DNA of 64,000 nucleotides from Armatimonadota bacterium. Lineage in GTDB: Bacteria > Sysuimicrobiota > Sysuimicrobiia > Sysuimicrobiales > Sysuimicrobiaceae. The position numbers and the translations under genes are program-made. Under the pieces are notes generated by a model. That model did no database searches. It had not been told where the DNA came from and worked only from the letters and a program-made list of their open reading frames with translations. The first letter of the stretch is position 1. Each line of letters begins with the position of its first letter. The DNA is taken from the NCBI GenBank assembly GCA_031432545.1, contig JAVKGX010000002.1, positions 1-64,000 on the forward strand, given 5' to 3'. Shown here piece after piece: positions 1 to 64,000 of the stretch.

Positions 1-44
1 TGAAGTCATATCAGTTCAAGACTGGATCACTCACCTACCTGCCA

Positions 45-72
45 CGAGGGGGCGGGGTAACCCGCCCCCTCG
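45..72 (-). terminator. Hairpin after the first minus-strand ORF
   Basis: A perfect 12-bp stem (CGAGGGGGCGGG with its complement) closes a GTAA loop just beyond the stop of the minus-strand ORF that ends at 91. There is no T run on either strand, so it may be a weak or factor-assisted terminator or only an RNA-stabilising hairpin. Confidence 0.4.
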
Positions 73-90
73 CCAGGGGTGTACGCCTAG

Positions 91-474
91 CTACTGCGAA
101 GGGCCATCCAAGATGGTCCGCTGGTTCCGTAGCCGGGTTGGCAGCATTTGGCCGGCGTCAGGCGCACAATCGCGAAAGTCGGAGGGGCCGAGTCCCACGA
201 TGGCATGCGCTTCGGTACGGCCGTCGTCTCCCTCCAGGCCGGTGGCCAGGTTGACTGTCAACGTGACGGTCGAGCCGGTCAAGGCGACGGTTGCGGTACC
301 CGTCACCGCAAAGTCTGATATTCTATGCACGTTGTACGTGCCGTCCGCGTTCCTCGGTGCAAAATACCCGCCGTCGATGAAGTGGTCCAGTCCTTGGCCG
401 AATCCGCATACACTCCCCATGGCCGCCCCTGTGGTGCGATCGAGGTCGCTGTTGAAGCCGACCAGGAAGACCAT
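91..474 (-). CDS. Hypothetical protein, 127 aa
   Basis: I do not recognise this protein. It opens with MVFLVGFNSDLDRTTG and carries a Thr/Val-rich stretch (about residues 55-75) that looks like beta strands. It has two cysteines and no clear signal peptide or membrane segment. The frame stays open upstream of the ATG, so it may be the tail of a longer, broken gene. It lies directly after the decayed BTAD regulator on the same strand, a few bases downstream of where that reading frame stops, and may be part of the same decay. Real translation is uncertain. Confidence 0.35.
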   Translation of the reverse strand: MVFLVGFNSDLDRTTGAAMGSVCGFGQGLDHFIDGGYFAPRNADGTYNVHRISDFAVTGTATVALTGSTVTLTVNLATGLEGDDGRTEAHAIVGLGPSDFRDCAPDAGQMLPTRLRNQRTILDGPSQ

Positions 475-559
475 CTCAGAAGCGCTTGGCGAGGCTCCAG
501 CGGCTGGAAGGACGGGAGCCGGGCTCGTCCAGAGGCGAACCTGGAGGGTAGTCGTATCT

Positions 560-2348
560 CAAGCGCCCGCCGGAGGACGGCCCGCGCGCTGAGCGTCCTT
601 CGAGCCGAGGATCTGTCCCAGGCGCCACATCGCCTCGGCCTGGCTCGCTGGCATCCGGTGCCTGTGCGACCACGCGCTCCAGCCACTCCGCCGCCTGCTG
701 GCGGGCCCCGCGGGCGACCGCCGCTTCGGCGGCCCGCACCAGCCAGGCCAGAGCGCGCTGCGGATGCCCCCCTGCCTCCCAGTGGTGCGCGATCCGCGCC
801 GGGTCGGCCGGAGGCCCTTCGAGATGGGACGCCACTGCCCGATTCAGGGCGGCGCTCGCGGCAGCGGGCGCGGAAGCCAGCACGGCTTCCATCAGGAGGT
901 CGTGCGTGAACCGACCCCGCCGTGTGATCTGCGCTGCCTCGAGTTCGGCCACGGCGTCGGCCAGGCGGGTCTCGTTGAAGCGCAGCGCTGTCGCTGCCAG
1001 CGCTTCGGTGAACTCCGGGCCGGCGACCGCCATGACGCGCGCCAGCTGGCGCGCGTCCTCGGACAGCCTGTCCAGGCACTGCCGGATCACTGCTCCGACG
1101 CGCTGCGGCAGGGGGATGCGTCGGGGTACCTCACCTCCCAGCGCACCTGCTTCGAACAAGGTTTTCATCGTTTCGACGACGAACAGCGGGTTGCCGCCGG
1201 TCAACCTCATGACGTCCTCGGCCAGACGGTCAGGGTCCTCGATGCCCATACCGGACAGCAGATCCCTTACGCCGGCCTCATCGAGCGGACGGACCTCGAT
1301 GAGGACCCCGATCCCCGCCGCTCTCCACCTGCTGTGCCCATTCCGCCGGCATCTCCGCCGGTCGGAACGTGTGGATCCACCGCAGGCCACCGGGCAACGG
1401 ATCGGTTGAGGTGGTCTTGGACACCAGGTAGTCTCCGAACTCGACCCCGAACTCCAACGCCAGCCGCGTCTTGCCCACCCCCGGCTCGCCGGCCAGGAAA
1501 ATGACCTCACCGGCGTTCCACGCGGCTTCCATCTGCGCCCACTCCCGCTCGCGGCCGGCCAGCACCGGCGGTCGGAGCAGCGCCGGGGGGGATCGGACTC
1601 CTGCGCCCGGCCGTCCCGGGCAGGACGGTGCCTCGCTCGATCTGACGCGCCAGAGCCACGGTCTCGGGCAGGGGATCGACACACAGCGTTTGTCTGAGGA
1701 TCGCCTGGCAGCGGTGGTAGGCTTGGAGCGCCGCGGGCCGGTCGTTGTTCAGGTAGTGAAGCCGCATGATCCTGCGGTGGGCGGCTTCGGACACCGGCTC
1801 CATCTCCAGCAGCACCTGCGCGGTCGCCAGTGCGGCGTTGAAGTCGCCGTCGGCCTCGAACCGGTCGGCCTCGCACTCCAGGGCGGCGCGCTGGGCCTGG
1901 CGGACGCGCTCGCGCTCCGCGAGCATCCACTCGTCCAGCTCGTCGCAGTCCGCGTAGTCCATGCCTGCCAAGAGTTCGCCGACGGCGCTCGCGACGGGAT
2001 GTCCCCGGCCTTGGGCCGACCCTCCGAGCACACGGGTGACGTCTACGTCCACGTTGGGAGCCAGCGCCAGGGGATCCTCCCCTCGGATGATCGGTCCGGT
2101 GGCGCGGAGGCGGTGCAGGAGCTGGCAGAGGTTGTTGCGGGCGGCGGACTCGCTGCTGTCGGGCCACAGCAGGCTGGCGGCGAGGGATCGGGAGACCGGC
2201 CCCGCGATGCCAGGTAGGCGAGGAGGGCAGCCGTCTTGCCGTCGAGGTAGCAGACGTCCCCGCGGGGCCCATGCAGGCGCGGAGCCCCGAGCAGGTCGAG
2301 GCGCCAGGGGTGCTGCCTCGTTGCATGTGTGGCAGTTTTCGAACGCAT
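560..2348 (-). pseudogene. Frameshifted BTAD/AAA-type transcriptional activator
   Basis: This is the remains of a large AfsR/SARP-like regulator. The start (ATG at 2348) gives an N-terminal DNA-binding segment (WRLDLLGAPRLHG, then DGKTAALLAYLAS). The frame then changes near 2200 to a bacterial transcriptional activation domain (NNLCQLLHRLRATG, AAHRRIMRLHYLNNDRPAAL). It changes again near 1600 to an AAA module (VLAGREREWAQM, Walker [13 protein letters not shown]), and again near 1330 to the rest of the ATPase and a short helical-repeat part (RIAHHWEAGGHPQRALAWLV). Three frame changes and a missing C-terminal repeat region make an intact protein impossible as sequenced. Assembly error could explain one shift but hardly three. 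The normal protein would bind DNA and respond to nucleotide. Confidence 0.75.
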
Positions 2349-2411
2349 CTCGAACGCGGCCGGACCGGCTGCGGGCTGGCCGGGACGTGAGGCTGGACCG
2401 CCGTCGGAATT

Positions 2412-3152
2412 CTACGACGCGCGGGGCCGCAACTCCGCCCGCAGTCGCCACAATTCAAGGAACGCGCGCAGGACCACTCTTGGGTTGCCGCCGCTAGGCT
2501 TTCCCCACCGCCGCGGGTAGTGCGAGACGCCGACTTCCATGATGCGGGCGCCCCGGTGGGAAAGCCGGCACAGCAGTTCGGTGCTGACGAAGGCGCCCTC
2601 GGAGCGCAGGGGGAGGTCTGCGACCAGCGACCGGCGGAGGAGCTTGAACGCGCAGTCGATGTCCCGTACGCGCAGGCCAAACAGCGCCCGCACGAGCAGG
2701 TTCCACATCCGACCGAACAGCTTGCGGTGAAAAGGATCGCGGCGGCGGAGGCGGTAGCCGACGACCACGTCCGCTTTGTGCGTTTGGGGCAACAGGCGGC
2801 CGATCTCCCGGAGATCGAACTGCGCGTCGGCGTCGCTGAAGAAGACCCACTCGTGGCGGGCGGCGGCAAACCCGGTGCGGAGAGCGGCTCCGTAGCCGCG
2901 GTTGCGGTCGTGGCGCACCAGCCGCACCCGCGGGTCTTCCCGTTGCAGGCGGAGGACGACATCAGCCGTGCCGTCGATGCTGCCGTCGTCGACGACGATC
3001 ACCTCGAACGGCACACCCAGAGCGCTCAGCACGTCCACCGCGTTTCGGACGGTGGTCTCGACGTTGCCCTCTTCGTTGTGGGCGGGGAAGAAGGCGGAGA
3101 TCCCGGCCGGGAGCCGACCGCCGACCTCCGCCGACCGCCGGCGGTCGCTCAC
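2412..3152 (-). CDS. Family 2 glycosyltransferase (dolichyl-phosphate mannosyltransferase-like)
   Basis: GT-A fold glycosyltransferase of 246 aa. It opens with ISAFFPAHNEEGNVE (about residues 17-31), has VIVVDDGSIDGT for nucleotide-sugar binding, and FFSDADAQFD as the DxD metal site, followed by the FKLLRR region typical of DPM1-like enzymes. There is no C-terminal membrane pair, so it is a soluble or peripheral type that would transfer a sugar to a polyprenyl phosphate. The GTG start at 3152 overlaps the upstream stop by four bases (GTGA), which shows translational coupling to the small membrane protein. With the GT39 gene upstream it forms a three-gene set: make the lipid-linked sugar, flip it, transfer it to a target. 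Confidence 0.85.
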   Translation of the reverse strand: MSDRRRSAEVGGRLPAGISAFFPAHNEEGNVETTVRNAVDVLSALGVPFEVIVVDDGSIDGTADVVLRLQREDPRVRLVRHDRNRGYGAALRTGFAAARHEWVFFSDADAQFDLREIGRLLPQTHKADVVVGYRLRRRDPFHRKLFGRMWNLLVRALFGLRVRDIDCAFKLLRRSLVADLPLRSEGAFVSTELLCRLSHRGARIMEVGVSHYPRRWGKPSGGNPRVVLRAFLELWRLRAELRPRAS

Positions 3153-3559
3153 GCGCTGCTGCTCACCAGGATCAGCCCGAAGACGATCGCCGCGATTCCC
3201 GCGATACGGACCGCCGGGATGATCTCCTGGAACAGAAACGCCGACGCCAGCAGGACGATCACGTATCCCAGCGACAGCATCGGATAGGCGAGGCTCAGCG
3301 GCGCGCGGGACAGGACCACGATCCACAGCACGCTGGCCACACCGTACAGCAAGAAGCCACCGAGGATGTGAGGGCTGGTCGCGATGCGCCACAGCAGCAT
3401 CCCGACGTCAGGGATCGCTCCCAGCCGTACCGCTCCGGCCTTGAGGAGGATCTGCCCGACGGCACCGAGCACGACGGAGAGGAGGATCAGCAAGACGACC
3501 GTCACGTTTCGCCTCGCAAGGTCGGTCTGGTGTTGGAACCAACGGCGGACGGAATCCAC
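3149..3559 (-). CDS. Small EamA/SMR-type membrane protein, possible lipid-sugar flippase
   Basis: A short four-helix membrane protein (136 aa from GTG 3559, or about 118 aa from an internal GTG) of the EamA/SMR superfamily. Four hydrophobic spans can be seen: VVLLILLSVVLGAVGQILL, a GGFLLYGVASVLWIVVLS span, a LSLGYVIVLLASAFLF span and IAGIAAIVFGLILVSS. The GQILLKxG signature in helix 1 is shared with ArnE/ArnF-type undecaprenyl-sugar flippases. It lies between a GT2 and a GT39 gene in one operon, which supports flipping of a polyprenyl-phosphate sugar; this role is inferred from context. A drug-exporting SMR protein is the alternative. The start is uncertain; only five bases separate its GTG from the GT39 stop. 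Confidence 0.7.
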   Translation of the reverse strand: MDSVRRWFQHQTDLARRNVTVVLLILLSVVLGAVGQILLKAGAVRLGAIPDVGMLLWRIATSPHILGGFLLYGVASVLWIVVLSRAPLSLAYPMLSLGYVIVLLASAFLFQEIIPAVRIAGIAAIVFGLILVSSSA

Positions 3560-3563
3560 GACG

Positions 3564-4823
3564 CTACACCCAGGAGCGTATCCAGATCCACCACCGCAGC
3601 CAGTGCGCGGGCACCGGGTAGGCGGTGAGGACCGGTAGATAGTACACGAACACCAAAGCGGCGACAACCAGATACGCGGTCACCCAGCGCAGTCCCGTCC
3701 GCGCCGCCGCGGCGTCTGCCAGGGACAGCAGCGCCAGGTAGGCGAACGGCAGCGCGGGCAGCATGTGATAGACGAACAGCAGCCGCCCGATCACCGCGTA
3801 GGGCAGATAGGTCAGACCGAACCCGGCTGCCACGAACACATCCTCCAGCCGCCGGTGCGTCCAGCCGCGCCAGGCCACGAGTGCGATCGCGGGGATGGCT
3901 GCCCACCACAACAGCGGGTTTCCCACCGCGAACACGCCGGTCATCGTCCCGCCGGTGGCTTCGTAGTGGTACCACATCGGCCGCAGCAGCAACGGCCACG
4001 TCCACCACGCGCTCGTGTACGGGTGCGTCGCCTGGAGCGTGCTGTGGTAACCGTACATGTTGCGGTGCAGGCGCAGCACGTCTCCGAGGGTTTCGCCGCG
4101 GGCGAGGTGCGGGGCGTAGGAGGCCGCGTAGACCACCAGCGGCAGGAGCAGCAGCGCGGCCGCAGCGTGTCCAGGCCGCACGCGCATCGCACCGCGTCGC
4201 CAGGCGAGGATCGTGGCGAAGACGAGGACGGCGGTGGTCGCCGCGCCGGTCCACTTGGTGGCTGCTGCCCCCCCGGCGCACAGGCCGGCGAGATACAACC
4301 ACCTCAGGCGGCCGCTGCGCAGCGCCGCCCACCAGAATGCGTAGGCCGCGACGGCGAAGCCGACGAGGAAGATTTCCGGTTTTGCGATGCGCGACTCCAC
4401 GAGAAAGAACGGCTCGATCGTACCCACGAACGCCAGCAGGACGCCCTTGCGCGGGTTGTCGAAGACCCAGCAGCCCAGCAGGTACAGCGCCGCGATCAAC
4501 AGGACACCGAACAGAGCCGGTGCCACCCGCCATCCTCGGGGGGTGAGGCCGAACACTCGCACGCCCGCGGCGATCAGCAGCTTGGACAGCGGCGGGTGTG
4601 TCCACTCGTAGATCGGCGCGCCGGTGAGGTACTCCTGAGCGGTGCGTGCGTAGTAGATCTCGTCGAAGTACTGCGCAGGTGGCTGATCGACACGCCACAA
4701 ACGCAGGCCGGCCGCGGCGACGAGCAGCGCGACCACCAGCCAGATCGTCTGCGGATCCCTGGGCCGCGACAGGCTGACCGCGAGGTTCCGATCTCCGACC
4801 CCTGAGCCCCGGTCCGTGACCAC
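3564..4823 (-). CDS. GT39 family protein/lipid glycosyltransferase (PMT-like)
   Basis: A polytopic membrane glycosyltransferase of about 419 aa in the ArnT/PMT superfamily. It shows the catalytic loop FDEIYYARTAQEYL with the acidic DE pair, then THPPLSKLLIAAG, followed by roughly ten hydrophobic segments and an Arg/Trp-rich C-terminus. It would take a sugar from a polyprenyl-phosphate donor on the outer face of the membrane and attach it to protein or lipid; the acceptor cannot be told. The GTG start at 4823 was chosen because the first membrane span follows closely and a good minus-strand promoter ends about two bases upstream. If that promoter is correct, the message is nearly leaderless. 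It heads the operon with the flippase-like and GT2 genes. Confidence 0.82.
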   Translation of the reverse strand: MVTDRGSGVGDRNLAVSLSRPRDPQTIWLVVALLVAAAGLRLWRVDQPPAQYFDEIYYARTAQEYLTGAPIYEWTHPPLSKLLIAAGVRVFGLTPRGWRVAPALFGVLLIAALYLLGCWVFDNPRKGVLLAFVGTIEPFFLVESRIAKPEIFLVGFAVAAYAFWWAALRSGRLRWLYLAGLCAGGAAATKWTGAATTAVLVFATILAWRRGAMRVRPGHAAAALLLLPLVVYAASYAPHLARGETLGDVLRLHRNMYGYHSTLQATHPYTSAWWTWPLLLRPMWYHYEATGGTMTGVFAVGNPLLWWAAIPAIALVAWRGWTHRRLEDVFVAAGFGLTYLPYAVIGRLLFVYHMLPALPFAYLALLSLADAAAARTGLRWVTAYLVVAALVFVYYLPVLTAYPVPAHWLRWWIWIRSWV

Positions 4824-4831
4824 CGGCCTTG

Positions 4832-4860
4832 ATCGTACCGCTGCTGTTTGACATCGCCAA
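4832..4860 (-). promoter_or_regulatory. Promoter of the GT39 operon
   Basis: Reading the minus strand, TTGGCG (4860-4855) and TACGAT (4837-4832) are separated by exactly 17 bases. The expected start lies near 4825, next to the GTG at 4823. It overlaps the plus-strand promoter of the small peptide unit. Confidence 0.5.
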
Positions 4861-4877
4861 GGCGCCTGTGGTAGCGT
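4848..4877 (+). promoter_or_regulatory. Promoter of the 14-aa peptide unit
   Basis: A perfect -35 box TTGACA (4848-4853) is followed after 17-18 bases by GTAGCG/TAGCGT, a poor -10. The -35 box lies inside the spacer of the opposing GT39 promoter, so the two could exclude each other. Confidence 0.45.
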
Positions 4878-4922
4878 GCGCGCTAGACCAAGGTGGTCAA
4901 CGGGAAAGGAGGTGGTGCCCAC

Positions 4923-4967
4923 TTGAGTAGAACACCCATCCCGGCCCACCTGGAGGGCGAAGTCTAG
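4923..4967 (+). CDS. Predicted 14-aa peptide MSRTPIPAHLEGEV
   Basis: This is a self-contained mini-gene. A strong Shine-Dalgarno (AAAGGAGG, 4905-4912) lies 10 bases before a TTG start. Fourteen codons run to TAG, and a textbook intrinsic terminator begins nine bases later. A -35/-10 pair lies about 50 bases upstream, so the transcript would be only about 120 nt. I do not recognise the peptide; it has no membrane segment and carries two prolines, one His and an acidic C-terminus. It could be a free peptide, a leader whose translation matters, or a small RNA with a chance ORF. The unusually strong ribosome site argues for translation. It sits between the GT39 operon and tRNA-Met/tilS. Confidence 0.5.
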   Translation: MSRTPIPAHLEGEV

Positions 4968-4975
4968 CAAGGCAA

Positions 4976-5001
4976 GTCCCGGCGGTGGGCCGGGACTTTT
5001 T
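4976..5001 (+). terminator. Intrinsic terminator of the peptide unit
   Basis: An 8-bp GC-rich stem (GTCCCGGC / GCCGGGAC) with a GGTGG loop is followed by five Ts (4997-5001). It ends the short peptide transcript before the tRNA gene. Confidence 0.85.
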
Positions 5002-5039
5002 GTTCGCCGCGCGGGTCGGCCCGCCACCGCCGACTCCTG

Positions 5040-5045
5040 TATACT
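5040..5045 (+). promoter_or_regulatory. -10 box upstream of tRNA-Met
   Basis: TATACT lies 9 bases before the tRNA, at the right place to start transcription just ahead of it. No good -35 box is seen at 16-18 bases, so only the -10 is supported. Confidence 0.4.
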
Positions 5046-5054
5046 GTCTGTGTC

Positions 5055-5131
5055 GGCGGCGTAGCTCAGTTGGTCAGAGCACGCGGTTCATACCCGCGGT
5101 GTCGTGGGTTCGAATCCCTCCGCCGCCACCA
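5055..5131 (+). tRNA. tRNA-Met (CAT), elongator type
   Basis: A full cloverleaf of 77 nt with encoded CCA. The acceptor GGCGGCG pairs with CGCCGCC, the anticodon stem is CGCGG/CCGCG, and the loop is TTCATAC with CAT at 5089-5091. The G1-C72 pair and the absence of a GGG/CCC anticodon stem rule out initiator tRNA. The loop and acceptor resemble elongator tRNA-Met rather than tRNA-Ile(CAU), whose loop is normally CTCATAA. tilS, whose product modifies tRNA-Ile(CAU), starts 14 bases downstream. Confidence 0.93.
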
Positions 5132-5145
5132 CGACGGCCACGGTC

Positions 5146-6552
5146 ATGCTCCCGCCCAGGACGGTCATTCGCCGGATCCAGCGCGACGTCGAACGTCACG
5201 GCCTGTTCGGTCCCGAAACCCGCATCCTCGTGGCCTGCTCGGGCGGACGGGATTCTGTGGCGCTGCTGCTGGCGCTGCGCGGATTTGGGGCGCCCTGGCG
5301 CCTAAGCCTCGAAGTAGGACACGTCCACCACGGCCTGCGGAAATCCGCGGACGCCGACGCCGCCTTCGTGCAGGGTCTGTGCCGCGACCTCGGGATGCCG
5401 GTGCACGTCGAGCGTGTGGAGGGGCTGGACGGCGCCGGCCTCGAAGCCCGCGCCCGCCAGGCGCGCTACGAGGCGTTGAGACGGATGGCGGAACGAGCCG
5501 GCGCGCCACTGGTGGCCACGGGCCACACGATGGACGACCAGGCCGAGACGGTCCTGCTCAGGTTGCTGCGGGGAGCGGGTCCCGGTGCGCTGGCGGGGAT
5601 CCTGCCCCGGCGCACGCTGGGCGGGGGCGTCGACGTCGTTCGCCCCCTGCTGTGGACGCGGCGAGCCGACCTGGAGGTGCTGGTGCGGGATGCCGGGGTC
5701 GGCTGGCGCGAGGACGAAACGAACCGCGACTTGCGGATCGCCCGCAACCGCATCCGCCACCGCGTGCTGCCGGTGCTCGCCGAAGAAAACCCCCGCGTCG
5801 TCGAGACGCTGGCTCACGTCGCCGAGATCGTAAGAGAGGAGGAAACCGAGTGGGTGGAGCGAACGCTGCGAGCGCTCGCCGCCGTCGCGCAAGCGGAGGG
5901 CGGGAGCTGGAGAATCTCGCTGCATCGGTTTCGGGAGCTGCCCGTCGCGCTGCAGCGGCGCGTGCTCCGCGAGGTTGCCGCGCGCGCGGGAAACGAAGAC
6001 GGGATTTCCTTCGTTCAGTTGGAAAACGTACGGTGGCAGGCCCTGCGCGGTCGGACCGGCAGCGAGACGACCCTGCCGGGCGGCCTGCGGGCGCGGCGCA
6101 CGTCGGAGGAGCTCGTCATCGGCACACCGTCGGAGGAAGAACTGCCCGCGGTCGAGGTGTGTTTGCCGGTGCCCGGGCGCGTGCTGTCGACCGAACTCGG
6201 GTTGCTGGTGGAGACCTCGGTCGAGCCGGCGGACGCGCCGCGGGAACCGCGCGGCACATGGGAGGTCGAGCTCGACCCGGAGGTCGCAGCGTCCGGGCTG
6301 GTGCTGCGGAACCGCCGGCCCGGCGACCGCCTGAACCTTCCGGGTGTGCGCGGCGGGCGCAAGGTATCGGACGTGCTCACGGACGCGAAGGTACCGCGCT
6401 GGGAACGGGGCCGCGTCGGCGTCATCGCGGCGCCGAGCGGGGAGGTGCTGTGGGTCATCGGGCACCGGGCGGCCGCCCGGGCACGGCCGCGGGTGGGCTC
6501 AAAGCGGCGGGTGCGGGTTCGCGCGTGGCCGTTGATCGCATCCAACGGCTGA
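5146..6552 (+). CDS. tilS: tRNA(Ile)-lysidine synthase
   Basis: TilS converts C34 of tRNA-Ile(CAU) to lysidine using ATP and lysine, so that the tRNA reads AUA and is charged with Ile. At 468 aa it has the usual three-part build. The N-terminal PP-loop ATPase domain has SGGRDS at residues 32-37 and the HHGLR and GHTMDDQAETVLLRLLRGAG signatures. A middle domain follows, then the C-terminal TilS domain (LRNRRPGDRLNLPG, KVSDVLTDAKVP, WVIGH). The ATG 14 bases after the tRNA-Met gene was chosen because the frame upstream runs through the tRNA. The two are probably co-transcribed. ftsH follows, a common tilS neighbour in bacteria. Confidence 0.93.
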   Translation: MLPPRTVIRRIQRDVERHGLFGPETRILVACSGGRDSVALLLALRGFGAPWRLSLEVGHVHHGLRKSADADAAFVQGLCRDLGMPVHVERVEGLDGAGLEARARQARYEALRRMAERAGAPLVATGHTMDDQAETVLLRLLRGAGPGALAGILPRRTLGGGVDVVRPLLWTRRADLEVLVRDAGVGWREDETNRDLRIARNRIRHRVLPVLAEENPRVVETLAHVAEIVREEETEWVERTLRALAAVAQAEGGSWRISLHRFRELPVALQRRVLREVAARAGNEDGISFVQLENVRWQALRGRTGSETTLPGGLRARRTSEELVIGTPSEEELPAVEVCLPVPGRVLSTELGLLVETSVEPADAPREPRGTWEVELDPEVAASGLVLRNRRPGDRLNLPGVRGGRKVSDVLTDAKVPRWERGRVGVIAAPSGEVLWVIGHRAAARARPRVGSKRRVRVRAWPLIASNG

Positions 6553-6576
6553 GCGGAGACCGCGCCGGCCGGATGC

Positions 6577-6582
6577 TATACT
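6577..6582 (+). promoter_or_regulatory. Candidate -10 box before ftsH
   Basis: TATACT lies 54 bases before the ftsH start, in the short gap after tilS. No convincing -35 hexamer was found at the right distance. Confidence 0.3.
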
Positions 6583-6635
6583 GATCGCGCCGGCCGCGTC
6601 TTCCGGTGGGACCGGGCGATCGAGGAGGTCGGTTC

Positions 6636-8552
<1,917 letters not shown>

Positions 8553-8571
8553 GGCGGCGGGAGGGGACCTC

Positions 8572-9069
8572 GTGAGCACCCGCCAGTTGACCTACGGGGC
8601 GATCTTCGCGGCGCTATACGTCGTCATCGGGCAGTTCGTGACGCAGTACCTGCCCAACCCGATGATCCCGGGGGCCGTGATCGCGCTGAACATGACCGTC
8701 GTCGTGATCGCGGGCATTCTGTTCGGTCCGGCCGTCGGGGGGATGGTCGGCCTGGTCGGGACAGCCGTCAACTTCGTCCTCACGCCGACCGCGGCCAAAC
8801 CGTTCGAGGGCTGGGCCATCCTGCCCCACACCGCGATGGGCGCGGCCGCTGGCCTGGCCCGCAACGCACACCCGGTGCTCGCCTCCCTCACGATCCTCGT
8901 GGGTCACGCGCTCAACGTGCTGTTCTACGTCGCGACTGGGCTGCTGCCCCTCCGCGACGTGATCGTCGCGGGATTCGTTGTGGGCCTGGGATTCGAGACG
9001 ATCGTCGACGTCGGCGTGATCGTCGCGGCCGTCTACCTGCTGCGGCCGTGGCTGCAGCCGCGCGGCTAG
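8572..9069 (+). CDS. ECF transporter S-component, substrate unknown
   Basis: A very hydrophobic 165-aa protein with about five to six membrane helices, matching the size and pattern of the substrate-binding S-component of energy-coupling factor vitamin importers. The N-terminal helix (LTYGAIFAALYVVIGQF) holds the small-residue pattern that S-components use to dock on the EcfT coupling protein. No EcfA or EcfT genes are in the window, so it would share a module encoded elsewhere (group II). The substrate cannot be told. The GTG start follows ftsH by 19 bases, with a GGGAGGGG ribosome site, so they are probably co-transcribed. Confidence 0.7.
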   Translation: MSTRQLTYGAIFAALYVVIGQFVTQYLPNPMIPGAVIALNMTVVVIAGILFGPAVGGMVGLVGTAVNFVLTPTAAKPFEGWAILPHTAMGAAAGLARNAHPVLASLTILVGHALNVLFYVATGLLPLRDVIVAGFVVGLGFETIVDVGVIVAAVYLLRPWLQPRG

Positions 9070-9120
9070 CGTTGCGCTGTACCGTCCGCTGTGAGAGACT
9101 GGGTCGTGACCGCGGGCTGT

Positions 9121-9696
9121 CTATGGGTTTGCGCCCGCGAGCAGGTCCGCCGAACGGAGGACGCGGATCCCCAACCGTTCCCACTCCCGCCGCTTGTCCG
9201 CCACCTGATCGGGGAAGACGGGCCGCGCCGCGTCCTCCACGACCGTGACGGCGAACCCCGCACGGGACGCGTCGACCGCGGTGGCGTGGACGCAGTAATC
9301 AGTGGCCAGTCCGCAGATGTACACCTCTTCGGTGCCCAGCGCGGTCAGCAGACCCGCGAGCCCCGTCCCCTGGAAGCCGGAGTACGCTTCCTCATCGGGA
9401 CGCGTGGCCTTCCGCACGATGTGCGTGATCGGCTCGCGGCGCAACGCGGGGTGGAAGTCGGCTCCGGGTGTGCCCTGGACGCAGTGCGCAGGCCACGGTC
9501 CGCCGCGGTTCTCGAAGGAGACGTGGTCTGCCGGGTGCCAGTCCTGGGTCGCGACGACCGGCCGACCGGCCCGCTGGAACCGCGACGCCAGCTCGTTCAC
9601 GATCGGCACGATGCGGTCCCCCTCGGCGACGGCCAGCGCACCCCCGGGGCAGAAGTCGTTCTGCAGATCGACAACGATCAAAGCCGCCCGTTCCAC
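9121..9696 (-). CDS. pncA: Nicotinamidase
   Basis: Hydrolyses nicotinamide to nicotinate and ammonia for NAD salvage. It is a 191-aa isochorismatase-fold protein. The catalytic Asp is in ALIVVDLQNDFCPGG, the metal-binding Asp/His set in DWHPADHVSF, the catalytic Lys in IVRKAT, and the nucleophilic Cys in GLATDYCVHATA, all in the right order. The GTG at 9696 follows an AGGAGG and puts the first strand at residue 5, as in known PncA proteins; a longer upstream frame is open but not needed. It is transcribed divergently from the small membrane protein at 9837 across a shared AT-rich promoter region. Confidence 0.93.
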   Translation of the reverse strand: MERAALIVVDLQNDFCPGGALAVAEGDRIVPIVNELASRFQRAGRPVVATQDWHPADHVSFENRGGPWPAHCVQGTPGADFHPALRREPITHIVRKATRPDEEAYSGFQGTGLAGLLTALGTEEVYICGLATDYCVHATAVDASRAGFAVTVVEDAARPVFPDQVADKRREWERLGIRVLRSADLLAGANP

Positions 9697-9733
9697 CCTC
9701 GGCCTCCTGCGGTTCGCGTCGTGTGCAACGGGG

Positions 9734-9761
9734 TCGACCTTCGCTCCGGCTATAGTATACT
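9734..9761. promoter_or_regulatory. Divergent promoter region between pncA and the 9837 gene
   Basis: The sequence TATAGTATACT (9751-9761) gives a TATACT box on both strands. On the plus strand TCGACC stands 16 bases upstream. On the minus strand a TCGCAA-like box is 17 bases away. The -10 boxes are good and the -35 boxes weak. Confidence 0.45.
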
Positions 9762-9836
9762 TCGCCTGACCGGTGCTTGCGACCGGAGTCTCGTCGATCT
9801 CACTGCGGGACCACCGGTTTGCTCGGAGGTGAGGCA

Positions 9837-10295
9837 TTGGCAAGGGCACGCGACATCCTCCCCATGCGCCCGGTGATCGTGTACGTCGTGGCGGTCGTCG
9901 TCTTGGGGCTGCTGCTGGCGGCCTGGCAGTACCGATACGAGCAGGCCCGACGCCCTCCTTCGCCGGACGTCATCGTGCGCAACCTGACGGAGTCGTTCGT
10001 CGGCGAGGACACCGTGAAGGCGGTTCGCCTGGAAGGGACGACCGCGGAGATGGAGATCTCGATGGACGGTGTCCGCGCGCTGCCCGCCGACCGCGCCCAG
10101 TGGCGGCAGTTCTTCACCGACGTCACGGATGTGGCGGCCGAGCGGCTGTTCCAGCCGCCTCCGCAGCTGGACGATGCGGTGGTGCGGTCCCTGCAGACCG
10201 TGGTCATCCGGTACACGCTGCAAGGGCGCGAGGTCGCGCGCGGCACGAAGACCCGAGGCGCCCAGCAGGCCACCGTGACGATGCCGCAGCCGTAG
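9837..10295 (+). CDS. Membrane-anchored protein of unknown function, 152 aa
   Basis: I do not recognise a family. A single N-terminal hydrophobic segment (VIVYVVAVVVLGLLLAAWQY, residues 13-32) should anchor it, with the remaining 120 residues outside. The exported part has mixed strands and helices, no cysteines and no obvious active site; it ends with a beta-like TATVTMPQP-type tail. The TTG at 9837 was chosen because GGAGGT lies six bases before it; an ATG ten codons later is an alternative. It stands alone between the divergent pncA and the ASCH gene, which starts nine bases after its stop. Confidence 0.6.
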   Translation: MARARDILPMRPVIVYVVAVVVLGLLLAAWQYRYEQARRPPSPDVIVRNLTESFVGEDTVKAVRLEGTTAEMEISMDGVRALPADRAQWRQFFTDVTDVAAERLFQPPPQLDDAVVRSLQTVVIRYTLQGREVARGTKTRGAQQATVTMPQP

Positions 10296-10303
10296 CTTCG
10301 GCC

Positions 10304-10675
10304 GTGTACGTGCTCAACTTCTACTCGACCGTGTTCGCCGAGCAGATCCGGCAGGGGCGCAAGACCGCCACAATCCGACTGGGGGACAAGCGTGGCAAGT
10401 ATGAGGCGGGGACGCTGGTGTGGGTCACCGTCGGTCGGCGGTTCGGGGAGCGGCAGAAGATCTTCACTGCCGTCATCGATCGTGTCGAGCTCAAGCAGAT
10501 CCGCGATCTGTCCCCGCGGGAGATCGAGCGAGACCACCCCGAACTGCGGCGGCACGAGGAGCTGATCGAGTTCCTCGCTTCTATCTATGAGCGGCCGGTG
10601 GGCATGGACGACTGGGTCACGGTCGTGCACTTCTCGCGGGTCCGAGAATCCAACCACGCCGTCAGGGAGCCGTAG
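10304..10675 (+). CDS. ASCH-domain (PUA-like) RNA-binding protein
   Basis: A 123-aa protein with the ASCH fold, a PUA relative thought to bind RNA or act on nucleoside substrates. Typical features are the N-terminal strand YVLNFYSTVFAEQIRQGRKT, followed by TIRLGDKRGKY and a conserved middle strand VWVTVG, then an acidic helix and a final strand DDWVTVVHF. It starts with GTG nine bases after the preceding stop, so it is likely co-transcribed with the small membrane protein. Its last 14 bases overlap the convergent kptA gene. The precise substrate is unknown. Confidence 0.72.
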   Translation: MYVLNFYSTVFAEQIRQGRKTATIRLGDKRGKYEAGTLVWVTVGRRFGERQKIFTAVIDRVELKQIRDLSPREIERDHPELRRHEELIEFLASIYERPVGMDDWVTVVHFSRVRESNHAVREP

Positions 10676-11294
10676 TCGCCTCGCGCGCTCCGACCGCCGG
10701 CTTTCGGGGGTCGGAGCGGACGAACTCCGGCGGGACGGCCTCGGCCAGATAGACCTCGGGGCTGCCCGCATAGAACCGCACGCCGGCGTCGTGCGCGCGC
10801 CGGGCGTGGATCGTCAGTACAACCGGCTCGGTACCGTGCCGCCGGGCCGCCTCCAGAGCCTGGGCGGGCGTGAGCGAGAGGTGGACGAACCGGCGGCCCT
10901 GCGGACGCAGCCCCTCTTTGAGGACCGCCGCCAGCCGATCCCGTGTGGTCCCGTGGTACAACCACTCCGGCGGGCGCACGGGCTCCGACGGGGGCTCGAC
11001 GTCCACGCTGTGCCCGTAGCGCGCGCGGACACGGCCCTCGCGGAGTTCGAAGCGGCGGCGTCCGGGCAGGGCCAGGACGGCCTCCAGGTCCGCTGCGGTC
11101 ACCGTCTCCCATCCGCGCTGCGTCCGCACCGCCTCGAGCAGGGCATCGAGCGGGACCCAACCGTGGCGGTCCAAGGCCAGCCCGACCGTCTCCGGTCGGT
11201 GCCGCAGGATCAGCGAAAGCAGGCGGCTCAGCCGCTCGGCGCGGTGGCGGTTGTGCACGGTCCGAGGACTCCGGTGAAACGCGAGGACGACCAC
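10662..11294 (-). CDS. kptA: RNA 2'-phosphotransferase (Tpt1/KptA family)
   Basis: Transfers a 2'-phosphate from RNA to NAD+, giving ADP-ribose 1''-2'' cyclic phosphate and nicotinamide. In yeast this finishes tRNA splicing; the bacterial role is unsettled. The protein shows the N-terminal winged-helix lobe (RLSRLLSLILRHRPE, HGWVPLDALLEAV) and the ART-like lobe (EWLYHGTTRDRLAAVLKEGL, RRFVHLSLTPAQALEAARRH, FYAGSPEVYLAEAVPPEF), with the expected basic residues. The length of 210 aa includes about 15 residues before the usual start, so a GTG near residue 13 may be used. It converges on the ASCH gene with a 14-base overlap. Confidence 0.9.
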   Translation of the reverse strand: MVVLAFHRSPRTVHNRHRAERLSRLLSLILRHRPETVGLALDRHGWVPLDALLEAVRTQRGWETVTAADLEAVLALPGRRRFELREGRVRARYGHSVDVEPPSEPVRPPEWLYHGTTRDRLAAVLKEGLRPQGRRFVHLSLTPAQALEAARRHGTEPVVLTIHARRAHDAGVRFYAGSPEVYLAEAVPPEFVRSDPRKPAVGAREATTAP

Positions 11295-11404
11295 CCGTAT
11301 GATACAGGAGCGAAGGCCGGCTGCGGAGGATGGCCGGCCCAGACGGGAGACGGGCGGTGGGACCCAGCAAGCGGATGGCGACCGGCGGTGTGCCGCGGCA
11401 GGAG

Positions 11405-12388
11405 ATGCTGGTCGAGTGCGTCCCGAACATCAGCGAGGGCCGTCGGCCGCAGACGATCGCCACCATCGCCGACGCCATCACCGCCACGCCCGGCGTCCGG
11501 CTGCTCGACGTCAGCGCCGATGCGTCTCACAATCGCTCGGTGTTCACGTTCGTGGGTCCGCCCGAACCCGTAGTGGACGCTGCGCTGGCGGCGGCGGACG
11601 TCGCGGTACGGGCGGTGGACATGCGGACGCACCGTGGCCGCCACCCGCGGATCGGGGCCGTGGACGTCGTCCCGTTCGTACCCCTGCGGGGCGTCGACAT
11701 GGAGACCTGCGTCGCCCTCAGCCGCTGCTTCGCCCGTGCGCTGTGGGCGCGCCACCGCATCCCGGTGTACTTCTACGGGTACTCGGCGCTGCGCCCGAAA
11801 CGGCGTTGGCTTCCCAACATCCGGCGGGGCCAGTACGAGGCGCTGAGGACGGAGATCGTCCGTCCGGAGCGGCACCCCGACGTGGGAAAACCCGAGCTGC
11901 ACCCCACGGCCGGTGCGACCGCCACCGGGGCCCGTGGCTTACTCGTCGCCTGGAACGTCAACATCGTCCCCGCGCGCACGGACGTCGCGCGCGAGATCGC
12001 CCGCCGCATCCGTCAGTCGTCGGGTGGGTTCGAGGGTCTGCAGGCGATGGGCGTAGACCTGGCGGAGCGGGGCGTGGCACAGATCTCGATGAACGTGCTC
12101 GACTACCGGCGCGCGCCGCTGCACCGCGTGTTCGAGGCGATCCGGACCGAGGCCGCCGCGCGCGGGGTCGAGGTCGCCGGAAGTGAGTTCATCGGGCTGG
12201 TCCCCATGGAGGCGTTGCTCGGCGCGGCGCATCGGCACCTCGCCACCCAGGGACTGCCCGAGCCGTCTTTGGCCGACGTCGGCGCCCTCGTGGAGGCCGC
12301 CGCGAAGTTTCTGCGCGCGACCAACCTGGACCGGCTGCGCGTCCTCGAAGTGCGGCTGGAGGAAGCGGCCGGCGCATCGAGGGAATAG
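11405..12388 (+). CDS. ftcD: Glutamate formimidoyltransferase
   Basis: A stand-alone formimidoyltransferase of 327 aa, with no cyclodeaminase domain. It opens with MLVECVPNISEGR and contains the signatures DASHNRSVFTFVGPPE, HRGRHPRIGAVDVVPFVPLRG and LVAWNVNI. The family transfers a formimidoyl group between tetrahydrofolate and glutamate in histidine breakdown. Homologues in organisms without a normal cycloligase can instead recycle 5-formyl-THF. The folate biosynthesis genes just downstream and the lack of hut genes make the second role worth considering. Start choice: the ATG at 11405 matches the family N-terminus, but its ribosome site (GGAG) is right against it; ATGs at 11375 and 11330 are in frame and possible. 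Confidence 0.88.
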   Translation: MLVECVPNISEGRRPQTIATIADAITATPGVRLLDVSADASHNRSVFTFVGPPEPVVDAALAAADVAVRAVDMRTHRGRHPRIGAVDVVPFVPLRGVDMETCVALSRCFARALWARHRIPVYFYGYSALRPKRRWLPNIRRGQYEALRTEIVRPERHPDVGKPELHPTAGATATGARGLLVAWNVNIVPARTDVAREIARRIRQSSGGFEGLQAMGVDLAERGVAQISMNVLDYRRAPLHRVFEAIRTEAAARGVEVAGSEFIGLVPMEALLGAAHRHLATQGLPEPSLADVGALVEAAAKFLRATNLDRLRVLEVRLEEAAGASRE

Positions 12389-12446
12389 AAGGTGCGGCGA
12401 GGAAGTGGCCGGAAGGGGTCCGCTTCCGATCGACTTCGGGTCGCCC

Positions 12447-12815
12447 ATGGCGGAGGCCGTCGAGGTGAGGTTGGAACTGGAGGGTCACCGGTTCTTTCCC
12501 GGTGATCCCGTCGTCCTGTCCTTGCGCGTGCGGAACGGCACCGACGCTCCGACGGTGCTGACCTGGCCAACCACGCAGCGGTACGAATTCGTGGTCGAAC
12601 GCGCGGGCCAGCGGGTGTGGACCTGGTCCGAAGGGCGCGCGTTCGCCGAGATGCTGGTCGACCAGACGCTGGGTCCTCGCGCCGAGACGGTCTTCCGGGA
12701 GGTCTGGCGTACGGCGGATCCCGGCCGCTATCGAGCGCGGGGTATCCTGACGTCAGCCCCCCCGCGCGCGTCGGCGTGGGTGGACTTCGAGGTCGTTCCC
12801 GAACCGATGGAGTGA
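12447..12815 (+). CDS. BsuPI-domain protein (intracellular proteinase inhibitor-like)
   Basis: A 122-aa all-beta protein that matches the BsuPI domain, known from the B. subtilis intracellular proteinase inhibitor. The pattern is a strand with VEVRLELEG, FFPGDPVVLSLRVRNGTDAPTVL, then YEFVVER, VWTWSEGRAF and a final Tyr-rich strand (PGRYRARGILTSAPP). No signal peptide is seen from the ATG at 12447, so it would act in the cytosol. Whether it inhibits a protease cannot be said; many members are uncharacterised. It lies between ftcD and folB, all on one strand with short gaps. Confidence 0.72.
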   Translation: MAEAVEVRLELEGHRFFPGDPVVLSLRVRNGTDAPTVLTWPTTQRYEFVVERAGQRVWTWSEGRAFAEMLVDQTLGPRAETVFREVWRTADPGRYRARGILTSAPPRASAWVDFEVVPEPME

Positions 12816-12831
12816 ACCGACGCGACAGCAC

Positions 12832-13215
12832 ATGGATCGCATCGTCCTGAGGGACATGGCCTTCTACGGCCACCACGGCGCCCTTCCCGAGGAGCGGGAG
12901 CGGGGGCAGGTGTTCTTCGTCGATCTGGAAGTGTCTTGCGACCTCCGCGAGGCCGGCACCACCGACGCGCTGTCGGCTACGATCGACTACCGCGACCTGT
13001 ACGAGCGGGTGCAGGCGGTGGTCACCGGCCCGCCGCTGTGCCTGCTGGAAGCCGTGGCGGAGCGGATCGCGGCGCAGGTCATGGCGATCGGAGCCGTCTG
13101 CGCCGTGCACGTCGAGGTACGGAAGCCCCACGCGGACGTGGGGGGCGCTCTCGCGTACGCGGCGGTGCGGATCGAACGGACAAGGCAGCCGCAAATCGGG
13201 GAATCATTGGTGTGA
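12832..13215 (+). CDS. folB: Dihydroneopterin aldolase
   Basis: Catalyses 7,8-dihydroneopterin to 6-hydroxymethyl-dihydropterin plus glycolaldehyde in folate synthesis. The protein is 127 aa, the usual length. Family marks: MDRIVLRDMAFYGHHGALPEERERGQ with the active-site region, TIDYRDLYERV, LLEAVAERIA with the conserved Glu, and VEVRKPHADVGG with the conserved Lys. The stop overlaps the GTG of folK by four bases, so they are translationally coupled. folE and folP are not in the window. Confidence 0.95.
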   Translation: MDRIVLRDMAFYGHHGALPEERERGQVFFVDLEVSCDLREAGTTDALSATIDYRDLYERVQAVVTGPPLCLLEAVAERIAAQVMAIGAVCAVHVEVRKPHADVGGALAYAAVRIERTRQPQIGESLV

Positions 13216-13733
13216 GGGCGGACTCGCGTCGGACGGACAGTGAAAGCGGCGCAGCGGAGAGGGTCTTCCTGTCGCTGGGGTCCAACCTCGGCGACCGCGA
13301 GGCGAACCTCCGGCGGGCCGTTGCGCTCCTGTCGGAGCACGGGGTCGCGGTCGTCCAGCGCTCGGCGGTGTACGAGACGGCTCCCGTCGGCAGGACGGAC
13401 CAGCCGCCCTTTTGCAACATGGTGGTCGAGGCTAGGACGTCGCTTGCGCCGCGCGCGTTGCTCGAGCGCCTGCAGGCCATCGAGCGTACCCTCGGCAGGG
13501 TGCGGGCCCAACGGTGGGGGCCACGGACGATCGACATCGACATCCTGCTGTACGGGGACCGGGCCGTCGCCGAGTCCGACCTCCAGATCCCGCATCCGCG
13601 CATGCGGGACCGCGCGTTCGTGCTCGTACCCCTCGCCGCCATCGCCCCGGACCTGGAGCTGCCCGACGGCACGCGGATTGCTGAACTGCTTCCACGTGTC
13701 GGCGACCAGGGGGTCCGGGAGCTGTCCGAATAG
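13212..13733 (+). CDS. folK: 2-amino-4-hydroxy-6-hydroxymethyldihydropteridine pyrophosphokinase
   Basis: HPPK transfers pyrophosphate from ATP to 6-hydroxymethyl-dihydropterin, the step after FolB. At 173 aa it has FLSLGSNLGDREANLRRAV near the start, SAVYETAPVG, the FCNMVVEART strand, RWGPRTIDIDILLYGD with both metal-binding Asp residues, and IPHPRMRDRAFVLVPLAAIAP. The first 18 residues before the core are charged and unlike the family, which is common for GTG-started, coupled genes. The start overlaps the folB stop (GTGTGA). The deoxynucleoside kinase follows by 12 bases. Confidence 0.95.
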   Translation: MRADSRRTDSESGAAERVFLSLGSNLGDREANLRRAVALLSEHGVAVVQRSAVYETAPVGRTDQPPFCNMVVEARTSLAPRALLERLQAIERTLGRVRAQRWGPRTIDIDILLYGDRAVAESDLQIPHPRMRDRAFVLVPLAAIAPDLELPDGTRIAELLPRVGDQGVRELSE

Positions 13734-13745
13734 GTTCGTGGCAGG

Positions 13746-14393
13746 ATGAAATGGTACGTCGCGGTCAGCGGGAACATGGGCAGCGGCAAGTCCACGCTCA
13801 CGGCGCATCTCAGCCACCGGCTCGGGTGGCAGCCATTCTACGAAGCCGTGGAGGAGAACCCCTACCTAGCAGACTTCTACGCGCACATGCAGGCCTGGTC
13901 GTTCCACAGCCAGCTGTTCTTCCTGCTCAAGCGGTTCGCGCACTGCCGGCGGATCCAATCCCTGGGCGAGCCGGTGCTCCAGGACCGCACGATCTACGAG
14001 GATGCCGAGATCTTCGCCCGCAACCTCTACATCCAGGGGCTGATGGAAGACCGGGACTACCGCTTCTACGTCGAGATCTACCAGACGCTGGTCGACCTGT
14101 TGCGCCCTCCCGACCTCGTCATCTACCTGCGGGCCTCCGTATCCACCCTGAAACGGCGGATCGCGGCCCGCGACCGGTCGTTCGAGCGGCGCGTGCCCCG
14201 CGGGTACCTGGAGCAGCTCAACCAGCGCTACGAGGAGTGGATCGCGCGTTACGAAGCCTCGCCGGTCCTCGAGGTGGACGCGGACACCCTGGTCCTCGAC
14301 GACCTGGATTGGATGGTCGAAGAGATCCAGGGTCGCCTGCAGACGTTGTTCCCCCTGGCACGCGGCGGCAAGCCGACTGGGGACGGGTCGTGA
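13746..14393 (+). CDS. Deoxynucleoside kinase (dGK/dAK family)
   Basis: Phosphorylates deoxynucleosides for nucleotide salvage; dG or dA are the most likely substrates for this bacterial family but cannot be settled here. It is 215 aa. The P-loop is SGNMGSGKSTLTAHL (about residues 8-22), then EENPYLADFY, a long lid-side helix (FHSQLFFLLKRF), VLQDRTIYEDAEIFARNLY with the DR/E residues at the sugar site, and the ARDRSFE-type LID segment. The last helix contacts the next gene: its TGA overlaps the GTG of birA. It belongs to the fol-birA operon by position. Confidence 0.9.
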   Translation: MKWYVAVSGNMGSGKSTLTAHLSHRLGWQPFYEAVEENPYLADFYAHMQAWSFHSQLFFLLKRFAHCRRIQSLGEPVLQDRTIYEDAEIFARNLYIQGLMEDRDYRFYVEIYQTLVDLLRPPDLVIYLRASVSTLKRRIAARDRSFERRVPRGYLEQLNQRYEEWIARYEASPVLEVDADTLVLDDLDWMVEEIQGRLQTLFPLARGGKPTGDGS

Positions 14394-15160
14394 CGTCGGG
14401 CGAATCGTTCCTGTGCAACGACGTGAGCGCGGGGCTGCGGACGCGGTACGTGGGGCAGCGCCTGCGCTGGTTCGACACGGTCGGATCCACCAACGACGTC
14501 GCGCGCACGCTGGCGTACATGGGCGAGCCCGAGGGCACCGTCGTGGTCGCGCAGACGCAGACCGCCGGCCGCGGGCGGCTGGGCCGCCGATGGGTCTCCC
14601 CGCCGGGAGGACTGTGGTTTTCTGTGATCCTGCGGCCGATCGCCGCACCCCACGACGTCCCCCTGCTGGGCCTGGCCGCCGCCGTCGCCGCTAGCCGAGG
14701 CATCGAGCGTGCCTGCGGGGTTCGGGTCGGACTGCGCTGGCCCAACGACCTGATCGTCGCCCGAAAGAAGGTCGGCGGCATCCTGGCCGAGGCGGGGCCA
14801 GAAATCCGGTGGGTCGTTGTGGGCATCGGGATCAACGCCAACGTGGAACCCGACCGTCTGCCGGAGGGGGCGACCTCCTTGAGTGCCGTGGTCGGCGAGC
14901 CCGTGGATCGTGCGGCGCTGCTGCGCGCGATCCTCGCCGAACTGGAGACGGCCTACGAGGCCTTCCGGGGCGAGGCCCGAGCGACGCTGCTGGGGCAGTG
15001 GCGGGAACGCGCCACCACGCTAGGCAAGCGGGTGCGCGTCGACCTGCCGTCAGGAACCTACGAGGGCGTGGCCGAGTCGGTGGACGAAGACGGAGCGCTG
15101 ATCCTGCGCCTGCCAGGCGGACGGACCAAGCGCATCGTCGCCGGCGAGGTCACAGGCTGA
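14390..15160 (+). CDS. birA: Biotin-[acetyl-CoA-carboxylase] ligase
   Basis: Activates biotin as biotinyl-5'-AMP and attaches it to carboxylase carrier proteins. At 256 aa this is the short, monofunctional type with no N-terminal DNA-binding domain, so it should not act as a repressor. Signatures are DTVGSTNDVARTL, QTAGRGRLGRRWVSPPGGLWFSVILRP (biotinyl-AMP loop), RVGLRWPNDLIVARKKVGGIL with the conserved Lys, VVGIGINAN, and a C-terminal SH3-like domain (GKRVRVDLPSGTYEGVAESVDEDG). The GTG start overlaps the kinase stop (GTGA). coaX lies two genes further on; birA-coaX linkage is common in bacteria. Confidence 0.95.
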   Translation: MTSGESFLCNDVSAGLRTRYVGQRLRWFDTVGSTNDVARTLAYMGEPEGTVVVAQTQTAGRGRLGRRWVSPPGGLWFSVILRPIAAPHDVPLLGLAAAVAASRGIERACGVRVGLRWPNDLIVARKKVGGILAEAGPEIRWVVVGIGINANVEPDRLPEGATSLSAVVGEPVDRAALLRAILAELETAYEAFRGEARATLLGQWRERATTLGKRVRVDLPSGTYEGVAESVDEDGALILRLPGGRTKRIVAGEVTG

Positions 15161-15171
15161 CGCACTGCGGC

Positions 15172-15197
15172 GGTTCCTGGTACCGGTTCCTGGTACC
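15172..15197 (+). repeat. Intergenic repeat copy A (GGTTCCTGGTACC twice)
   Basis: Two perfect tandem copies of the 13-mer GGTTCCTGGTACC fill most of the gap between birA and the P1 peptidase gene. Related copies occur at 49800, 52340, 55941 and 61017. In this copy the second half is a direct repeat, whereas in the 55941 and 61017 copies it is GGTTCCAGGTACC. Confidence 0.9.
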
Positions 15198-15218
15198 GCG
15201 GGGGGAGGAAGGCCGAAG

Positions 15219-16184
15219 ATGACCGGGATCACCGACGTGTGGGGCATCCGCGTGGGGCACGCCACGGACTCCGAGGCGGCCACCGGCTGCACCGTCGTGC
15301 TCTGCGAGGCCGGCGCCACCGCCGGCGTCGAGGTTCGCGGCGGGGCACCCGGGACGCGGGAGACCGACCTGCTGCACCCGCTGTGCCACGTGCAGCACGT
15401 CCACGCCGTGCTCCTGACCGGGGGCAGCGCGTTCGGGCTGGCAGCCGCCGACGGCGTGATGCGCTACCTGGAAGAGCGGGGCGTGGGCTACGACGTCGGC
15501 GTCGCCCGTGTCCCAATCGTCCCCGCGGCTGTCATCTTCGACCTGTGGTTGGGCCGCCCCGACGTCCGACCGGGTCCGCAGATGGGCTACCTCGCCTGCC
15601 AGGCGGCCTCGGGTGGACCCGTGGAAGAGGGATCCGTCGGCGCCGGCACCGGTGCGACTGTGGGGAAGGTCTGGGGCCCTGCCGGCGCGATGAAGGGGGG
15701 TGTGGGGACCTCCGCCCAGACGCTTGCCGACGGCGCGGTCGTCGGTGCGCTCGTGGTGGTGAATCCGGTCGGCGACGTCATGGCACCCGACGGTTCGGTC
15801 CTGGCCGGCACGCGCGACCCCCAGACCGGCCGCCTGGTGGGATCCACCGAACTGCTCCGGCAGGGGATCATACCCGCGCGCCTGCGCGGGAACACCGTCA
15901 TCGGCGTGGTCGCGACGAACATGCAGCTGTCGAAGGTGGACTGCAACCGGCTCGCCCGGATCGCCCACCATGGGCTGGCCGCGGCCGTCTCCCCCTCGCA
16001 CACGACGCTGGACGGTGATACCTTCTTCACGCTCAGCACCGGCCAGGTCGCCGGGCACTACGACGCCGTGGCGGCCGCAACACCGGCCGTCGTGGCTGAG
16101 GCAATCCGCCGGGCCGTCCGGGCGGCCAGGGGAGTGCATGGGATCCCCGGGCTCGCCGACGCCGCTGCATCGGCCCACGGATAG
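15219..16184 (+). CDS. P1 family peptidase (DmpA/L-aminopeptidase-D-esterase-like)
   Basis: An N-terminal nucleophile hydrolase-like protein of 321 aa in the DmpA/BapA family, which releases small or beta-linked N-terminal amino acids after cleaving itself into two chains. Visible marks: ITDVWGIRVGHATD at the start, GCTVVLCEAG, VLLTGGSAFGLAAADGVMRYLEERG, PIVPAAVIFDL, EGSVGAGTGATVGK, and IGVVATNMQLSKVDCNRLARIAHHGLA near the junction region. The substrate is unknown. It has a GGGGGGAGGA ribosome site seven bases before the ATG. It stands alone between repeat copy A and the S-component leader. Confidence 0.85.
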   Translation: MTGITDVWGIRVGHATDSEAATGCTVVLCEAGATAGVEVRGGAPGTRETDLLHPLCHVQHVHAVLLTGGSAFGLAAADGVMRYLEERGVGYDVGVARVPIVPAAVIFDLWLGRPDVRPGPQMGYLACQAASGGPVEEGSVGAGTGATVGKVWGPAGAMKGGVGTSAQTLADGAVVGALVVVNPVGDVMAPDGSVLAGTRDPQTGRLVGSTELLRQGIIPARLRGNTVIGVVATNMQLSKVDCNRLARIAHHGLAAAVSPSHTTLDGDTFFTLSTGQVAGHYDAVAAATPAVVAEAIRRAVRAARGVHGIPGLADAAASAHG

Positions 16185-16321
16185 CGGGTTGCGGGCCGGC
16201 GCGCCGGGATGTTACGCTCCGCGTGGTGGCCGGCATCCCCTGGGGAGCCGGACCCCCGGCGAACCGACTGGCTTCGGTCCGTCCGGTACTGGTTGGAACC
16301 AGACTGGAACGGAGGTGTGAA

Positions 16322-17116
16322 ATGAACCCGTACGCCCCGGCCTCTCCCCACATGCGGAGGGGCCTTCGCTTTGGTGCCCAAGACATCACCATGGTTGGGG
16401 TGCTGGGTGCGGTGGCCATCGCGCTCGGCTTCATCCCGGGTCTGGGGTTCATTCCGGCGCCCACGCCTGCGGGCGCGGCCACGACGATGCACATCCCGGC
16501 GATCCTCGCGGGAATCTTGCGGGGACCCCTGGCGGGCGCGCTGGTGGGCGCGATCTTCGGGTTCGCGAGCTTCACGCGAGCGACCCTTCCGTTCTTCAAG
16601 AACCCGGTGATCGCGTTCGGCCCGCGGATCCTGATCGGCGTGATGGCCTACTACGCGTTCGTCTTGCTGTCGCGTCGCACGTCGCGCGCCGCGGCCGCCG
16701 TGATCCTGGGCGCCACTGCCTACACGATCCTGGGGCCCGGCGCGGCGGCGTTCGAGCAGGCGTTTGCGGCCGGCCGGGTGGAGGCCAACTGGCTGGTGAA
16801 CGCCTACCACGCCGTGGCGTCCGCGATGACCGCGCAGAGCTGGGTCGTGCCCGTGCTGGCCGGTGCAGTGGTCGGTGCGGGGGCCTTCGCACTCCTGCGC
16901 GGCGAGAACGCCCCGCCGGCGGCGGCCGCGGTGGTCGGGACGCTCACCAACACCGTCGGCGTCCTGGGGCTGATCATGCTGTTCTTCGGTTGGCCGCTGG
17001 GGACGGCGATCTTCATCGGTGCGACGCACGGCCTCCCCGAAGCGCTGCTCGCGACCGTGATCGTCGTCCCGGTCTACCGGGCGGTGAAGGCAGCAGGGCT
17101 GGCCGGCGGCCGGTAG
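16322..17116 (+). CDS. ECF transporter S-component, probably for pantothenate
   Basis: A 264-aa hydrophobic protein with about six to seven helices, in the S-component class of ECF importers. It has a cytosolic N-terminus of about 20 residues and then ITMVGVLGAVAIALGFIPG. The next gene, 19 bases on, encodes type III pantothenate kinase, so pantothenate is the best guess for the substrate; this rests on position only. The ATG at 16322 follows GGAGG. The 137-base leader holds a CTGGTT/AACCAG hairpin and a CGGTCC-rich stretch, but no riboswitch I can name. Confidence 0.72.
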   Translation: MNPYAPASPHMRRGLRFGAQDITMVGVLGAVAIALGFIPGLGFIPAPTPAGAATTMHIPAILAGILRGPLAGALVGAIFGFASFTRATLPFFKNPVIAFGPRILIGVMAYYAFVLLSRRTSRAAAAVILGATAYTILGPGAAAFEQAFAAGRVEANWLVNAYHAVASAMTAQSWVVPVLAGAVVGAGAFALLRGENAPPAAAAVVGTLTNTVGVLGLIMLFFGWPLGTAIFIGATHGLPEALLATVIVVPVYRAVKAAGLAGGR

Positions 17117-17135
17117 CGGGCAGGACCACAGATCG

Positions 17136-17924
17136 ATGCTGCTGGCGATCAACGTCAACAACACCCTCATCAAAGCCGCCGTCTACCCGGACCCGACGCG
17201 GGACGGAGACCCCCTGCTGCACTGGCGGATCTCGACCGACTGGGAGAAGACCGAAGACGAGTACGGCATCCTGTTCCGCGATCTGTTCGACCACAGGGGC
17301 CTGTCGATGCGGGACGTCAGCGATGTCGCGATCGCGTGCGTGGTGCCCCCGCTGATGGACACGATGGAACGGTTGGCGGAGCGCTACTTCGGCGTGGCAC
17401 CCCTGATGGTCGGACCCGGCGTGCGGACCGGGATGCGGATCCTGTATGAGAACCCCCGCGAGGTCGGCGCCGACCGGATCTGCAACGCGGTCGCGGCCTA
17501 TGCGAAGTACGGGGGTCCGGCCATCGTGACCGACTTCGGGACCGCGACCACTTTCACGGCGGTATCGGCCGAAGGCGACTTCCTGGGCGGGGCGATCGCC
17601 CCGGGGATCGGGATCTCGATGGACGCGCTGGCCGAGCACACCGCGCAGCTTCCCCGCATCGAACTGGAAAGACCGCGGGCCGTCATCGGCCGGACGACGG
17701 TGACGGCGATGCAGTCGGGGATCTTCTACGGCTTCGTCGGACAGGTGGAGGAGATCGTCCGACGCATGCGGCAGGAGATCGGCGGCCGGCCGGTCGTGAT
17801 CGCCACCGGTGGCTGGGCCGGTCTGCTAGCCGCGGAACTCTCCTGCATCGACCACCATGACCCCCTGCTGACACTGGACGGACTGCGGATCCTCTATCTC
17901 AAGAACGCTCCGCGCAGCGGGTAG
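17136..17924 (+). CDS. coaX: Type III pantothenate kinase with altered first phosphate motif
   Basis: Phosphorylates pantothenate, the first step to coenzyme A. It is 262 aa, of the ASKHA fold. Recognised parts: VGPGVRTGMRILYENPREVG, GADRICNAVAAYAKYG, VTDFGTATTFTAV, FLGGAIAPGIGISMDAL, and VIATGGWAGLL. The N-terminus reads MLLAINVNNTLIKAAVY, where the family normally has I-D-V-G-N-T. The conserved Asp6 is Asn here and the following Gly is Asn as well. Other catalytic regions look intact, so it may be functional with altered metal or phosphate handling. It is paired with an upstream ECF S-component. A strong hairpin covers its stop codon. Confidence 0.87.
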   Translation: MLLAINVNNTLIKAAVYPDPTRDGDPLLHWRISTDWEKTEDEYGILFRDLFDHRGLSMRDVSDVAIACVVPPLMDTMERLAERYFGVAPLMVGPGVRTGMRILYENPREVGADRICNAVAAYAKYGGPAIVTDFGTATTFTAVSAEGDFLGGAIAPGIGISMDALAEHTAQLPRIELERPRAVIGRTTVTAMQSGIFYGFVGQVEEIVRRMRQEIGGRPVVIATGGWAGLLAAELSCIDHHDPLLTLDGLRILYLKNAPRSG

Positions 17925-17956
17925 CACGGCGGCAACGCCCCCCGGCCGTGCTACCC
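17919..17956 (+). terminator. 12-bp hairpin across the coaX stop codon
   Basis: GGGTAGCACGGC (17919-17930) and its perfect complement (17945-17956) flank a 14-base loop. The left arm contains the coaX stop TAG. No T run follows, and the next ATG is only 10 bases past the stem, so it may attenuate or shape mRNA rather than end it cleanly. Confidence 0.45.
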
Positions 17957-17966
17957 TGTTGGCAGC

Positions 17967-18944
17967 ATGAAGCACGTGGTGGGCGTCAGCCTCGGGTCGT
18001 CCCGGCGCGATGCGCGTGCCGAACTGCGACTGCTGGGCGAAGACGTCGTCATTGAGCGGATCGGTACGGATGGCGACAAGCGGCGCCTGGTCCGTCTGCT
18101 CCAAGAGCTCGACGGCCGGGTAGACGCGATCGGCCTGGGGGGCATCGACCTGTTCCTGCAGGCCGGCACGCGACGCTATTATATGCGGGATGCGCTGCGA
18201 TTCGCCCGCCACGTCCGCAAGACTCCGCTCGTGGACGGCAGCGGCATCAAGAACTCCTGGGAACCCCACGTCGTCCTCGACTACCTGCCCCAGCAGATCG
18301 GGTACGGGTTTTCCGGCCGCCGTGTACTGCAGGTCAGTTCCGTGGACCGGTACGGCATGGCCTGGGCCTTCTGGAAGGCGGGCGCACAGGTGGTGTACGG
18401 CGACTTCCTGTTCGCCCTGGGGTTTCCCATCCCGTTGCGGTCGTTGCGCTCGGTGCACGTCCTCGCCGCCGTCCTGCTGCCGGTCCTCACGAAGCTGCCG
18501 CTGGAGTGGCTCTACCCGATCGGCCCCCGGCAGGACAAGATCACGCCGCGTTACGGCCACGCGTTTCGATGGGCGGAGGTGATCGCCGGCGACTTCCACC
18601 TAATCCGGCGGTTCATGCCCGACGACCTGACCGACAAGGTCGTCCTGACGCAGACGATCACGCCTCAGGACGTGGCGGAACTCCGACGCCGGGGGGTGGG
18701 GATGCTGGTGACGATGGCCCCCGAGCTCAACGGCCGCTCGTTCGCCACCAACCTCCTGCAGGCCCTGGTCGTGGCCTTCGCTGGGAAGGATCCCGACGCG
18801 CTCTCGCCGCAAGAATACGTCGACTGGATGTATCGATTCGACTTCCGGCCCAGGGTCGAGTGGCTGAGCGAACCCCGGGCGCCCGACCTCAGGGCGCTGC
18901 ACGAGCGGCTGCGGGCTGCGGACCGTAACCTGGCCGGCCGCTGA
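17967..18944 (+). CDS. Conserved protein of the type often labelled quinate 5-dehydrogenase
   Basis: A 325-aa protein that resembles a conserved family in thermophilic Firmicutes which databases often label quinate 5-dehydrogenase; I know of no firm biochemical proof for that label. It opens with KHVVGVSLGSSRRDARAEL, carries a glycine-rich GLGGIDLFLQAG segment, then RYYMRDALRFARHV, LPLEWLYPIGPRQ, and a C-terminal GRSFATNLLQALVVAFAG stretch. Cofactor motifs are not clear to me. It is followed after 15 bases by the acyl-ACP-reductase-like gene, and the pair looks like a unit. The hairpin over the coaX stop separates the pair from the coaX operon. Confidence 0.55.
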   Translation: MKHVVGVSLGSSRRDARAELRLLGEDVVIERIGTDGDKRRLVRLLQELDGRVDAIGLGGIDLFLQAGTRRYYMRDALRFARHVRKTPLVDGSGIKNSWEPHVVLDYLPQQIGYGFSGRRVLQVSSVDRYGMAWAFWKAGAQVVYGDFLFALGFPIPLRSLRSVHVLAAVLLPVLTKLPLEWLYPIGPRQDKITPRYGHAFRWAEVIAGDFHLIRRFMPDDLTDKVVLTQTITPQDVAELRRRGVGMLVTMAPELNGRSFATNLLQALVVAFAGKDPDALSPQEYVDWMYRFDFRPRVEWLSEPRAPDLRALHERLRAADRNLAGR

Positions 18945-18959
18945 ACGCCGAGGACCGAG

Positions 18960-20084
18960 ATGCAACGCTTCGCCTTCGTCATCCACCCCCTGTCCGTCGA
19001 GGACTTCACCCGGAAGTTCGGGTTCACGCGCCGGCTGCCCGCGCGCTGGGTGGAAGGGGCGTTCCGCCTCGTGCCGCCGTTCGTGGTCTCGCACATCACG
19101 GGGGTCCGGTCTGTGACGGGGACCGAGGCCGAAGGGTGGTTCGTCGGATTGCCTCTGACGCCGCGCACGCTGTTCGCGTCCGACCTGCGCTTCGTGTACC
19201 GGCGCCTCCTGCAGTGCGCTGAGCTGAGCGAGCGTCTGGGTGCTGGCGTCATGGGGCTGGGCGCGTTTACGGCGATCGTCGGCGACGCCGGCGTGACGGT
19301 GGCCGCCGGCGCGAAGATCGCGGTCACGACGGGCAACTCCTACACTGCCGCCACCGGCGTCGAAGGTGCACTGCTCGCCGCCCAGCGCGTGGGGATCGCC
19401 GTCGAGGAGGCTTGCGCGGTGGTCGTCGGCGCGACCGGATCGATCGGTGCGGTGTGCTCGCGGATGCTGGCCCGGAAGGTCCCACGGCTGACCCTGGTCG
19501 CCCGGAATCCGCAGCGCCTGGCCAGGCTGCGCGACGTCATCCGTTCCGAGTCGGGAGCCGAGGTGGCGGTGAGCACCGACGTGCGGGGCGCTGTCGCCGA
19601 CGGCGACGTCGTGCTGACGGTCAGCAGCGCCACCGACGTGCTGATCGAGCCGGAGGACCTCAAGCCAGGCTCCGTCGTGTGCGACGTCGCGCGCCCGCGC
19701 AACGTCTCCCGTGCCGTCCACGAGCGCCGCGACGACGTGCTGGTGATCGACGGGAGCGTGATCCGACCGCCCGGCGACGTGGACTTCGGGTTCGATTTCG
19801 GTCTGCCCCCCGGGTTGTGCGACGCGTGCATGGCCGAGACCATGATCCTGGCGCTGGAAGGGCGGTACGCGAGCTTCACGCTCGGCCGCGACCTGACCCT
19901 GGAGCAGGTGGAGGAGATCGCCGCCCTCGGCCGACGGCACGGCTTCCACCTCGCCGGCTTCCGCCGTTTCGAACGGGCGATCCCCGACGAAGAGGTCGAG
20001 CGCATCCGTCGGCGCGCCGGACGCGGCCCCGGGCCGACCCCGGAGGCGGCGCGAAGTTCGGGCGCCCCCATGCCCGGCCTTTGA
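18960..20084 (+). CDS. Acyl-ACP reductase-like (fatty aldehyde-forming) Rossmann protein
   Basis: A 374-aa protein with an N-terminal segment starting FAFVIHPLSVEDFTRKFGF, a long helical part, and a Rossmann fold with VVVGATGSIGAVCSRML at about residues 157-173. It resembles cyanobacterial long-chain acyl-ACP reductase (AAR), including the LCDACMAETMILALEGR region where AAR carries its active-site Cys. AAR reduces acyl-ACP to fatty aldehyde with NADPH. No aldehyde-deformylating oxygenase is nearby. The partner here is the 325-aa conserved protein. The physiological role outside cyanobacteria is unknown to me, so the call is family-level only. Its last codons overlap the greA promoter. Confidence 0.65.
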   Translation: MQRFAFVIHPLSVEDFTRKFGFTRRLPARWVEGAFRLVPPFVVSHITGVRSVTGTEAEGWFVGLPLTPRTLFASDLRFVYRRLLQCAELSERLGAGVMGLGAFTAIVGDAGVTVAAGAKIAVTTGNSYTAATGVEGALLAAQRVGIAVEEACAVVVGATGSIGAVCSRMLARKVPRLTLVARNPQRLARLRDVIRSESGAEVAVSTDVRGAVADGDVVLTVSSATDVLIEPEDLKPGSVVCDVARPRNVSRAVHERRDDVLVIDGSVIRPPGDVDFGFDFGLPPGLCDACMAETMILALEGRYASFTLGRDLTLEQVEEIAALGRRHGFHLAGFRRFERAIPDEEVERIRRRAGRGPGPTPEAARSSGAPMPGL

Positions 20085-20109
20085 AATCGGCCCACCGATC
20101 GCGTATACT
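20081..20109 (+). promoter_or_regulatory. Promoter of greA
   Basis: TTGAAA (20081-20086) and TATACT (20104-20109) are separated by exactly 17 bases. The -35 box overlaps the stop of the preceding gene. The start near 20116 would leave a leader of about 120 nt before greA. Confidence 0.75.
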
Positions 20110-20238
20110 CCTCGGTGAAGGTGACAACCGGTTCGTATGGAACCCGATACGCTGTGGGCCCGCGCTCACGGTGTTTTCTTTTCCCTTGATCGCTGAGGTG
20201 TGGGGCACGGGCCGAGTCCGGCAGGGGAGGGATGCGGG

Positions 20239-20718
20239 TTGGGTATGGCGGACAAGGAGACGTACCTGACGCCCGACGGTCTGCGGAGGATCGAAGAGGA
20301 ACTGGACTATCTCCGCACGATCAAGCGCCGTGAGGTCGCCGATCGAATCCGACAGGCCAAGGCGTTCGGTGACCTCAGCGAGAACTCGGAGTACGAGGAC
20401 GCCAAGAACGAGCAGGCGTTCGTTGAGGGCCGCATCCTCACCCTGGAGAACCTGATTCGCAACGCCAAGCTGATCTCCGCCAACGGCCCGACGGACCAGG
20501 TGGCGATCGGCGTCCGCGTGCGCCTGCGCGAACTCGACACCGGGGAGGAGTTCGAGTACCAGATCGTGGGGTCCGCCGAAGCCGACCCGGCGAACGACCG
20601 GATCTCCAACGAGTCGCCGGTGGGGCAGGCCCTCCTCGGCCGCCGAGTGGGCGAAGTGGTGGAGGTGATCGCTCCGGCGGGCGCCGTGCGGTACGAGATC
20701 GTACGGGTCCGGGTGTGA
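20239..20718 (+). CDS. greA: Transcription elongation factor GreA
   Basis: GreA rescues backtracked RNA polymerase by stimulating transcript cleavage. The N-terminal coiled coil (LTPDGLRRIEEELDYLRT, then REVADRIRQAKAFGDLSENSEYEDAKNEQ) carries the conserved acidic tip residues Asp and Glu in GDLSENSEY. The C-terminal FKBP-like domain has the VGSAEADPANDRISNESPVGQALLG signature. Two starts are possible. TTG at 20239 stands eight bases after GGGAGG, while the ATG two codons later would be 14 bases away, so the TTG is preferred. Length is 159 aa, normal for GreA. It has its own promoter with a long leader and lies before clpC. Confidence 0.95.
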   Translation: MGMADKETYLTPDGLRRIEEELDYLRTIKRREVADRIRQAKAFGDLSENSEYEDAKNEQAFVEGRILTLENLIRNAKLISANGPTDQVAIGVRVRLRELDTGEEFEYQIVGSAEADPANDRISNESPVGQALLGRRVGEVVEVIAPAGAVRYEIVRVRV

Positions 20719-20945
20719 CGGGCCCTGGGGTCGGCGGAGGGCAGCGGGTCTGTGTGGCCCGGAAATCGCGCGGGCGATGTCACGCGTTGGACGAGGTGTC
20801 AGACGTGCCGGGCGACCGAATAGAGGAGTGAACCTCAAGCACTGCGAATCCGTTCACGAGGAGCACACCGGACAGTTGTAGCGTGGCACAGCGATTGCTG
20901 CACCGCTTGCAGGGTGAGTGCTTTCGGCAAGGCAGGGGGCGTTGA

Positions 20946-23411
20946 ATGGCGATGTTCGAGCGATTCACCGAGCGCGCGCGCCGCGTGATCATTCTGGCCC
21001 AGGACGAGGCCAAGCGGCTCAACCACAGCGCGGTGGGAACGGAGCATATCCTGCTGGGCATCGTGCGCGAGGGGGAGGGTGTCGCCAGCAAAGTCCTGGA
21101 CAGCCTGAACATCCCCGCGGATCGCGTCCGGGCGGAGATCGAGAGCGCCATCGGCCGGGGCGACCGCGCGCCCTTCGAGGAAGTCGCCTTCACCCCGCGT
21201 GCCAAGAAGGTCCTCGAGCTGGCACTCGACGAGGCCCGCCGGCTTGGCCACAACTACATCGGCACCGAACATTTGCTGCTCGGTCTGATCCGCGAGGGGG
21301 AGGGTGTCGCCGCCCGGGTGCTGGAGGCAATGGGCGCGGATCTGGAGCGCGTGCGGGCCCAGGTGGTCTATCTGCTCGGAGAAGAGGGCACGTCCTCGTA
21401 CCCCAAGGCGTCGAGCAAGACCCCGACGTTGGACGAGTTCGGGCGGGATCTGACCAAGATGGCGCGGGAGAACAAGCTCGATCCGGTGATCGGCCGCGAC
21501 CGGGAGATCGAACGCGTCATCCAGGTCCTCAGCCGGCGCACGAAGAACAACCCCGCGCTGATCGGAGAGCCCGGGGTCGGCAAGACCGCCATCGTAGAGG
21601 GGCTGGCTCAGCGCATCGTGCGGGGGGACGTGCCCGAGATCCTGCGGCACAAGCGAGTCGTGCAGCTCGACCTGGCGGCGCTCGTCGCCGGCACGAAGTA
21701 CCGCGGCGAGTTCGAAGAGCGCATGAAGAAGGTGATGGACGAGATCCGCAAGGCCCAAGGAGAGGTCATCCTGTTCGTCGACGAGCTGCACACGCTCGTC
21801 GGTGCGGGGGCGGCCGAGGGGGCGATCGACGCCAGCAACATCCTCAAGCCATCCCTGGCACGGGGCGAGATGCAGTGCATCGGCGCGACGACCTTGGATG
21901 AGTTCCGGAAGTACATCGAGCGCGACGCCGCGCTGGAGCGCCGGTTCGCGCCGATCCTGGTGGCCGAACCGACCGTCGAACAGACGGTGGAGATCCTGCG
22001 GGGCCTGCGCGAACGCTACGAGGCGCACCACGGGGTGACGATCAGCGACCCCGCGCTGGTGGCCGCGGCCACGTTGGCCGAAAAGTACATCACCGACCGC
22101 TTCCTGCCGGACAAGGCGATCGATTTGATGGACGAGGCCGCTAGTCGCATCCGCCTGCAGGCGAGTTTCCTGCCGCAGGAAGTTCGCCAGGCGATGGATC
22201 GTGTCGAGAAGGCGCGCCGCGAGAAGGAAGAGGCGATCAAGAACCAGGACTTCGAGCGGGCCGCCCAGCTGCGCGACCGCGAGAAGGCCCTGCGGCAGAA
22301 GTACGAAGAGCTGGAGTCGGCGCGGAGGGCCGAACGCGGTCGGGACATGACCGTCGTCACCGACGACGACATCGCCGAGATCGTGTCGTCGTGGACCGGG
22401 ATCCCGGTCACCAAGCTCGTGCAGGAGGAGACCCAGAAGCTGTTGGAGATGGAGCAGAAGCTGCACGAGCGGGTCGTCGGCCAGGACGAGGCGGTGGCCG
22501 CGGTGTCGCGCGCCGTGCGGCGCGCGCGCGCAGGGCTGAAGGATCCACGCCGCCCGATCGGGTCGTTCATCTTCTTGGGACCCACGGGCGTGGGTAAGAC
22601 CGAACTGGCGCGAGCGCTGGCCGAGTTCCTGTTCGGCGACGAGAACGCGCTGGTCCGCATCGACATGTCCGAGTACAGCGAGCGTCATACGGTGTCGCGG
22701 CTGGTGGGGGCGCCTCCGGGCTACGTCGGCTTCGAGGAGGGCGGCCAGCTGACCGAGCAGGTCCGGCGGCGGCCGTACTCCGTGGTCCTGCTGGACGAGA
22801 TCGAAAAGGCCCACCCGGAGATCTTCAATGTGCTGCTGCAGATCCTCGACGACGGCCGGTTGACGGACGCCCAGGGGCGTACGGTGGACTTCAAGAACTG
22901 TGTGTTGATCATGACCAGCAACGTGGGCGCGCCGCAGATCGAGCGCGACACCCCGATGCTCGGCTTCCGGGCGCTTACGGACGAGCGGGCGGAAGCGCAG
23001 CGGGCGTACGAGCGGATGCGCGAACAGGTCATGGAGGAACTTAAGCGCACCTTCCGGCCGGAGTTCCTCAACCGGATCGACGAGATCATCGTGTTCCGCG
23101 CGTTGACGCGCGAGCAGATGCACGCCATCGTGGACATTTTGCTCGAGCGCGTACGGCGTGAACTGCGCGGGCAGGGCATGGAGATCGAGTTCACCGGGTC
23201 CGCGCGCGGTCTGCTCGTGCAGGAGGGGTTCGATCCCACCTACGGCGCCCGTCCCTTGCGCCGGGCGATCCAGCGACTGGTGGAAGACCCGCTGTCAGAC
23301 GAGTTGCTCCGCGGGCGGTTCAAGCACGGAGACACGGTCGTCGTGGACGTGCGGGACGGCCGGATCGTCTTCGAGGCCAAGCGCGAACCCGTGGGGGCGC
23401 AGGCGGACTGA
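20946..23411 (+). CDS. clpC: ATP-dependent Clp protease ATP-binding subunit ClpC
   Basis: A hexameric unfoldase that feeds ClpP. At 821 aa it has the double N-terminal repeat ([19 protein letters not shown]... and [27 protein letters not shown]), a first AAA module with GEPGVGKTA near residue 206, and a UVR/coiled-coil insert near 420-455 ([20 protein letters not shown]) that marks ClpC rather than ClpA or ClpB. A second AAA module has GPTGVGKTE near 545, and the D2-small domain follows. In many Firmicutes clpC sits in a ctsR-mcsA-mcsB-clpC operon; none of those genes is here, and the 227-base upstream gap holds no clear CIRCE or CtsR box. It converges on hpt. Confidence 0.95.
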
Positions 23412-23418
23412 CCACGCG

Positions 23419-23460
23419 CCGTCGGCACCAAACCGCCCGCGCCCTAGCCCCCGCCGACGG
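23419..23460 (+). terminator. Likely terminator of clpC
   Basis: CCGTCGGC (23419-23426) pairs with GCCGACGG (23453-23460) across a 26-base loop and is followed by TTTCCTT. The right arm lies in the last codons of the convergent hpt gene. The long loop lowers confidence. Confidence 0.4.
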
Positions 23461-23995
23461 TTTCCTTCAGCACCCCGATGTAGGGCAGGTTGCGGTACAG
23501 CTGGCGGTGGTCCAGCCCGTAGCCGACCACGAACCGGTCAGGGATCTCGAACCCGACGTAGGCGATGGGCAGAGACTCTGCGATGCGGCGCACGCGCTTG
23601 TCGAGCAGCGTGCAGATGGTGAAGCTCGCCGGCCGCCGGGCGCGGAGCAGCCGGGTCAGGTAGGCGGCTGTCAGTCCGGTGTCGATGATGTCCTCCACGA
23701 GGACGACGTCGCGGTCGGTGATCTCCTCGTCGAGGTCCTTGAGCAGCCGTACCGCACCCGTCACGGCGTGGCGGGTGCCGTATGCCGAGATCGCCATGAA
23801 GTCGATCTCGTGTGGCGTCGTCATCGCTCGGCTGAGATCGGCGAGGAAGTAGACGCTGCCCCGCAGCACGCCGATGAGAATGGGCCGTCGGCCGGCGTAG
23901 TGGCGGTCGAGCTCCGCGGCGAGCTCGCGCACGCGCTGGGCCAGTCTGTCGGCCGGCACCAGCACTTCTGCAACGTCCGCGTCCAGGGGGTTCAC
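23444..23995 (-). CDS. hpt: Hypoxanthine phosphoribosyltransferase
   Basis: Salvages hypoxanthine or guanine with PRPP to IMP or GMP. At 183 aa it has the usual type I PRTase parts: ILIGVLRGSVYFLADLSRA for the phosphate side, the flexible SAYG loop, DVVLVEDIIDTGLTAAYL as the PRPP-binding signature, and a C-terminal hood with DRFVVGYGLDHRQLYRNLPYIGVL. The GTG start (23995) overlaps the stop of the nuclease-like gene by four bases, so the two are coupled. The frame upstream is open for a long way in a non-coding sense and was disregarded. In many bacteria hpt sits between tilS and ftsH; here those two adjoin and hpt lies far away. Confidence 0.93.
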   Translation of the reverse strand: MNPLDADVAEVLVPADRLAQRVRELAAELDRHYAGRRPILIGVLRGSVYFLADLSRAMTTPHEIDFMAISAYGTRHAVTGAVRLLKDLDEEITDRDVVLVEDIIDTGLTAAYLTRLLRARRPASFTICTLLDKRVRRIAESLPIAYVGFEIPDRFVVGYGLDHRQLYRNLPYIGVLKETVGGG

Positions 23996-24387
23996 CGCGG
24001 CTTGGAGGTCGGCCCGCGCAGGCCGTACTTGCTCAGCAGGCGGCGGAAGTCGCGCCCGTAAAAGACCTTGACCTGCACGCCCGGGTACAACTCGCGCAGT
24101 CGGCGGATCTTGCGGTTCTTGCGGGTGACCAGTTCCTGGCGGAGCGTCGTCAGCTCGATGTACAGATCGAAGTCGGGTAGGTAGAAGTCTGGGGTGAACC
24201 GCTCGGTGACCCTCCCCCGGTCGTCCCACCTCAGGGCGAAGGAGCGCGGCTCGTACTCCCAGCGCAGTCCGTAGAAGTCGAGGATGCGGGCGAACTCGGC
24301 CTCGCTCTCGTTGGCGAACGCATGCCCCGGGGACGGGCGCCCACCCGGCCGCGTCGACAGCCTGACACCCTCTCGCCTGGATGGCAC
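23992..24387 (-). CDS. Small PD-(D/E)XK-like nuclease family protein
   Basis: About 131 aa. The core FANESEAEFARILDFYGLRWEYEP, then RFTPDFYLPDFDLYIELTT, then KNRKIRRLRELYPGVQVKVFYGRD fits the Vsr/DUF559-like nuclease pattern, where an N-terminal helix Glu, the PDFYLP Asp and a following E-x-K make the active site. Here the last element reads ELT, with Thr in place of Lys, so catalysis is doubtful. The GTG at 24387 was chosen because a strong promoter ends about 30 bases upstream; a longer ATG frame from 24564 would run through that promoter. It is coupled to hpt (GTGA overlap). Function is unknown. Confidence 0.55.
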   Translation of the reverse strand: MPSRREGVRLSTRPGGRPSPGHAFANESEAEFARILDFYGLRWEYEPRSFALRWDDRGRVTERFTPDFYLPDFDLYIELTTLRQELVTRKNRKIRRLRELYPGVQVKVFYGRDFRRLLSKYGLRGPTSKPR

Positions 24388-24424
24388 TCGGCTCGTATCC
24401 CGCAGCGGACAGTTGTTCGCGTCC

Positions 24425-24453
24425 AGTATAGAGGGGCCACCGCCGCCGGACAA
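24425..24453 (-). promoter_or_regulatory. Promoter of the nuclease-like gene and hpt
   Basis: On the minus strand TTGTCC (24453-24448) and TATACT (24430-24425) are 17 bases apart. The expected start near 24418 gives a leader of about 30 nt to the GTG at 24387. Confidence 0.65.
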
Positions 24454-24687
24454 CCGCGATCCGTTTGCGCCGTGCGCGCAGCCGTGGGAGAATAGGGCCG
24501 AGACGACCTGCCCGTGTTCCAGACCCCGCTCGCGCCACCCGAGGGCCGCGCAGGGCGGATCCATCGGGCCCCGGTCGGCAACGAGGCGTCCGGTCGGGGA
24601 TCGGCGGCCAATCGCGTACAGAACCTTCAGTGCTGATCGGTCTTGTGGTCACAGGGAGGGGTCCGCCACCGGAGCCGTGCGGGCGCA
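24454..24687. other. Non-coding gap before the HEAT-repeat gene
   Basis: I see no gene, repeat or clear regulatory site here. Open frames cross it but lack starts with ribosome sites and have no recognisable protein content. It should hold the plus-strand promoter of the HEAT-repeat gene, which I could not place. Confidence 0.4.
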
Positions 24688-24700
24688 AGGAGGCAGCGAG

Positions 24701-25885
24701 ATGACGATCGACAACTGGGAACCGGTCCTGCGGGACGCCGAGCAGCGGCTGCGCAGTCCCGACGCGACCGTGCGCAGCGACGCGGCGCTCGCACTGGGCA
24801 AACTCGACGCGGAGGAAGCGCCCGACGACCTGGTGGCGCAGGCCATCGACGCGCTCAGCCGCATCCTGGACGATCCGGACGAGTACGTCCGCAAGAGCGC
24901 GGTGCACGCCCTCGGGCGGCTGCGCGTGCGGGACGCCAGAGCCCTGCAGGGGATTCGCTTCGCGCTGGGCGACCGCTCGGAGCAGGTCGTGCAGGAGGCG
25001 GTCGCCCAGGTGCTGCAGGCGGCCGACCCCGGTTCGGTCGAAGGGCTGATCAAGGTACTGGGCCGCCGTGAGCGGACCCTGCAGCAGAGCGCGATGCAGG
25101 CGCTGATCAAGATCGGGCCGGACGCCGTACGCCCGCTGCTGGAGACATTCAAGGATCGCACCCTCCGCCGCCGGGTGCACAACCAGGTGCTGCGGATCAT
25201 CATGGACATCCGCAACCGTGCGGTCGAGCCGCTGCTGGAGGCACTGCAGGACGACAACTTCCACGTACGGGGCTACGCGCTGGCCCTGCTCGGCAAACTC
25301 GGCGACGAGCGCGCGGTCGAGCCGATGGTCCGGCTGTTCCTGACAGACCCGCGGATGCAGGAGACGGTGGTCAACACGCTGCCGCGCCTGGAGGAGCGGG
25401 CGGTGATCGAGGCGCCGCACGGTGACCGGGATGTCCACCTCCCCAAGGAGGTGGCGGCCGCCTTCCGCCGCCTGGCGGACGAGGAGGAGGTGAGGGCCTT
25501 GCAGGAAGCGATCGAGAGCCCGAACCCCAAGGTCCGGAAGTTCGCCATGCGGGCGCTGTTCGAGGTGCAGGGGCCTCAGTCTCGGGAACGCCTGCTCGCG
25601 TTGCTGGCCGACGAGGACGTCGAAGTGCAGCGGCTGGCCGTCAAACTGCTGGGCAAGCTACACGACAAGAGCATCATCGAGCCGCTGCTGGGCCTGCTGA
25701 AGTCCAGACCGCAGTTGGAAGAGACGGTGTGGAACACGATTAAAGTCCTGACCGATCTGAGGGAGTACGAGGCGCTGCGCTCGCGCGTGGCGCGGGAGAA
25801 GGCGGGGGTCCCCGCGCGACCGACCGTGCGCGTCTTCAAGAAGGAGCGCGACGTCTCCCCGGACTGGTGGCGGGACCAGGACTGA
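24701..25885 (+). CDS. HEAT-repeat protein, 394 aa
   Basis: A solenoid of repeated helix pairs. Successive units such as VRSDAALALGKL, YVRKSAVHALGRL, QVVQEAVAQVLQA, LQQSAMQALIKIG, HVRGYALALLGKLGD, KVRKFAMRALFEV and VQRLAVKLLGKLHD recur about every 30-36 residues, as in HEAT/PBS-lyase-type scaffold proteins. No catalytic domain, signal peptide or membrane span is present, so it is probably a cytosolic protein-binding scaffold. Its partner is unknown. A strong AAGGAGG lies seven bases before the ATG. cutA follows after 67 bases on the same strand. Confidence 0.88.
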   Translation: MTIDNWEPVLRDAEQRLRSPDATVRSDAALALGKLDAEEAPDDLVAQAIDALSRILDDPDEYVRKSAVHALGRLRVRDARALQGIRFALGDRSEQVVQEAVAQVLQAADPGSVEGLIKVLGRRERTLQQSAMQALIKIGPDAVRPLLETFKDRTLRRRVHNQVLRIIMDIRNRAVEPLLEALQDDNFHVRGYALALLGKLGDERAVEPMVRLFLTDPRMQETVVNTLPRLEERAVIEAPHGDRDVHLPKEVAAAFRRLADEEEVRALQEAIESPNPKVRKFAMRALFEVQGPQSRERLLALLADEDVEVQRLAVKLLGKLHDKSIIEPLLGLLKSRPQLEETVWNTIKVLTDLREYEALRSRVAREKAGVPARPTVRVFKKERDVSPDWWRDQD

Positions 25886-25952
25886 GGCGGGAGTCGCCCG
25901 GCGCGCTGGCTGTTGGGGTGTTCGAGCTCCGATCGGCACTTTGGGACCTTCC

Positions 25953-26282
25953 ATGTACCTCGTCTGTCTGATCACCGCGTCCACACCGGACGAGGCGTCA
26001 CGGATCGCGCGCGCCCTGGTGGAAGAACGCCTGGCGGCGTGCGTGAACGTCGTGCCGGGGATCCGTTCCGTGTACCGATGGCGGGAGGCGATCGAGGAGG
26101 CTGACGAGCTCTTGCTGGTGGCCAAGACCACCGCGGCATCGTTCGAACGCCTACGCGAACGCGTCCTCGCGCTGCACAGCTACGAGGTTCCGGAGATCGT
26201 CGCGCTGCCGATCGAAAGCGGCCACCCGGACTATCTGATGTGGATGGCGGAATCCGTCGGCGGCAGCGCGGCCGGCCGCTGA
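25953..26282 (+). CDS. cutA: Divalent-cation tolerance protein CutA
   Basis: A trimeric ferredoxin-like protein, 109 aa, of the CutA1/PII-like family. It was first linked to copper tolerance, but the general role is unclear. Signatures: [46 protein letters not shown], and [24 protein letters not shown]. The ATG at 25953 fits the family N-terminus, four codons after an earlier in-frame ATG. surE begins three bases after the stop, so the two are co-transcribed. Confidence 0.93.
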
Positions 26283-26285
26283 CCC

Positions 26286-27080
26286 ATGCACATCCTCGTG
26301 ACCAACGACGACGGCATTCAGTCCGAGGGGCTGCACGCGCTGGTGCGCGCGCTGGAGACGGTCGGGATCGTACACGTCGTGGCGCCCCACCACGAACGGT
26401 CGGCGAGCGGACACGCGATCACGCTGCACAAGCCACTGCGCGCGTTCGCAGTCGAGATTCCCGAATCGCGCGCAGCGGCATGGGCGACGACGGGGACGCC
26501 GGCGGACTGCGTGGTGCTGGCGGTCTACGACCTGCTGCCGCAACGCCCCGACCTCGTCCTCTCCGGCATCAACGTCGGCGCCAACATCGGACACGACCTC
26601 ACGTACTCCGGTACGGTCTCCGGGGCGATGGAGGCGGCGATTATGGGGATCCCGGCGATCGCCGTATCGGTGGATGCGCTGGATGAGGCTCGCTTCGACG
26701 TCGCGGCGTCGTTTGCGGCCGCGCTCGTCCAGCAGGTTTGCAGGCACGGCATGCAGGAGGACACGCTGCTGAACGTGAACGTGCCGAACCGTCCTGCCGA
26801 CCAGATCCGTGGCGTGGCCCTGACGCGACAGAGCGCCGGCCGGTACATCAACCGGCTGGAGCGTCGGGAGGATCCTCGCGGCCGTCCCTACTACTGGCTG
26901 TTGGGCGAGCGCGCGACCGGGCAGGCGCCGGAGGGGACCGACAGCCACGCCCTGGCGGCCGGTTACATCTCGGTCACGCCGGTGCAGATGAACATGACCA
27001 ACGAGTCGATGCGACTGGCCATGCAGGCGTGGGAGCTGGACAGGCTGTTGACGCGCGGAGTGCGAAGCCGACGGTCCTAA
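26286..27080 (+). CDS. surE: 5'-nucleotidase SurE
   Basis: A metal-dependent survival-protein phosphatase acting on nucleoside monophosphates and short polyphosphate. At 264 aa it has the N-terminal metal site [16 protein letters not shown], the [14 protein letters not shown] loop, [37 protein letters not shown] with the conserved Asn/Ser, and the C-terminal dimerising arm ([20 protein letters not shown]). It immediately follows cutA. The ftsE operon begins about 90 bases later. Confidence 0.95.
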
Positions 27081-27171
27081 AGCGGGGCTCGTCTTCGTCA
27101 AAACGGCAGGATTTCCGCCGTTGCGGGTCGAACGCAGCGACAATCGCAGCATCGCATCGGAGCCAACGATC

Positions 27172-27885
27172 GTGCCGATCATCACCCTCGACGCGGTCAC
27201 GAAGGTCTTTCCCAACGGCATCGCGGCGCTGCAGGACGTCTCCCTCTCGGTCGAAGAGGGGGAGTTTGTCTTCGTCGTGGGGCCGACCGGCACGGGCAAG
27301 TCCACGCTGCTCCGCCTGCTGTACCGGGAAGAGGTCCCCACCCGCGGGGCGATCCACGTCGCCGGGTTCGCCGTCCACGCCCTGCATCCCGCCGCCATCC
27401 CCCGGCTGCGCCGCGCGATGGGGGTCGTGTTCCAGGACTTCAAGCTCCTCCCGGGCCGCACCGTCTTCGAGAACGTCGCCTTCGCGCTGCGCGTGACGGG
27501 GACGCCGCCGGACTGGATCCCCGGCCGCGTCCGGGCCGCTTTGGAACTGGTCGGTCTCGTGGACCGCGCCGACGCGTTTCCGCACCAGCTGTCCGGCGGC
27601 GAACAGCAGCGCGTGAGCATCGCGCGCGCGATCGTCAACCACCCGCCTTTGCTCCTGTGCGACGAGCCCACTGGCAACCTGGATCCGGACACCTCGTGGG
27701 AGATCGTCAAGCTGCTTTCGCGCATCAACCTGCGGGGGACCACGGTCGTGATGACGACCCACAACAAGACCATCGTGGACATCCTGCGCCGCCGCGTGGT
27801 GGAGATGCACGGCGGACGGATCGTCCGCGACGAGGCGCAGGGTCGGTACGCGTCGGGGCGCACGAGGGAGGCGCCGGGGCGGTGA
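27172..27885 (+). CDS. ftsE: Cell-division ATP-binding protein FtsE
   Basis: The ATPase half of FtsEX, which couples ATP hydrolysis in the cytosol to activation of peptidoglycan hydrolases outside. At 237 aa it shows [15 protein letters not shown], the Q-loop [19 protein letters not shown] typical of Fts[26 protein letters not shown] and the H-loop MTTHNK. The GTG at 27172 puts the first strand at the family position; a TTG 51 bases upstream is in frame but adds an unrelated tail. The stop overlaps the ftsX ATG (TGATG). The M23 hydrolase downstream is the expected target of the complex. Confidence 0.95.
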
Positions 27886-28889
27886 TGCCCACCCAGACGC
27901 CCGCTCGCCCCGTGGACTCCGGCATGGCGGACGCACCGGCGAAGGCCCCGGTCTTCCGCCCGGCCCCGCGCCCTGCCAGCGTGCCCCTGCGCGCTCGCCT
28001 GCGCGCGCTGGCCGCGTCGGTCGGTTACGCCGTCCACGAGGGCGGGGTGGCCTTCCGTCGCAACGGGCTGATGAGCACCGCAGCGGTCACCACGATCCTC
28101 GTGGCGCTGCTGGCACTGGGGGCGTCGGTGCTGCTGGCGATGAACCTCAGCCTGCTGGCGGCGCGGGTGCAAGAGCAGCTCGTCGCGGTCGTCTACGTCA
28201 AGGACGGCATCAGCCCACAGCGCATCGAGGCGCTGCGCCGCGAGATCGAGCAGACGCCGGGGGTGGCCAGCGTCACGTTCGTATCGCGCCAGCAGGCCCT
28301 GCAGCGCCTGCAGGCGTCCTTGGCGGACAACGTGGATCTGCGCGACGTCGTCCGGACCAATCCCCTGCCGGACTCCTTCGAGGTGCGCGCCATTCGGGCG
28401 GCCGATCTGGCGACGGTGGCGCGCGGCCTCGCCGACCTCCCCGGCGTGCAGGACGTCACCTACGGCGCCGACGTCACCGATCGGGTCGTCGCGGCCTCCC
28501 GCCTGGCACGCGGCGTCGGGGTCGGAGCGACCGCTCTGCTGGCGGCCGTCGCGCTCGTGGTGATCCTCAACACGCTCCGACTGACGATCGCGTCGCGCCG
28601 TGCTGAGATCGAGATCATGCGGCTGGTCGGTGCGACGAATGCGTTCGTGCGCGGGCCGTTCGTCGTGGAAGGCCTGCTGCAGGGAACGATGGCGGCGTGC
28701 GTGGCGCTGGTCGTCTTGGGCGTCGGGTACGCGGTCGTGCTGGATTGGGTGCTGGAGGCGTGGCCGGTCCTGCCGGCGGTCGGCCTGTCCGCGGCGCTGC
28801 CGGTCCTGGCGAGGGCGTTGCTGGTCGGAGGCGCGATCGTCGGCGTGGGGGGGAGCCTGCTGGCGATCGCCCGTTTCCTGAGGGTGTAG
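27885..28889 (+). CDS. ftsX: Cell-division protein FtsX
   Basis: A membrane protein with four helices that transmits FtsE activity to an extracellular hydrolase. It is 334 aa with a cytosolic Pro/Ala-rich head of about 50 residues. The first helix is near [26 protein letters not shown] large extracytoplasmic domain follows ([26 protein letters not shown] ... [10 protein letters not shown]), then three C-terminal helices ([36 protein letters not shown], and the last). [26 protein letters not shown] is the family signature. It is translationally coupled to ftsE. Confidence 0.95.
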
Positions 28890-28891
28890 CG

Positions 28892-30034
28892 GTGAGGCGG
28901 GCCCGGCATCGCGCAGCGGCAGCGGTGGTGGCGGTCCTCGTGGCGGCCATACCCGTGCAGGCGGGGACCGCCACCGTCCAGCAGAAGCGGCAGGAGCTGG
29001 ACGAGATCCGCCAGCAGCTGGACGAAAAGCGCCGCGAACTCCGTCGTACGCGCCGGGCCGAGCGGAGCGTGTTGGGCGAACTGCGGCAGATCGAAGACAC
29101 GCGCGATCGGTTGGCGGCCGAACTGCGCGACCTCGAGTCCCGGCTGCGGTTTGTGCGCAAACGGCAGGAAGCCACGGAGATCCGCGTGATGGCGCTCACC
29201 GAGCTTCTCGCGCTGCGCGAGAAGCAGCTGGCCGGCCGCCTGCGCGACATCTACCGATGGGGGAGGACCGGTTACGTCGACGTCCTGCTCGGGGCAGCCG
29301 ACTTCGGGGAACTGGTGACCCGATTCCACTTCCTCGGTCGGATCGTGAGCGCCGATGCTGATCTGATTCGGAGGACAGCGCGTGAACGCCAGACGTGGCA
29401 GGCGCTGCGCGAAGAACTGACCGAGCAGCGTTCGGAGATCGAGTCACTCGTGCAGGAAGTGGCCGCGCGAAAGCGGTCGCTGGAGGCGCAGGAGGAGAGC
29501 AAGCGGGCGCTGCTGCGGCGGATCGAGCGGGAGCGCGCGACCTTCGAGAACCTGGTCGCGGAGCTCGAGGAGGACTCGCGCCGGCTGGAGCGCCTCATCC
29601 GGCAGCTGACCCCGTCAACCGGTCCGGACCCGCACCGCCTGGGGTTGCGCGTGCGCGCGGGGTTTTTGTGGCCGGCGCGCGGGGCGATCACGTCGGGGTT
29701 CGGGCTGCGCCGGCACCCCATCTTCCGTCTCACGCGCATGCACAACGGTGTGGACATCGCCGCGCCTTGGGGGAGCCCGGTCCTCGCCGCCGCGCCGGGC
29801 AAGGTCCTCTACACCGGCTGGTTCGGGGGGTACGGTAAGATGGTGCTGCTCGACCACGGGTCCGGTGTCACGACCCTCTACGGACACCTGTCACAGATCC
29901 TGGTGCGCACCGGCCAGGTCGTGGCCCGCGGACAGGTGATCGGGCGCGTGGGCAGCACCGGCTACAGCACCGGGCCGCATCTCCACTTCGAGGTCCGCGT
30001 CGACGGACGGCCGGTCGACCCGCTGGGAAGGTAG
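28892..30034 (+). CDS. Coiled-coil M23 peptidoglycan endopeptidase (EnvC/PcsB-like)
   Basis: A secreted murein hydrolase of 380 aa. It has a short signal peptide ([17 protein letters not shown]). A long coiled coil follows at about residues 30-245, rich in heptads such as [23 protein letters not shown] and [14 protein letters not shown]. The C-terminal LytM domain carries [26 protein letters not shown] with the zinc His/Asp and [12 protein letters not shown] with the last His pair. Both HxxxD and HxH sets are present, so it should be catalytic. The GTG start is three bases after the ftsX stop; FtsEX-controlled activation through the coiled coil is the likely mechanism. Confidence 0.92.
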
Positions 30035-30099
30035 ACACAGGATCGGGAACCGATGACCAGGGCGTCTTGGCCCCGGTGCGTCGGTCGGAGGGTGCCGAG

Positions 30100-31305
30100 A
30101 TGAGGAAGCCACATTCCGCCGTCCCATGGCTGGCAGGGCTGGTGGCCTTGCTGTTGGTGTTCTCGGCGGGCTACGCGCTGGGGTCGCGCAACGCGGTCGA
30201 GGCCGCCGACCCGCGTAGCGAGGGGTTGCGGATGCTGCAGGCGCTCGCCGACGAACTGCAGCGCACCTACATCCAGCGGAATCTCGACTGGCGCAAGCTG
30301 TACGACGGTGCCGCGCGCGGGATGCTGGAAGCGTTGGGCGACCCCTATACCGCGTTCTTCGACCAGCAGGGTTTCCGACGGTTCCAGGAGGACTTCCGGG
30401 GCTTTTTCTTCGGGATCGGGATCTTCATCGAGAAGAAGGACCGGCGGCTTGTTGTCGTCTCGCCGATCGAGAACACGCCGGCGGCGCGCGCCGGATTGCG
30501 CGCCGGAGACCACATCACGCACGTGGACGGCGTTCCCACCGACACCATGCCAATCGAGGAGGCCGTGGCGCGCATCCGGGGCCCCAGGGGCACGCAGGTG
30601 AAGCTGCGGATCGTGCGCGGTGAACAAGCCTTCGAGGTCGCGATCACCCGCGACCGGATCGAGATCGTCAGCGTGCAGGACGAGCGGGGGCTGTCTGACA
30701 ACGAACGTGAGCTGATCCGCCGCGCCAACGTCTCCTACATCCGCATCCTAGCCTTCCACCAGGACACCGCCGAGCGGTTCGCGCAGCAGATGCGCCGGGT
30801 GCAGGCCGCCTCGACGGCGGGTCTGATCCTGGACCTGCGCTTCAATCCCGGTGGGCTGGTGGACCAGTGCACCCGGGTCGCGGACCACTTCGTGCCGCGG
30901 GGTCCGATCCTGTACGAGGTGGACCGCAACGGTCGGAGCCGCGCGGTCAACGCCACACCGCGCGAGAAGTACCGCAAGCCCGTGGCCGTACTGGTCAACG
31001 AGGGGACGGCTTCATGCAGCGAGATCCTCGCCGGTGCGCTCCAGGACTCGGGCGTCGCCACCCTGGTGGGCCAGCGGACGTTCGGCAAGGGCGTGATCAC
31101 CTCGGTCGTCGACTTGCCGGGGGGCCGCGGCGCGACGATCACGTCGGCCAAGTATCTGACGCCGGCCCGGCGCGACGTGCACTCGAAAGGCATCCAGCCG
31201 GACGTCGTCGCCGGGGCCAAGGTCGAGGGCAGAAGCGAGGCCGAGGCCAACGCGATCCGGCTCGAGCAACTGCGCCGGGCGATCGAGGCGATCCAGAGAA
31301 GGTGA
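30100..31305 (+). CDS. C-terminal processing peptidase, S41 family
   Basis: A periplasmic or extracellular protease of 401 aa that trims protein C-termini. It starts with an N-terminal anchor (VPWLAGLVALLLVFSAGYALG), then a tail-recognition region (FRGFFFGIGIFIEKKDRRLVVVSPIE), a PDZ domain (AGLRAGDHITHVDGVPT) and the S41 core. The catalytic pair is Ser305 in NEGTASCSEILAG and Lys330 in RTFGKGVIT. The ATG at 30100 is preferred over an ATG 11 codons earlier, because it starts at the positively charged end of the anchor. It follows the M23 gene, a common ftsEX-envC-ctp arrangement. Confidence 0.95.
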   Translation: MRKPHSAVPWLAGLVALLLVFSAGYALGSRNAVEAADPRSEGLRMLQALADELQRTYIQRNLDWRKLYDGAARGMLEALGDPYTAFFDQQGFRRFQEDFRGFFFGIGIFIEKKDRRLVVVSPIENTPAARAGLRAGDHITHVDGVPTDTMPIEEAVARIRGPRGTQVKLRIVRGEQAFEVAITRDRIEIVSVQDERGLSDNERELIRRANVSYIRILAFHQDTAERFAQQMRRVQAASTAGLILDLRFNPGGLVDQCTRVADHFVPRGPILYEVDRNGRSRAVNATPREKYRKPVAVLVNEGTASCSEILAGALQDSGVATLVGQRTFGKGVITSVVDLPGGRGATITSAKYLTPARRDVHSKGIQPDVVAGAKVEGRSEAEANAIRLEQLRRAIEAIQRR

Positions 31306-31312
31306 GTTCCCC

Positions 31313-32554
31313 TTGGGACACAGGCGGGGCGGACGAGCACGTGGCGGGGGCCGCAAGGGCCGCGCCCTGAAGCGGCTGCCCCTGCTCGGGGCGGTCGTGC
31401 TGGTCGTGGTCGCCGGTGTTTTCGCCTGCGTCCGCGTCGCCCCAGAGACCCGCTCGCCCGCACCTCCGCCTGTGGCCACCGGCACGCCCCCGTCGGTCGT
31501 GCCCTCACCGGCTCCCACGGCACCCGCCGCCGACTTCCGCGATCTCGATCCGCGAGCCGACAGCCTCCGCGACGAGGTGCTGGCGGCCCTCCCAGACGGC
31601 GCCGAGGCTCAGCCGCAGGCCGAAGAGGTCCGCCGGGAAGGGTCTTTGCGCTGGCGCCACGTCGTGTACACCGTCACGGTACCGACCACGGCGAACCTCA
31701 AGGTGGTTACCGGCCACCTCGTGCGCGCGGCGGAGGAATCCGGGGGCGTCGTCGTAGCCAGCCGGCCCCAGGACTCTGGTCAGGTGATCGAGATCGGGTT
31801 AGAAGCAGAGGGCAAAGTCCTGCCCGTCCTGCGGATCCTCCTCAGACTGAGAACGGGCTCCGTCGTGCCGTTCGCCCAGCCCCGGGTGGCGATCATCCTC
31901 GACGACGCCGGAGGCAACCTCGGCGAGCTGACCCGGGCGCTGGCGATCGGCCGGCCGGTGGCGCTGGCGATCCTGCCTGGGTTGCGCCACTCGACGGAGC
32001 TCGCGCGCGAGGCCACGGCGAGCGGCCTGGTGGTGATGCTGCACCAGCCGATGGAGCCGGACGACGCCGCGAAGGTCGAGCTGATGGGCCCCGGCGGCGT
32101 GCACGCGGCCATGACGGACGAGCAGATCGCGCGTGTGGTGGCCCAAAACCTCGACGGTCTGCCGGGGGTGGTCGGCGTCAACAACCACATGGGTTCGCGC
32201 GGCACCGCCGACGCGCGGGTCGTGCGCGCGGTGCTGCGGGTGGTCCAACAGCGCGGGTTGTTCTTCGTCGACTCGCGAACGTCGCCGCACAGCGTGGTGG
32301 ACCAGGTCGCGGCCGAGCTCGGGGTGCCGGTCGCGGCGCGGGCGGTGTTTCTCGACAACAGCACCGACCCGGAAGCGATCCGCACACAGGTCCGGCTGCT
32401 GATCCGCGTCGCAAGGGAGCGCGGCAGCGCCGTCGCGATCGGTCACGCGAACCGACCGAACACCGCGGAGGTCCTCCGGGACATGGTGGCGGAGATCGAA
32501 TCTGCGGGCGTGCGGATTGTGTCGGTGAGGGAGATCGTCGGCGCCCGGCGGTAG
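31313..32554 (+). CDS. Divergent polysaccharide deacetylase family protein
   Basis: A 413-aa exported protein. After a basic N-terminus comes an anchor (LLGAVVLVVVAGVFACVRV), a Pro-rich linker (about residues 45-70), a small beta domain, and then a deacetylase-like barrel: VAIILDDAGGNLGELTRAL, PVALAILPG, VVMLHQPMEP, GVNNHMGSRGTADARVVRAVL, LFFVDSRTSPHSV. This divergent family keeps the NodB-like fold but its activity is not well known; it often sits beside ctp and envC-type genes, as here. The TTG start stands six bases after a GGTGAG at the ctp stop. A role in cell-wall modification is inferred. Confidence 0.88.
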   Translation: MGHRRGGRARGGGRKGRALKRLPLLGAVVLVVVAGVFACVRVAPETRSPAPPPVATGTPPSVVPSPAPTAPAADFRDLDPRADSLRDEVLAALPDGAEAQPQAEEVRREGSLRWRHVVYTVTVPTTANLKVVTGHLVRAAEESGGVVVASRPQDSGQVIEIGLEAEGKVLPVLRILLRLRTGSVVPFAQPRVAIILDDAGGNLGELTRALAIGRPVALAILPGLRHSTELAREATASGLVVMLHQPMEPDDAAKVELMGPGGVHAAMTDEQIARVVAQNLDGLPGVVGVNNHMGSRGTADARVVRAVLRVVQQRGLFFVDSRTSPHSVVDQVAAELGVPVAARAVFLDNSTDPEAIRTQVRLLIRVARERGSAVAIGHANRPNTAEVLRDMVAEIESAGVRIVSVREIVGARR

Positions 32555-32574
32555 GCCGCCGGTTGGAGTTTGCC

Positions 32575-33819
32575 ATGGACGCCCCCAATGCGCTGGAGAC
32601 TGCCCGAGGGCAGGTGCGCGCTGCGTGCGAGCGGCTTAAGCTGCCCCCGGACGTCTACGAGATCCTCAAGGAACCCCTGCGCGTCCTGGAGGTCAACATC
32701 CCGATCCGCATGGACGACGGGAGGATCCGCAACTTCCGGGCCTTCCGTGCCCAGCACAACGACGCCTTGGGCCCCACGAAGGGGGGGATTCGATACCATC
32801 CCGACGTGACGCTCGAGGAGGTCAAGGCCCTGGCGATGTGGATGACCTTCAAGAACGCCCTGGCGAACATCACCTACGGCGGGGCCAAGGGCGGGGTGAT
32901 CTGCGACCCGAGATCGCTCAGCGAGGGTGAGCTGGAGCGGTTGAGCCGGGGATACATCGCGGCGATCGCACGCATCGTCGGACCCGAGCAGGACATCCCG
33001 GCCCCGGATGTCTACACCAACCCGAAGATCATGGCCTGGATGATGGACGAGTTCAGCCGGCTGCGCGGGTTCTACACGCCAGGCGTGATCACCGGAAAGC
33101 CGACTACCATCGGCGGGTCGGCGGGGCGCGATACCGCGACCGCCCGGGGCTGTGCCTTCGTGGTCCGGGAGGTCGCCCGCGAGCGGGGCGTTGAGCTGCG
33201 CGGCGCGCGGGTGGCCGTGCAGGGCTTCGGCAACGCCGGCGCGCACGTCGTCGCTTTCCTGTCGGAGATGGGAGCCCGCGTCATCGCAATCAGCGACTCG
33301 CGGGGCGCGGTGTTCGCAGAAGACGGCATCTCGCCCGGTGCGGCCATCCGGCACAAGCAGGAGACCGGATCGGTCGTCGACCTGGAGGGGACCAGGCCGA
33401 TCGGGCAGGAGGAGCTGCTGACGCTGCCGTGTGAGATCCTCGTGCCGGCGGCGCTGGAGAACGCGATCAACGCCGATGTGGCGCACCGGGTTCGGGCGCG
33501 CATCGTAGCCGAGGCGGCCAACGGTCCGACGACCCCCCAGGCCGACGAGATTCTCTTCCGGCGCGGCGTGACGGTGATCCCGGACATCCTGGCGAACGCC
33601 GGCGGGGTCGTGGTCTCCTACTTCGAGTGGGTGCAGAACCTGCAGCACTACTACTGGAGCGAGGACGAAGTGACGCGCCGTCTCGAGCAGGTCCTTGTTC
33701 GGGCCGCGACCAACGTGCTCCGTCTGGCGGCGATGGACCAGATCTCCCTGCGCGATGCGGCGTACGTCATCGCGGTCAAGCGCGTCGCCGACGCGATGAG
33801 GGACAGGGGCTGGTACTGA
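32575..33819 (+). CDS. Glutamate dehydrogenase (GluDH family)
   Basis: Interconverts glutamate and 2-oxoglutarate plus ammonia with NAD(P). At 414 aa it is a hexameric short-type enzyme. Seen: GPTKGGIRYHPDVTLEEVKALAMWMTFKNAL, NITYGGAKGGVICDP with the catalytic Lys, QDIPAPDVYTN, VITGKPTTIGGSAGRDTATARG, the Rossmann GFGNAGAHVVAFL, and VVVSYFEWVQNLQHYYW. The ATG was chosen over a TTG four codons upstream because GGAG stands six bases before it. Proline dehydrogenase follows; together they suggest catabolism of proline and glutamate, fed by the Liv-type importer beyond. Confidence 0.95.
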   Translation: MDAPNALETARGQVRAACERLKLPPDVYEILKEPLRVLEVNIPIRMDDGRIRNFRAFRAQHNDALGPTKGGIRYHPDVTLEEVKALAMWMTFKNALANITYGGAKGGVICDPRSLSEGELERLSRGYIAAIARIVGPEQDIPAPDVYTNPKIMAWMMDEFSRLRGFYTPGVITGKPTTIGGSAGRDTATARGCAFVVREVARERGVELRGARVAVQGFGNAGAHVVAFLSEMGARVIAISDSRGAVFAEDGISPGAAIRHKQETGSVVDLEGTRPIGQEELLTLPCEILVPAALENAINADVAHRVRARIVAEAANGPTTPQADEILFRRGVTVIPDILANAGGVVVSYFEWVQNLQHYYWSEDEVTRRLEQVLVRAATNVLRLAAMDQISLRDAAYVIAVKRVADAMRDRGWY

Positions 33820-33870
33820 GACCGTCGCCCCACGGAGGAACCGCACCCTGCGACCCGGAATCCTCGCAGA

Positions 33871-34794
33871 GTGCTGCGCCAACTCTTCGTCTGGCTCTCC
33901 GAGCGCAAGGATCTGCAGGCGTTCGTCACCCGCAACCGTCTGGCGCATCGGGCCGCGCGGCGCTTCGTCGCCGGCGACACGCTGGAGGATGCCTGCCGCG
34001 TGCTCGGTGAGCTCAACACGCAGGGGATGCTCGCCACGCTGGACTTTCTGGGCGAGCGCACGACCAATCCCACAGAAGCCCACGCCGCCGCCGCGATGTA
34101 TCGCCGGGTCCTCGCCACGATCGCACAGCGCCGACTCGGCGCCAACGTCTCGTTGAAGCTGACGCAGATGGGCATCGACCTGTCGTGGGATCTGTGCATG
34201 GAGAACATGGTGGGCATCTGCGACGAAGCCGCACAGTACGGCAACTTCGTCCGGATCGACATGGAGAGCAGCCACTACACGCAGATGACCCTCGACCTGT
34301 ACCGCGAGCTCCGCAGGCGGGGATACGGGCCGGACACGGTCGGCGTCGTGATCCAGGCGTACCTGTACCGCAGCGAGCGAGACGTGGAGGATCTGATCGC
34401 CGAGGGCGCCCGCGTCCGCCTGTGCAAGGGGGCCTACGCCGAAGCGCCCGACGTGGCCTACCCCCGCAAGCGGGACGTGGACCGCAACTTCGTACGGCTG
34501 ATGGAGCGCCTGCTCGTGGCCGGGCGCTACCCGGCGATCGCCACGCACGACGAGGCCATCATCAACCACGCCAAGCGGTTCTGCCGACAGCGGGAAATTC
34601 CACCGACTCGGTATGAGTTCCAGATGCTGTACGGCATCCGGCGGGATCTGCAGAGGCGGCTGGTGCGGGAGGGTTACAACCTCCGGATCTACGTGCCCTT
34701 CGGCACCGAGTGGTACCCGTACTTCATGCGCCGTCTGGCGGAGCGACCCGCCAACGTGGGTTTCCTGCTGCTCAGCCTCCTCCGCGAACGGTGA
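33871..34794 (+). CDS. Proline dehydrogenase
   Basis: A monofunctional FAD-dependent PRODH of 307 aa that oxidises proline to pyrroline-5-carboxylate. The barrel signatures are present: TQGMLATLDFLGERTTNP, NVSLKLTQMGIDLS, FVRIDMESSHYTQMTLDLYREL, VGVVIQAYLYRSERDVEDLI, VRLCKGAYAEAPDVAYP, YPAIATHDEAIINHAK, and the C-terminal YEFQMLYGIRRDLQ and LRIYVPFGTEWYPYFMRRLAERP that binds the substrate carboxylate. The GTG start lacks a strong ribosome site. The partner P5C dehydrogenase is not in the window. Confidence 0.95.
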   Translation: MLRQLFVWLSERKDLQAFVTRNRLAHRAARRFVAGDTLEDACRVLGELNTQGMLATLDFLGERTTNPTEAHAAAAMYRRVLATIAQRRLGANVSLKLTQMGIDLSWDLCMENMVGICDEAAQYGNFVRIDMESSHYTQMTLDLYRELRRRGYGPDTVGVVIQAYLYRSERDVEDLIAEGARVRLCKGAYAEAPDVAYPRKRDVDRNFVRLMERLLVAGRYPAIATHDEAIINHAKRFCRQREIPPTRYEFQMLYGIRRDLQRRLVREGYNLRIYVPFGTEWYPYFMRRLAERPANVGFLLLSLLRER

Positions 34795-34987
34795 GGCCGG
34801 GCGGCGCGGGCAGGAAGGGCGGAGTCAGTCGGTCACATGGCGAGCAGGAGGTCGATGGCGCGGCGAGAACGTTATTCCTGACCGCGCAGCACCCGCGGGA
34901 AAAACCTCGGCCCGGTCCGGGCGAACGGCGGAACAGGGCTTCAAAGGGGGGTGGAGCCACAGCGTCGAGGAAGCGAGTAGACAGGTG

Positions 34988-35015
34988 TTGCGAAGTTCGT
35001 GAAGTATAGTATGAG
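34988..35015 (+). promoter_or_regulatory. Candidate promoter of the Liv transporter operon
   Basis: TTGCGA (34988-34993) and TATGAG (35010-35015) are 16 bases apart in the AT-richest part of a 293-base gap. A TATAGT at 35005 is an alternative -10 without a clear -35. The rest of the gap holds nothing I recognise. Confidence 0.35.
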
Positions 35016-35087
35016 ATTGTCTGGTGAAAAGTGTGGATACCGTGCCGGATCTTGCCCGGCAGATACCATGCGGAGAGGAGGGAAGGG

Positions 35088-36341
35088 ATGAACAGACCGA
35101 GGGTTTGGGGCACGGTCGTTCTGGCGTTGCTGGTCGCCTTGACCTCGTACGCCGCAGCCGCTCCCGTGCGGCTCGGGCCGGTGACCGACCCGATCGGGGT
35201 CGTGCGGGTCGCGCGCGGACAGCCAATCATCATCGCCTACTGGTTGGTCATCGCAGGTCCGAACGCCAGTTTGGGGGTGGACAGCCGGCGCGGCATCGAG
35301 CTGGCTATCGCCGACAAGCGGACAGTCGCGGGGCACCCGATTCGGCTGATCGGTGAGGACTCGGGCTGCAATGCCGAGGGCGGGGTGACCGCGGCCACGA
35401 AGATCGCGGCCAACCGGCAGGTCGTCGCCGCCGTCGGTTCGAGTTGCTCCAGCGAGGCGGTCCCCGGGGCTCCCATCCTGTGGCGCGCCGGGATCGTGAC
35501 GGTGTCCCCGTCCAACACCGCGCCGCGGCTGACCGCACCGGACCGCGGCCCCACCTACGACGGCTACCTTCGGACGGCGCACAACGACCAGGTACAGGGG
35601 CGTGTGGCAGCGCACTTCGCCTACCACGCGCTTTCCTCCCGCCGGGCGGCCACGATTCATGACGGCAGCCCGTACGCGGAGGGGCTGGCGAACGTGTTCG
35701 CCGACGTCTACCGGCGTCTGGGTGGCACGATCACGGCCCAGGAGGCGATCTCGCCCGGTGACACCGACATGCGGCCGGTGCTCACCCGGATCGCGACGGG
35801 GCGCCCGGACGTCATCTACTACCCGATCTTCGTGGCCGAGGGCGGGCACATCACCCGGCAGGCCAAGGAGGTGTCGGGTCTGGAGCGCACGCGGCTGATG
35901 GCTGCCGACGGGACGTTCTCTCCGGACTTCCTCCGGGCGGCCGGCCCGGCGGCCCGCGGCATGTTTCTGAGCAGCCCCGACCTCAGCGAGGAGGCGCTGG
36001 GCCCGCGCTACACCGAGTTCCTGCGCAAGCACCAGCAGCGCTACGGCGAGCGGCCTCTGTCGGCCTTCCACGCGCACGCCTACGACGCGGCGATGATGAT
36101 CTTCGCCGCCATCGAGCGGGTGGCGCGCAAGGACGCCGCCGGGAATACCTACATCGGCCGGAGGGCGCTGCGTGACGCGCTGTTCGCGACGCGGAACTTC
36201 CGCGGGATCACCGGCAACCTGACGTGCAACCAGTTCGGTGACTGCGCGGACCCGAAGATCGCGGTGTACGAGGTGGTGTCGGCGGATCCGGCCCAGTGGA
36301 GCCCGGGGACGGATCCCCGGAAGGTGTGGCCGCGCCGGTAG
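35088..36341 (+). CDS. Branched-chain amino acid-type ABC transporter substrate-binding protein
   Basis: A LivJ-like periplasmic-binding protein, 417 aa, with signal peptide (VWGTVVLALLVALTSYAAAAPV). Mature parts: SRRGIELAIADK, IRLIGEDSGCNAEGGVTAATKIAANRQVVAAVGSSCSS, YDGYLRTAHNDQVQGRVAAHFAYH, RRAATIHDGSPYAEGLANVFADVYRRLGGTI, ISPGDTDMRPVLTRI, HAYDAAMMIF. The ligand may be a branched-chain amino acid, an amide or urea; the family does not tell. The ATG at 35088 follows GAGGAGGGA. A terminator follows before livH, which would let the binding protein be made in excess of the membrane parts. Confidence 0.88.
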   Translation: MNRPRVWGTVVLALLVALTSYAAAAPVRLGPVTDPIGVVRVARGQPIIIAYWLVIAGPNASLGVDSRRGIELAIADKRTVAGHPIRLIGEDSGCNAEGGVTAATKIAANRQVVAAVGSSCSSEAVPGAPILWRAGIVTVSPSNTAPRLTAPDRGPTYDGYLRTAHNDQVQGRVAAHFAYHALSSRRAATIHDGSPYAEGLANVFADVYRRLGGTITAQEAISPGDTDMRPVLTRIATGRPDVIYYPIFVAEGGHITRQAKEVSGLERTRLMAADGTFSPDFLRAAGPAARGMFLSSPDLSEEALGPRYTEFLRKHQQRYGERPLSAFHAHAYDAAMMIFAAIERVARKDAAGNTYIGRRALRDALFATRNFRGITGNLTCNQFGDCADPKIAVYEVVSADPAQWSPGTDPRKVWPRR

Positions 36342-36365
36342 GGACGCGACCCGGCAGCCAGAACG

Positions 36366-36421
36366 CGGGGGGATGCGTGGCAATCCCGTCGTCGGTTGCC
36401 CCATCCCCCCGTGGGCTTTTT
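36366..36421 (+). terminator. Long hairpin terminator between the binding protein and livH
   Basis: CGGGGGGATG (36366-36375) pairs with CATCCCCCCG (36402-36411), extended inside by GGCAA/TTGCC, and five Ts (36417-36421) follow. It probably trims transcription between the abundant binding protein and the permease genes. Confidence 0.8.
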
Positions 36422-36481
36422 CGCGACGGCTGGTAGTCTCTGTGAAGATCGGGCACGGCACACCGACGGCGGGGGCGTAGC

Positions 36482-37543
36482 GTGCAGAGGACGGGGATCC
36501 TGCGGCTGAACTTCGTCGACGCCTTTTTGTGGGCGTTCCGAATCGGGGTCGTCGCGATCGTCGTGTGGGGCACCATCGGGACGCTGACGACCGGGCGCTA
36601 CACCCGGGAGCAGTGGGCGGACTTCGCGATCTTCGGGCTGTCGCAGGGAGGCATCTACGCGCTAATCGCGCTGGGCTACACGATGGTGTACGGAATCCTG
36701 CGTATGATCAACTTCGCCCACGGCGAGGTGTTCATGAGCGGGTCGTACACCGCTTACTTCGTCGCCGCCCCGTTGGCGGCGTCCGGATTCCTGGACCGCC
36801 ACCCGATCCTTGGACTGTTGCTCATCCTCGCGGTTTCGGTGGCGACGTCGACGAGCGTGGCCGTCCTCGTGGAGCGTGTGGCCTACCGTCCGCTGCGCCG
36901 AGCGCCACGCCTGGTGCCGCTGATCACCGCGATCGGCGCCTCGTTCTTCCTGCAGTACGCATTTCGCGGGCTGTACGGATCCGGGTTCCGGGCCTACCCG
37001 GAAATCGGGATCCTGCGGGGCGAGTGGGCGATCGGGGGGATCACGATCCTCAAGACACAGGGGGTCGTCATCGTCTCGGCGGCGGTGATGATGGCCATCC
37101 TGTACGCGATCGTGATGCGCACCAAGGTCGGCAAGGCGATGCGCGCCGTCTCGGAGGACAAGGAAGCGGCGGCGCTGATGGGGATCAACGTCGACCGGAT
37201 CATCGTCACCACCTTCGCGATCGGCGGAGCGATGGCCGGCGTGGCCGGCATCCTATACGCACTGGTGTTCAAGCAGGTCCACTTCTTCATGGGCTTCGTC
37301 CCGGGGATCAAGGCGTTTACGTCCGCGGTGCTCGGCGGGATCGGGAACATCCCCGGCGCGATGTTGGGCGGGATGTTCCTGGGTGTCGTCGAGTCCATCG
37401 GCCCGGCCCTGTTCCTGGACGGGCTGGGGATCGTCGCACCTTACCAGCTCAAGGACGTGATCGCGTTCACGATGCTCGTGATGGTCCTGATCTTCCGCCC
37501 GTCGGGGATCCTCGGCGAGCGGCTCGCGGGCAAGAGGGCGTAG
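36482..37543 (+). CDS. livH: Branched-chain amino acid ABC transporter permease LivH
   Basis: A 353-aa integral membrane protein with about nine helices. Signatures: IFGLSQGGIYALIALGYTMVYGILRMINFAHGEVFM near the start, YRPLRRAPRLVPLITAIGASFFLQ, GKAMRAVSEDKEAAALMGINVDRIIVTTFAIGGAMAGVAGIL as the EAA-type coupling loop, and FTSAVLGGIGNIPGAMLGGMFLG. With LivM it forms the membrane pore. The GTG start follows a short gap after the terminator. The first about 45 residues include an extra hydrophobic segment (AFRIGVVAIVVWGTIGTLTTG). Confidence 0.94.
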   Translation: MQRTGILRLNFVDAFLWAFRIGVVAIVVWGTIGTLTTGRYTREQWADFAIFGLSQGGIYALIALGYTMVYGILRMINFAHGEVFMSGSYTAYFVAAPLAASGFLDRHPILGLLLILAVSVATSTSVAVLVERVAYRPLRRAPRLVPLITAIGASFFLQYAFRGLYGSGFRAYPEIGILRGEWAIGGITILKTQGVVIVSAAVMMAILYAIVMRTKVGKAMRAVSEDKEAAALMGINVDRIIVTTFAIGGAMAGVAGILYALVFKQVHFFMGFVPGIKAFTSAVLGGIGNIPGAMLGGMFLGVVESIGPALFLDGLGIVAPYQLKDVIAFTMLVMVLIFRPSGILGERLAGKRA

Positions 37544-37574
37544 CGTTGCGGACGCCGGTGAGCGGGGGGAACGA

Positions 37575-39299
37575 GTGATGACGCGCGGACGTCCGGCGCG
37601 GGGCTGGCTGGCGGTCGGAGCCGTCTTGGGAATCGCCGCAGTCTTCGTCTCGATCACCGGCATGGTTGAAGCACTCCACCAGCGGTGGGTCGTTGCCGAT
37701 GTCCTCTCTCTGGGCCAGGTGTTACTGCTCCTGGCGCTGGTCGGGGCGGGTTACCTGGCGGCACTGCGCACCCCGGCGGGGCCTGTGGTCGTCCTGGCCG
37801 GAGGGGGTGTCGCCGGCGGTGTGGCAGGGATGTGCCTCGCGGGGTTCGTGGTCGTCGGCGCGGCGGTCAACCTCCGCGCGATGTTCGTCAATGCCTCGCC
37901 GACGCTGTTCGAGCTACTCCGCATGGGGCGCGAAGTCCCTTCCGCGGCCGTGTGGCTGGTACTCGGGGGAGCGGTCTTCGGACTGCTCGGCTCCCTCGCG
38001 TACCTGCTGCCGCTGGGGTTGCGGCGTCCGCTGCTGTGGGGCGTGTGGAGCATCCTGTTGCTCAGCCTCTTCCAGGACCTGCTCCAGTTGGTCCTCCAGG
38101 CAGAGGGGCTGCCGGCGAGGGTCAGCGAGTTCGTGTTCGCCGCCCAAGGTCTCACGACGGCGGGAGCGGTGTCCGGCGGTGCAGCGGCGGCGGTGGCGGT
38201 GGCGCTCTGGCGGCAGCGTGCTGCGGCGGTCGGCTCGCGGGTGGCGGCTCTGCCGCCGGCCGGCCGGTTCGCGATCCGGCTGGTCCTCGTCGGCGTGGGG
38301 ATCGCGGCGCTGGCGCTGCTGCCCATCGCGGGGGGGTCGTTCATCGCCCAGGTGCTGGTGATCGTAGGGCTGTACACCCTGATGGGCCTGGGACTGAACC
38401 TCGAGGTGGGGTTTGCCGGACTCCTGGACCTGGGGTTCGTGGCGTTCTTTGCGATCGGTGCGTACACCGTGGGCCTGCTCACCTCCGTCGGGGAGCTGGG
38501 CATCGCGCAGTGGTCCTTCTGGACCGCCGTCCCCGTCGCCGTGCTCGTCTCGTTGATCGCGGGCGTGATCCTGGGCATCCCGGTGCTGGGCATCCGGGGC
38601 GACTACTTGGCGATCGCGACGCTGGGGTTCGGCGAGATCGTACGCCTGCTCGTGCTGTCCGACGCCCTGCGCCCGTGGCTGGGAGGATCGCAGGGGTTGC
38701 TGGCCATCCCCAAACCCACCATCGGCGGTTTCGAACTGGTCGGGCCCGAACACCTCTTCTACCTGACACTCGTCAGTTCGGCGGTCGTCGCCTATGTGGC
38801 GTGGCGTCTGCGCGACTCCCGGCTGGGCCGTGCCTGGATGGCCATCCGGGAAGACGAGGACGTCGCCCAGGCCCTGGGGATCAACCTGGTCAGCGTGAAG
38901 CTGCTCGCCTACGGACTGGGAGCAGCATTCGCGGGAGTGGGCGGGGCCATCTTCGCGGTGATGGTGGGGTCCGTCTTCCCGCACAGCTTCCAGTTGTTGA
39001 TCTCGATCAACGTCTTGGCGCTGATCATCGTCGGTGGGATCGGAAGCATCCCCGGCGTCATCGTCGGCGCGGCGGCGTTGGTGGGTCTGCCCGAGCTGCT
39101 ACGGGAGTTCGGGGAGTTCCGCTTCCTCGTCTACGGCGCGCTGCTCGTGGCGATGATGCTGCTGCGACCGGAGGGACTGTGGCCGGCGGCACAGCAGCAG
39201 CGCGAACTCCACGAGGTGGGCGAAGAACCGCAGGTCGTGGCCGCCGAACCCGCTCCCGAACCGGCGCTCGCCGCGGCGGAGACGCAGGTCGGAGGCTAG
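37575..39299 (+). CDS. livM: LivM-type permease with an extra N-terminal membrane domain
   Basis: A 574-aa permease, roughly 220-250 residues longer than a usual LivM. The C-terminal part from about residue 245 is standard: VIVGLYTLMGLGLNLEVGFAGLLDLGFVAFFAIGAYT, GIRGDYLAIATLGFGEIVRLLVL, GRAWMAIREDEDVAQALGINLVSVKLLAYGLGAAFAGVGGAIF, LALIIVGGIGSIPGVIVGA. The first 240 residues hold about six more hydrophobic segments, some loosely LivH-like but without clear motifs. A Glu/Pro/Ala-rich tail follows. Pairs with LivH. The extension could be a regulatory or substrate-selecting membrane domain. The ATG at 37575 is followed by a second ATG. Confidence 0.9.
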   Translation: MMTRGRPARGWLAVGAVLGIAAVFVSITGMVEALHQRWVVADVLSLGQVLLLLALVGAGYLAALRTPAGPVVVLAGGGVAGGVAGMCLAGFVVVGAAVNLRAMFVNASPTLFELLRMGREVPSAAVWLVLGGAVFGLLGSLAYLLPLGLRRPLLWGVWSILLLSLFQDLLQLVLQAEGLPARVSEFVFAAQGLTTAGAVSGGAAAAVAVALWRQRAAAVGSRVAALPPAGRFAIRLVLVGVGIAALALLPIAGGSFIAQVLVIVGLYTLMGLGLNLEVGFAGLLDLGFVAFFAIGAYTVGLLTSVGELGIAQWSFWTAVPVAVLVSLIAGVILGIPVLGIRGDYLAIATLGFGEIVRLLVLSDALRPWLGGSQGLLAIPKPTIGGFELVGPEHLFYLTLVSSAVVAYVAWRLRDSRLGRAWMAIREDEDVAQALGINLVSVKLLAYGLGAAFAGVGGAIFAVMVGSVFPHSFQLLISINVLALIIVGGIGSIPGVIVGAAALVGLPELLREFGEFRFLVYGALLVAMMLLRPEGLWPAAQQQRELHEVGEEPQVVAAEPAPEPALAAAETQVGG

Positions 39300-39300
39300 C

Positions 39301-40077
<777 letters not shown>

Positions 40078-40102
40078 TCAGGGCGGCCCGAGGGACCTGA
40101 GG

Positions 40103-40813
<711 letters not shown>

Positions 40814-40841
40814 GCGGAACGGTGTGGGATGACAGGGCCCG

Positions 40842-41804
40842 TCAGGGCGCGTACGTCACCAAATCCCGCGGATAGCGGAACCGGACACTTCGGCCGCCAC
40901 CTACACCCAAAGTCGTCCAGCCCGCGCCGGTCATGTCATCGAGCCGCACCACACGGTGGTTCCAGGTGTCGATGACCGTGATGCGGCCGGACGCGTCGAC
41001 CTCGACACCGGAGGGGAACAGGAACTCTCCCCGGCCGTTCCCGCGCCGCCCGAACGCCACCCAGCCGGCCCCGCGCATGTCGTCCATCCGCACGATCCGG
41101 TGGTTGCCGCGGTCAGCGACGTAAATCCGATCCGACCCGTCCACGGCCACCGCGGCAGGAAAGAAAAACATCCCGACGCCGTCGCCCGGCCCTCCGAACA
41201 CCTGCCAGCCGACGCCGCTGAGTTCGTCCATCCGCACGATCCGGTGGTGGTGGCTGTCGGCGACGTAGATCCGGCCGCGCCGATCGAGCGCGACCCCCGA
41301 TGGGAATGCGAAACGGTATCCGCCCTCACCCTGTCGCGGAAGCGACATCCAGCCACCACCCGTGATGTCGTCCGTGCGGACGATGCGGTGGTTGCCCTGG
41401 TCGGCCACGTAGATCCGACCCAGCGCGTCCACGGCGACTGCCGTGGGGAACGCGAACCGGCGCGGGCCGTCCCCAAACCTGCCCAGCGAAGTCCACCGGG
41501 CCCCGGAGATGTCGCGTACGCGTACGATGCGGTGGTTTGCGGCGTCGGCGACGTACAGCCGGCCCTGACGATCGACGGCGACGCTCTGGGGATGGGCGAA
41601 CTCTCCTAGGCCGCGGCCGGACCGCCCCAGGGCATACCACGCGCCCGTGGTGTCCACCCGGACGATGCGGTGGTTGCGGGAATCGGGGACGTACAGCGGC
41701 GGGCGATCCGGCGTCGGCGGTCCGCCGACGGAGAGCGCCACCGCCACACACAGGACGGCTGCGGTCCACGGGTTCGTCACGACGTCCCGCCGCCGGGCCG
41801 GCAC
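40842..41804 (-). CDS. Secreted six-bladed NHL-repeat beta-propeller
   Basis: A 320-aa protein with an N-terminal hydrophobic signal (AAVLCVAVALSVGG) and six near-identical repeats of about 45-50 residues. Each repeat holds a phrase such as GRIYVADQGNHRIVR or RLYVADAANHRIVRV, followed by GxGWxxxGRxGxGxGxFxFPxGVAVD. This NHL-type propeller usually binds proteins or polymers outside the cell; no enzyme motif is seen. The repeats are also similar at the DNA level, so unequal recombination could change blade number. The GTG at 41804 follows GGGAGGT; an ATG 14 codons upstream is possible. Divergent from the cupredoxin gene. Confidence 0.85.
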   Translation of the reverse strand: MPARRRDVVTNPWTAAVLCVAVALSVGGPPTPDRPPLYVPDSRNHRIVRVDTTGAWYALGRSGRGLGEFAHPQSVAVDRQGRLYVADAANHRIVRVRDISGARWTSLGRFGDGPRRFAFPTAVAVDALGRIYVADQGNHRIVRTDDITGGGWMSLPRQGEGGYRFAFPSGVALDRRGRIYVADSHHHRIVRMDELSGVGWQVFGGPGDGVGMFFFPAAVAVDGSDRIYVADRGNHRIVRMDDMRGAGWVAFGRRGNGRGEFLFPSGVEVDASGRITVIDTWNHRVVRLDDMTGAGWTTLGVGGGRSVRFRYPRDLVTYAP

Positions 41805-41947
41805 CGCACCCACCTCCCAGAGTAGACGCGTCCCGGAGAAAAGCAAAGCAGCCCTTCGGCGCTCCCCGTGACCCGGCCGTTACAGCCGACGGGTTCCATG
41901 GAAACGAGATCCGCGCAGACCAGACGAGGACACGGGAGGGAACCGGC

Positions 41948-42379
41948 ATGTCCGTGCGCACTCTGCTCGCCGCGATCCTGGTGGTTGCGTTCGTCGTAAC
42001 CTCCGTCGGGTTTGCCCCGGCGCAGTCCCGCACCGTGATCGACGTGTCGATGACGTCCTTCAAGTTCGAGCCGTCCGTCATCCGGATCCGTGAGGGGGAC
42101 ACGGTGGTGCTGCGGTTGTCCAACGACGACACCCAGGGTCGTCCGCACAACATCGCCTCCGCGTACTTCAGCGACCTCGAACTCACGGTCCGGGGCGAGG
42201 CCAGGCAGGGTCGGACGGCGGACGGTCGCAGGTTCATCTTCGTGGACGCGGGCAAGAAGGCCGAGGTTGAGTTCGTCGCAAGGGCTTGGCAGACGGAGGA
42301 AATTGCGTTCGCGTGCACCATCACCAACCACGCCGCCCGCGGGATGACGGGCAGCTTCGTCGTCCTGCCCCGACAGTAA
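41948..42379 (+). CDS. Secreted cupredoxin-like copper protein
   Basis: A 143-aa protein with a signal peptide (LLAAILVVAFVVTSVGFAPAQS) and a single cupredoxin domain. The expected type 1 copper ligands are in place: a His in RPHNIAS and, near the end, Cys, His and Met in FACTITNHAARGM. The strand SFKFEPSVIRIREGDTVVLRLSN is typical of plastocyanin/azurin-like proteins. It could carry electrons or sense copper outside the membrane. No oxidase gene is next to it. The ATG was chosen for its place before the signal peptide; the ribosome site (GGGAGG) is 9-10 bases upstream. Confidence 0.85.
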   Translation: MSVRTLLAAILVVAFVVTSVGFAPAQSRTVIDVSMTSFKFEPSVIRIREGDTVVLRLSNDDTQGRPHNIASAYFSDLELTVRGEARQGRTADGRRFIFVDAGKKAEVEFVARAWQTEEIAFACTITNHAARGMTGSFVVLPRQ

Positions 42380-42444
42380 CCGGACGCATCGGCCCACCCC
42401 GATCGAGCAGGGGCCGCCTGTGTCCGCCGTCGAACACAGCGCAC

Positions 42445-43314
42445 GTGGGCACGGCGGACATCCCGGTGATCGTCGTGCACGGCGGCGCGGGGACGATCGC
42501 CCCCGAGCGGCGGGCACGCGTGCGCGAGGGTTGTCTGGGCGCGGCGCGCTTAGGCTGGGAGATCTTGCGGTCCGGCGGGGACGCGTTGTCCGCGGTCGTC
42601 GAGGCGGTTGCGGCCCTGGAGGACGACCCGGAGTTCAATGCCGGGCGTGGGTCGGCCCTCACGCGGGCGGGGACGGTCGAAATGGACGCCGCGGTCATGC
42701 AGGGGTGCGACCGTGGGGCGGGTGCGGTGGGTTGCGTGGGGACGGTGCGGAACCCGGTCCGGCTGGCGAGGGCGGTCATGGACACCGAGCACGTCCTGCT
42801 CGTGGCCGACGGCGCCGACGCGTTGGCCCGGGAAGTCGGGCTGGAGACGGCGAGCACCGAGTACTTCGTGACCGAACGCCAGCGCCGGCGACTCGAAGAG
42901 TACTTCCGGGGCCGCACCGTCCCGCACACGGGGACGGTCGGGGCGGTCGCCGCGGACGCACTGGGGTGTGTCGCCGCCGCCACCTCCACGGGCGGCCGAG
43001 TGGGTCAGCGGCCGGGCCGCGTGGGGGATACGCCGATCCCAGGCGCCTGAACCTACGCCGAGCCGGCGGGCGCGGCGTCGGGGACCGGGGAAGGCGAGTA
43101 CTTCATCCGGGCGCTGGCAGCCTACCACGCGGTCCGTGCCCTCCCGGCAGGCGGGCAGGCGGCGGCTGAGCAGGGCTTGGCCGCGGTCGCGGACCTCGGG
43201 GGTACCGGCGGGCTGATCGTCGTCTCCGCGGCCGGTCAGATCGGGGTGGCGTCCAACACCGCCCACATGGCCTGGGCCTGGATCCGCGACGGCGCGGAGG
43301 CAGCCGGCGTCTGA
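42445..43314 (+). pseudogene. Isoaspartyl peptidase/L-asparaginase with an in-frame TGA
   Basis: A plant-type asparaginase (threonine Ntn-hydrolase) that normally cuts itself before a Thr and hydrolyses isoaspartyl peptides or asparagine. The N-terminal half reads VIVVHGGAGTI, FNAGRGSALT and EMDAAVM, and the nucleophile Thr164 is in PHTGTVGAVA. The reading frame meets TGA at 43048-43050 and then continues perfectly in the same frame (TYAEPAGAASGTGEGEYFIR ... GLIVVSAAGQIGVASNTAHMAWAW) to 43314. The stop falls in the family motif G-x-G-T-Y-A, where a Gly (GGA) is expected, so a single G-to-T change explains it. Pseudogene, sequencing error or readthrough are possible. The GTG start is uncertain. 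Confidence 0.82.
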
Positions 43315-43318
43315 GCGC

Positions 43319-44980
43319 CTATAGGTCCCACCTCCACTCCCAGACATTCCACGGCAGGTAGTACGTCGCCAGCCCGGTCGGCCTAACGTTGCGCAGGCGG
43401 CGGTGCGAGGCGGTTAGGTCCAGCCGGAAGTACAAAGGCAGGTAGGGCAGTTCCTCGGCGAAGATCTCCTGTTGGCGTCGGAACAGGGCGACGCGCCTCC
43501 GTTCGTCCAGCTCGGAGGCCAACTGCTCCCACAGGCGGTCGTTCTCGGCGTTGCGCCAGCCCACGCGGTTGTCCCCGACCCATCCGTTCTCGCGGGTCGG
43601 GATCTGGCTGCTGTGGAACCGGTTGACGGGGATGGACTCGGGCGTGAACAGGCTGGCGTACATCGCCAGGTGCGGGAACTGTCGCTGCGGCACGACGGTG
43701 CCGAAAAACACCGAGGCCGGCCGATTGTCAATTCGCAGTTCGATGCCGACCTGCTTGAGCTGGTCCCGCATCGCGAGCTGGATCTGCTCCCGCGTGGTGT
43801 TGCCGGCGGTGGTCATGATCGTCATCTCGACGCGCCGACCCGCCCGGTCGCGCAGGATGCCGTCTGGGCCGGGCACGAACCCGGCCTCCGCGAGCAGGGC
43901 GCGCGCCCGCGCCGGATCGTGGTTGTACTTCTTGACGTTGGCGTTGTGCCCGGGGTGACCGGGGGCCACCCAGGTGTGGGCGACCGGCTGTCGGCCGCCC
44001 GGGCAGGAGACGCTCGCGAGCGCCGGACGGTCGAGCGCGTGCGCGATCGCCTGGCGCACCCGTTTGTCCCGCAGCCACTCGTTGTCCAGGTTGAAGTTGA
44101 TCCACTCGACGGTGACCGACTCGCGGTAGTGAGTGTCCATCTGCGGGTTGCGCTGCTCGATCTGGCGCATCTGCTCGCAGTTGAGGTTGGCGATCTCCGC
44201 CCCGTCGACGTTGCCCGCGATCACGTTGGCCTGCAGCACCGTCGCGTCGAGGATGAAACGGAACGTCAGACGACGGATCGCCGGCGCCCCCAGGGGGAAC
44301 CGGTCGTAGGCCTCCAGGGCGATGTGGCTGCCCGGTACCCACTCCACGAAGCGGTACGGTCCGTGCCCCACCGGAGCGCGGAAGTAGGGGTGCGCCTTCA
44401 GCCTGCTGGGGTCGCGCAGGTAGTCCCGCTCGAGGATGTGCCGCGGCAGGGGGTAGGGCCCACCGAACGGCTCCGCGCCGGCGAACGGCCACAGTTCGTT
44501 CCACTGCACGACCATCGTGTAGGGGTTCTGCGGGTCGGGGACCGAGACGTTGTCCACCTTGTTGAGGATGAACTTGCTGATTGCCGGCGTGCGGGGATTG
44601 CGCAGCATCCCGTACGTAAAGCGCCAGTCCAGTGCGGTTACCGGCCGGCCGTCGTGCCACGTGAAGCCCCGCCGCAGCCGCCACGTGACCCGCATCTTCT
44701 GGTTGGGCAACAGCTGCCAGTCGCCGTCCCGGAGGGTGGGCAGTTTCTCGGCCATCATCGGGACGCGCTGCCACCTCTCGTTGAACGGCGCAACGAACGC
44801 GAACAGCGCGTTGTGGACCACTCCGGCCGCCGCCATGATGGAGAACGGGCCCAGCATGTCCGGCTCCTGGGCCATCGCAATCGTCACGGTGTCGCGGCGG
44901 GCCTGGGCGTCGGCGGGCAGGGTCGCGCTCGCCAGGACCACCGCGGCAGCGAGCAGCACCGACGTTTTACGCTTCTTCAT
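43319..44980 (-). CDS. Peptide/nickel-type ABC transporter substrate-binding protein (SBP family 5)
   Basis: A 553-aa extracellular binding protein of the DppA/OppA family. The signal peptide is VLLAAAVVLASATLPADAQA. Family parts: GDWQLLPNQKMRVTWRLRRGFTWHDGRPVTALDWRFTYGML, VGHGPYRFVEWVPGSHIALEAYDRFPLG, VRQAIAHALDRPAL, YNHDPARARALLAEAGFVPGPDGILRD, and FRRQQEIFAEELPYLPLYFR. No permease or ATPase gene is adjacent, so it must work with a transporter encoded elsewhere. It faces the interrupted isoaspartyl peptidase tail to tail with four bases between them; isoaspartyl dipeptides could be a shared substrate, but that is only a guess. Confidence 0.88.
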   Translation of the reverse strand: MKKRKTSVLLAAAVVLASATLPADAQARRDTVTIAMAQEPDMLGPFSIMAAAGVVHNALFAFVAPFNERWQRVPMMAEKLPTLRDGDWQLLPNQKMRVTWRLRRGFTWHDGRPVTALDWRFTYGMLRNPRTPAISKFILNKVDNVSVPDPQNPYTMVVQWNELWPFAGAEPFGGPYPLPRHILERDYLRDPSRLKAHPYFRAPVGHGPYRFVEWVPGSHIALEAYDRFPLGAPAIRRLTFRFILDATVLQANVIAGNVDGAEIANLNCEQMRQIEQRNPQMDTHYRESVTVEWINFNLDNEWLRDKRVRQAIAHALDRPALASVSCPGGRQPVAHTWVAPGHPGHNANVKKYNHDPARARALLAEAGFVPGPDGILRDRAGRRVEMTIMTTAGNTTREQIQLAMRDQLKQVGIELRIDNRPASVFFGTVVPQRQFPHLAMYASLFTPESIPVNRFHSSQIPTRENGWVGDNRVGWRNAENDRLWEQLASELDERRRVALFRRQQEIFAEELPYLPLYFRLDLTASHRRLRNVRPTGLATYYLPWNVWEWRWDL

Positions 44981-45044
44981 CCGGTCACCTCTCGCACACC
45001 CAGGGTACCCCCCACTTCGCGCCCCACCCCGGGCGCTCCTTTGG

Positions 45045-45557
45045 TCAGTCCCCGATGTCTGTTCGCCGGTACGCCCAGCGTGAGAAGTCGACGTCCTCGA
45101 CCGGATGCCCCAGCTGGCGGAGCATTGCCATCACCTGCGCCCGGTGGTGCACCTCGTGGTAGAACATCTGGAAGGCGATCCGCTGGGGGGTGGTGGCGAC
45201 CCGGACGCGGCCTCCGCCCGGCAGCGCCACCGTGTACTCGATGGGGCGGTCCCAATCGGTCTCGGACTGCAGCCACGCTCGGGTGCGCGCCTCGAGGTCT
45301 CGCCAGTCCGCCTCGAGGCTCGCGAAGTCCGGGTACCGCTCCTCGCGGAAGGGGATCTCCTCGCGCCGAAAATCCTCGCCACGCGCACGCGCGTTATAGA
45401 TCCACTCTGCGGCGGCCACGTGGACCAGGGTCGCCCGGATCGACTTCAGGCCGAAGGGGAATTCCCGCGCGTACTCGTCTTCGCTCAGCTCCCGGGCGCG
45501 GTCCAGGACCTTCGCGCGCGCCTGGCGCAGGACGTCGTAGTGCTCGATCGGATGCAT
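45045..45557 (-). CDS. DinB family four-helix protein
   Basis: A 170-aa protein of the DinB/YfiT metal-binding superfamily. Metal ligands fit the family triad: His in ATLVHVAAAEWIY and the pair in FYHEVHHRAQVMAMLRQLG. It is soluble, and the family includes thiol-S-transferases and stress proteins of unknown action. The ATG is placed four bases after GGGAGGT. It precedes the SBP gene on the same strand, and its upstream region overlaps the divergent T-box promoter, so both may share a control region. Confidence 0.85.
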   Translation of the reverse strand: MHPIEHYDVLRQARAKVLDRARELSEDEYAREFPFGLKSIRATLVHVAAAEWIYNARARGEDFRREEIPFREERYPDFASLEADWRDLEARTRAWLQSETDWDRPIEYTVALPGGGRVRVATTPQRIAFQMFYHEVHHRAQVMAMLRQLGHPVEDVDFSRWAYRRTDIGD

Positions 45558-45594
45558 CGCCACCTCCCGTGTGCGGATGCGGACGGCTTCGACT

Positions 45595-45623
45595 TTGACG
45601 ATGCGGTGACCTGCCGGTATACT
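45595..45623 (+). promoter_or_regulatory. Promoter of the T-box/tRNA-Ala/ilvE-leuS transcript
   Basis: TTGACG (45595-45600) and TATACT (45618-45623) are separated by exactly 17 bases, one of the best promoters in the window. The expected start near 45630 coincides with the first base of T-box stem I. Confidence 0.85.
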
Positions 45624-45629
45624 CACCGG

Positions 45630-45993
<364 letters not shown>

Positions 45994-46018
45994 TTTCCAT
46001 TTGTGGGGGTGATCGGCA

Positions 46019-46993
46019 TTGCATGCGGGGGCGTACGTGTGGCACAACGGTCGGCTGGTCCAGTGGGAGCGGGCGACGGTCCACGTGATGGCGCACGGGC
46101 TGCACTACGGTTCTTCCGTCTTCGAGGGCATCCGTGCGTACGAGACGCCGGACGGCGCCGCCGTCTTCTGCCTCGAGCCGCACGTGCGGAGGCTGTTCGA
46201 CTCATGCCGGATCTTCCGGATGGAGATCCCTTACGCGCCCCACCAGATCCGCGACGCCATCCTGGACACCGTGGCGGCCAACGGTCACGCTTCCTGCTAT
46301 ATCCGCCCGCTCGTCTACCGAGGAGCGGGTTCGTTCAGCCTCGACCCCCGCAAGTCGCCGGTGGAGGTTGCCATCCTCACGATCGAGTGGGGACGGTACC
46401 TGGGCACGGAGGCGCTGGAGCGGGGGGTGGACGTGATGGTGTCGTCGTGGCGGCGGATGGCGCCGTCCACGTTCCCCGCCATGGGCAAGATCGGGGGCAA
46501 CTACGTCAACTCTCAGCTCATCGCGATGGAGGCGGTGGACAACGGGTACGTCGAGGGCATCGCCCTGGACGCAGCGGGCAACGTCAGCGAGGGCAGCGGG
46601 GAGAACGTCTTCGTCGTCCGGGATCGGACGATCCTCACCCCGTCGCCGGCCCACTCGATCCTGCCGGGCGTGACGCGCAACGTCGCCATTACGTTGGCGC
46701 ACGAGCTGGGATACGAGGTGCGCGAGCAGGCGATCCCGCGCGAGATGCTCTACTTGGCCGACGAGATCTTCTTTACCGGGACCGCGGCAGAGATCACCCC
46801 GGTGCGATCGGTCGATCGGGTGCCCGTGGGTGGAGGCGGCCGCGGCCCGATCACGGAGCAGATCCAGCGTGCGTTCTTCGACATCGTGACGGGGCGTGTG
46901 CCCGACCGGCACGGATGGCTGACGAGGATCGGCGGTCGGCGGCCGGCGGTCGATGGCGAGGCGAACGTACAACTCCCGACGGACGGGGCGTGA
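46019..46993 (+). CDS. ilvE: Branched-chain amino acid aminotransferase
   Basis: A class IV PLP aminotransferase, 324 aa, for the last step of Leu, Ile and Val synthesis or the first of their breakdown. Marks: YVWHNGRLVQWERATVHVMAHGLHYGSSVFEGIRAY, SCYIRPLVYRG, the PLP Lys in MGKIGGNYVNSQLI, EGIALDAAGNVSEGSGENVFVV, and LPGVTRNVAITLAHELG with DEIFFTGTAAEITPV. The start is TTG at 46019, directly after the T-box terminator, with GGGGGTGAT eight bases upstream; no ATG fits. Five bases separate its stop from leuS. Leu-tRNA sensing by the leader fits both genes. Confidence 0.95.
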   Translation: MHAGAYVWHNGRLVQWERATVHVMAHGLHYGSSVFEGIRAYETPDGAAVFCLEPHVRRLFDSCRIFRMEIPYAPHQIRDAILDTVAANGHASCYIRPLVYRGAGSFSLDPRKSPVEVAILTIEWGRYLGTEALERGVDVMVSSWRRMAPSTFPAMGKIGGNYVNSQLIAMEAVDNGYVEGIALDAAGNVSEGSGENVFVVRDRTILTPSPAHSILPGVTRNVAITLAHELGYEVREQAIPREMLYLADEIFFTGTAAEITPVRSVDRVPVGGGGRGPITEQIQRAFFDIVTGRVPDRHGWLTRIGGRRPAVDGEANVQLPTDGA

Positions 46994-46998
46994 GGACG

Positions 46999-49461
<2,463 letters not shown>

Positions 49462-49542
49462 GTGCGGGTGGAGGGAGAGTGCCCGCGGCCACCGACGGTC
49501 GACGGGGGAGTTCCGACGCGTGGGGCTCGTGAGGTCACGAAC

Positions 49543-49716
49543 CTAAAGGACGACAACTCCCGCTTCTTCTCCTGTCCCTCCCGGGAAGGGCTGTCCGTCA
49601 GCCACAGCAAGAACCACGTCCCCACAGACGTGCTCGCCCGGTACGAGCGGATGCAAGGTCACGGGGCTCTCTACCCCATGGACTGGAACGCCTTCGGCCT
49701 GCCGGCCAAAACGTAG
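49543..49716 (+). pseudogene. Remnant of a second leuS (HIGH region)
   Basis: Just after leuS is a short open frame whose last 50 residues read like the start of another leucyl-tRNA synthetase. CPSREGLSVSHSKNHV followed by TDVLARYERMQGHGALYPMDWNAFGLPAK aligns with the family phrase PSGxGLHVGHxEGYTxTDxLARYxRMQGYNVLxPMGWDAFGLPAE. The HIGH motif is SVSH, so it could not work, and a stop ends it after about 50 codons. Sequence differs from the intact leuS (DAAARYRRMRGFNVLFPIGF), so it is from a different leuS lineage, not a fresh duplicate. It marks the left edge of the accessory island. Confidence 0.7.
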
Positions 49717-49799
49717 CCCTGCCGCGCGGCCGCCACCTACGGGACACGACCCGCGAGCGCGCCGGCAACTACGGCAGCTCGATATCGTCATCGCCCCCC

Positions 49800-49831
49800 G
49801 GTTCCTGGTCGTCGTTCCTGGTACCGGGTAC
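49800..49831 (+). repeat. Intergenic repeat copy B (degenerate)
   Basis: GGTTCCTGGT, then CGTCGTTCCTGGTACC and GGGTACGG: a worn copy of the GGTTCCTGGTACC element. It lies between the leuS remnant and the gntR promoter. Confidence 0.7.
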
Positions 49832-49877
49832 GGGGGAGGGGGCGGCAGACCCCGGAAAACTTTTTGGCGAACCCCCC

Positions 49878-49906
49878 TTGCAGGCGCCGCAGATGTCTGC
49901 TATTAT
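49878..49906 (+). promoter_or_regulatory. Promoter of the gntR operon
   Basis: TTGCAG (49878-49883) and TATTAT (49901-49906), spacer 17. The expected start (about 49913) is only five bases before the ATG, so the message would be leaderless or nearly so. Confidence 0.75.
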
Positions 49907-49917
49907 CACAAACAATC

Positions 49918-50937
49918 ATGAAAACAGATGAATTACCGCTCACCGCATCACACCTGCCGCTGGCCGTAGACGGCCGGCTGCCCGAGCCCCTGCATGCCCA
50001 GCTGGCGGAGCAGATCCGTTGGTTGGTGGCCCTCGAGGAGCTCAAGCCGGGTGACAGGCTGCCCACCGTCCAGGATCTGGCTGACCACTTGCGGGTGCAC
50101 CGGAACACGGTGGCCGCCGTCTACGCGAGCCTGCAGGAGGAAGGCTACTTGGTGTCGCGCCGGGGGGTGGGCACGTTCGTGGCGGAGAGTGAGACGACCC
50201 GGCTGGCGGTGCAGCGGGCGGCGCTGCGGGAGGTGGTCGACCGGGCGCTGGAGCGGGCGGTGGAGTTGGGGTTCACCGCCACGGAGTTCGCCGAGGCGGC
50301 GGCCGCCCGGGCGCGCATGCACGAGGCTAGGAAATCCCAGCGGGCGGTTCTGTTCGTCGAGTGCAACATCCCGGAGATCGAGCAGCACAGCGCTACCCTC
50401 GCCCGCGAGCTCGGTGTGGACGTGGTGGGCGGCCACCTGGACGAGGTCCGCCGGGACCGCGCGGCGTTCCGCCGTCGGGCCGCCGAGGTGGGTTGGGTGG
50501 TGACGACGTTCTTCCACTTCGAGGAGGTCCGGCGCATCGTGGGGCGCAGCGCAGAAGTGGTGGGCGTGGGCGCCGGGCTCGAGATTCGGTTTTTGCGGTC
50601 GCTGGCTCAGCTGCGCGCGGGCACCCGGGTAGCGGTTTGCTGCCTGGACCGCGAGCGGGCCGCGAAGGTTCGCACCCTGGTGGTGGGCGCGGGCGTCCGG
50701 CACCTCAAGATCGCGTCGGTGGGCGTCGACGACCCCGACCGCTTCCGACGCGCCCTGGAGGAGGCGGACGAGGTGTACGTGTCCACCGCCGCCTACCCCG
50801 TGGCGGAGCATTTGGCGGGGAGACAGGCTCGGCTGCGCACGTACCAGATGGAACTTGACCGTGCCAGCGTGGAGATGCTGCGGGCGAGGCTCGCGGAGGC
50901 CCCGCCGGTGTCGGAGGCTCTGCGGAGGCGGGCATGA
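49918..50937 (+). CDS. GntR family transcriptional regulator
   Basis: A 339-aa regulator. The winged-helix domain lies at about residues 18-90 (EPLHAQLAEQIRWLVALEELKPGDRLPTVQDLADHLRVHRNTVAAVYASLQEEGYLVSRRGVGTFV). The C-terminal part, about 230 residues, has a Rossmann-like periplasmic-binding look (RAVLFVECNIPEIEQHSATLARELGVDVV, WVVTTFFHFEEVRRIVG, RVAVCCLDRERAAKVRTLVVGAG) and may bind a small ligand. It is neither the FadR nor the aminotransferase-fused type. Its stop overlaps the next start (ATGA), so it heads a coupled four-gene operon with the EamA exporter and is likely its regulator. Confidence 0.85.
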   Translation: MKTDELPLTASHLPLAVDGRLPEPLHAQLAEQIRWLVALEELKPGDRLPTVQDLADHLRVHRNTVAAVYASLQEEGYLVSRRGVGTFVAESETTRLAVQRAALREVVDRALERAVELGFTATEFAEAAAARARMHEARKSQRAVLFVECNIPEIEQHSATLARELGVDVVGGHLDEVRRDRAAFRRRAAEVGWVVTTFFHFEEVRRIVGRSAEVVGVGAGLEIRFLRSLAQLRAGTRVAVCCLDRERAAKVRTLVVGAGVRHLKIASVGVDDPDRFRRALEEADEVYVSTAAYPVAEHLAGRQARLRTYQMELDRASVEMLRARLAEAPPVSEALRRRA

Positions 50938-51164
50938 GTGCGGGGGCGACGGGGGGTTGGGTAGCGTCGCGGCTGGCGTGTGTCCGGGCGGTACGCCAGA
51001 CCCCGCCAGTTCTGCCAGCCTGTCGGGAGGGAGCGGCACGGCGCATGGTGGACCAGCAGGTTCGGGTACTTCCGTCGGTGGAGAAGCACCTGCCGGTGGG
51101 GTTGTCGTCGTGGACGTCCGTGCTCCGGGCGCCGGAGGGGCGGGAGGGGAAGGAGACGGGATGA
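50934..51164 (+). CDS. Small coupled ORF, 76 aa
   Basis: I do not recognise this protein. Its ATG overlaps the gntR stop as ATGA, and its own TGA overlaps the EamA transporter ATG as ATGA, so it sits exactly in phase for translational coupling at both ends. Codon third positions are GC-rich like real genes here. The sequence is basic, with two cysteines in the first half (SRLACVRAV, VLPACREGA) and no membrane span. It may be a real small protein or a device that couples the flanking genes. Confidence 0.45.
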   Translation: MSAGATGGWVASRLACVRAVRQTPPVLPACREGAARRMVDQQVRVLPSVEKHLPVGLSSWTSVLRAPEGREGKETG

Positions 51165-52099
51165 ACACCGGCCAGGGTATACGGGACGGCCTGGACGTGC
51201 GGGTGTGGCTGGCATTGCTGACCGTGTATTTGGTTTGGGGCGCCACGTACCTAGGAATACGGCTGGCTCTGGAGGGGTTTCCGCCGTTCCTCCTCGGAGC
51301 GGGGCGCTACGCCGTCGCAGGCGTAGCATTGTACGCCTTGCTGCGGGCCCGCGGAAAGCCGGCTCCCACCCCACAGGAGTGGAAGGGCGCGGCCGTGGCG
51401 GGATCGCTGCTGTTCGCGGGGGGAAACGGGCTGGTGACGTTCGCACAGCAGTGGGTGCTGTCCGGGCTTGCGTCCGTGGTCCTGGCCACCGTCCCCCTGT
51501 GGGCTGCGGTGTTCTCCGGGCTGTCGGGGCGGTGGCCGGGCGGGTGGGAGCGGGTGGGCCTGCTGGTGGGATTCACGGGCGTGGTGCTGCTCCAGTGGGA
51601 CCGGGACCTACGCAGCCAGCCGTTCGGCGCGGCCGTACTTTTGGTAGCGGCCGTCCTGTGGGCAGCGGGGTCCGTGTGGAGCCAGCGCACGCGCCTTCCC
51701 TCAGGACCCATGGGGAGCGCAGCTCAGATGCTGGCCGGAGCGGCGGCGCTCCTTGCCCTCTCCGTGCTGAGTGGGGAGCGTGTGGCAGGTCCCCTGCCCG
51801 CCGGCGTGTGGGCAGCTGCCGCATACCTGACGGTGTTCGGGTCCCTGTTGGGTTTCAGCGCGTACGCCTACCTGCTCCGAAGAGTGCGCGCGAGTCTGGC
51901 GACCAGCTACGCGTACGTGAACCCCCTGGTGGCTGTCACGTTGGGGGCGACGGTGTTGGGCGAGAGCATCAGCCCGCAGGGGCTGGGAGGGATGGCGCTG
52001 ATTCTGGCCGGCGTGTCCTTGGTGCTGGTGGGACGGGGCGAGTCCGGCAAACTTGAGCGAGTGCTGGTAGAGGTCACAGACGGTGGAGGTGGGCGGTGA
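51161..52099 (+). CDS. EamA family transporter (drug/metabolite exporter)
   Basis: A ten-helix membrane protein of 312 aa built from two EamA repeats. The first has VWLALLTVYLVWGATYLGIRLALEGFPP, FLLGAGRYAVAGVALY, and AQQWVLSGLASVVLATVPLWAAVFSGL. The second has AAVLLVAAVLWAAGSVWSQR, YLTVFGSLLGFSAYAYLLRRVRASLATSYAYVNPLVAVTLGATVLGE. This is the YedA/RhaT-like group that exports amino acids or metabolites. The ATG follows GGGAAGGAG. The GntR regulator at the head of the operon suggests induction by the exported compound. Confidence 0.9.
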   Translation: MNTGQGIRDGLDVRVWLALLTVYLVWGATYLGIRLALEGFPPFLLGAGRYAVAGVALYALLRARGKPAPTPQEWKGAAVAGSLLFAGGNGLVTFAQQWVLSGLASVVLATVPLWAAVFSGLSGRWPGGWERVGLLVGFTGVVLLQWDRDLRSQPFGAAVLLVAAVLWAAGSVWSQRTRLPSGPMGSAAQMLAGAAALLALSVLSGERVAGPLPAGVWAAAAYLTVFGSLLGFSAYAYLLRRVRASLATSYAYVNPLVAVTLGATVLGESISPQGLGGMALILAGVSLVLVGRGESGKLERVLVEVTDGGGGR

Positions 52100-52302
52100 A
52101 CGGGAACTGGTGGTTGCTGGCGGCACTGGCGGCTCAGCGGATGGAACAGAATCTCCGCGACGCAGAGACTGCGCGGATGGCGCGGCGGGCGGAACCGGCA
52201 CGGATCCGGCGCGACCGAGGGATCAGCGCGCGAAGCGTGCTGTTGGGCGCGTGGGCCGCGCTGGTCGCGGCGGTGCGCGTGGTAGGCAAGGCCGTCTGGT
52301 GA
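52096..52302 (+). CDS. Small protein with a C-terminal membrane segment, 68 aa
   Basis: A short protein with a hydrophobic start (WWLLAALAAQ), an Arg-rich middle (residues 20-46) and a hydrophobic end (VLLGAWAALVAAVRVVG). The GTG start overlaps the transporter stop (GTGA). No family recognised. Being the fourth coupled gene of the gntR operon supports that it is real. It could be a small partner of the EamA exporter. Repeat copy C begins 38 bases after its stop. Confidence 0.5.
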   Translation: MNGNWWLLAALAAQRMEQNLRDAETARMARRAEPARIRRDRGISARSVLLGAWAALVAAVRVVGKAVW

Positions 52303-52339
52303 CCCGACCCGAAAACCGGGCGCCTTGTGTAGTCGTGAC

Positions 52340-52364
52340 GGTTCCTGGTACCGGTTCCAGGTAC
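52340..52364 (+). repeat. Intergenic repeat copy C
   Basis: GGTTCCTGGTACC followed by GGTTCCAGGTAC, one base short of the full 26-bp element and then GGG. It sits between the gntR operon and the decayed reductase operon. Confidence 0.88.
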
Positions 52365-52595
52365 GGGCAGGTGTGCGCAGGCATTCGACCGCCGAGCGTG
52401 ATCCCCCCTCAGTGCGCGTTGCGGCTTGCGGAGAACGCGGGGTCGAAAGCGGCCTTGGTCCCCATCGGGGCCGCCGGGGTGGAGGGCCAGCTCCATACTT
52501 TCGTCCCGCACCCGGATCTCCGCCCAAGCCTGTGCGCCACGTGCTCGCTGGTGGACCGCGGGACCTTCTAGAAAACGTTTTTCTTACACCCACCT

Positions 52596-52642
52596 ATCGG
52601 GTTTTCGCCCGATGGCAGCCTGCCGGGTGTACACCCGATGGC
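52596..52642 (+). promoter_or_regulatory. Dyads upstream of the decayed reductase
   Basis: ATCGGG/CCCGAT around TTTTCG (52596-52613) and a perfect 14-bp palindrome CGGGTGTACACCCG (52624-52637). CCCGATGGC occurs twice, at 52608 and 52634. This could be an old operator pair. The rest of the 52365-52771 gap shows no gene. Confidence 0.4.
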
Positions 52643-52771
52643 GCCGGCCGATTCTGCGACGTACCATGGACCGCCCAGGGAGGATCTAGGGCTCCACCCG
52701 GCTCGAGAGGGACAGCACCCCTGCACGCAGCAGGTGTGGCGGCCTCCGCATTTTCTGACCCACGGGAAGAG

Positions 52772-54350
52772 GTGGATCTGTTGGACCCGACCCTCCGCCT
52801 GACCCGCCGGGAGTTCCTCTCCGCCCTCCCGGTAGCCGCCATCGCAGGCCTGGAACTTCCCGAGACCCTCCTGAGCTTCGCGGTGCTGCAGCCCTCGAGC
52901 CTGGTCTGACCCCGCTCCAGCGCTACCCCAACCGCGACTGGGAGACGGTGTACCGTGAGCTGTACACTCCGGATCTCACCTTCCACCACCTGTGCGCGCC
53001 CAACGACACCCGTGGATGTCTGCTGCGGGCCAGCGTGAAGAACGGGGTGGTGGTGTACGCGGATCCCAGCTTCGGCTACGGCAAGGCCACCGACCTCTAC
53101 GGCAACCAGGCGTCCGCCCGGTGGGACCCACGCATCTGTATCAGCGGGCTCGCGTACGTGCGCCGCTTCTACTCCGACCGCCGCATCAAAGGGCCCGCGG
53201 TGCGCAAGGGCTTCAAGGAGTGGGTGGCCGCGGGAAAGAGGAGTTCGTCCGCGTGAGATGGGACGAGGCGTTCGCGTACGTGGCGAAGGCGCTTGTGAAC
53301 ATCGCACAGACCTACTCCGGAGAACTAGGCAAGCAGCGGCTCCTGCGTCAGGGTTACGACCCCGACATGGTGGAGGCCATGGAGGGAGCTGGCACCCGCA
53401 CCCTCCCTGCACCGCTCCGCAACGCGACCCGGGTCGTGGAACAGGACAGCACGTTCTTCTCCCCGCGGAACAGGACGCCCAGCTGGTGCCCCGCGCCCTG
53501 CGCGAGGCGTGGGACGACTTCGTGGTGTGGGACCGGAACAGCAACTCGCCGAAGGCGGTAACACGGGACCACGTAGGCCGCCACTTCGCGGCCATGGGGT
53601 TGGGTCCGGCCCTGAAGGGCGAGTTCCAGGTCACCCTCCGCGACGGCAAACAGGTGGCCGTGCGGCCCGTGTTCGACCTCCTGAAGCAGTACCTCGTGGA
53701 CACGTGGACCCAGGAGAACACCCACCGCGTCACCGGTGCGCCCCCGGATGCGGTGACGAACCTGGCGCGCCAGATCGCCCAGAACAGGACGAAGACCCTG
53801 TTCGTGACGGGGATGGGCCCAACCACTTCTTCAACTGCGACCTGAAGGACCGCGCCATCATCCTGGTCTCCGCCCTGACCAGCAACGTGGGGCACTTCGG
53901 CGGTACCGTGGGCAGCTACGCCGGCAACTACCGGCTGGCATTGGTCCCCGGCATCGTGCAATACATCAACGAAGACCCCTTCCACCCGGAGCTGAACCCC
54001 GATCGTCCCGCCCGGACTCGGACTTACGTGAAAGGCGAGTCCGCCCACTAGTTCAACTACGACGACCGGCCTCTGCGGTTGGGAACGAAGCAGTTCACCG
54101 GAAAGACCCACATGCCCACACCCACCAAGTCGGCCATGTGGGTCCTCTCCAACTCCATCTTGGGCAACGCCAAGTGAGCCCACAACGTCATCGTGAACAC
54201 CCTCCCCAAGATCGAAATGCTGGTGGTGGCGGACTGGTTCTGGACGGCCACTTGCGAGTACGCGGACGTGGTGTTCGCGGTCGACAGCTGGGCCGAGCGC
54301 AAGCTGCCGGACGTGTACGGGTCGGTCACGAACCCCTTCCTGCAGGCCTG
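52772..54350 (+). pseudogene. Type II DMSO-reductase-family catalytic subunit, decayed
   Basis: Remains of a molybdopterin enzyme related to selenate, chlorate, perchlorate or dimethyl-sulfide-active alpha subunits. A Tat-like signal ([17 protein letters not shown]) is followed by [14 protein letters not shown], the iron-sulfur ligands in [15 protein letters not shown], and [19 protein letters not shown]. Pieces lie in different frames, with shifts near 52903, 53240, 53460 and 53820. A TAG at about 54049 and a TGA near 54176 interrupt the last frame. Later parts include WDEAFAYVAKALVNIAQTYSG, LTSNVGHFGGTVGSYAGNYR and [16 protein letters not shown]. The last few hundred residues are missing: the frame runs directly into the beta subunit near 54350. 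It cannot be active. Confidence 0.85.
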
Positions 54351-55475
54351 GCCGCCCGTTCAAGGGCCGGCGGCCCCAGCGGCAGGCAGCCGCGGTGTTC
54401 GACACCAACAAGTGCATCGCCTGCCAGACCTGCACCATGGCCTGCAAGACCACGTGGACCTCCGGCAAAGGGCAGGAATACATGTTCTGGAACAACGTGG
54501 AGACCAAGCCCTGGGGTTCGTACCCCCTCGCGTGGGACGTCCGCGTCCTCGAGATGCTGGGGCCTCAGGCGTGGGAGGGGAACGTATTCCCGGGTCGGAC
54601 CCTGTTTGAGGCCGCGCCCGGGGGCGAGCGCGCGGTGGGCTACCTGCCCGAGGACCTGGACTACGCGTACCCGAACCGGGAAGAGGACGAGACCAACGTC
54701 CCCATCACGGAGGAGCGCTTCTACCTGCGGCTGCCGCACGACGCGTGGTTCTTCTACCTGCCCCGGATCTGCAACCACTGCACGTACCCCGCCTGCCTGG
54801 CCAGGTGCCCGCGGACGGCCATCTACAAGCGGCCGGAGGACGGCATCGTGCTGCTGGACCAGCAGCGGTGCCGCGGGTACCGGGAGTGCGTGAAGAACTG
54901 CCCGTTCAAGAAGGTCTTGTACAACCACACCACCCGGGTTTCGGAGAAGTGCGTGCTGTGCTTCCCCGCGGTGGAGTGCGGCCTCCAGCCCCGCTGCATG
55001 TGGAACTGCATCGGCAAGATCCGCACCTTCGGGTTCGTGAGCACCCCGGACCGGGCGAGGGCGGACAACCCCGTGGACTTCCTGGTCCACGTGCGGAAGG
55101 TGGCCCTGCCCGTGCTGCCGCAGTTGGGTCTGGAGGCCAACGTCTACTACGTCCCGCCGGTGCACGTAGGAAACGTACGCTTCCTGCAGATGCTCTTCGG
55201 GCCCGGGGTGGAGCCCGCCGTCGCCGCGTACCGGCGGGCCATGGAGGGCAAGGACGACCAGCTCCTGGGCGTGCTGCTGGCGGTGTCCACGGACCGCATC
55301 GTGCACCGCTTCCAGGTGAGACGGGGTCACGCCTACGGCTACGACGAGGGTGGGGAGGAGTTGGTGCGGGTACCGCTCCACGAGCCGACCATGGTCAGAC
55401 CGGAGTACGACCCCCAGCACGGGGCCTACCGGTACAACGGTATGTACGCCTCTTTGAGCGGGGTGCCGTACCGCC
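54350..55475 (+). pseudogene. Type II reductase iron-sulfur (beta) subunit, truncated
   Basis: A four-cluster ferredoxin subunit of the NarH/SerB/DdhB type. The Cys sets read [67 protein letters not shown], and CVLCFPAVECGLQPRCMWNCIGKIR, all intact. The true N-terminus is lost in the junction with the catalytic subunit; a GTG at 54395 could still start a protein at FDTNKC. Near 55475 the frame ends in a shift into the chaperone gene, so the last residues are also lost. The core is well kept, so the operon decayed fairly recently. Confidence 0.8.
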
Positions 55476-55797
55476 CTACGAAGCCAGCCACACCGCCTCG
55501 GAGCTGCACCTCATCGGGGGTCCCAACGTCCAGCAGATCGCGGACGTGGCGGGGTTCTACCGAGCCTTCGGTTTTCAGGCCAGAGGCGAGCGTCCCGATC
55601 ACCTGGGTGCACAACTGGAGTTCTTGGTCTGGGTGTGCACCCAGGAAGCGTACGCCAACCTGACGGGGTGTGCCGAGGACGCCGAGGTGTGTGCCCGTGC
55701 TCGCCACTCGTTCCTCCGCGATCACCTAGCGAGCTGGCTTCAGGTGCTCGGCAGCAAGGTTCAGCAGGCAGCCCGCGACCCGCGTTGCACCATCTGA
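55475..55797 (+). pseudogene. TorD/NarJ-type assembly chaperone fragment
   Basis: In a different frame from the beta subunit: PPYEASHTASELHLIGG, then VQQIADVAGFYRAFGFQARGERPDHLGAQLEFLVWVCTQEAYANL. This matches the TorD-like chaperones that load molybdopterin subunits. Its start is lost in the junction and it ends about 108 residues later, well short of a full chaperone of about 200 residues. It closes the decayed operon; a gamma (haem b) subunit is not seen. Confidence 0.75.
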
Positions 55798-55940
55798 TGG
55801 CTCTGTTGGGCGTCGTGGTACGAGCCGACGCCGCCGAACTGCTCGACGCTTCTGTCCCCCCGCAGGCGCCCGTAGGGTGAGTCCTCCGGGCCGCCACCGA
55901 GCTCATCTCCTCCCCCCTGGTACCTGACCGGCGTGACAGC

Positions 55941-55966
55941 GGTTCCTGGTACCGGTTCCAGGTACC
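55941..55966 (+). repeat. Intergenic repeat copy D
   Basis: A full 26-bp copy: GGTTCCTGGTACC followed by GGTTCCAGGTACC. It is identical to copy E at 61017. It forms a near-palindrome whose only mismatches are two symmetric T-T pairs. It separates the decayed reductase from the CO dehydrogenase operon. Confidence 0.92.
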
Positions 55967-55979
55967 CGGATCTAAATGC

Positions 55980-56013
55980 TTGACGGGCGCCTGCAACTGA
56001 TGCTACCGTTGCA
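55980..56013 (+). promoter_or_regulatory. Promoter and dyad operator of the cox operon
   Basis: TTGACG (55980-55985) with a weak TACCGT (56004-56009) 18 bases on. TGCAAC (55992-55997) and GTTGCA (56008-56013) form a dyad with a 10-base spacer over the -10 region. An activator or repressor could bind here; the HTH domain at the start of the first gene is a candidate. Confidence 0.5.
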
Positions 56014-56033
56014 ACCAAACTAGCGCTACGGCC

Positions 56034-57173
56034 ATGGAGGACTCGTACCTCACGGTACCCGAAGTAGCCCGGCTCCTTCGAGTTCACCGTACCACGGTCT
56101 GGCGCTGGGTCGTCTCCGGGAGGTTGCGTGCGTACCGTGTGGGCGAGCGCACGCTGCGCATCCGCCGCGAAGACGTCGAAGCCTTCCTGCGGCCTACGAC
56201 ACCTTCTCCTCAGCCGGCTCCTCGCGTCACGCAAACCTCCGGGCCCGCGGTACGGTTTCTTTCGGTACGGTCCGTACTTCGCGTCTCAGGGGGGAGGGGA
56301 GCTGGGATGTATCCGCCCAGGTTCGACTACGCAGTACCCACCACGCTGCAGGAAGCGCTGGACATTCTGAGCCGGAGAGGGGACGAGGCCAAGGTCCTGG
56401 CAGGCGGTCAGAGTCTCATACCCCTGATGAAGCTGCGCTTCGCGCAGCCCGCGTGGCTCTTGGACATCAACCGGGTCACCGAGCTCGAGTTCGTCCGCGA
56501 CGGACCCGACGGCTTGAGTGTGGGGGCGCTCGCCCGCCATCGACACCTGGAGCGGTCCGAAGCGGTACGCGCCCGCTACCCCACGGTAGCTGCGTGTGCG
56601 TCCCAGGTGGCCGATCCGCTGGTCCGGAATCTCGGTACACTCGTGGGCAGCCTCTGTCACGCAGACCCCCAAGGCGACTGGGGCGCTGTGGCGGTGGCTA
56701 TGGACGCACAACTGATGATCCGCAGCCTCCGCGGACACCGAATCGTTCCGGCGACGGAGTTCTTCTTGGGACCCCTCACCACCGTTCTGCAGCCGGATGA
56801 GCTGGTTACGGAGGCCCGCTTTCCCGCCGTCCCCGGCCGGATGTTCGGCACCTACCTGAAGCTCGAGCGCAAGGTCGGGGACTTCGCGACGGTGGGGGTG
56901 GCTGTCTTCCTCACGCTGTCGGACGGGCGAGTGGCCCGCGCGGGCATTGGGCTCACCGCCGTCGGGCCCATGTACGTCAAGGCGCGGGGAGCCGAGTCCC
57001 TCCTGCTGGGCCAGGCCCTCACGGACGAACTCGCTGCCGAGGTCGCGCGCAAGGCTGCGGAGGAAGCGGACCCCGCCAGCGACCACCGGGGCAGCGCGCA
57101 CTACAAGCGTCAGGTGGTGCGGGTGTTCGTGCAGCGGGCGCTCCGCCACGCCATGGTGATCAAAGCTGCCTGA
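56034..57173 (+). CDS. coxM: CO dehydrogenase medium subunit fused to an N-terminal HTH domain
   Basis: A 379-aa open frame with two parts. Residues 1-53 are an excisionase/MerR-like helix-turn-helix ([48 protein letters not shown]). After a Pro/Ser linker, residues 92-379 are a normal FAD-binding Cox[68 protein letters not shown], and [20 protein letters not shown]. The ATG at 56307, after GGGAGGGGAGCTGGG, could also start CoxM alone. So the locus may give a fused protein, a separate CoxM, or both. The medium subunit passes electrons from the iron-sulfur subunit to quinone. Confidence 0.85.
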
Positions 57174-57183
57174 GGAGGATACG

Positions 57184-57672
57184 ATGGAGCGGACCATCAC
57201 GGTTACGGTCAACGGCGTCTCCCACACCGTTGCAGTGGAACCGCGGCTGTTGCTCGTGCACTTCCTGCGGGAGGTGCTGAACCTCACCGGAACCCACATC
57301 GGCTGCGACACCACGTCGTGTGGAGCGTGCACGGTGCTGCTGGACGGGCTGCCCGTCAAGTCGTGCACGTTTTTCGCCGTGCAGGCGGACGGCCGCAGCA
57401 TCACCACGGTGGAGGGTCTGGCACGGGACGGAGAACTGCACCCCATCCAGCAGGGGTTCAAGGAGGAGCACGGGCTGCAGTGCGGGTTCTGCACGCCCGG
57501 GATGATGCTGACGGCGAAGGCGCTGTTGGAAGAGAACCCCGATCCCACCGAAGAGCAGATCCGGTGGGCCATCTCCGGGAACCTCTGCCGGTGCACAGGC
57601 TACCAGAACATCGTGAAGGCCATCCAGTGGGCGGCTCGGCGGTTGCGCGAGCCTGCGGCCGCGGGGAGGTGA
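57184..57672 (+). CDS. coxS: CO dehydrogenase small subunit (2Fe-2S)
   Basis: A 162-aa iron-sulfur subunit. The N-terminal plant-type cluster has Cys 41, 46, 49 and 61 ([16 protein letters not shown] and KSC). The C-terminal four-helix cluster has Cys 100, 103, 135 and 137 ([10 protein letters not shown] and [12 protein letters not shown]). It links the molybdenum site of CoxL to the FAD of CoxM. The ATG has a GAGGA ribosome site. It lies 10 bases after coxM and 4 before coxL, so all three are co-transcribed in the M-S-L order typical of form I enzymes. Confidence 0.96.
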
Positions 57673-57676
57673 GGGT

Positions 57677-60028
57677 GTGGCCACCAAGATCGAGGAACTC
57701 GGCGGTGTCGGCGTCTCCCTGCACCGGAAGGAGGACGATCGGTTCGTCAGAGGCCGTGGCCAGTACCTGGACGACATCAAGTTGCCGGGCATGCTGCACA
57801 TGGAGATCCTTCGCAGTCCCTATGCGCACGCCGGCATCCGGTCGATCGACACGTCCAAGGCCCAGGCGCTCCCAGGTGTGGTAACGGTTATCACCGGCCA
57901 GGACCTGGCGGCCCACAACCTGGCATGGATGCCCACGTTGTCGGGCGACACCCAGGCGGTGTTGGCCACCGACAAGGTCCGGTTCCAGGGTCAAGAAGTG
58001 GCCGCGGTGGTGGCCGCCAGCCCCTACGTGGCCAAGGACGCGGTGCAGCTCATCGAGGTGGACTACGAGCCCCTGCCGCCGGTCGTCGATCCCCGCAAGG
58101 CGTTGGAGCCCGGGGCCCCGTTGGTGCGGGACGAGAAACCCGGCCAGACCACGAACCACATCTACCACTGGGAGGCGGGCGACCGGGAGGCCACGGAGCG
58201 GGCGTTTCAGCAGGCCGACCGGGTGGTTGCCCTGGAGACCCACTACCCGCGCTGCCATCCGGCGCCGCTGGAGTGCTGTGGGTGCATCGCCGACGTCAAC
58301 CCCGCCACGGGCAAGGCCACCATCTACATGACGAGTCAGGCGCCCCACGCGGTGCGTACGGTGTTCGCCCTGGTCACGGGCTACCCGGAGCACCAGATCC
58401 GCATCGTCTCTCCCGACATCGGGGGCGGGTTCGGCAACAAGGTGCCCGTCTACCCCGGCTACGTGGTGGCCACAGCGGCGTCACTGCTGTTGGGCCGACC
58501 CGTGAAGTGGGTAGAGGACCGCACAGGCAACCTCATCTCCACGGGGTACGCGCGGGACTTCCACATGAAGGGCGAACTCGCGCTCAAGGGTGACCGCATC
58601 GTGGGGCTGCGGGTCAAGGTCCTGGGCGACCACGGAGCCTTCTACGCGGACGCGCAGCCCAGCAAGTTCAAGATCGGTCTGTTCCACATCGTCAGCGGAT
58701 CCTACGACATCCCCGCGGCGTTCTGCGAGGCGGACGGGGCCTACACCAACAAGGCCCCGGGAGGGGTGGCGTACCGGTGCTCCTTCCGCGTCACGGAGGC
58801 GTCCTTCCTCATCGAGCGGCTGGTGCAGACCGCGGCCTACGAGCTGGGGATGGATCCCGCGGAGTTCCGGCGGCGCAACTTCGTCCGCAAAGACCAGTTC
58901 CCCTACCGTTCTGCGTTCGGATGGGTGTACGACTCCGGCGACTACCACCGGGCGTTGGACTTGGCGCTGGAGAAACTGGACTACGCACGCTGGCGCCGGG
59001 AGCAGGAGGAGGCCCGCGGGCAGGGCAGGCTGATCGGGATCGGCCTGGCGTCCTTCACCGAGATCGTCGGCGCGGGGCCATCGCACACTTTCGACATCCT
59101 GGGCCTCAAGATGTTCGACTCCGCCGAGCTGCGGGTCCACCCCACGGGCAAGGCGGTCCTGAAGCTGGGGACCCGCACCCAGGGCCAGGGGCACGAGACC
59201 ACCTATGCACAGATCGTAGCCAGCGAACTGGGGATCCCGGCGCGAGACGTGGAGGTCCAAGAGGGCGACACCGACCACACGCCCTACGGACTCGGCACGT
59301 ACGCCAGCCGCAGCACGCCCACCAGCGGTGCGGCAGCCGCGGTCGTGGCGCGGCGCATCCGGGAGAAGGCTAAGAAGATCGCCGCCCACCTGCTGGAGGT
59401 GAGCGAGGACGACCTGGAGTGGGAACCCGGACGGTTCTTCGTGCGCGGTGCGCCGGATCGGTTCAAGACGATCCAGGACGTGGCGCTGGCGGCGTACACG
59501 AACTTCCCGCAGGACATGGAGCCCGGGCTGGAGGACGTCTGCTACTACGACCCGCCCAATCTCACCTTCCCCTTCGGCACGTACGCGGTCGTGGTGGAGG
59601 TGGACCGCGGGACCGGGCAGTGGAAACCCCTGCGGGTGGTTGCCGTGGACGACTGCGGTGTGCGGATCAACCCCATGATCGTCGACGGGCAGATCATGGG
59701 TGGTCTGTGCGAGGGCTACGGGATCGCGGCCATGCAACTCATCACCTTCGACGAGCAGGGCAACTGTATCGGATCGAACTTCATGGACTACCTCCTGCCC
59801 ACGGCATGGGAGACGCCGCGGTTCGAGCTGCACGAGACCGTGACCCCGTCCCCGCACCATCCCCTAGGGGCCAAGGGAGTGGGTGAGTCGGCAACCGTCG
59901 GCTCTCCGGCGGCGTATGTGAACGCCGTCGTCGATGCGCTGGCGCACGCGGGGATCCGCAACATCGACATGCCCTTGACGCCCGACAGGGTGCGGGCAGC
60001 GCTGGAGCAGGCGGGCCTGGCGGAGTAG
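57677..60028 (+). CDS. coxL: Aerobic CO dehydrogenase large subunit, form I
   Basis: The Mo-Cu catalytic subunit, 783 aa. The active-site loop reads VAYRCSFRVTEA with Cys at residue 368; AYxCSFR is the mark of true (form I) CO dehydrogenases, where this Cys binds copper. The xanthine-oxidase-like enzymes of form II have AYRGAGR instead. Other marks: GRGQYLDDIKLPGMLHMEILRSPYAHA, SPDIGGGFGNKVPVYPGY, LGTRTQGQGHETTYAQIVASELG, and GAKGVGESATVGSPAA with the catalytic Glu. It oxidises CO to CO2 with water and passes electrons through CoxS and CoxM. The GTG start follows coxS by four bases. Confidence 0.97.
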   Translation: MATKIEELGGVGVSLHRKEDDRFVRGRGQYLDDIKLPGMLHMEILRSPYAHAGIRSIDTSKAQALPGVVTVITGQDLAAHNLAWMPTLSGDTQAVLATDKVRFQGQEVAAVVAASPYVAKDAVQLIEVDYEPLPPVVDPRKALEPGAPLVRDEKPGQTTNHIYHWEAGDREATERAFQQADRVVALETHYPRCHPAPLECCGCIADVNPATGKATIYMTSQAPHAVRTVFALVTGYPEHQIRIVSPDIGGGFGNKVPVYPGYVVATAASLLLGRPVKWVEDRTGNLISTGYARDFHMKGELALKGDRIVGLRVKVLGDHGAFYADAQPSKFKIGLFHIVSGSYDIPAAFCEADGAYTNKAPGGVAYRCSFRVTEASFLIERLVQTAAYELGMDPAEFRRRNFVRKDQFPYRSAFGWVYDSGDYHRALDLALEKLDYARWRREQEEARGQGRLIGIGLASFTEIVGAGPSHTFDILGLKMFDSAELRVHPTGKAVLKLGTRTQGQGHETTYAQIVASELGIPARDVEVQEGDTDHTPYGLGTYASRSTPTSGAAAAVVARRIREKAKKIAAHLLEVSEDDLEWEPGRFFVRGAPDRFKTIQDVALAAYTNFPQDMEPGLEDVCYYDPPNLTFPFGTYAVVVEVDRGTGQWKPLRVVAVDDCGVRINPMIVDGQIMGGLCEGYGIAAMQLITFDEQGNCIGSNFMDYLLPTAWETPRFELHETVTPSPHHPLGAKGVGESATVGSPAAYVNAVVDALAHAGIRNIDMPLTPDRVRAALEQAGLAE

Positions 60029-60030
60029 GG

Positions 60031-60993
60031 ATGCGCTGGGAGGTGGAGCGCCGCGCGGCGGAACTGCGCCGGGCGGGCCGGCCTTTTGTGCTGGCCACGG
60101 TGGTGCGCGTCGAAAAGCCCGCCTCCACGCACCCGGGCGACCGCGCGCTGGTGACCGCCGACGGCATGCTGGAGGGGTGGGTGGGAGGTGCGTGCTCGGA
60201 ACCCCTGGTGGTCCGGGAGGCGTTGCGGGCCCTGGTGGATCGGAAGGCGAGGTTGGTTCGCATCGGCCCGGAGGACGGCGGAACCTCGGAGGGTTGGGTG
60301 TCCGCCGTGACCACGTGTCCATCGGGCGGTACCGTGGAGCTGTTCCTCGAACCGGTAGAGCCCGACCCGCACCTGGTGGTGTTCGGCGACAGCCTCGTGG
60401 CCCGCACGCTCGTGCGGCTGGCGAGGACCGTCGGTTACCGGGTCACGTCCGTGGTCGAGGCAGAGGGCCACGGGCCGGAAGCCGACGTGGTGTTCGTGCG
60501 GACGCTGCCATCTGGCTCCGTGACGCACGTCGACGGCGCGGTCGTGGCCACCATGGGTCACTGGGACGAGGACGCGCTGGGCGAAGCCCTCCGCGCTCGT
60601 GTGGAATACGTGGCCCTGGTGGCGAGCCGACGCCGGGCCCGCTCGGTGCTGGACGAGTTGCGGCGCCGCGGGTTCTCCGACCAGGATCTGGCCAAGGTGC
60701 GTGCGCCCGCGGGATTGGACCTGGGCCCCAGCACCCAGGAGGAGATCGCCCTGGCGGTGCTGGCGGAGTTCGCCGCCCACCGTCGATCCCCCAGCGCACA
60801 GCACCGCTACGCGGCGCCCGAGGAAGTGACGGATCCGGTGTGCGGGATGAAGGTGAGTACCCGCGGCGCTGCGCCCACCCACCGCTACCGCGAGACCACG
60901 TACTACTTCTGCTGTTCCCACTGCCGTGACCGGTTCGCGCTCGCCCCGCAACGCTACTTGGTACAGCCAACCCGTCAACCTTACGGATCGTAG
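60031..60993 (+). CDS. XdhC/CoxI-type maturation protein fused to a YHS domain
   Basis: A 320-aa protein in two parts. Residues 1-250 are an XdhC family member (FVLATVVRVEKPASTHPGDRALVTADGMLEGWVGGACSEPLVVREAL; Rossmann region HLVVFGDSLVARTLVRLARTVGY; VEYVALVASRRRARSVLDEL). The final 50 residues are a metal-binding YHS domain (EVTDPVCGMKVSTRG and YYFCCSHCRDRFALAPQRYL) with four cysteines. XdhC proteins insert sulfurated molybdenum cofactor into xanthine oxidase-type enzymes. A YHS tail could bind copper or zinc, so it may help deliver copper to the CoxL Mo-Cu site; this is inference. The ATG is two bases after coxL. coxD and coxE are not in the window. Confidence 0.88.
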   Translation: MRWEVERRAAELRRAGRPFVLATVVRVEKPASTHPGDRALVTADGMLEGWVGGACSEPLVVREALRALVDRKARLVRIGPEDGGTSEGWVSAVTTCPSGGTVELFLEPVEPDPHLVVFGDSLVARTLVRLARTVGYRVTSVVEAEGHGPEADVVFVRTLPSGSVTHVDGAVVATMGHWDEDALGEALRARVEYVALVASRRRARSVLDELRRRGFSDQDLAKVRAPAGLDLGPSTQEEIALAVLAEFAAHRRSPSAQHRYAAPEEVTDPVCGMKVSTRGAAPTHRYRETTYYFCCSHCRDRFALAPQRYLVQPTRQPYGS

Positions 60994-61016
60994 CCCCCTG
61001 GGGAGCTCTCCGTCGC

Positions 61017-61042
61017 GGTTCCTGGTACCGGTTCCAGGTACC
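61017..61042 (+). repeat. Intergenic repeat copy E
   Basis: The full 26-bp element, identical to copy D. It closes the accessory island, 61 bases before comEA. Confidence 0.92.
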
Positions 61043-61103
61043 GGGGTGTGCGAAAAAGTGCAGTGTCGGGCGTTCGGTAAAGTGGAGGCAACTCGGTCGA
61101 TCC

Positions 61104-61478
61104 ATGCCGCAGTTTACGCGCCACGAGGCACTGCTCCTCGTCGCCGCGTGCGTGGCGATACTCGGTGGCATCGCGGTGCAGGCCGTCGGCCGGCAGACGC
61201 CGCCGGTGGTCATCCACGCTCCGGCGGAGACCCCGCCGGCTCAGATCGCGGTGGCGCCACGGCCCGCGGGACGGCTGCCGGTAGGTCCGGTCTCACTGAA
61301 CACGGCCTCCGCCGCAGAGCTCGAGCGCCTGCCCGGGATCGGGCCGAAACTGGCCCAGCGGATCGTCGAGGATCGCGCTCACAACGGCCCGTACGCGAGC
61401 GTGGAGGACCTCCGGCGGGTGAAGGGCATCGGCCCGCGCAGGATCGAGCAGATCCGGCCCCACGTCACGATCCCCTGA
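61104..61478 (+). CDS. comEA: ComEA-like DNA-binding competence protein
   Basis: A membrane-anchored DNA-uptake protein, 124 aa. An N-terminal segment (EALLLVAACVAILGGIAVQAVG) is the anchor, a Pro/Ala linker follows, and the C-terminal double helix-hairpin-helix reads SLNTASAAELERLPGIGPKLAQRIVEDRAHNGPYASVEDLRRVKGIGPRRIEQI. The short linker is usual for Gram-positive-type ComEA. In related genomes it commonly lies near leuS; here about 11.6 kb of accessory DNA separates them. comEC may follow elsewhere, but is not in the window. Confidence 0.93.
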   Translation: MPQFTRHEALLLVAACVAILGGIAVQAVGRQTPPVVIHAPAETPPAQIAVAPRPAGRLPVGPVSLNTASAAELERLPGIGPKLAQRIVEDRAHNGPYASVEDLRRVKGIGPRRIEQIRPHVTIP

Positions 61479-61568
61479 GCGTTCGACCGGGCCGACCGCC
61501 CACCCGGCCGGACGCGGAGAGGATGGGCGCTGCGGCGGCCGGAAGATACTCAGGAAGCCGCTGGGTCC

Positions 61569-61581
61569 GGTGCCTGGCACC
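61569..61581 (+). repeat. Variant half-repeat GGTGCCTGGCACC
   Basis: A perfect palindromic 13-mer that differs from GGTTCCTGGTACC at two symmetric bases. It lies between comEA and the sigma factor gene, the only feature in that gap apart from a weak GGAAC/CGTA pair at 61599-61625. Confidence 0.5.
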
Positions 61582-61634
61582 GGGCTGCGGCGGCTCCGGG
61601 AACGAAACTGGCCCTTCCCTGCGTAGCTTGGGGT

Positions 61635-62258
61635 ATGGGCGCCGTGCGGGAGGCGTACTTGGGCTCTCCGGAGACCCGTTGGGGCTACGCGGAGCACGAG
61701 ATCGCGCAGTTCGAGGACATCGTCCGCCGCTACAGCCGTCACGTCTACAACGTCGCGTACCGCATGGCCGGCAACGACGCGGACGCCAAGGATCTGACCC
61801 AAGAAGCGTTCGTGCGCGTCTACCGCGCCCTGCGTAAGATCGAACCGGGGACGCCGCTGGAGTCGTGGCTGTACCGGATCGTGACGAACCTCTTCATCGA
61901 CATGCTGCGCAAGCGTCCGCGGGCGCGTGTGGAGTCGCTGGACATGCCGGTCACGACGCCCCGGGGCGGCGAAGTCGAGCGGACGGTTCCCGATCCGTCT
62001 GGAAATCCAGAAGAACTCGTCGTCACCCCGATGCTCGACGGTGAGATCCAGCGCGCCCTGGAGAGCCTGACGGAAGACCTGAGGATGGTTGTGATCCTGA
62101 GCGACATTGAGGGACTCGCGTACGAGGAAATCGCGCAGGCGATGCGGGTGCCGGTGGGGACCGTCAAGTCCCGGCTGCACCGGGCCCGCAAGGCCCTGCG
62201 GGATAGGCTGGCACCGGTCTACCGGAGGTCGGCAGCCCGCTCGGACGCACCCCGCTGA
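61635..62258 (+). CDS. ECF sigma-70 family sigma factor
   Basis: A 207-aa extracytoplasmic-function sigma factor. Region 2: FEDIVRRYSRHVYNVAYRMAGNDADAKDLTQEAFVRVYRAL, then ESWLYRIVTNLFIDMLRKRP. Region 4: IQRALESLTEDLRMVVILSDIEGLAYEEIAQAMRVPVGTVKSRLHRARKALRDRL. It is followed by an anti-sigma and an RseB-like gene, so it is probably released by envelope stress. A GGAAC (61599) and CGTA (61622) pair, typical of ECF promoters but with an 18-base spacer, lies just upstream and may be autoregulatory. The ATG was chosen as the first in frame. Confidence 0.95.
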   Translation: MGAVREAYLGSPETRWGYAEHEIAQFEDIVRRYSRHVYNVAYRMAGNDADAKDLTQEAFVRVYRALRKIEPGTPLESWLYRIVTNLFIDMLRKRPRARVESLDMPVTTPRGGEVERTVPDPSGNPEELVVTPMLDGEIQRALESLTEDLRMVVILSDIEGLAYEEIAQAMRVPVGTVKSRLHRARKALRDRLAPVYRRSAARSDAPR

Positions 62259-62304
62259 TGGGATTGCGCGGCGACCACGAGGGCGGGACAAGGGCGGAGC
62301 AGAC

Positions 62305-62835
62305 ATGAACCGGCGGCTGGAACGACTGATCAGTGCGTACCTCGACGACGAGGTCTCGGCGGCCGAGCGCCGCGAGGTCGAGGCGCTGCTGCGCACGCGC
62401 GAGGACGTGCGACAGCTGCACGACGAGTTGCTGCGTGTGAGGACGCTGCTCCGCTCGCTGCCCGACCGGCCGGTCCCCGAAGGTCTCGAGGAAGAGATTT
62501 TGAAGCAGGTTCGGCCGCTGGTCCTGCCGCAACCATCGGCGCTCGGCAGCCGGCTGCGCGGATGGCTGAGCGCGTGGGCGCGGCGCCCGGCGCTGGCCCT
62601 GGTGGCGGTCGCCGTGATGGCAGTGGTGCTGTTGCTGCCGGTCGTGCGCGGCGAACTGGGCAGGCTCCGCGCGTCGGAGGTGGGCATCCACTTCTTCGTC
62701 CGCGAGCACGCTGTACATACCTCGACCGACCCGCTCAGCGACAGAGCCTATCTGGGCGTGGTGCTCACGGACACGAACCTGGCGCTGGCGGGGGAGTGGT
62801 CGAGGCCGGACGACGAGGAAGGCGGGAAGCGATGA
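62305..62835 (+). CDS. Membrane-bound anti-sigma factor without zinc ligands
   Basis: A 176-aa protein. The N-terminal ASD-like helical part (RLERLISAYLDDEVSAAERREVEALLRTREDVRQLHDELLRVRTLLRSLP) lacks the His-x3-Cys-x2-Cys set of ZAS proteins, so it would hold the sigma factor without zinc. One membrane helix (LALVAVAVMAVVLLLPVV, about residues 97-114) and a short outside domain follow. It follows the sigma gene by 46 bases and its stop overlaps the next ATG (ATGA). Confidence 0.85.
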   Translation: MNRRLERLISAYLDDEVSAAERREVEALLRTREDVRQLHDELLRVRTLLRSLPDRPVPEGLEEEILKQVRPLVLPQPSALGSRLRGWLSAWARRPALALVAVAVMAVVLLLPVVRGELGRLRASEVGIHFFVREHAVHTSTDPLSDRAYLGVVLTDTNLALAGEWSRPDDEEGGKR

Positions 62836-64000
62836 GCCGGGTGGGCGTCCTGCTGGCAAGCCTTGCGCTCCTGGTGGCCTGGGCCGCAGGGGGTTCGGCC
62901 TCGGTGGGTGCAGCCGCGGTACCTGCGCCATCGCCGCTGGAGATCCTCAAGAACGCGGTGCGGGCGCCGGAGTTCCTCGACTATGAGGGCACGAAGGTCA
63001 TCACCACGCAGCGGGGCGACGCCGTGGAGTCGATCACGGTCTCGGAGTGGCACCGCCACCCGCACGCCTATCGCTTCGAGTACCTGGCACCCAAGGGCAT
63101 CGCCGGGCGGGTCCTGATCGACGACGGCGAGGTGTCGTGGCACTACGAGCCGTCGGTGCACCTCGCGATCCGTGGGCCGTCGCTGGGGCGCCCTGAGGCC
63201 GCAGAACTGGACCGGCTGCCGGAGAACTACAACGTGCGCCTTCTGGGGACCGACAGTGTGCTGGGGCGGGAAGCCTACCTGATCGCCCTCCAACCCAAGC
63301 GGTCCGGTGTCGAGCGCCGGTTCTGGGTCGATCGGCTCACCGGCCTGATCGTCAAGTCGGAGGAGTCCGACCGCGAGCGTGGCGTCTTCTTCACGAGCAC
63401 CTTCGTGCGCATCAGCTTCAGTTTGAACCTACCGGACGCGATGTTTCGGTTCCGGCTGCCGGCAGGTGCGCGCGTGTTGCAACTCGAGTCGGGCGCGCCG
63501 GCACCGCAGCGGCTGTCGATCCTCGAACAGCGCGCCGGCTTCCGTCCGGTCGCCCCGGCGACGCTGCCCCACGGGTACCGGTACGACCGGGGCGGCGTCT
63601 CGCGGTTCGAGAACCTCGGCGCGGTGGTGCTGCGCTACACGGACGGTGCCAGCAGCGTCTCGTTGTTCGAGATGCCGGCCAACCGGATGGGGATGCCGCC
63701 GGGCGGCGAACCGGTCCGGATCGGGGGTCTGGCCGGTCGGTTCTACCAGGTCGGCTACTTCCGCGTGTTGATGTGGGAACGCGGAGGTCTGCACTTCGCG
63801 GCCGTGGGCAGCGTCCCCCTGGAAATGTTGGCTGCGTTCGCCGAAGGGACGGACCCCAACCGCGAGAGCGCCCGGCTGACGGAGGTCGCGCGGCAGGCGG
63901 GTGTCCCGGTGGAGCGTGTGGCGGCGCTCCGCGACCGCGGCCTCACGTTCGAGCAGATCCTGACTACATTGCGGGCGGCCGTCCCGTCGGTACGGCCGCA
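62832..64000 (+). CDS. RseB/MucB-like sigma regulator, cut by the window end
   Basis: The frame runs from the ATG at 62832 to the window edge (390 residues so far), no stop seen. Signal peptide (VLLASLALLVAWAAGGSAS), then a LolA/RseB-like half-barrel: LDYEGTKVITTQRGDAVESITVSEW, HPHAYRFEYLAPKGIAGRVLIDDG, and LPDAMFRFRLPAG. A second domain follows from about residue 230 (FRPVAPATLPHGYRYDRGGVSRF ... VLRYTDGASSVSLFEM), as in MucB/RseB C-terminal domains. Such proteins bind the anti-sigma factor outside the membrane and protect it from cleavage until they sense a lipid or envelope signal. The last about 60 residues look helical and are specific to this protein. Confidence 0.85.
   Translation, partial: MSRVGVLLASLALLVAWAAGGSASVGAAAVPAPSPLEILKNAVRAPEFLDYEGTKVITTQRGDAVESITVSEWHRHPHAYRFEYLAPKGIAGRVLIDDGEVSWHYEPSVHLAIRGPSLGRPEAAELDRLPENYNVRLLGTDSVLGREAYLIALQPKRSGVERRFWVDRLTGLIVKSEESDRERGVFFTSTFVRISFSLNLPDAMFRFRLPAGARVLQLESGAPAPQRLSILEQRAGFRPVAPATLPHGYRYDRGGVSRFENLGAVVLRYTDGASSVSLFEMPANRMGMPPGGEPVRIGGLAGRFYQVGYFRVLMWERGGLHFAAVGSVPLEMLAAFAEGTDPNRESARLTEVARQAGVPVERVAALRDRGLTFEQILTTLRAAVPSVRP

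Follow-up and report, generated by a model that had tools for sequence, protein, structure and literature searches.

What does a stretch of bacterial DNA accomplish when it carries a promoter, an exceptionally strong ribosome binding site, a reading frame of 14 codons, a terminator and little else? Such a unit lies near the start of the 64,000-nucleotide stretch of DNA analyzed here (hereafter "the window"), which comes from an Armatimonadota bacterium. An initial annotation of the locus described a stand-alone mini-gene and proposed that it could be either a new conserved micropeptide gene or a translated regulatory RNA. We therefore asked which parts of the unit are conserved, whether similar units exist elsewhere, and whether the peptide, the RNA or the act of translation is the more probable object of selection.

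Layout and conservation of the mini-gene

The component parts named at the outset, namely a TTGACA −35 element, a strong Shine-Dalgarno (SD) sequence, a TTG start, the peptide, a TAG stop and a terminator, are all present in the sequence. The locus is organized as follows.

4848 to 4877, forward strand: promoter read from the sequence and conserved in relatives, with −35 element TTGACA (4848-4853), an 18-nt spacer and −10 element TAGCGT (4872-4877)
4904 to 4916, forward strand: SD1, GAAAGGAGGTGGT, complementary to the 16S rRNA 3′ tail over 13 positions and invariant in all relatives
4923 to 4967, forward strand: micro-ORF MSRTPIPAHLEGEV, with TTG start (4923-4925), 14 codons and TAG stop (4965-4967); start, length, frame and stop are kept in six genomes
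4940 to 4950, forward strand: ORF segment CCCGGCCCACC, which resembles an anti-SD sequence; CCCACC is kept in all six
4952 to 4956, forward strand: SD2-like GGAGG located 8 nt before the stop, invariant in six sequences; counterpart of the GAGG that precedes the stop by 9-11 nt in members of the wider class discussed below
4974 to 5003, forward strand: intrinsic terminator AAGTCCCGGC-GGTGG-GCCGGGACTT plus T tract, with the stem at 4974-4998
5041 to 5046, forward strand: TATACT, a probable separate −10 element for the tRNA gene that follows, conserved at this place in L002 and L004-L006
5055 to 5131, forward strand: tRNA-Met (CAU) of the elongator type (G1-C72), reached by transcription of the mini-gene only if the terminator is read through

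Promoter and terminator together predict a transcript of ∼115-117 nt, from ∼4885 to ∼5001, in which no other gene fits. The −10 element is a weak match to the consensus, and a promoter scan of the window did not flag the TTGACA/TAGCGT promoter. TTTGACA and TA...TG are nevertheless invariant across the six aligned sequences, and the terminator core AGTCCCGGCGGTGGGCCGGGACT is identical in the window and in the four relatives whose contigs reach it.

The most distinctive element is SD1, which can form 13 contiguous base pairs, one of them G·U, with the 16S rRNA 3′ end of the same genome (GGATCACCTCCTTTCT). The two strands of the window together contain 862 distinct SD-like sites, and SD1 is the strongest complement of the 16S tail among them (−25.9 kcal/mol, compared with −21.2 kcal/mol for the runner-up). 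The combination of SD and TTGAGTA occurs once in the genome, and a reversed control pattern does not occur.

A DNA search of 100 genomes located the element in six genomes representing two families of the window's order. All six keep the promoter, SD, TTG start, frame and stop, and the aligned sequences also keep TTGAGT, the ORF length and GGAGG. Insertions and deletions are located just 5′ of the start and just 3′ of the stop, and none falls within the ORF. In other families of the order, the tRNA-Met locus carries the tRNA without the mini-gene, and the element is likewise missing from close sister genomes (g2, most of the phylum). Two local features were seen upstream: a G+C-rich extra hairpin 5′ of the SD in the sister genus (L003-L006), and GGTGG(C/T)CA ∼5 nt before the SD, which both the window (4892-4899) and L003-L006 retain and which reads GATGGCCA in L002.

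Comparison of the aligned genomes establishes a near-perfect SD, a weak TTG start and a short indel-free frame, flanked by an apparent promoter and terminator of its own. The description of the locus as a stand-alone mini-gene is upheld by this conservation, by the lack of room for anything else in the transcript, and by the position of a tRNA-Met gene with its own TATACT after the terminator.

A wider class of micro-ORF RNAs

Scanning 85k genomes with the pattern SD-N{3,9}-TTGAGTA yielded 53 stretches, ∼46 of which are micro-ORFs of the same design, from Actinomycetota, Latescibacterota, Sumerlaeota, Planctomycetota, Leptospiraceae of the Spirochaetota, Lindowbacteria and others. They share a near-perfect SD, an NTG start, 10-16 codons, an SD-like segment (SD2) before the stop, and their own terminator. 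Searches that ignore the start codon provided 58 distinct members, each with an SD and with an SD2 followed 9-11 nt later by a stop. An NTG codon is in frame with the stop in 54 of the 58; the other two frames give 0 and 2, and shuffling predicts 5.4. Many Latescibacterota members are closely related, so the count is not one of independent events. The in-frame starts are TTG (24), ATG (21) and GTG (9), and NTG-AGT recurs in these members even though the start codon was not used to select them. In the remaining four (L071, L080, L085 and L090), the sole in-frame start is CTG, CTG, ATT or ATC; these are codons normally discriminated against by IF3. SD2 is read as EVA, GGG or RGG depending on the lineage, and therefore its nucleotides, not its residues, are kept.

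Folding suggests that, in the wider class, the ORF end GGTGGCTG pairs with a CAGnCCACC segment immediately ahead of the terminator. This end of the ORF supplies the 5′ strand of a conserved, covarying helix: beyond the invariant core, it pairs with its own partners at −6.6 kcal/mol and with swapped partners at −3.8 ± 0.26 kcal/mol, where the 3′ segment was anchored on an AAUCC-like motif followed by CACC, an anchor blind to the pairs tested. A second hairpin, P1, which joins the 3′ part of SD1 to the ORF, is only weakly supported; pairing is kept (own −6.69 versus swapped −6.12), but the column-wise covariation count is no higher than in shuffles. Genes downstream of members are in the same orientation in 45 cases and convergent in 36. 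Their orientation is random and they belong to unrelated Pfam families, which rules out a fixed downstream gene and favors a stand-alone RNA over a leader.

Shorter forms exist in other lineages. L177 (G573), L183 (G709) and L140 (G607) have a near-perfect SD and a GTG, TTG or ATT micro-ORF whose end or stop lies within a local hairpin, which in L177 is GGTGCGC-AACTTA-GCGCACC. L085-L087, from the Actinomycetota search, are very short members with 10 codons and a GGGSS end; a tRNA lies shortly downstream of L087. Weak matches to R1, a wider-class model built without Armatimonadota sequences, include L143, L145, L146, L147, L153 and L154, which resemble ordinary gene starts and were excluded from the members. 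Apparent viral matches were likewise rejected: four read as sequence from inside a protein gene and one as an ordinary gene start.

The design of the window mini-gene is not wholly new, as its actinobacterial relatives are catalogued in Rfam as the non-coding small RNA Ms_IGR-5 (RF02471). Members from elsewhere match RF02471 weakly or not at all. Like the window RNA, Ms_IGR-5 has a near-perfect SD (GAAAGGAGGTGGTCC), an NTG micro-ORF of ∼12-14 codons, an SD-like segment before the stop and its own terminator; it has no fixed downstream gene. Ms_IGR-5 differs in that its ORF end (GAGGTGGC) pairs with a CAGnCCACC segment on the 3′ side, beside the terminator, and in its AAUCC motif; neither feature is found in the shorter window RNA. 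Expression of Ms_IGR-5 has been observed in Streptomyces (PMC8079986, PMC8780764) and in M. smegmatis (PMC10454040), and in M. abscessus and M. smegmatis its homologues carry ribosome footprints (PMC4974804). However, the 6C and F6 RNAs are footprinted in the same mycobacterial data (PMC4974804), so that footprints by themselves are no proof of translation.

A second Rfam family, the Caulobacter small RNA CC2171 (RF01867), also resembles the window element. The head of its Rfam consensus line, GAAAGGAGGUGAUCCA-GUG-UCU, is a perfect 16S complement followed by a weak start and a Ser second codon, whereas its 3′ structure differs from that of the window RNA. When the CC2171 consensus is set against L034:3816-3980, the same perfect-SD and GUG-UCU head is seen as in Ms_IGR-5. 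Judging from these consensus sequences, two families annotated as non-coding may share a translated head. In the literature collection searched, we found no paper on the function of Ms_IGR-5 or on CC2171.

How does the window copy relate to this class? It does carry a near-perfect SD and an NTG micro-ORF within the range of 10-16 codons. An Rfam scan of the window at gathering and relaxed thresholds returned two tRNAs and otherwise chance matches. The RF02471 model has no match in positions 4840-5060 even at E ≤ 10. The RF01867 model likewise leaves the region unmatched at E ≤ 10, and the region is not among its matches in the genome; the only genomic CC2171 match (contig C5, 26 bits, below the cut-off) apparently lies inside a coding gene and was rejected as chance. 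R1 matches the window with 18.4 bits (E 0.0017 in 78 kb), essentially through the SD alone, and a whole-genome R1 search does not find the window copy. The window sequence also lacks the EVAxx end and a helix to the 3′ segment.

These last observations are what would be expected if an unrelated, strongly translated mini-gene of the clade had come to resemble the wider class by convergence, a reading that concerns ancestry rather than mechanism. Against convergence, the TTG-AGT start context, the ORF length, GGAGG just before the stop and the stand-alone arrangement are common to both, and the start context in members picked without it recurs as noted above. We regard convergence as a serious possibility, though somewhat short of an even one. 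We therefore treat the window copy as either a minimal variant or an analogue of the wider class, not a proven member.

Attenuation, peptide and non-coding alternatives

The segment CCCGGCCCACC within the ORF has two predicted partners, SD1 (−16.1 kcal/mol) and the terminator loop plus 3′ arm (−25.8 kcal/mol), and tRNA-Met is the next gene in all five loci that reach it (the window and four relatives). In the window, positions 5055-8552 hold tRNA-Met(CAU), then directly tilS (PP-loop and TilS_C), then ftsH. The mini-gene might thus be a ribosome-controlled attenuator of tRNA-Met, in which a ribosome at SD1 and the start codon that is not elongating would free the ORF segment to invade the terminator and permit read-through, whereas full translation or the absence of a ribosome would result in termination. 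Partition-function folding of the window and L002 agrees with this scheme, giving terminator probabilities of 0.94 and 0.90 for the free RNA, 0.01 and 0.00 when the initiation region is blocked, and 1.0 with a ribosome at the stop. However, the free-state value hinges on the stretch folded, as a slightly shorter one gave 0.13, and the mutually exclusive terminator and antiterminator predicted in silico for the window and L002 are not seen in L004-L006 of the sister genus, where a longer terminator stem has a probability of ∼1 in every state. Moreover, the tRNA has its own conserved TATACT and is of the elongator type, the ORF has no internal Met codon, and the wider class has no fixed downstream gene. 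Attenuation of tRNA-Met is therefore unlikely.

A gene for a functional 14-residue micropeptide would account for the conservation of frame, length, TTG start and stop across the six genomes, as well as for the recurrence of the residues P-A-H-L-E. The third-position changes that the initial annotation proposed to look for are present at codon 7, which varies among CCG, CCA and CCC. Over the ORF, however, pS/pN is only 1.4, meaning that amino-acid changes occur at nearly the same per-site frequency as silent ones, in what is a weak test on a small sample of six sequences and 13 codons. For comparison, pS/pN is 1.2 in a frame other than that of the ORF and 1.2 in a Latescibacterota set. The recurring residues also sit in the segment that has RNA pairing partners, and the peptide is free to vary among wider-class members, in which SD2 is read in different frames. 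Thus the frame is kept, but the aligned codons give no clear sign of purifying selection on the peptide. The proposal of a conserved micropeptide is not supported by these substitution patterns, and we consider it quite improbable.

Alternatively, the RNA could be non-coding, its SD-like run serving only for antisense or other base pairing and its ORF being there by chance. This would fit the annotation of both Rfam families as non-coding small RNAs, but is very unlikely given the in-frame starts of the wider class and the indel-free ORF of the window's clade. The other half of the original proposal, a translated regulatory RNA, gains support from the conserved frame, start, stop, promoter and terminator.

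A possible role in ribosome capture and its relation to known systems

We give about an even chance to the view that the locus produces a small RNA that stands alone, ends at its own terminator and works through a translated micro-ORF, likely by capturing ribosomes. In such an RNA, 30S subunits would bind very tightly through the 13-bp SD pairing, and initiation at the weak start codon would be slow. The short frame would then be translated, with its end doubling as an RNA-pairing element, so that ribosome occupancy might select the 3′ fold. For the window copy, the competing pairings would be those of CCCGGCCCACC with SD1 or the terminator, and for the wider class the pairing of the ORF end with the segment beside the terminator. 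The peptide would be a by-product, as the act of translation seems to be what matters. The likely role would be ribosome capture that senses or buffers free ribosomes or initiation capacity, with RNA conformation as the output.

A broader and more doubtful proposal is that Ms_IGR-5, CC2171 and the window element form one old, pan-bacterial class of ribosome-capturing RNAs. Each would have an SD of full length and a weak start codon, and translation of its micro-ORF, whatever the peptide encoded, would refold the RNA and so report or buffer free ribosome or initiation capacity. If this is true, some RNAs that are now listed as non-coding in major bacterial groups are in reality mRNAs, each carrying a conserved micro-ORF with an irrelevant peptide, and the window mini-gene is explained without invoking a new peptide. 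The proposal would also offer a directly testable handle on Ms_IGR-5, a widely conserved and unexplained small RNA, and on the readout of ribosome availability.

Two known types of system provide useful comparisons. Leader-peptide attenuators of the trp, his and erm type resemble the window unit in placing a short ORF with a strong SD ahead of a terminator that can be drawn into alternative pairings. The window unit, however, precedes a tRNA with its own probable promoter, and the sister genus lacks the alternative pairing. Translation-titrating minigenes such as lambda bar also combine a strong SD with a very short ORF, and could tie up translation components. The window unit shares these two features but differs in that toxicity is not indicated, and in that it is 14 codons long, chromosomal, conserved and equipped with its own terminator.
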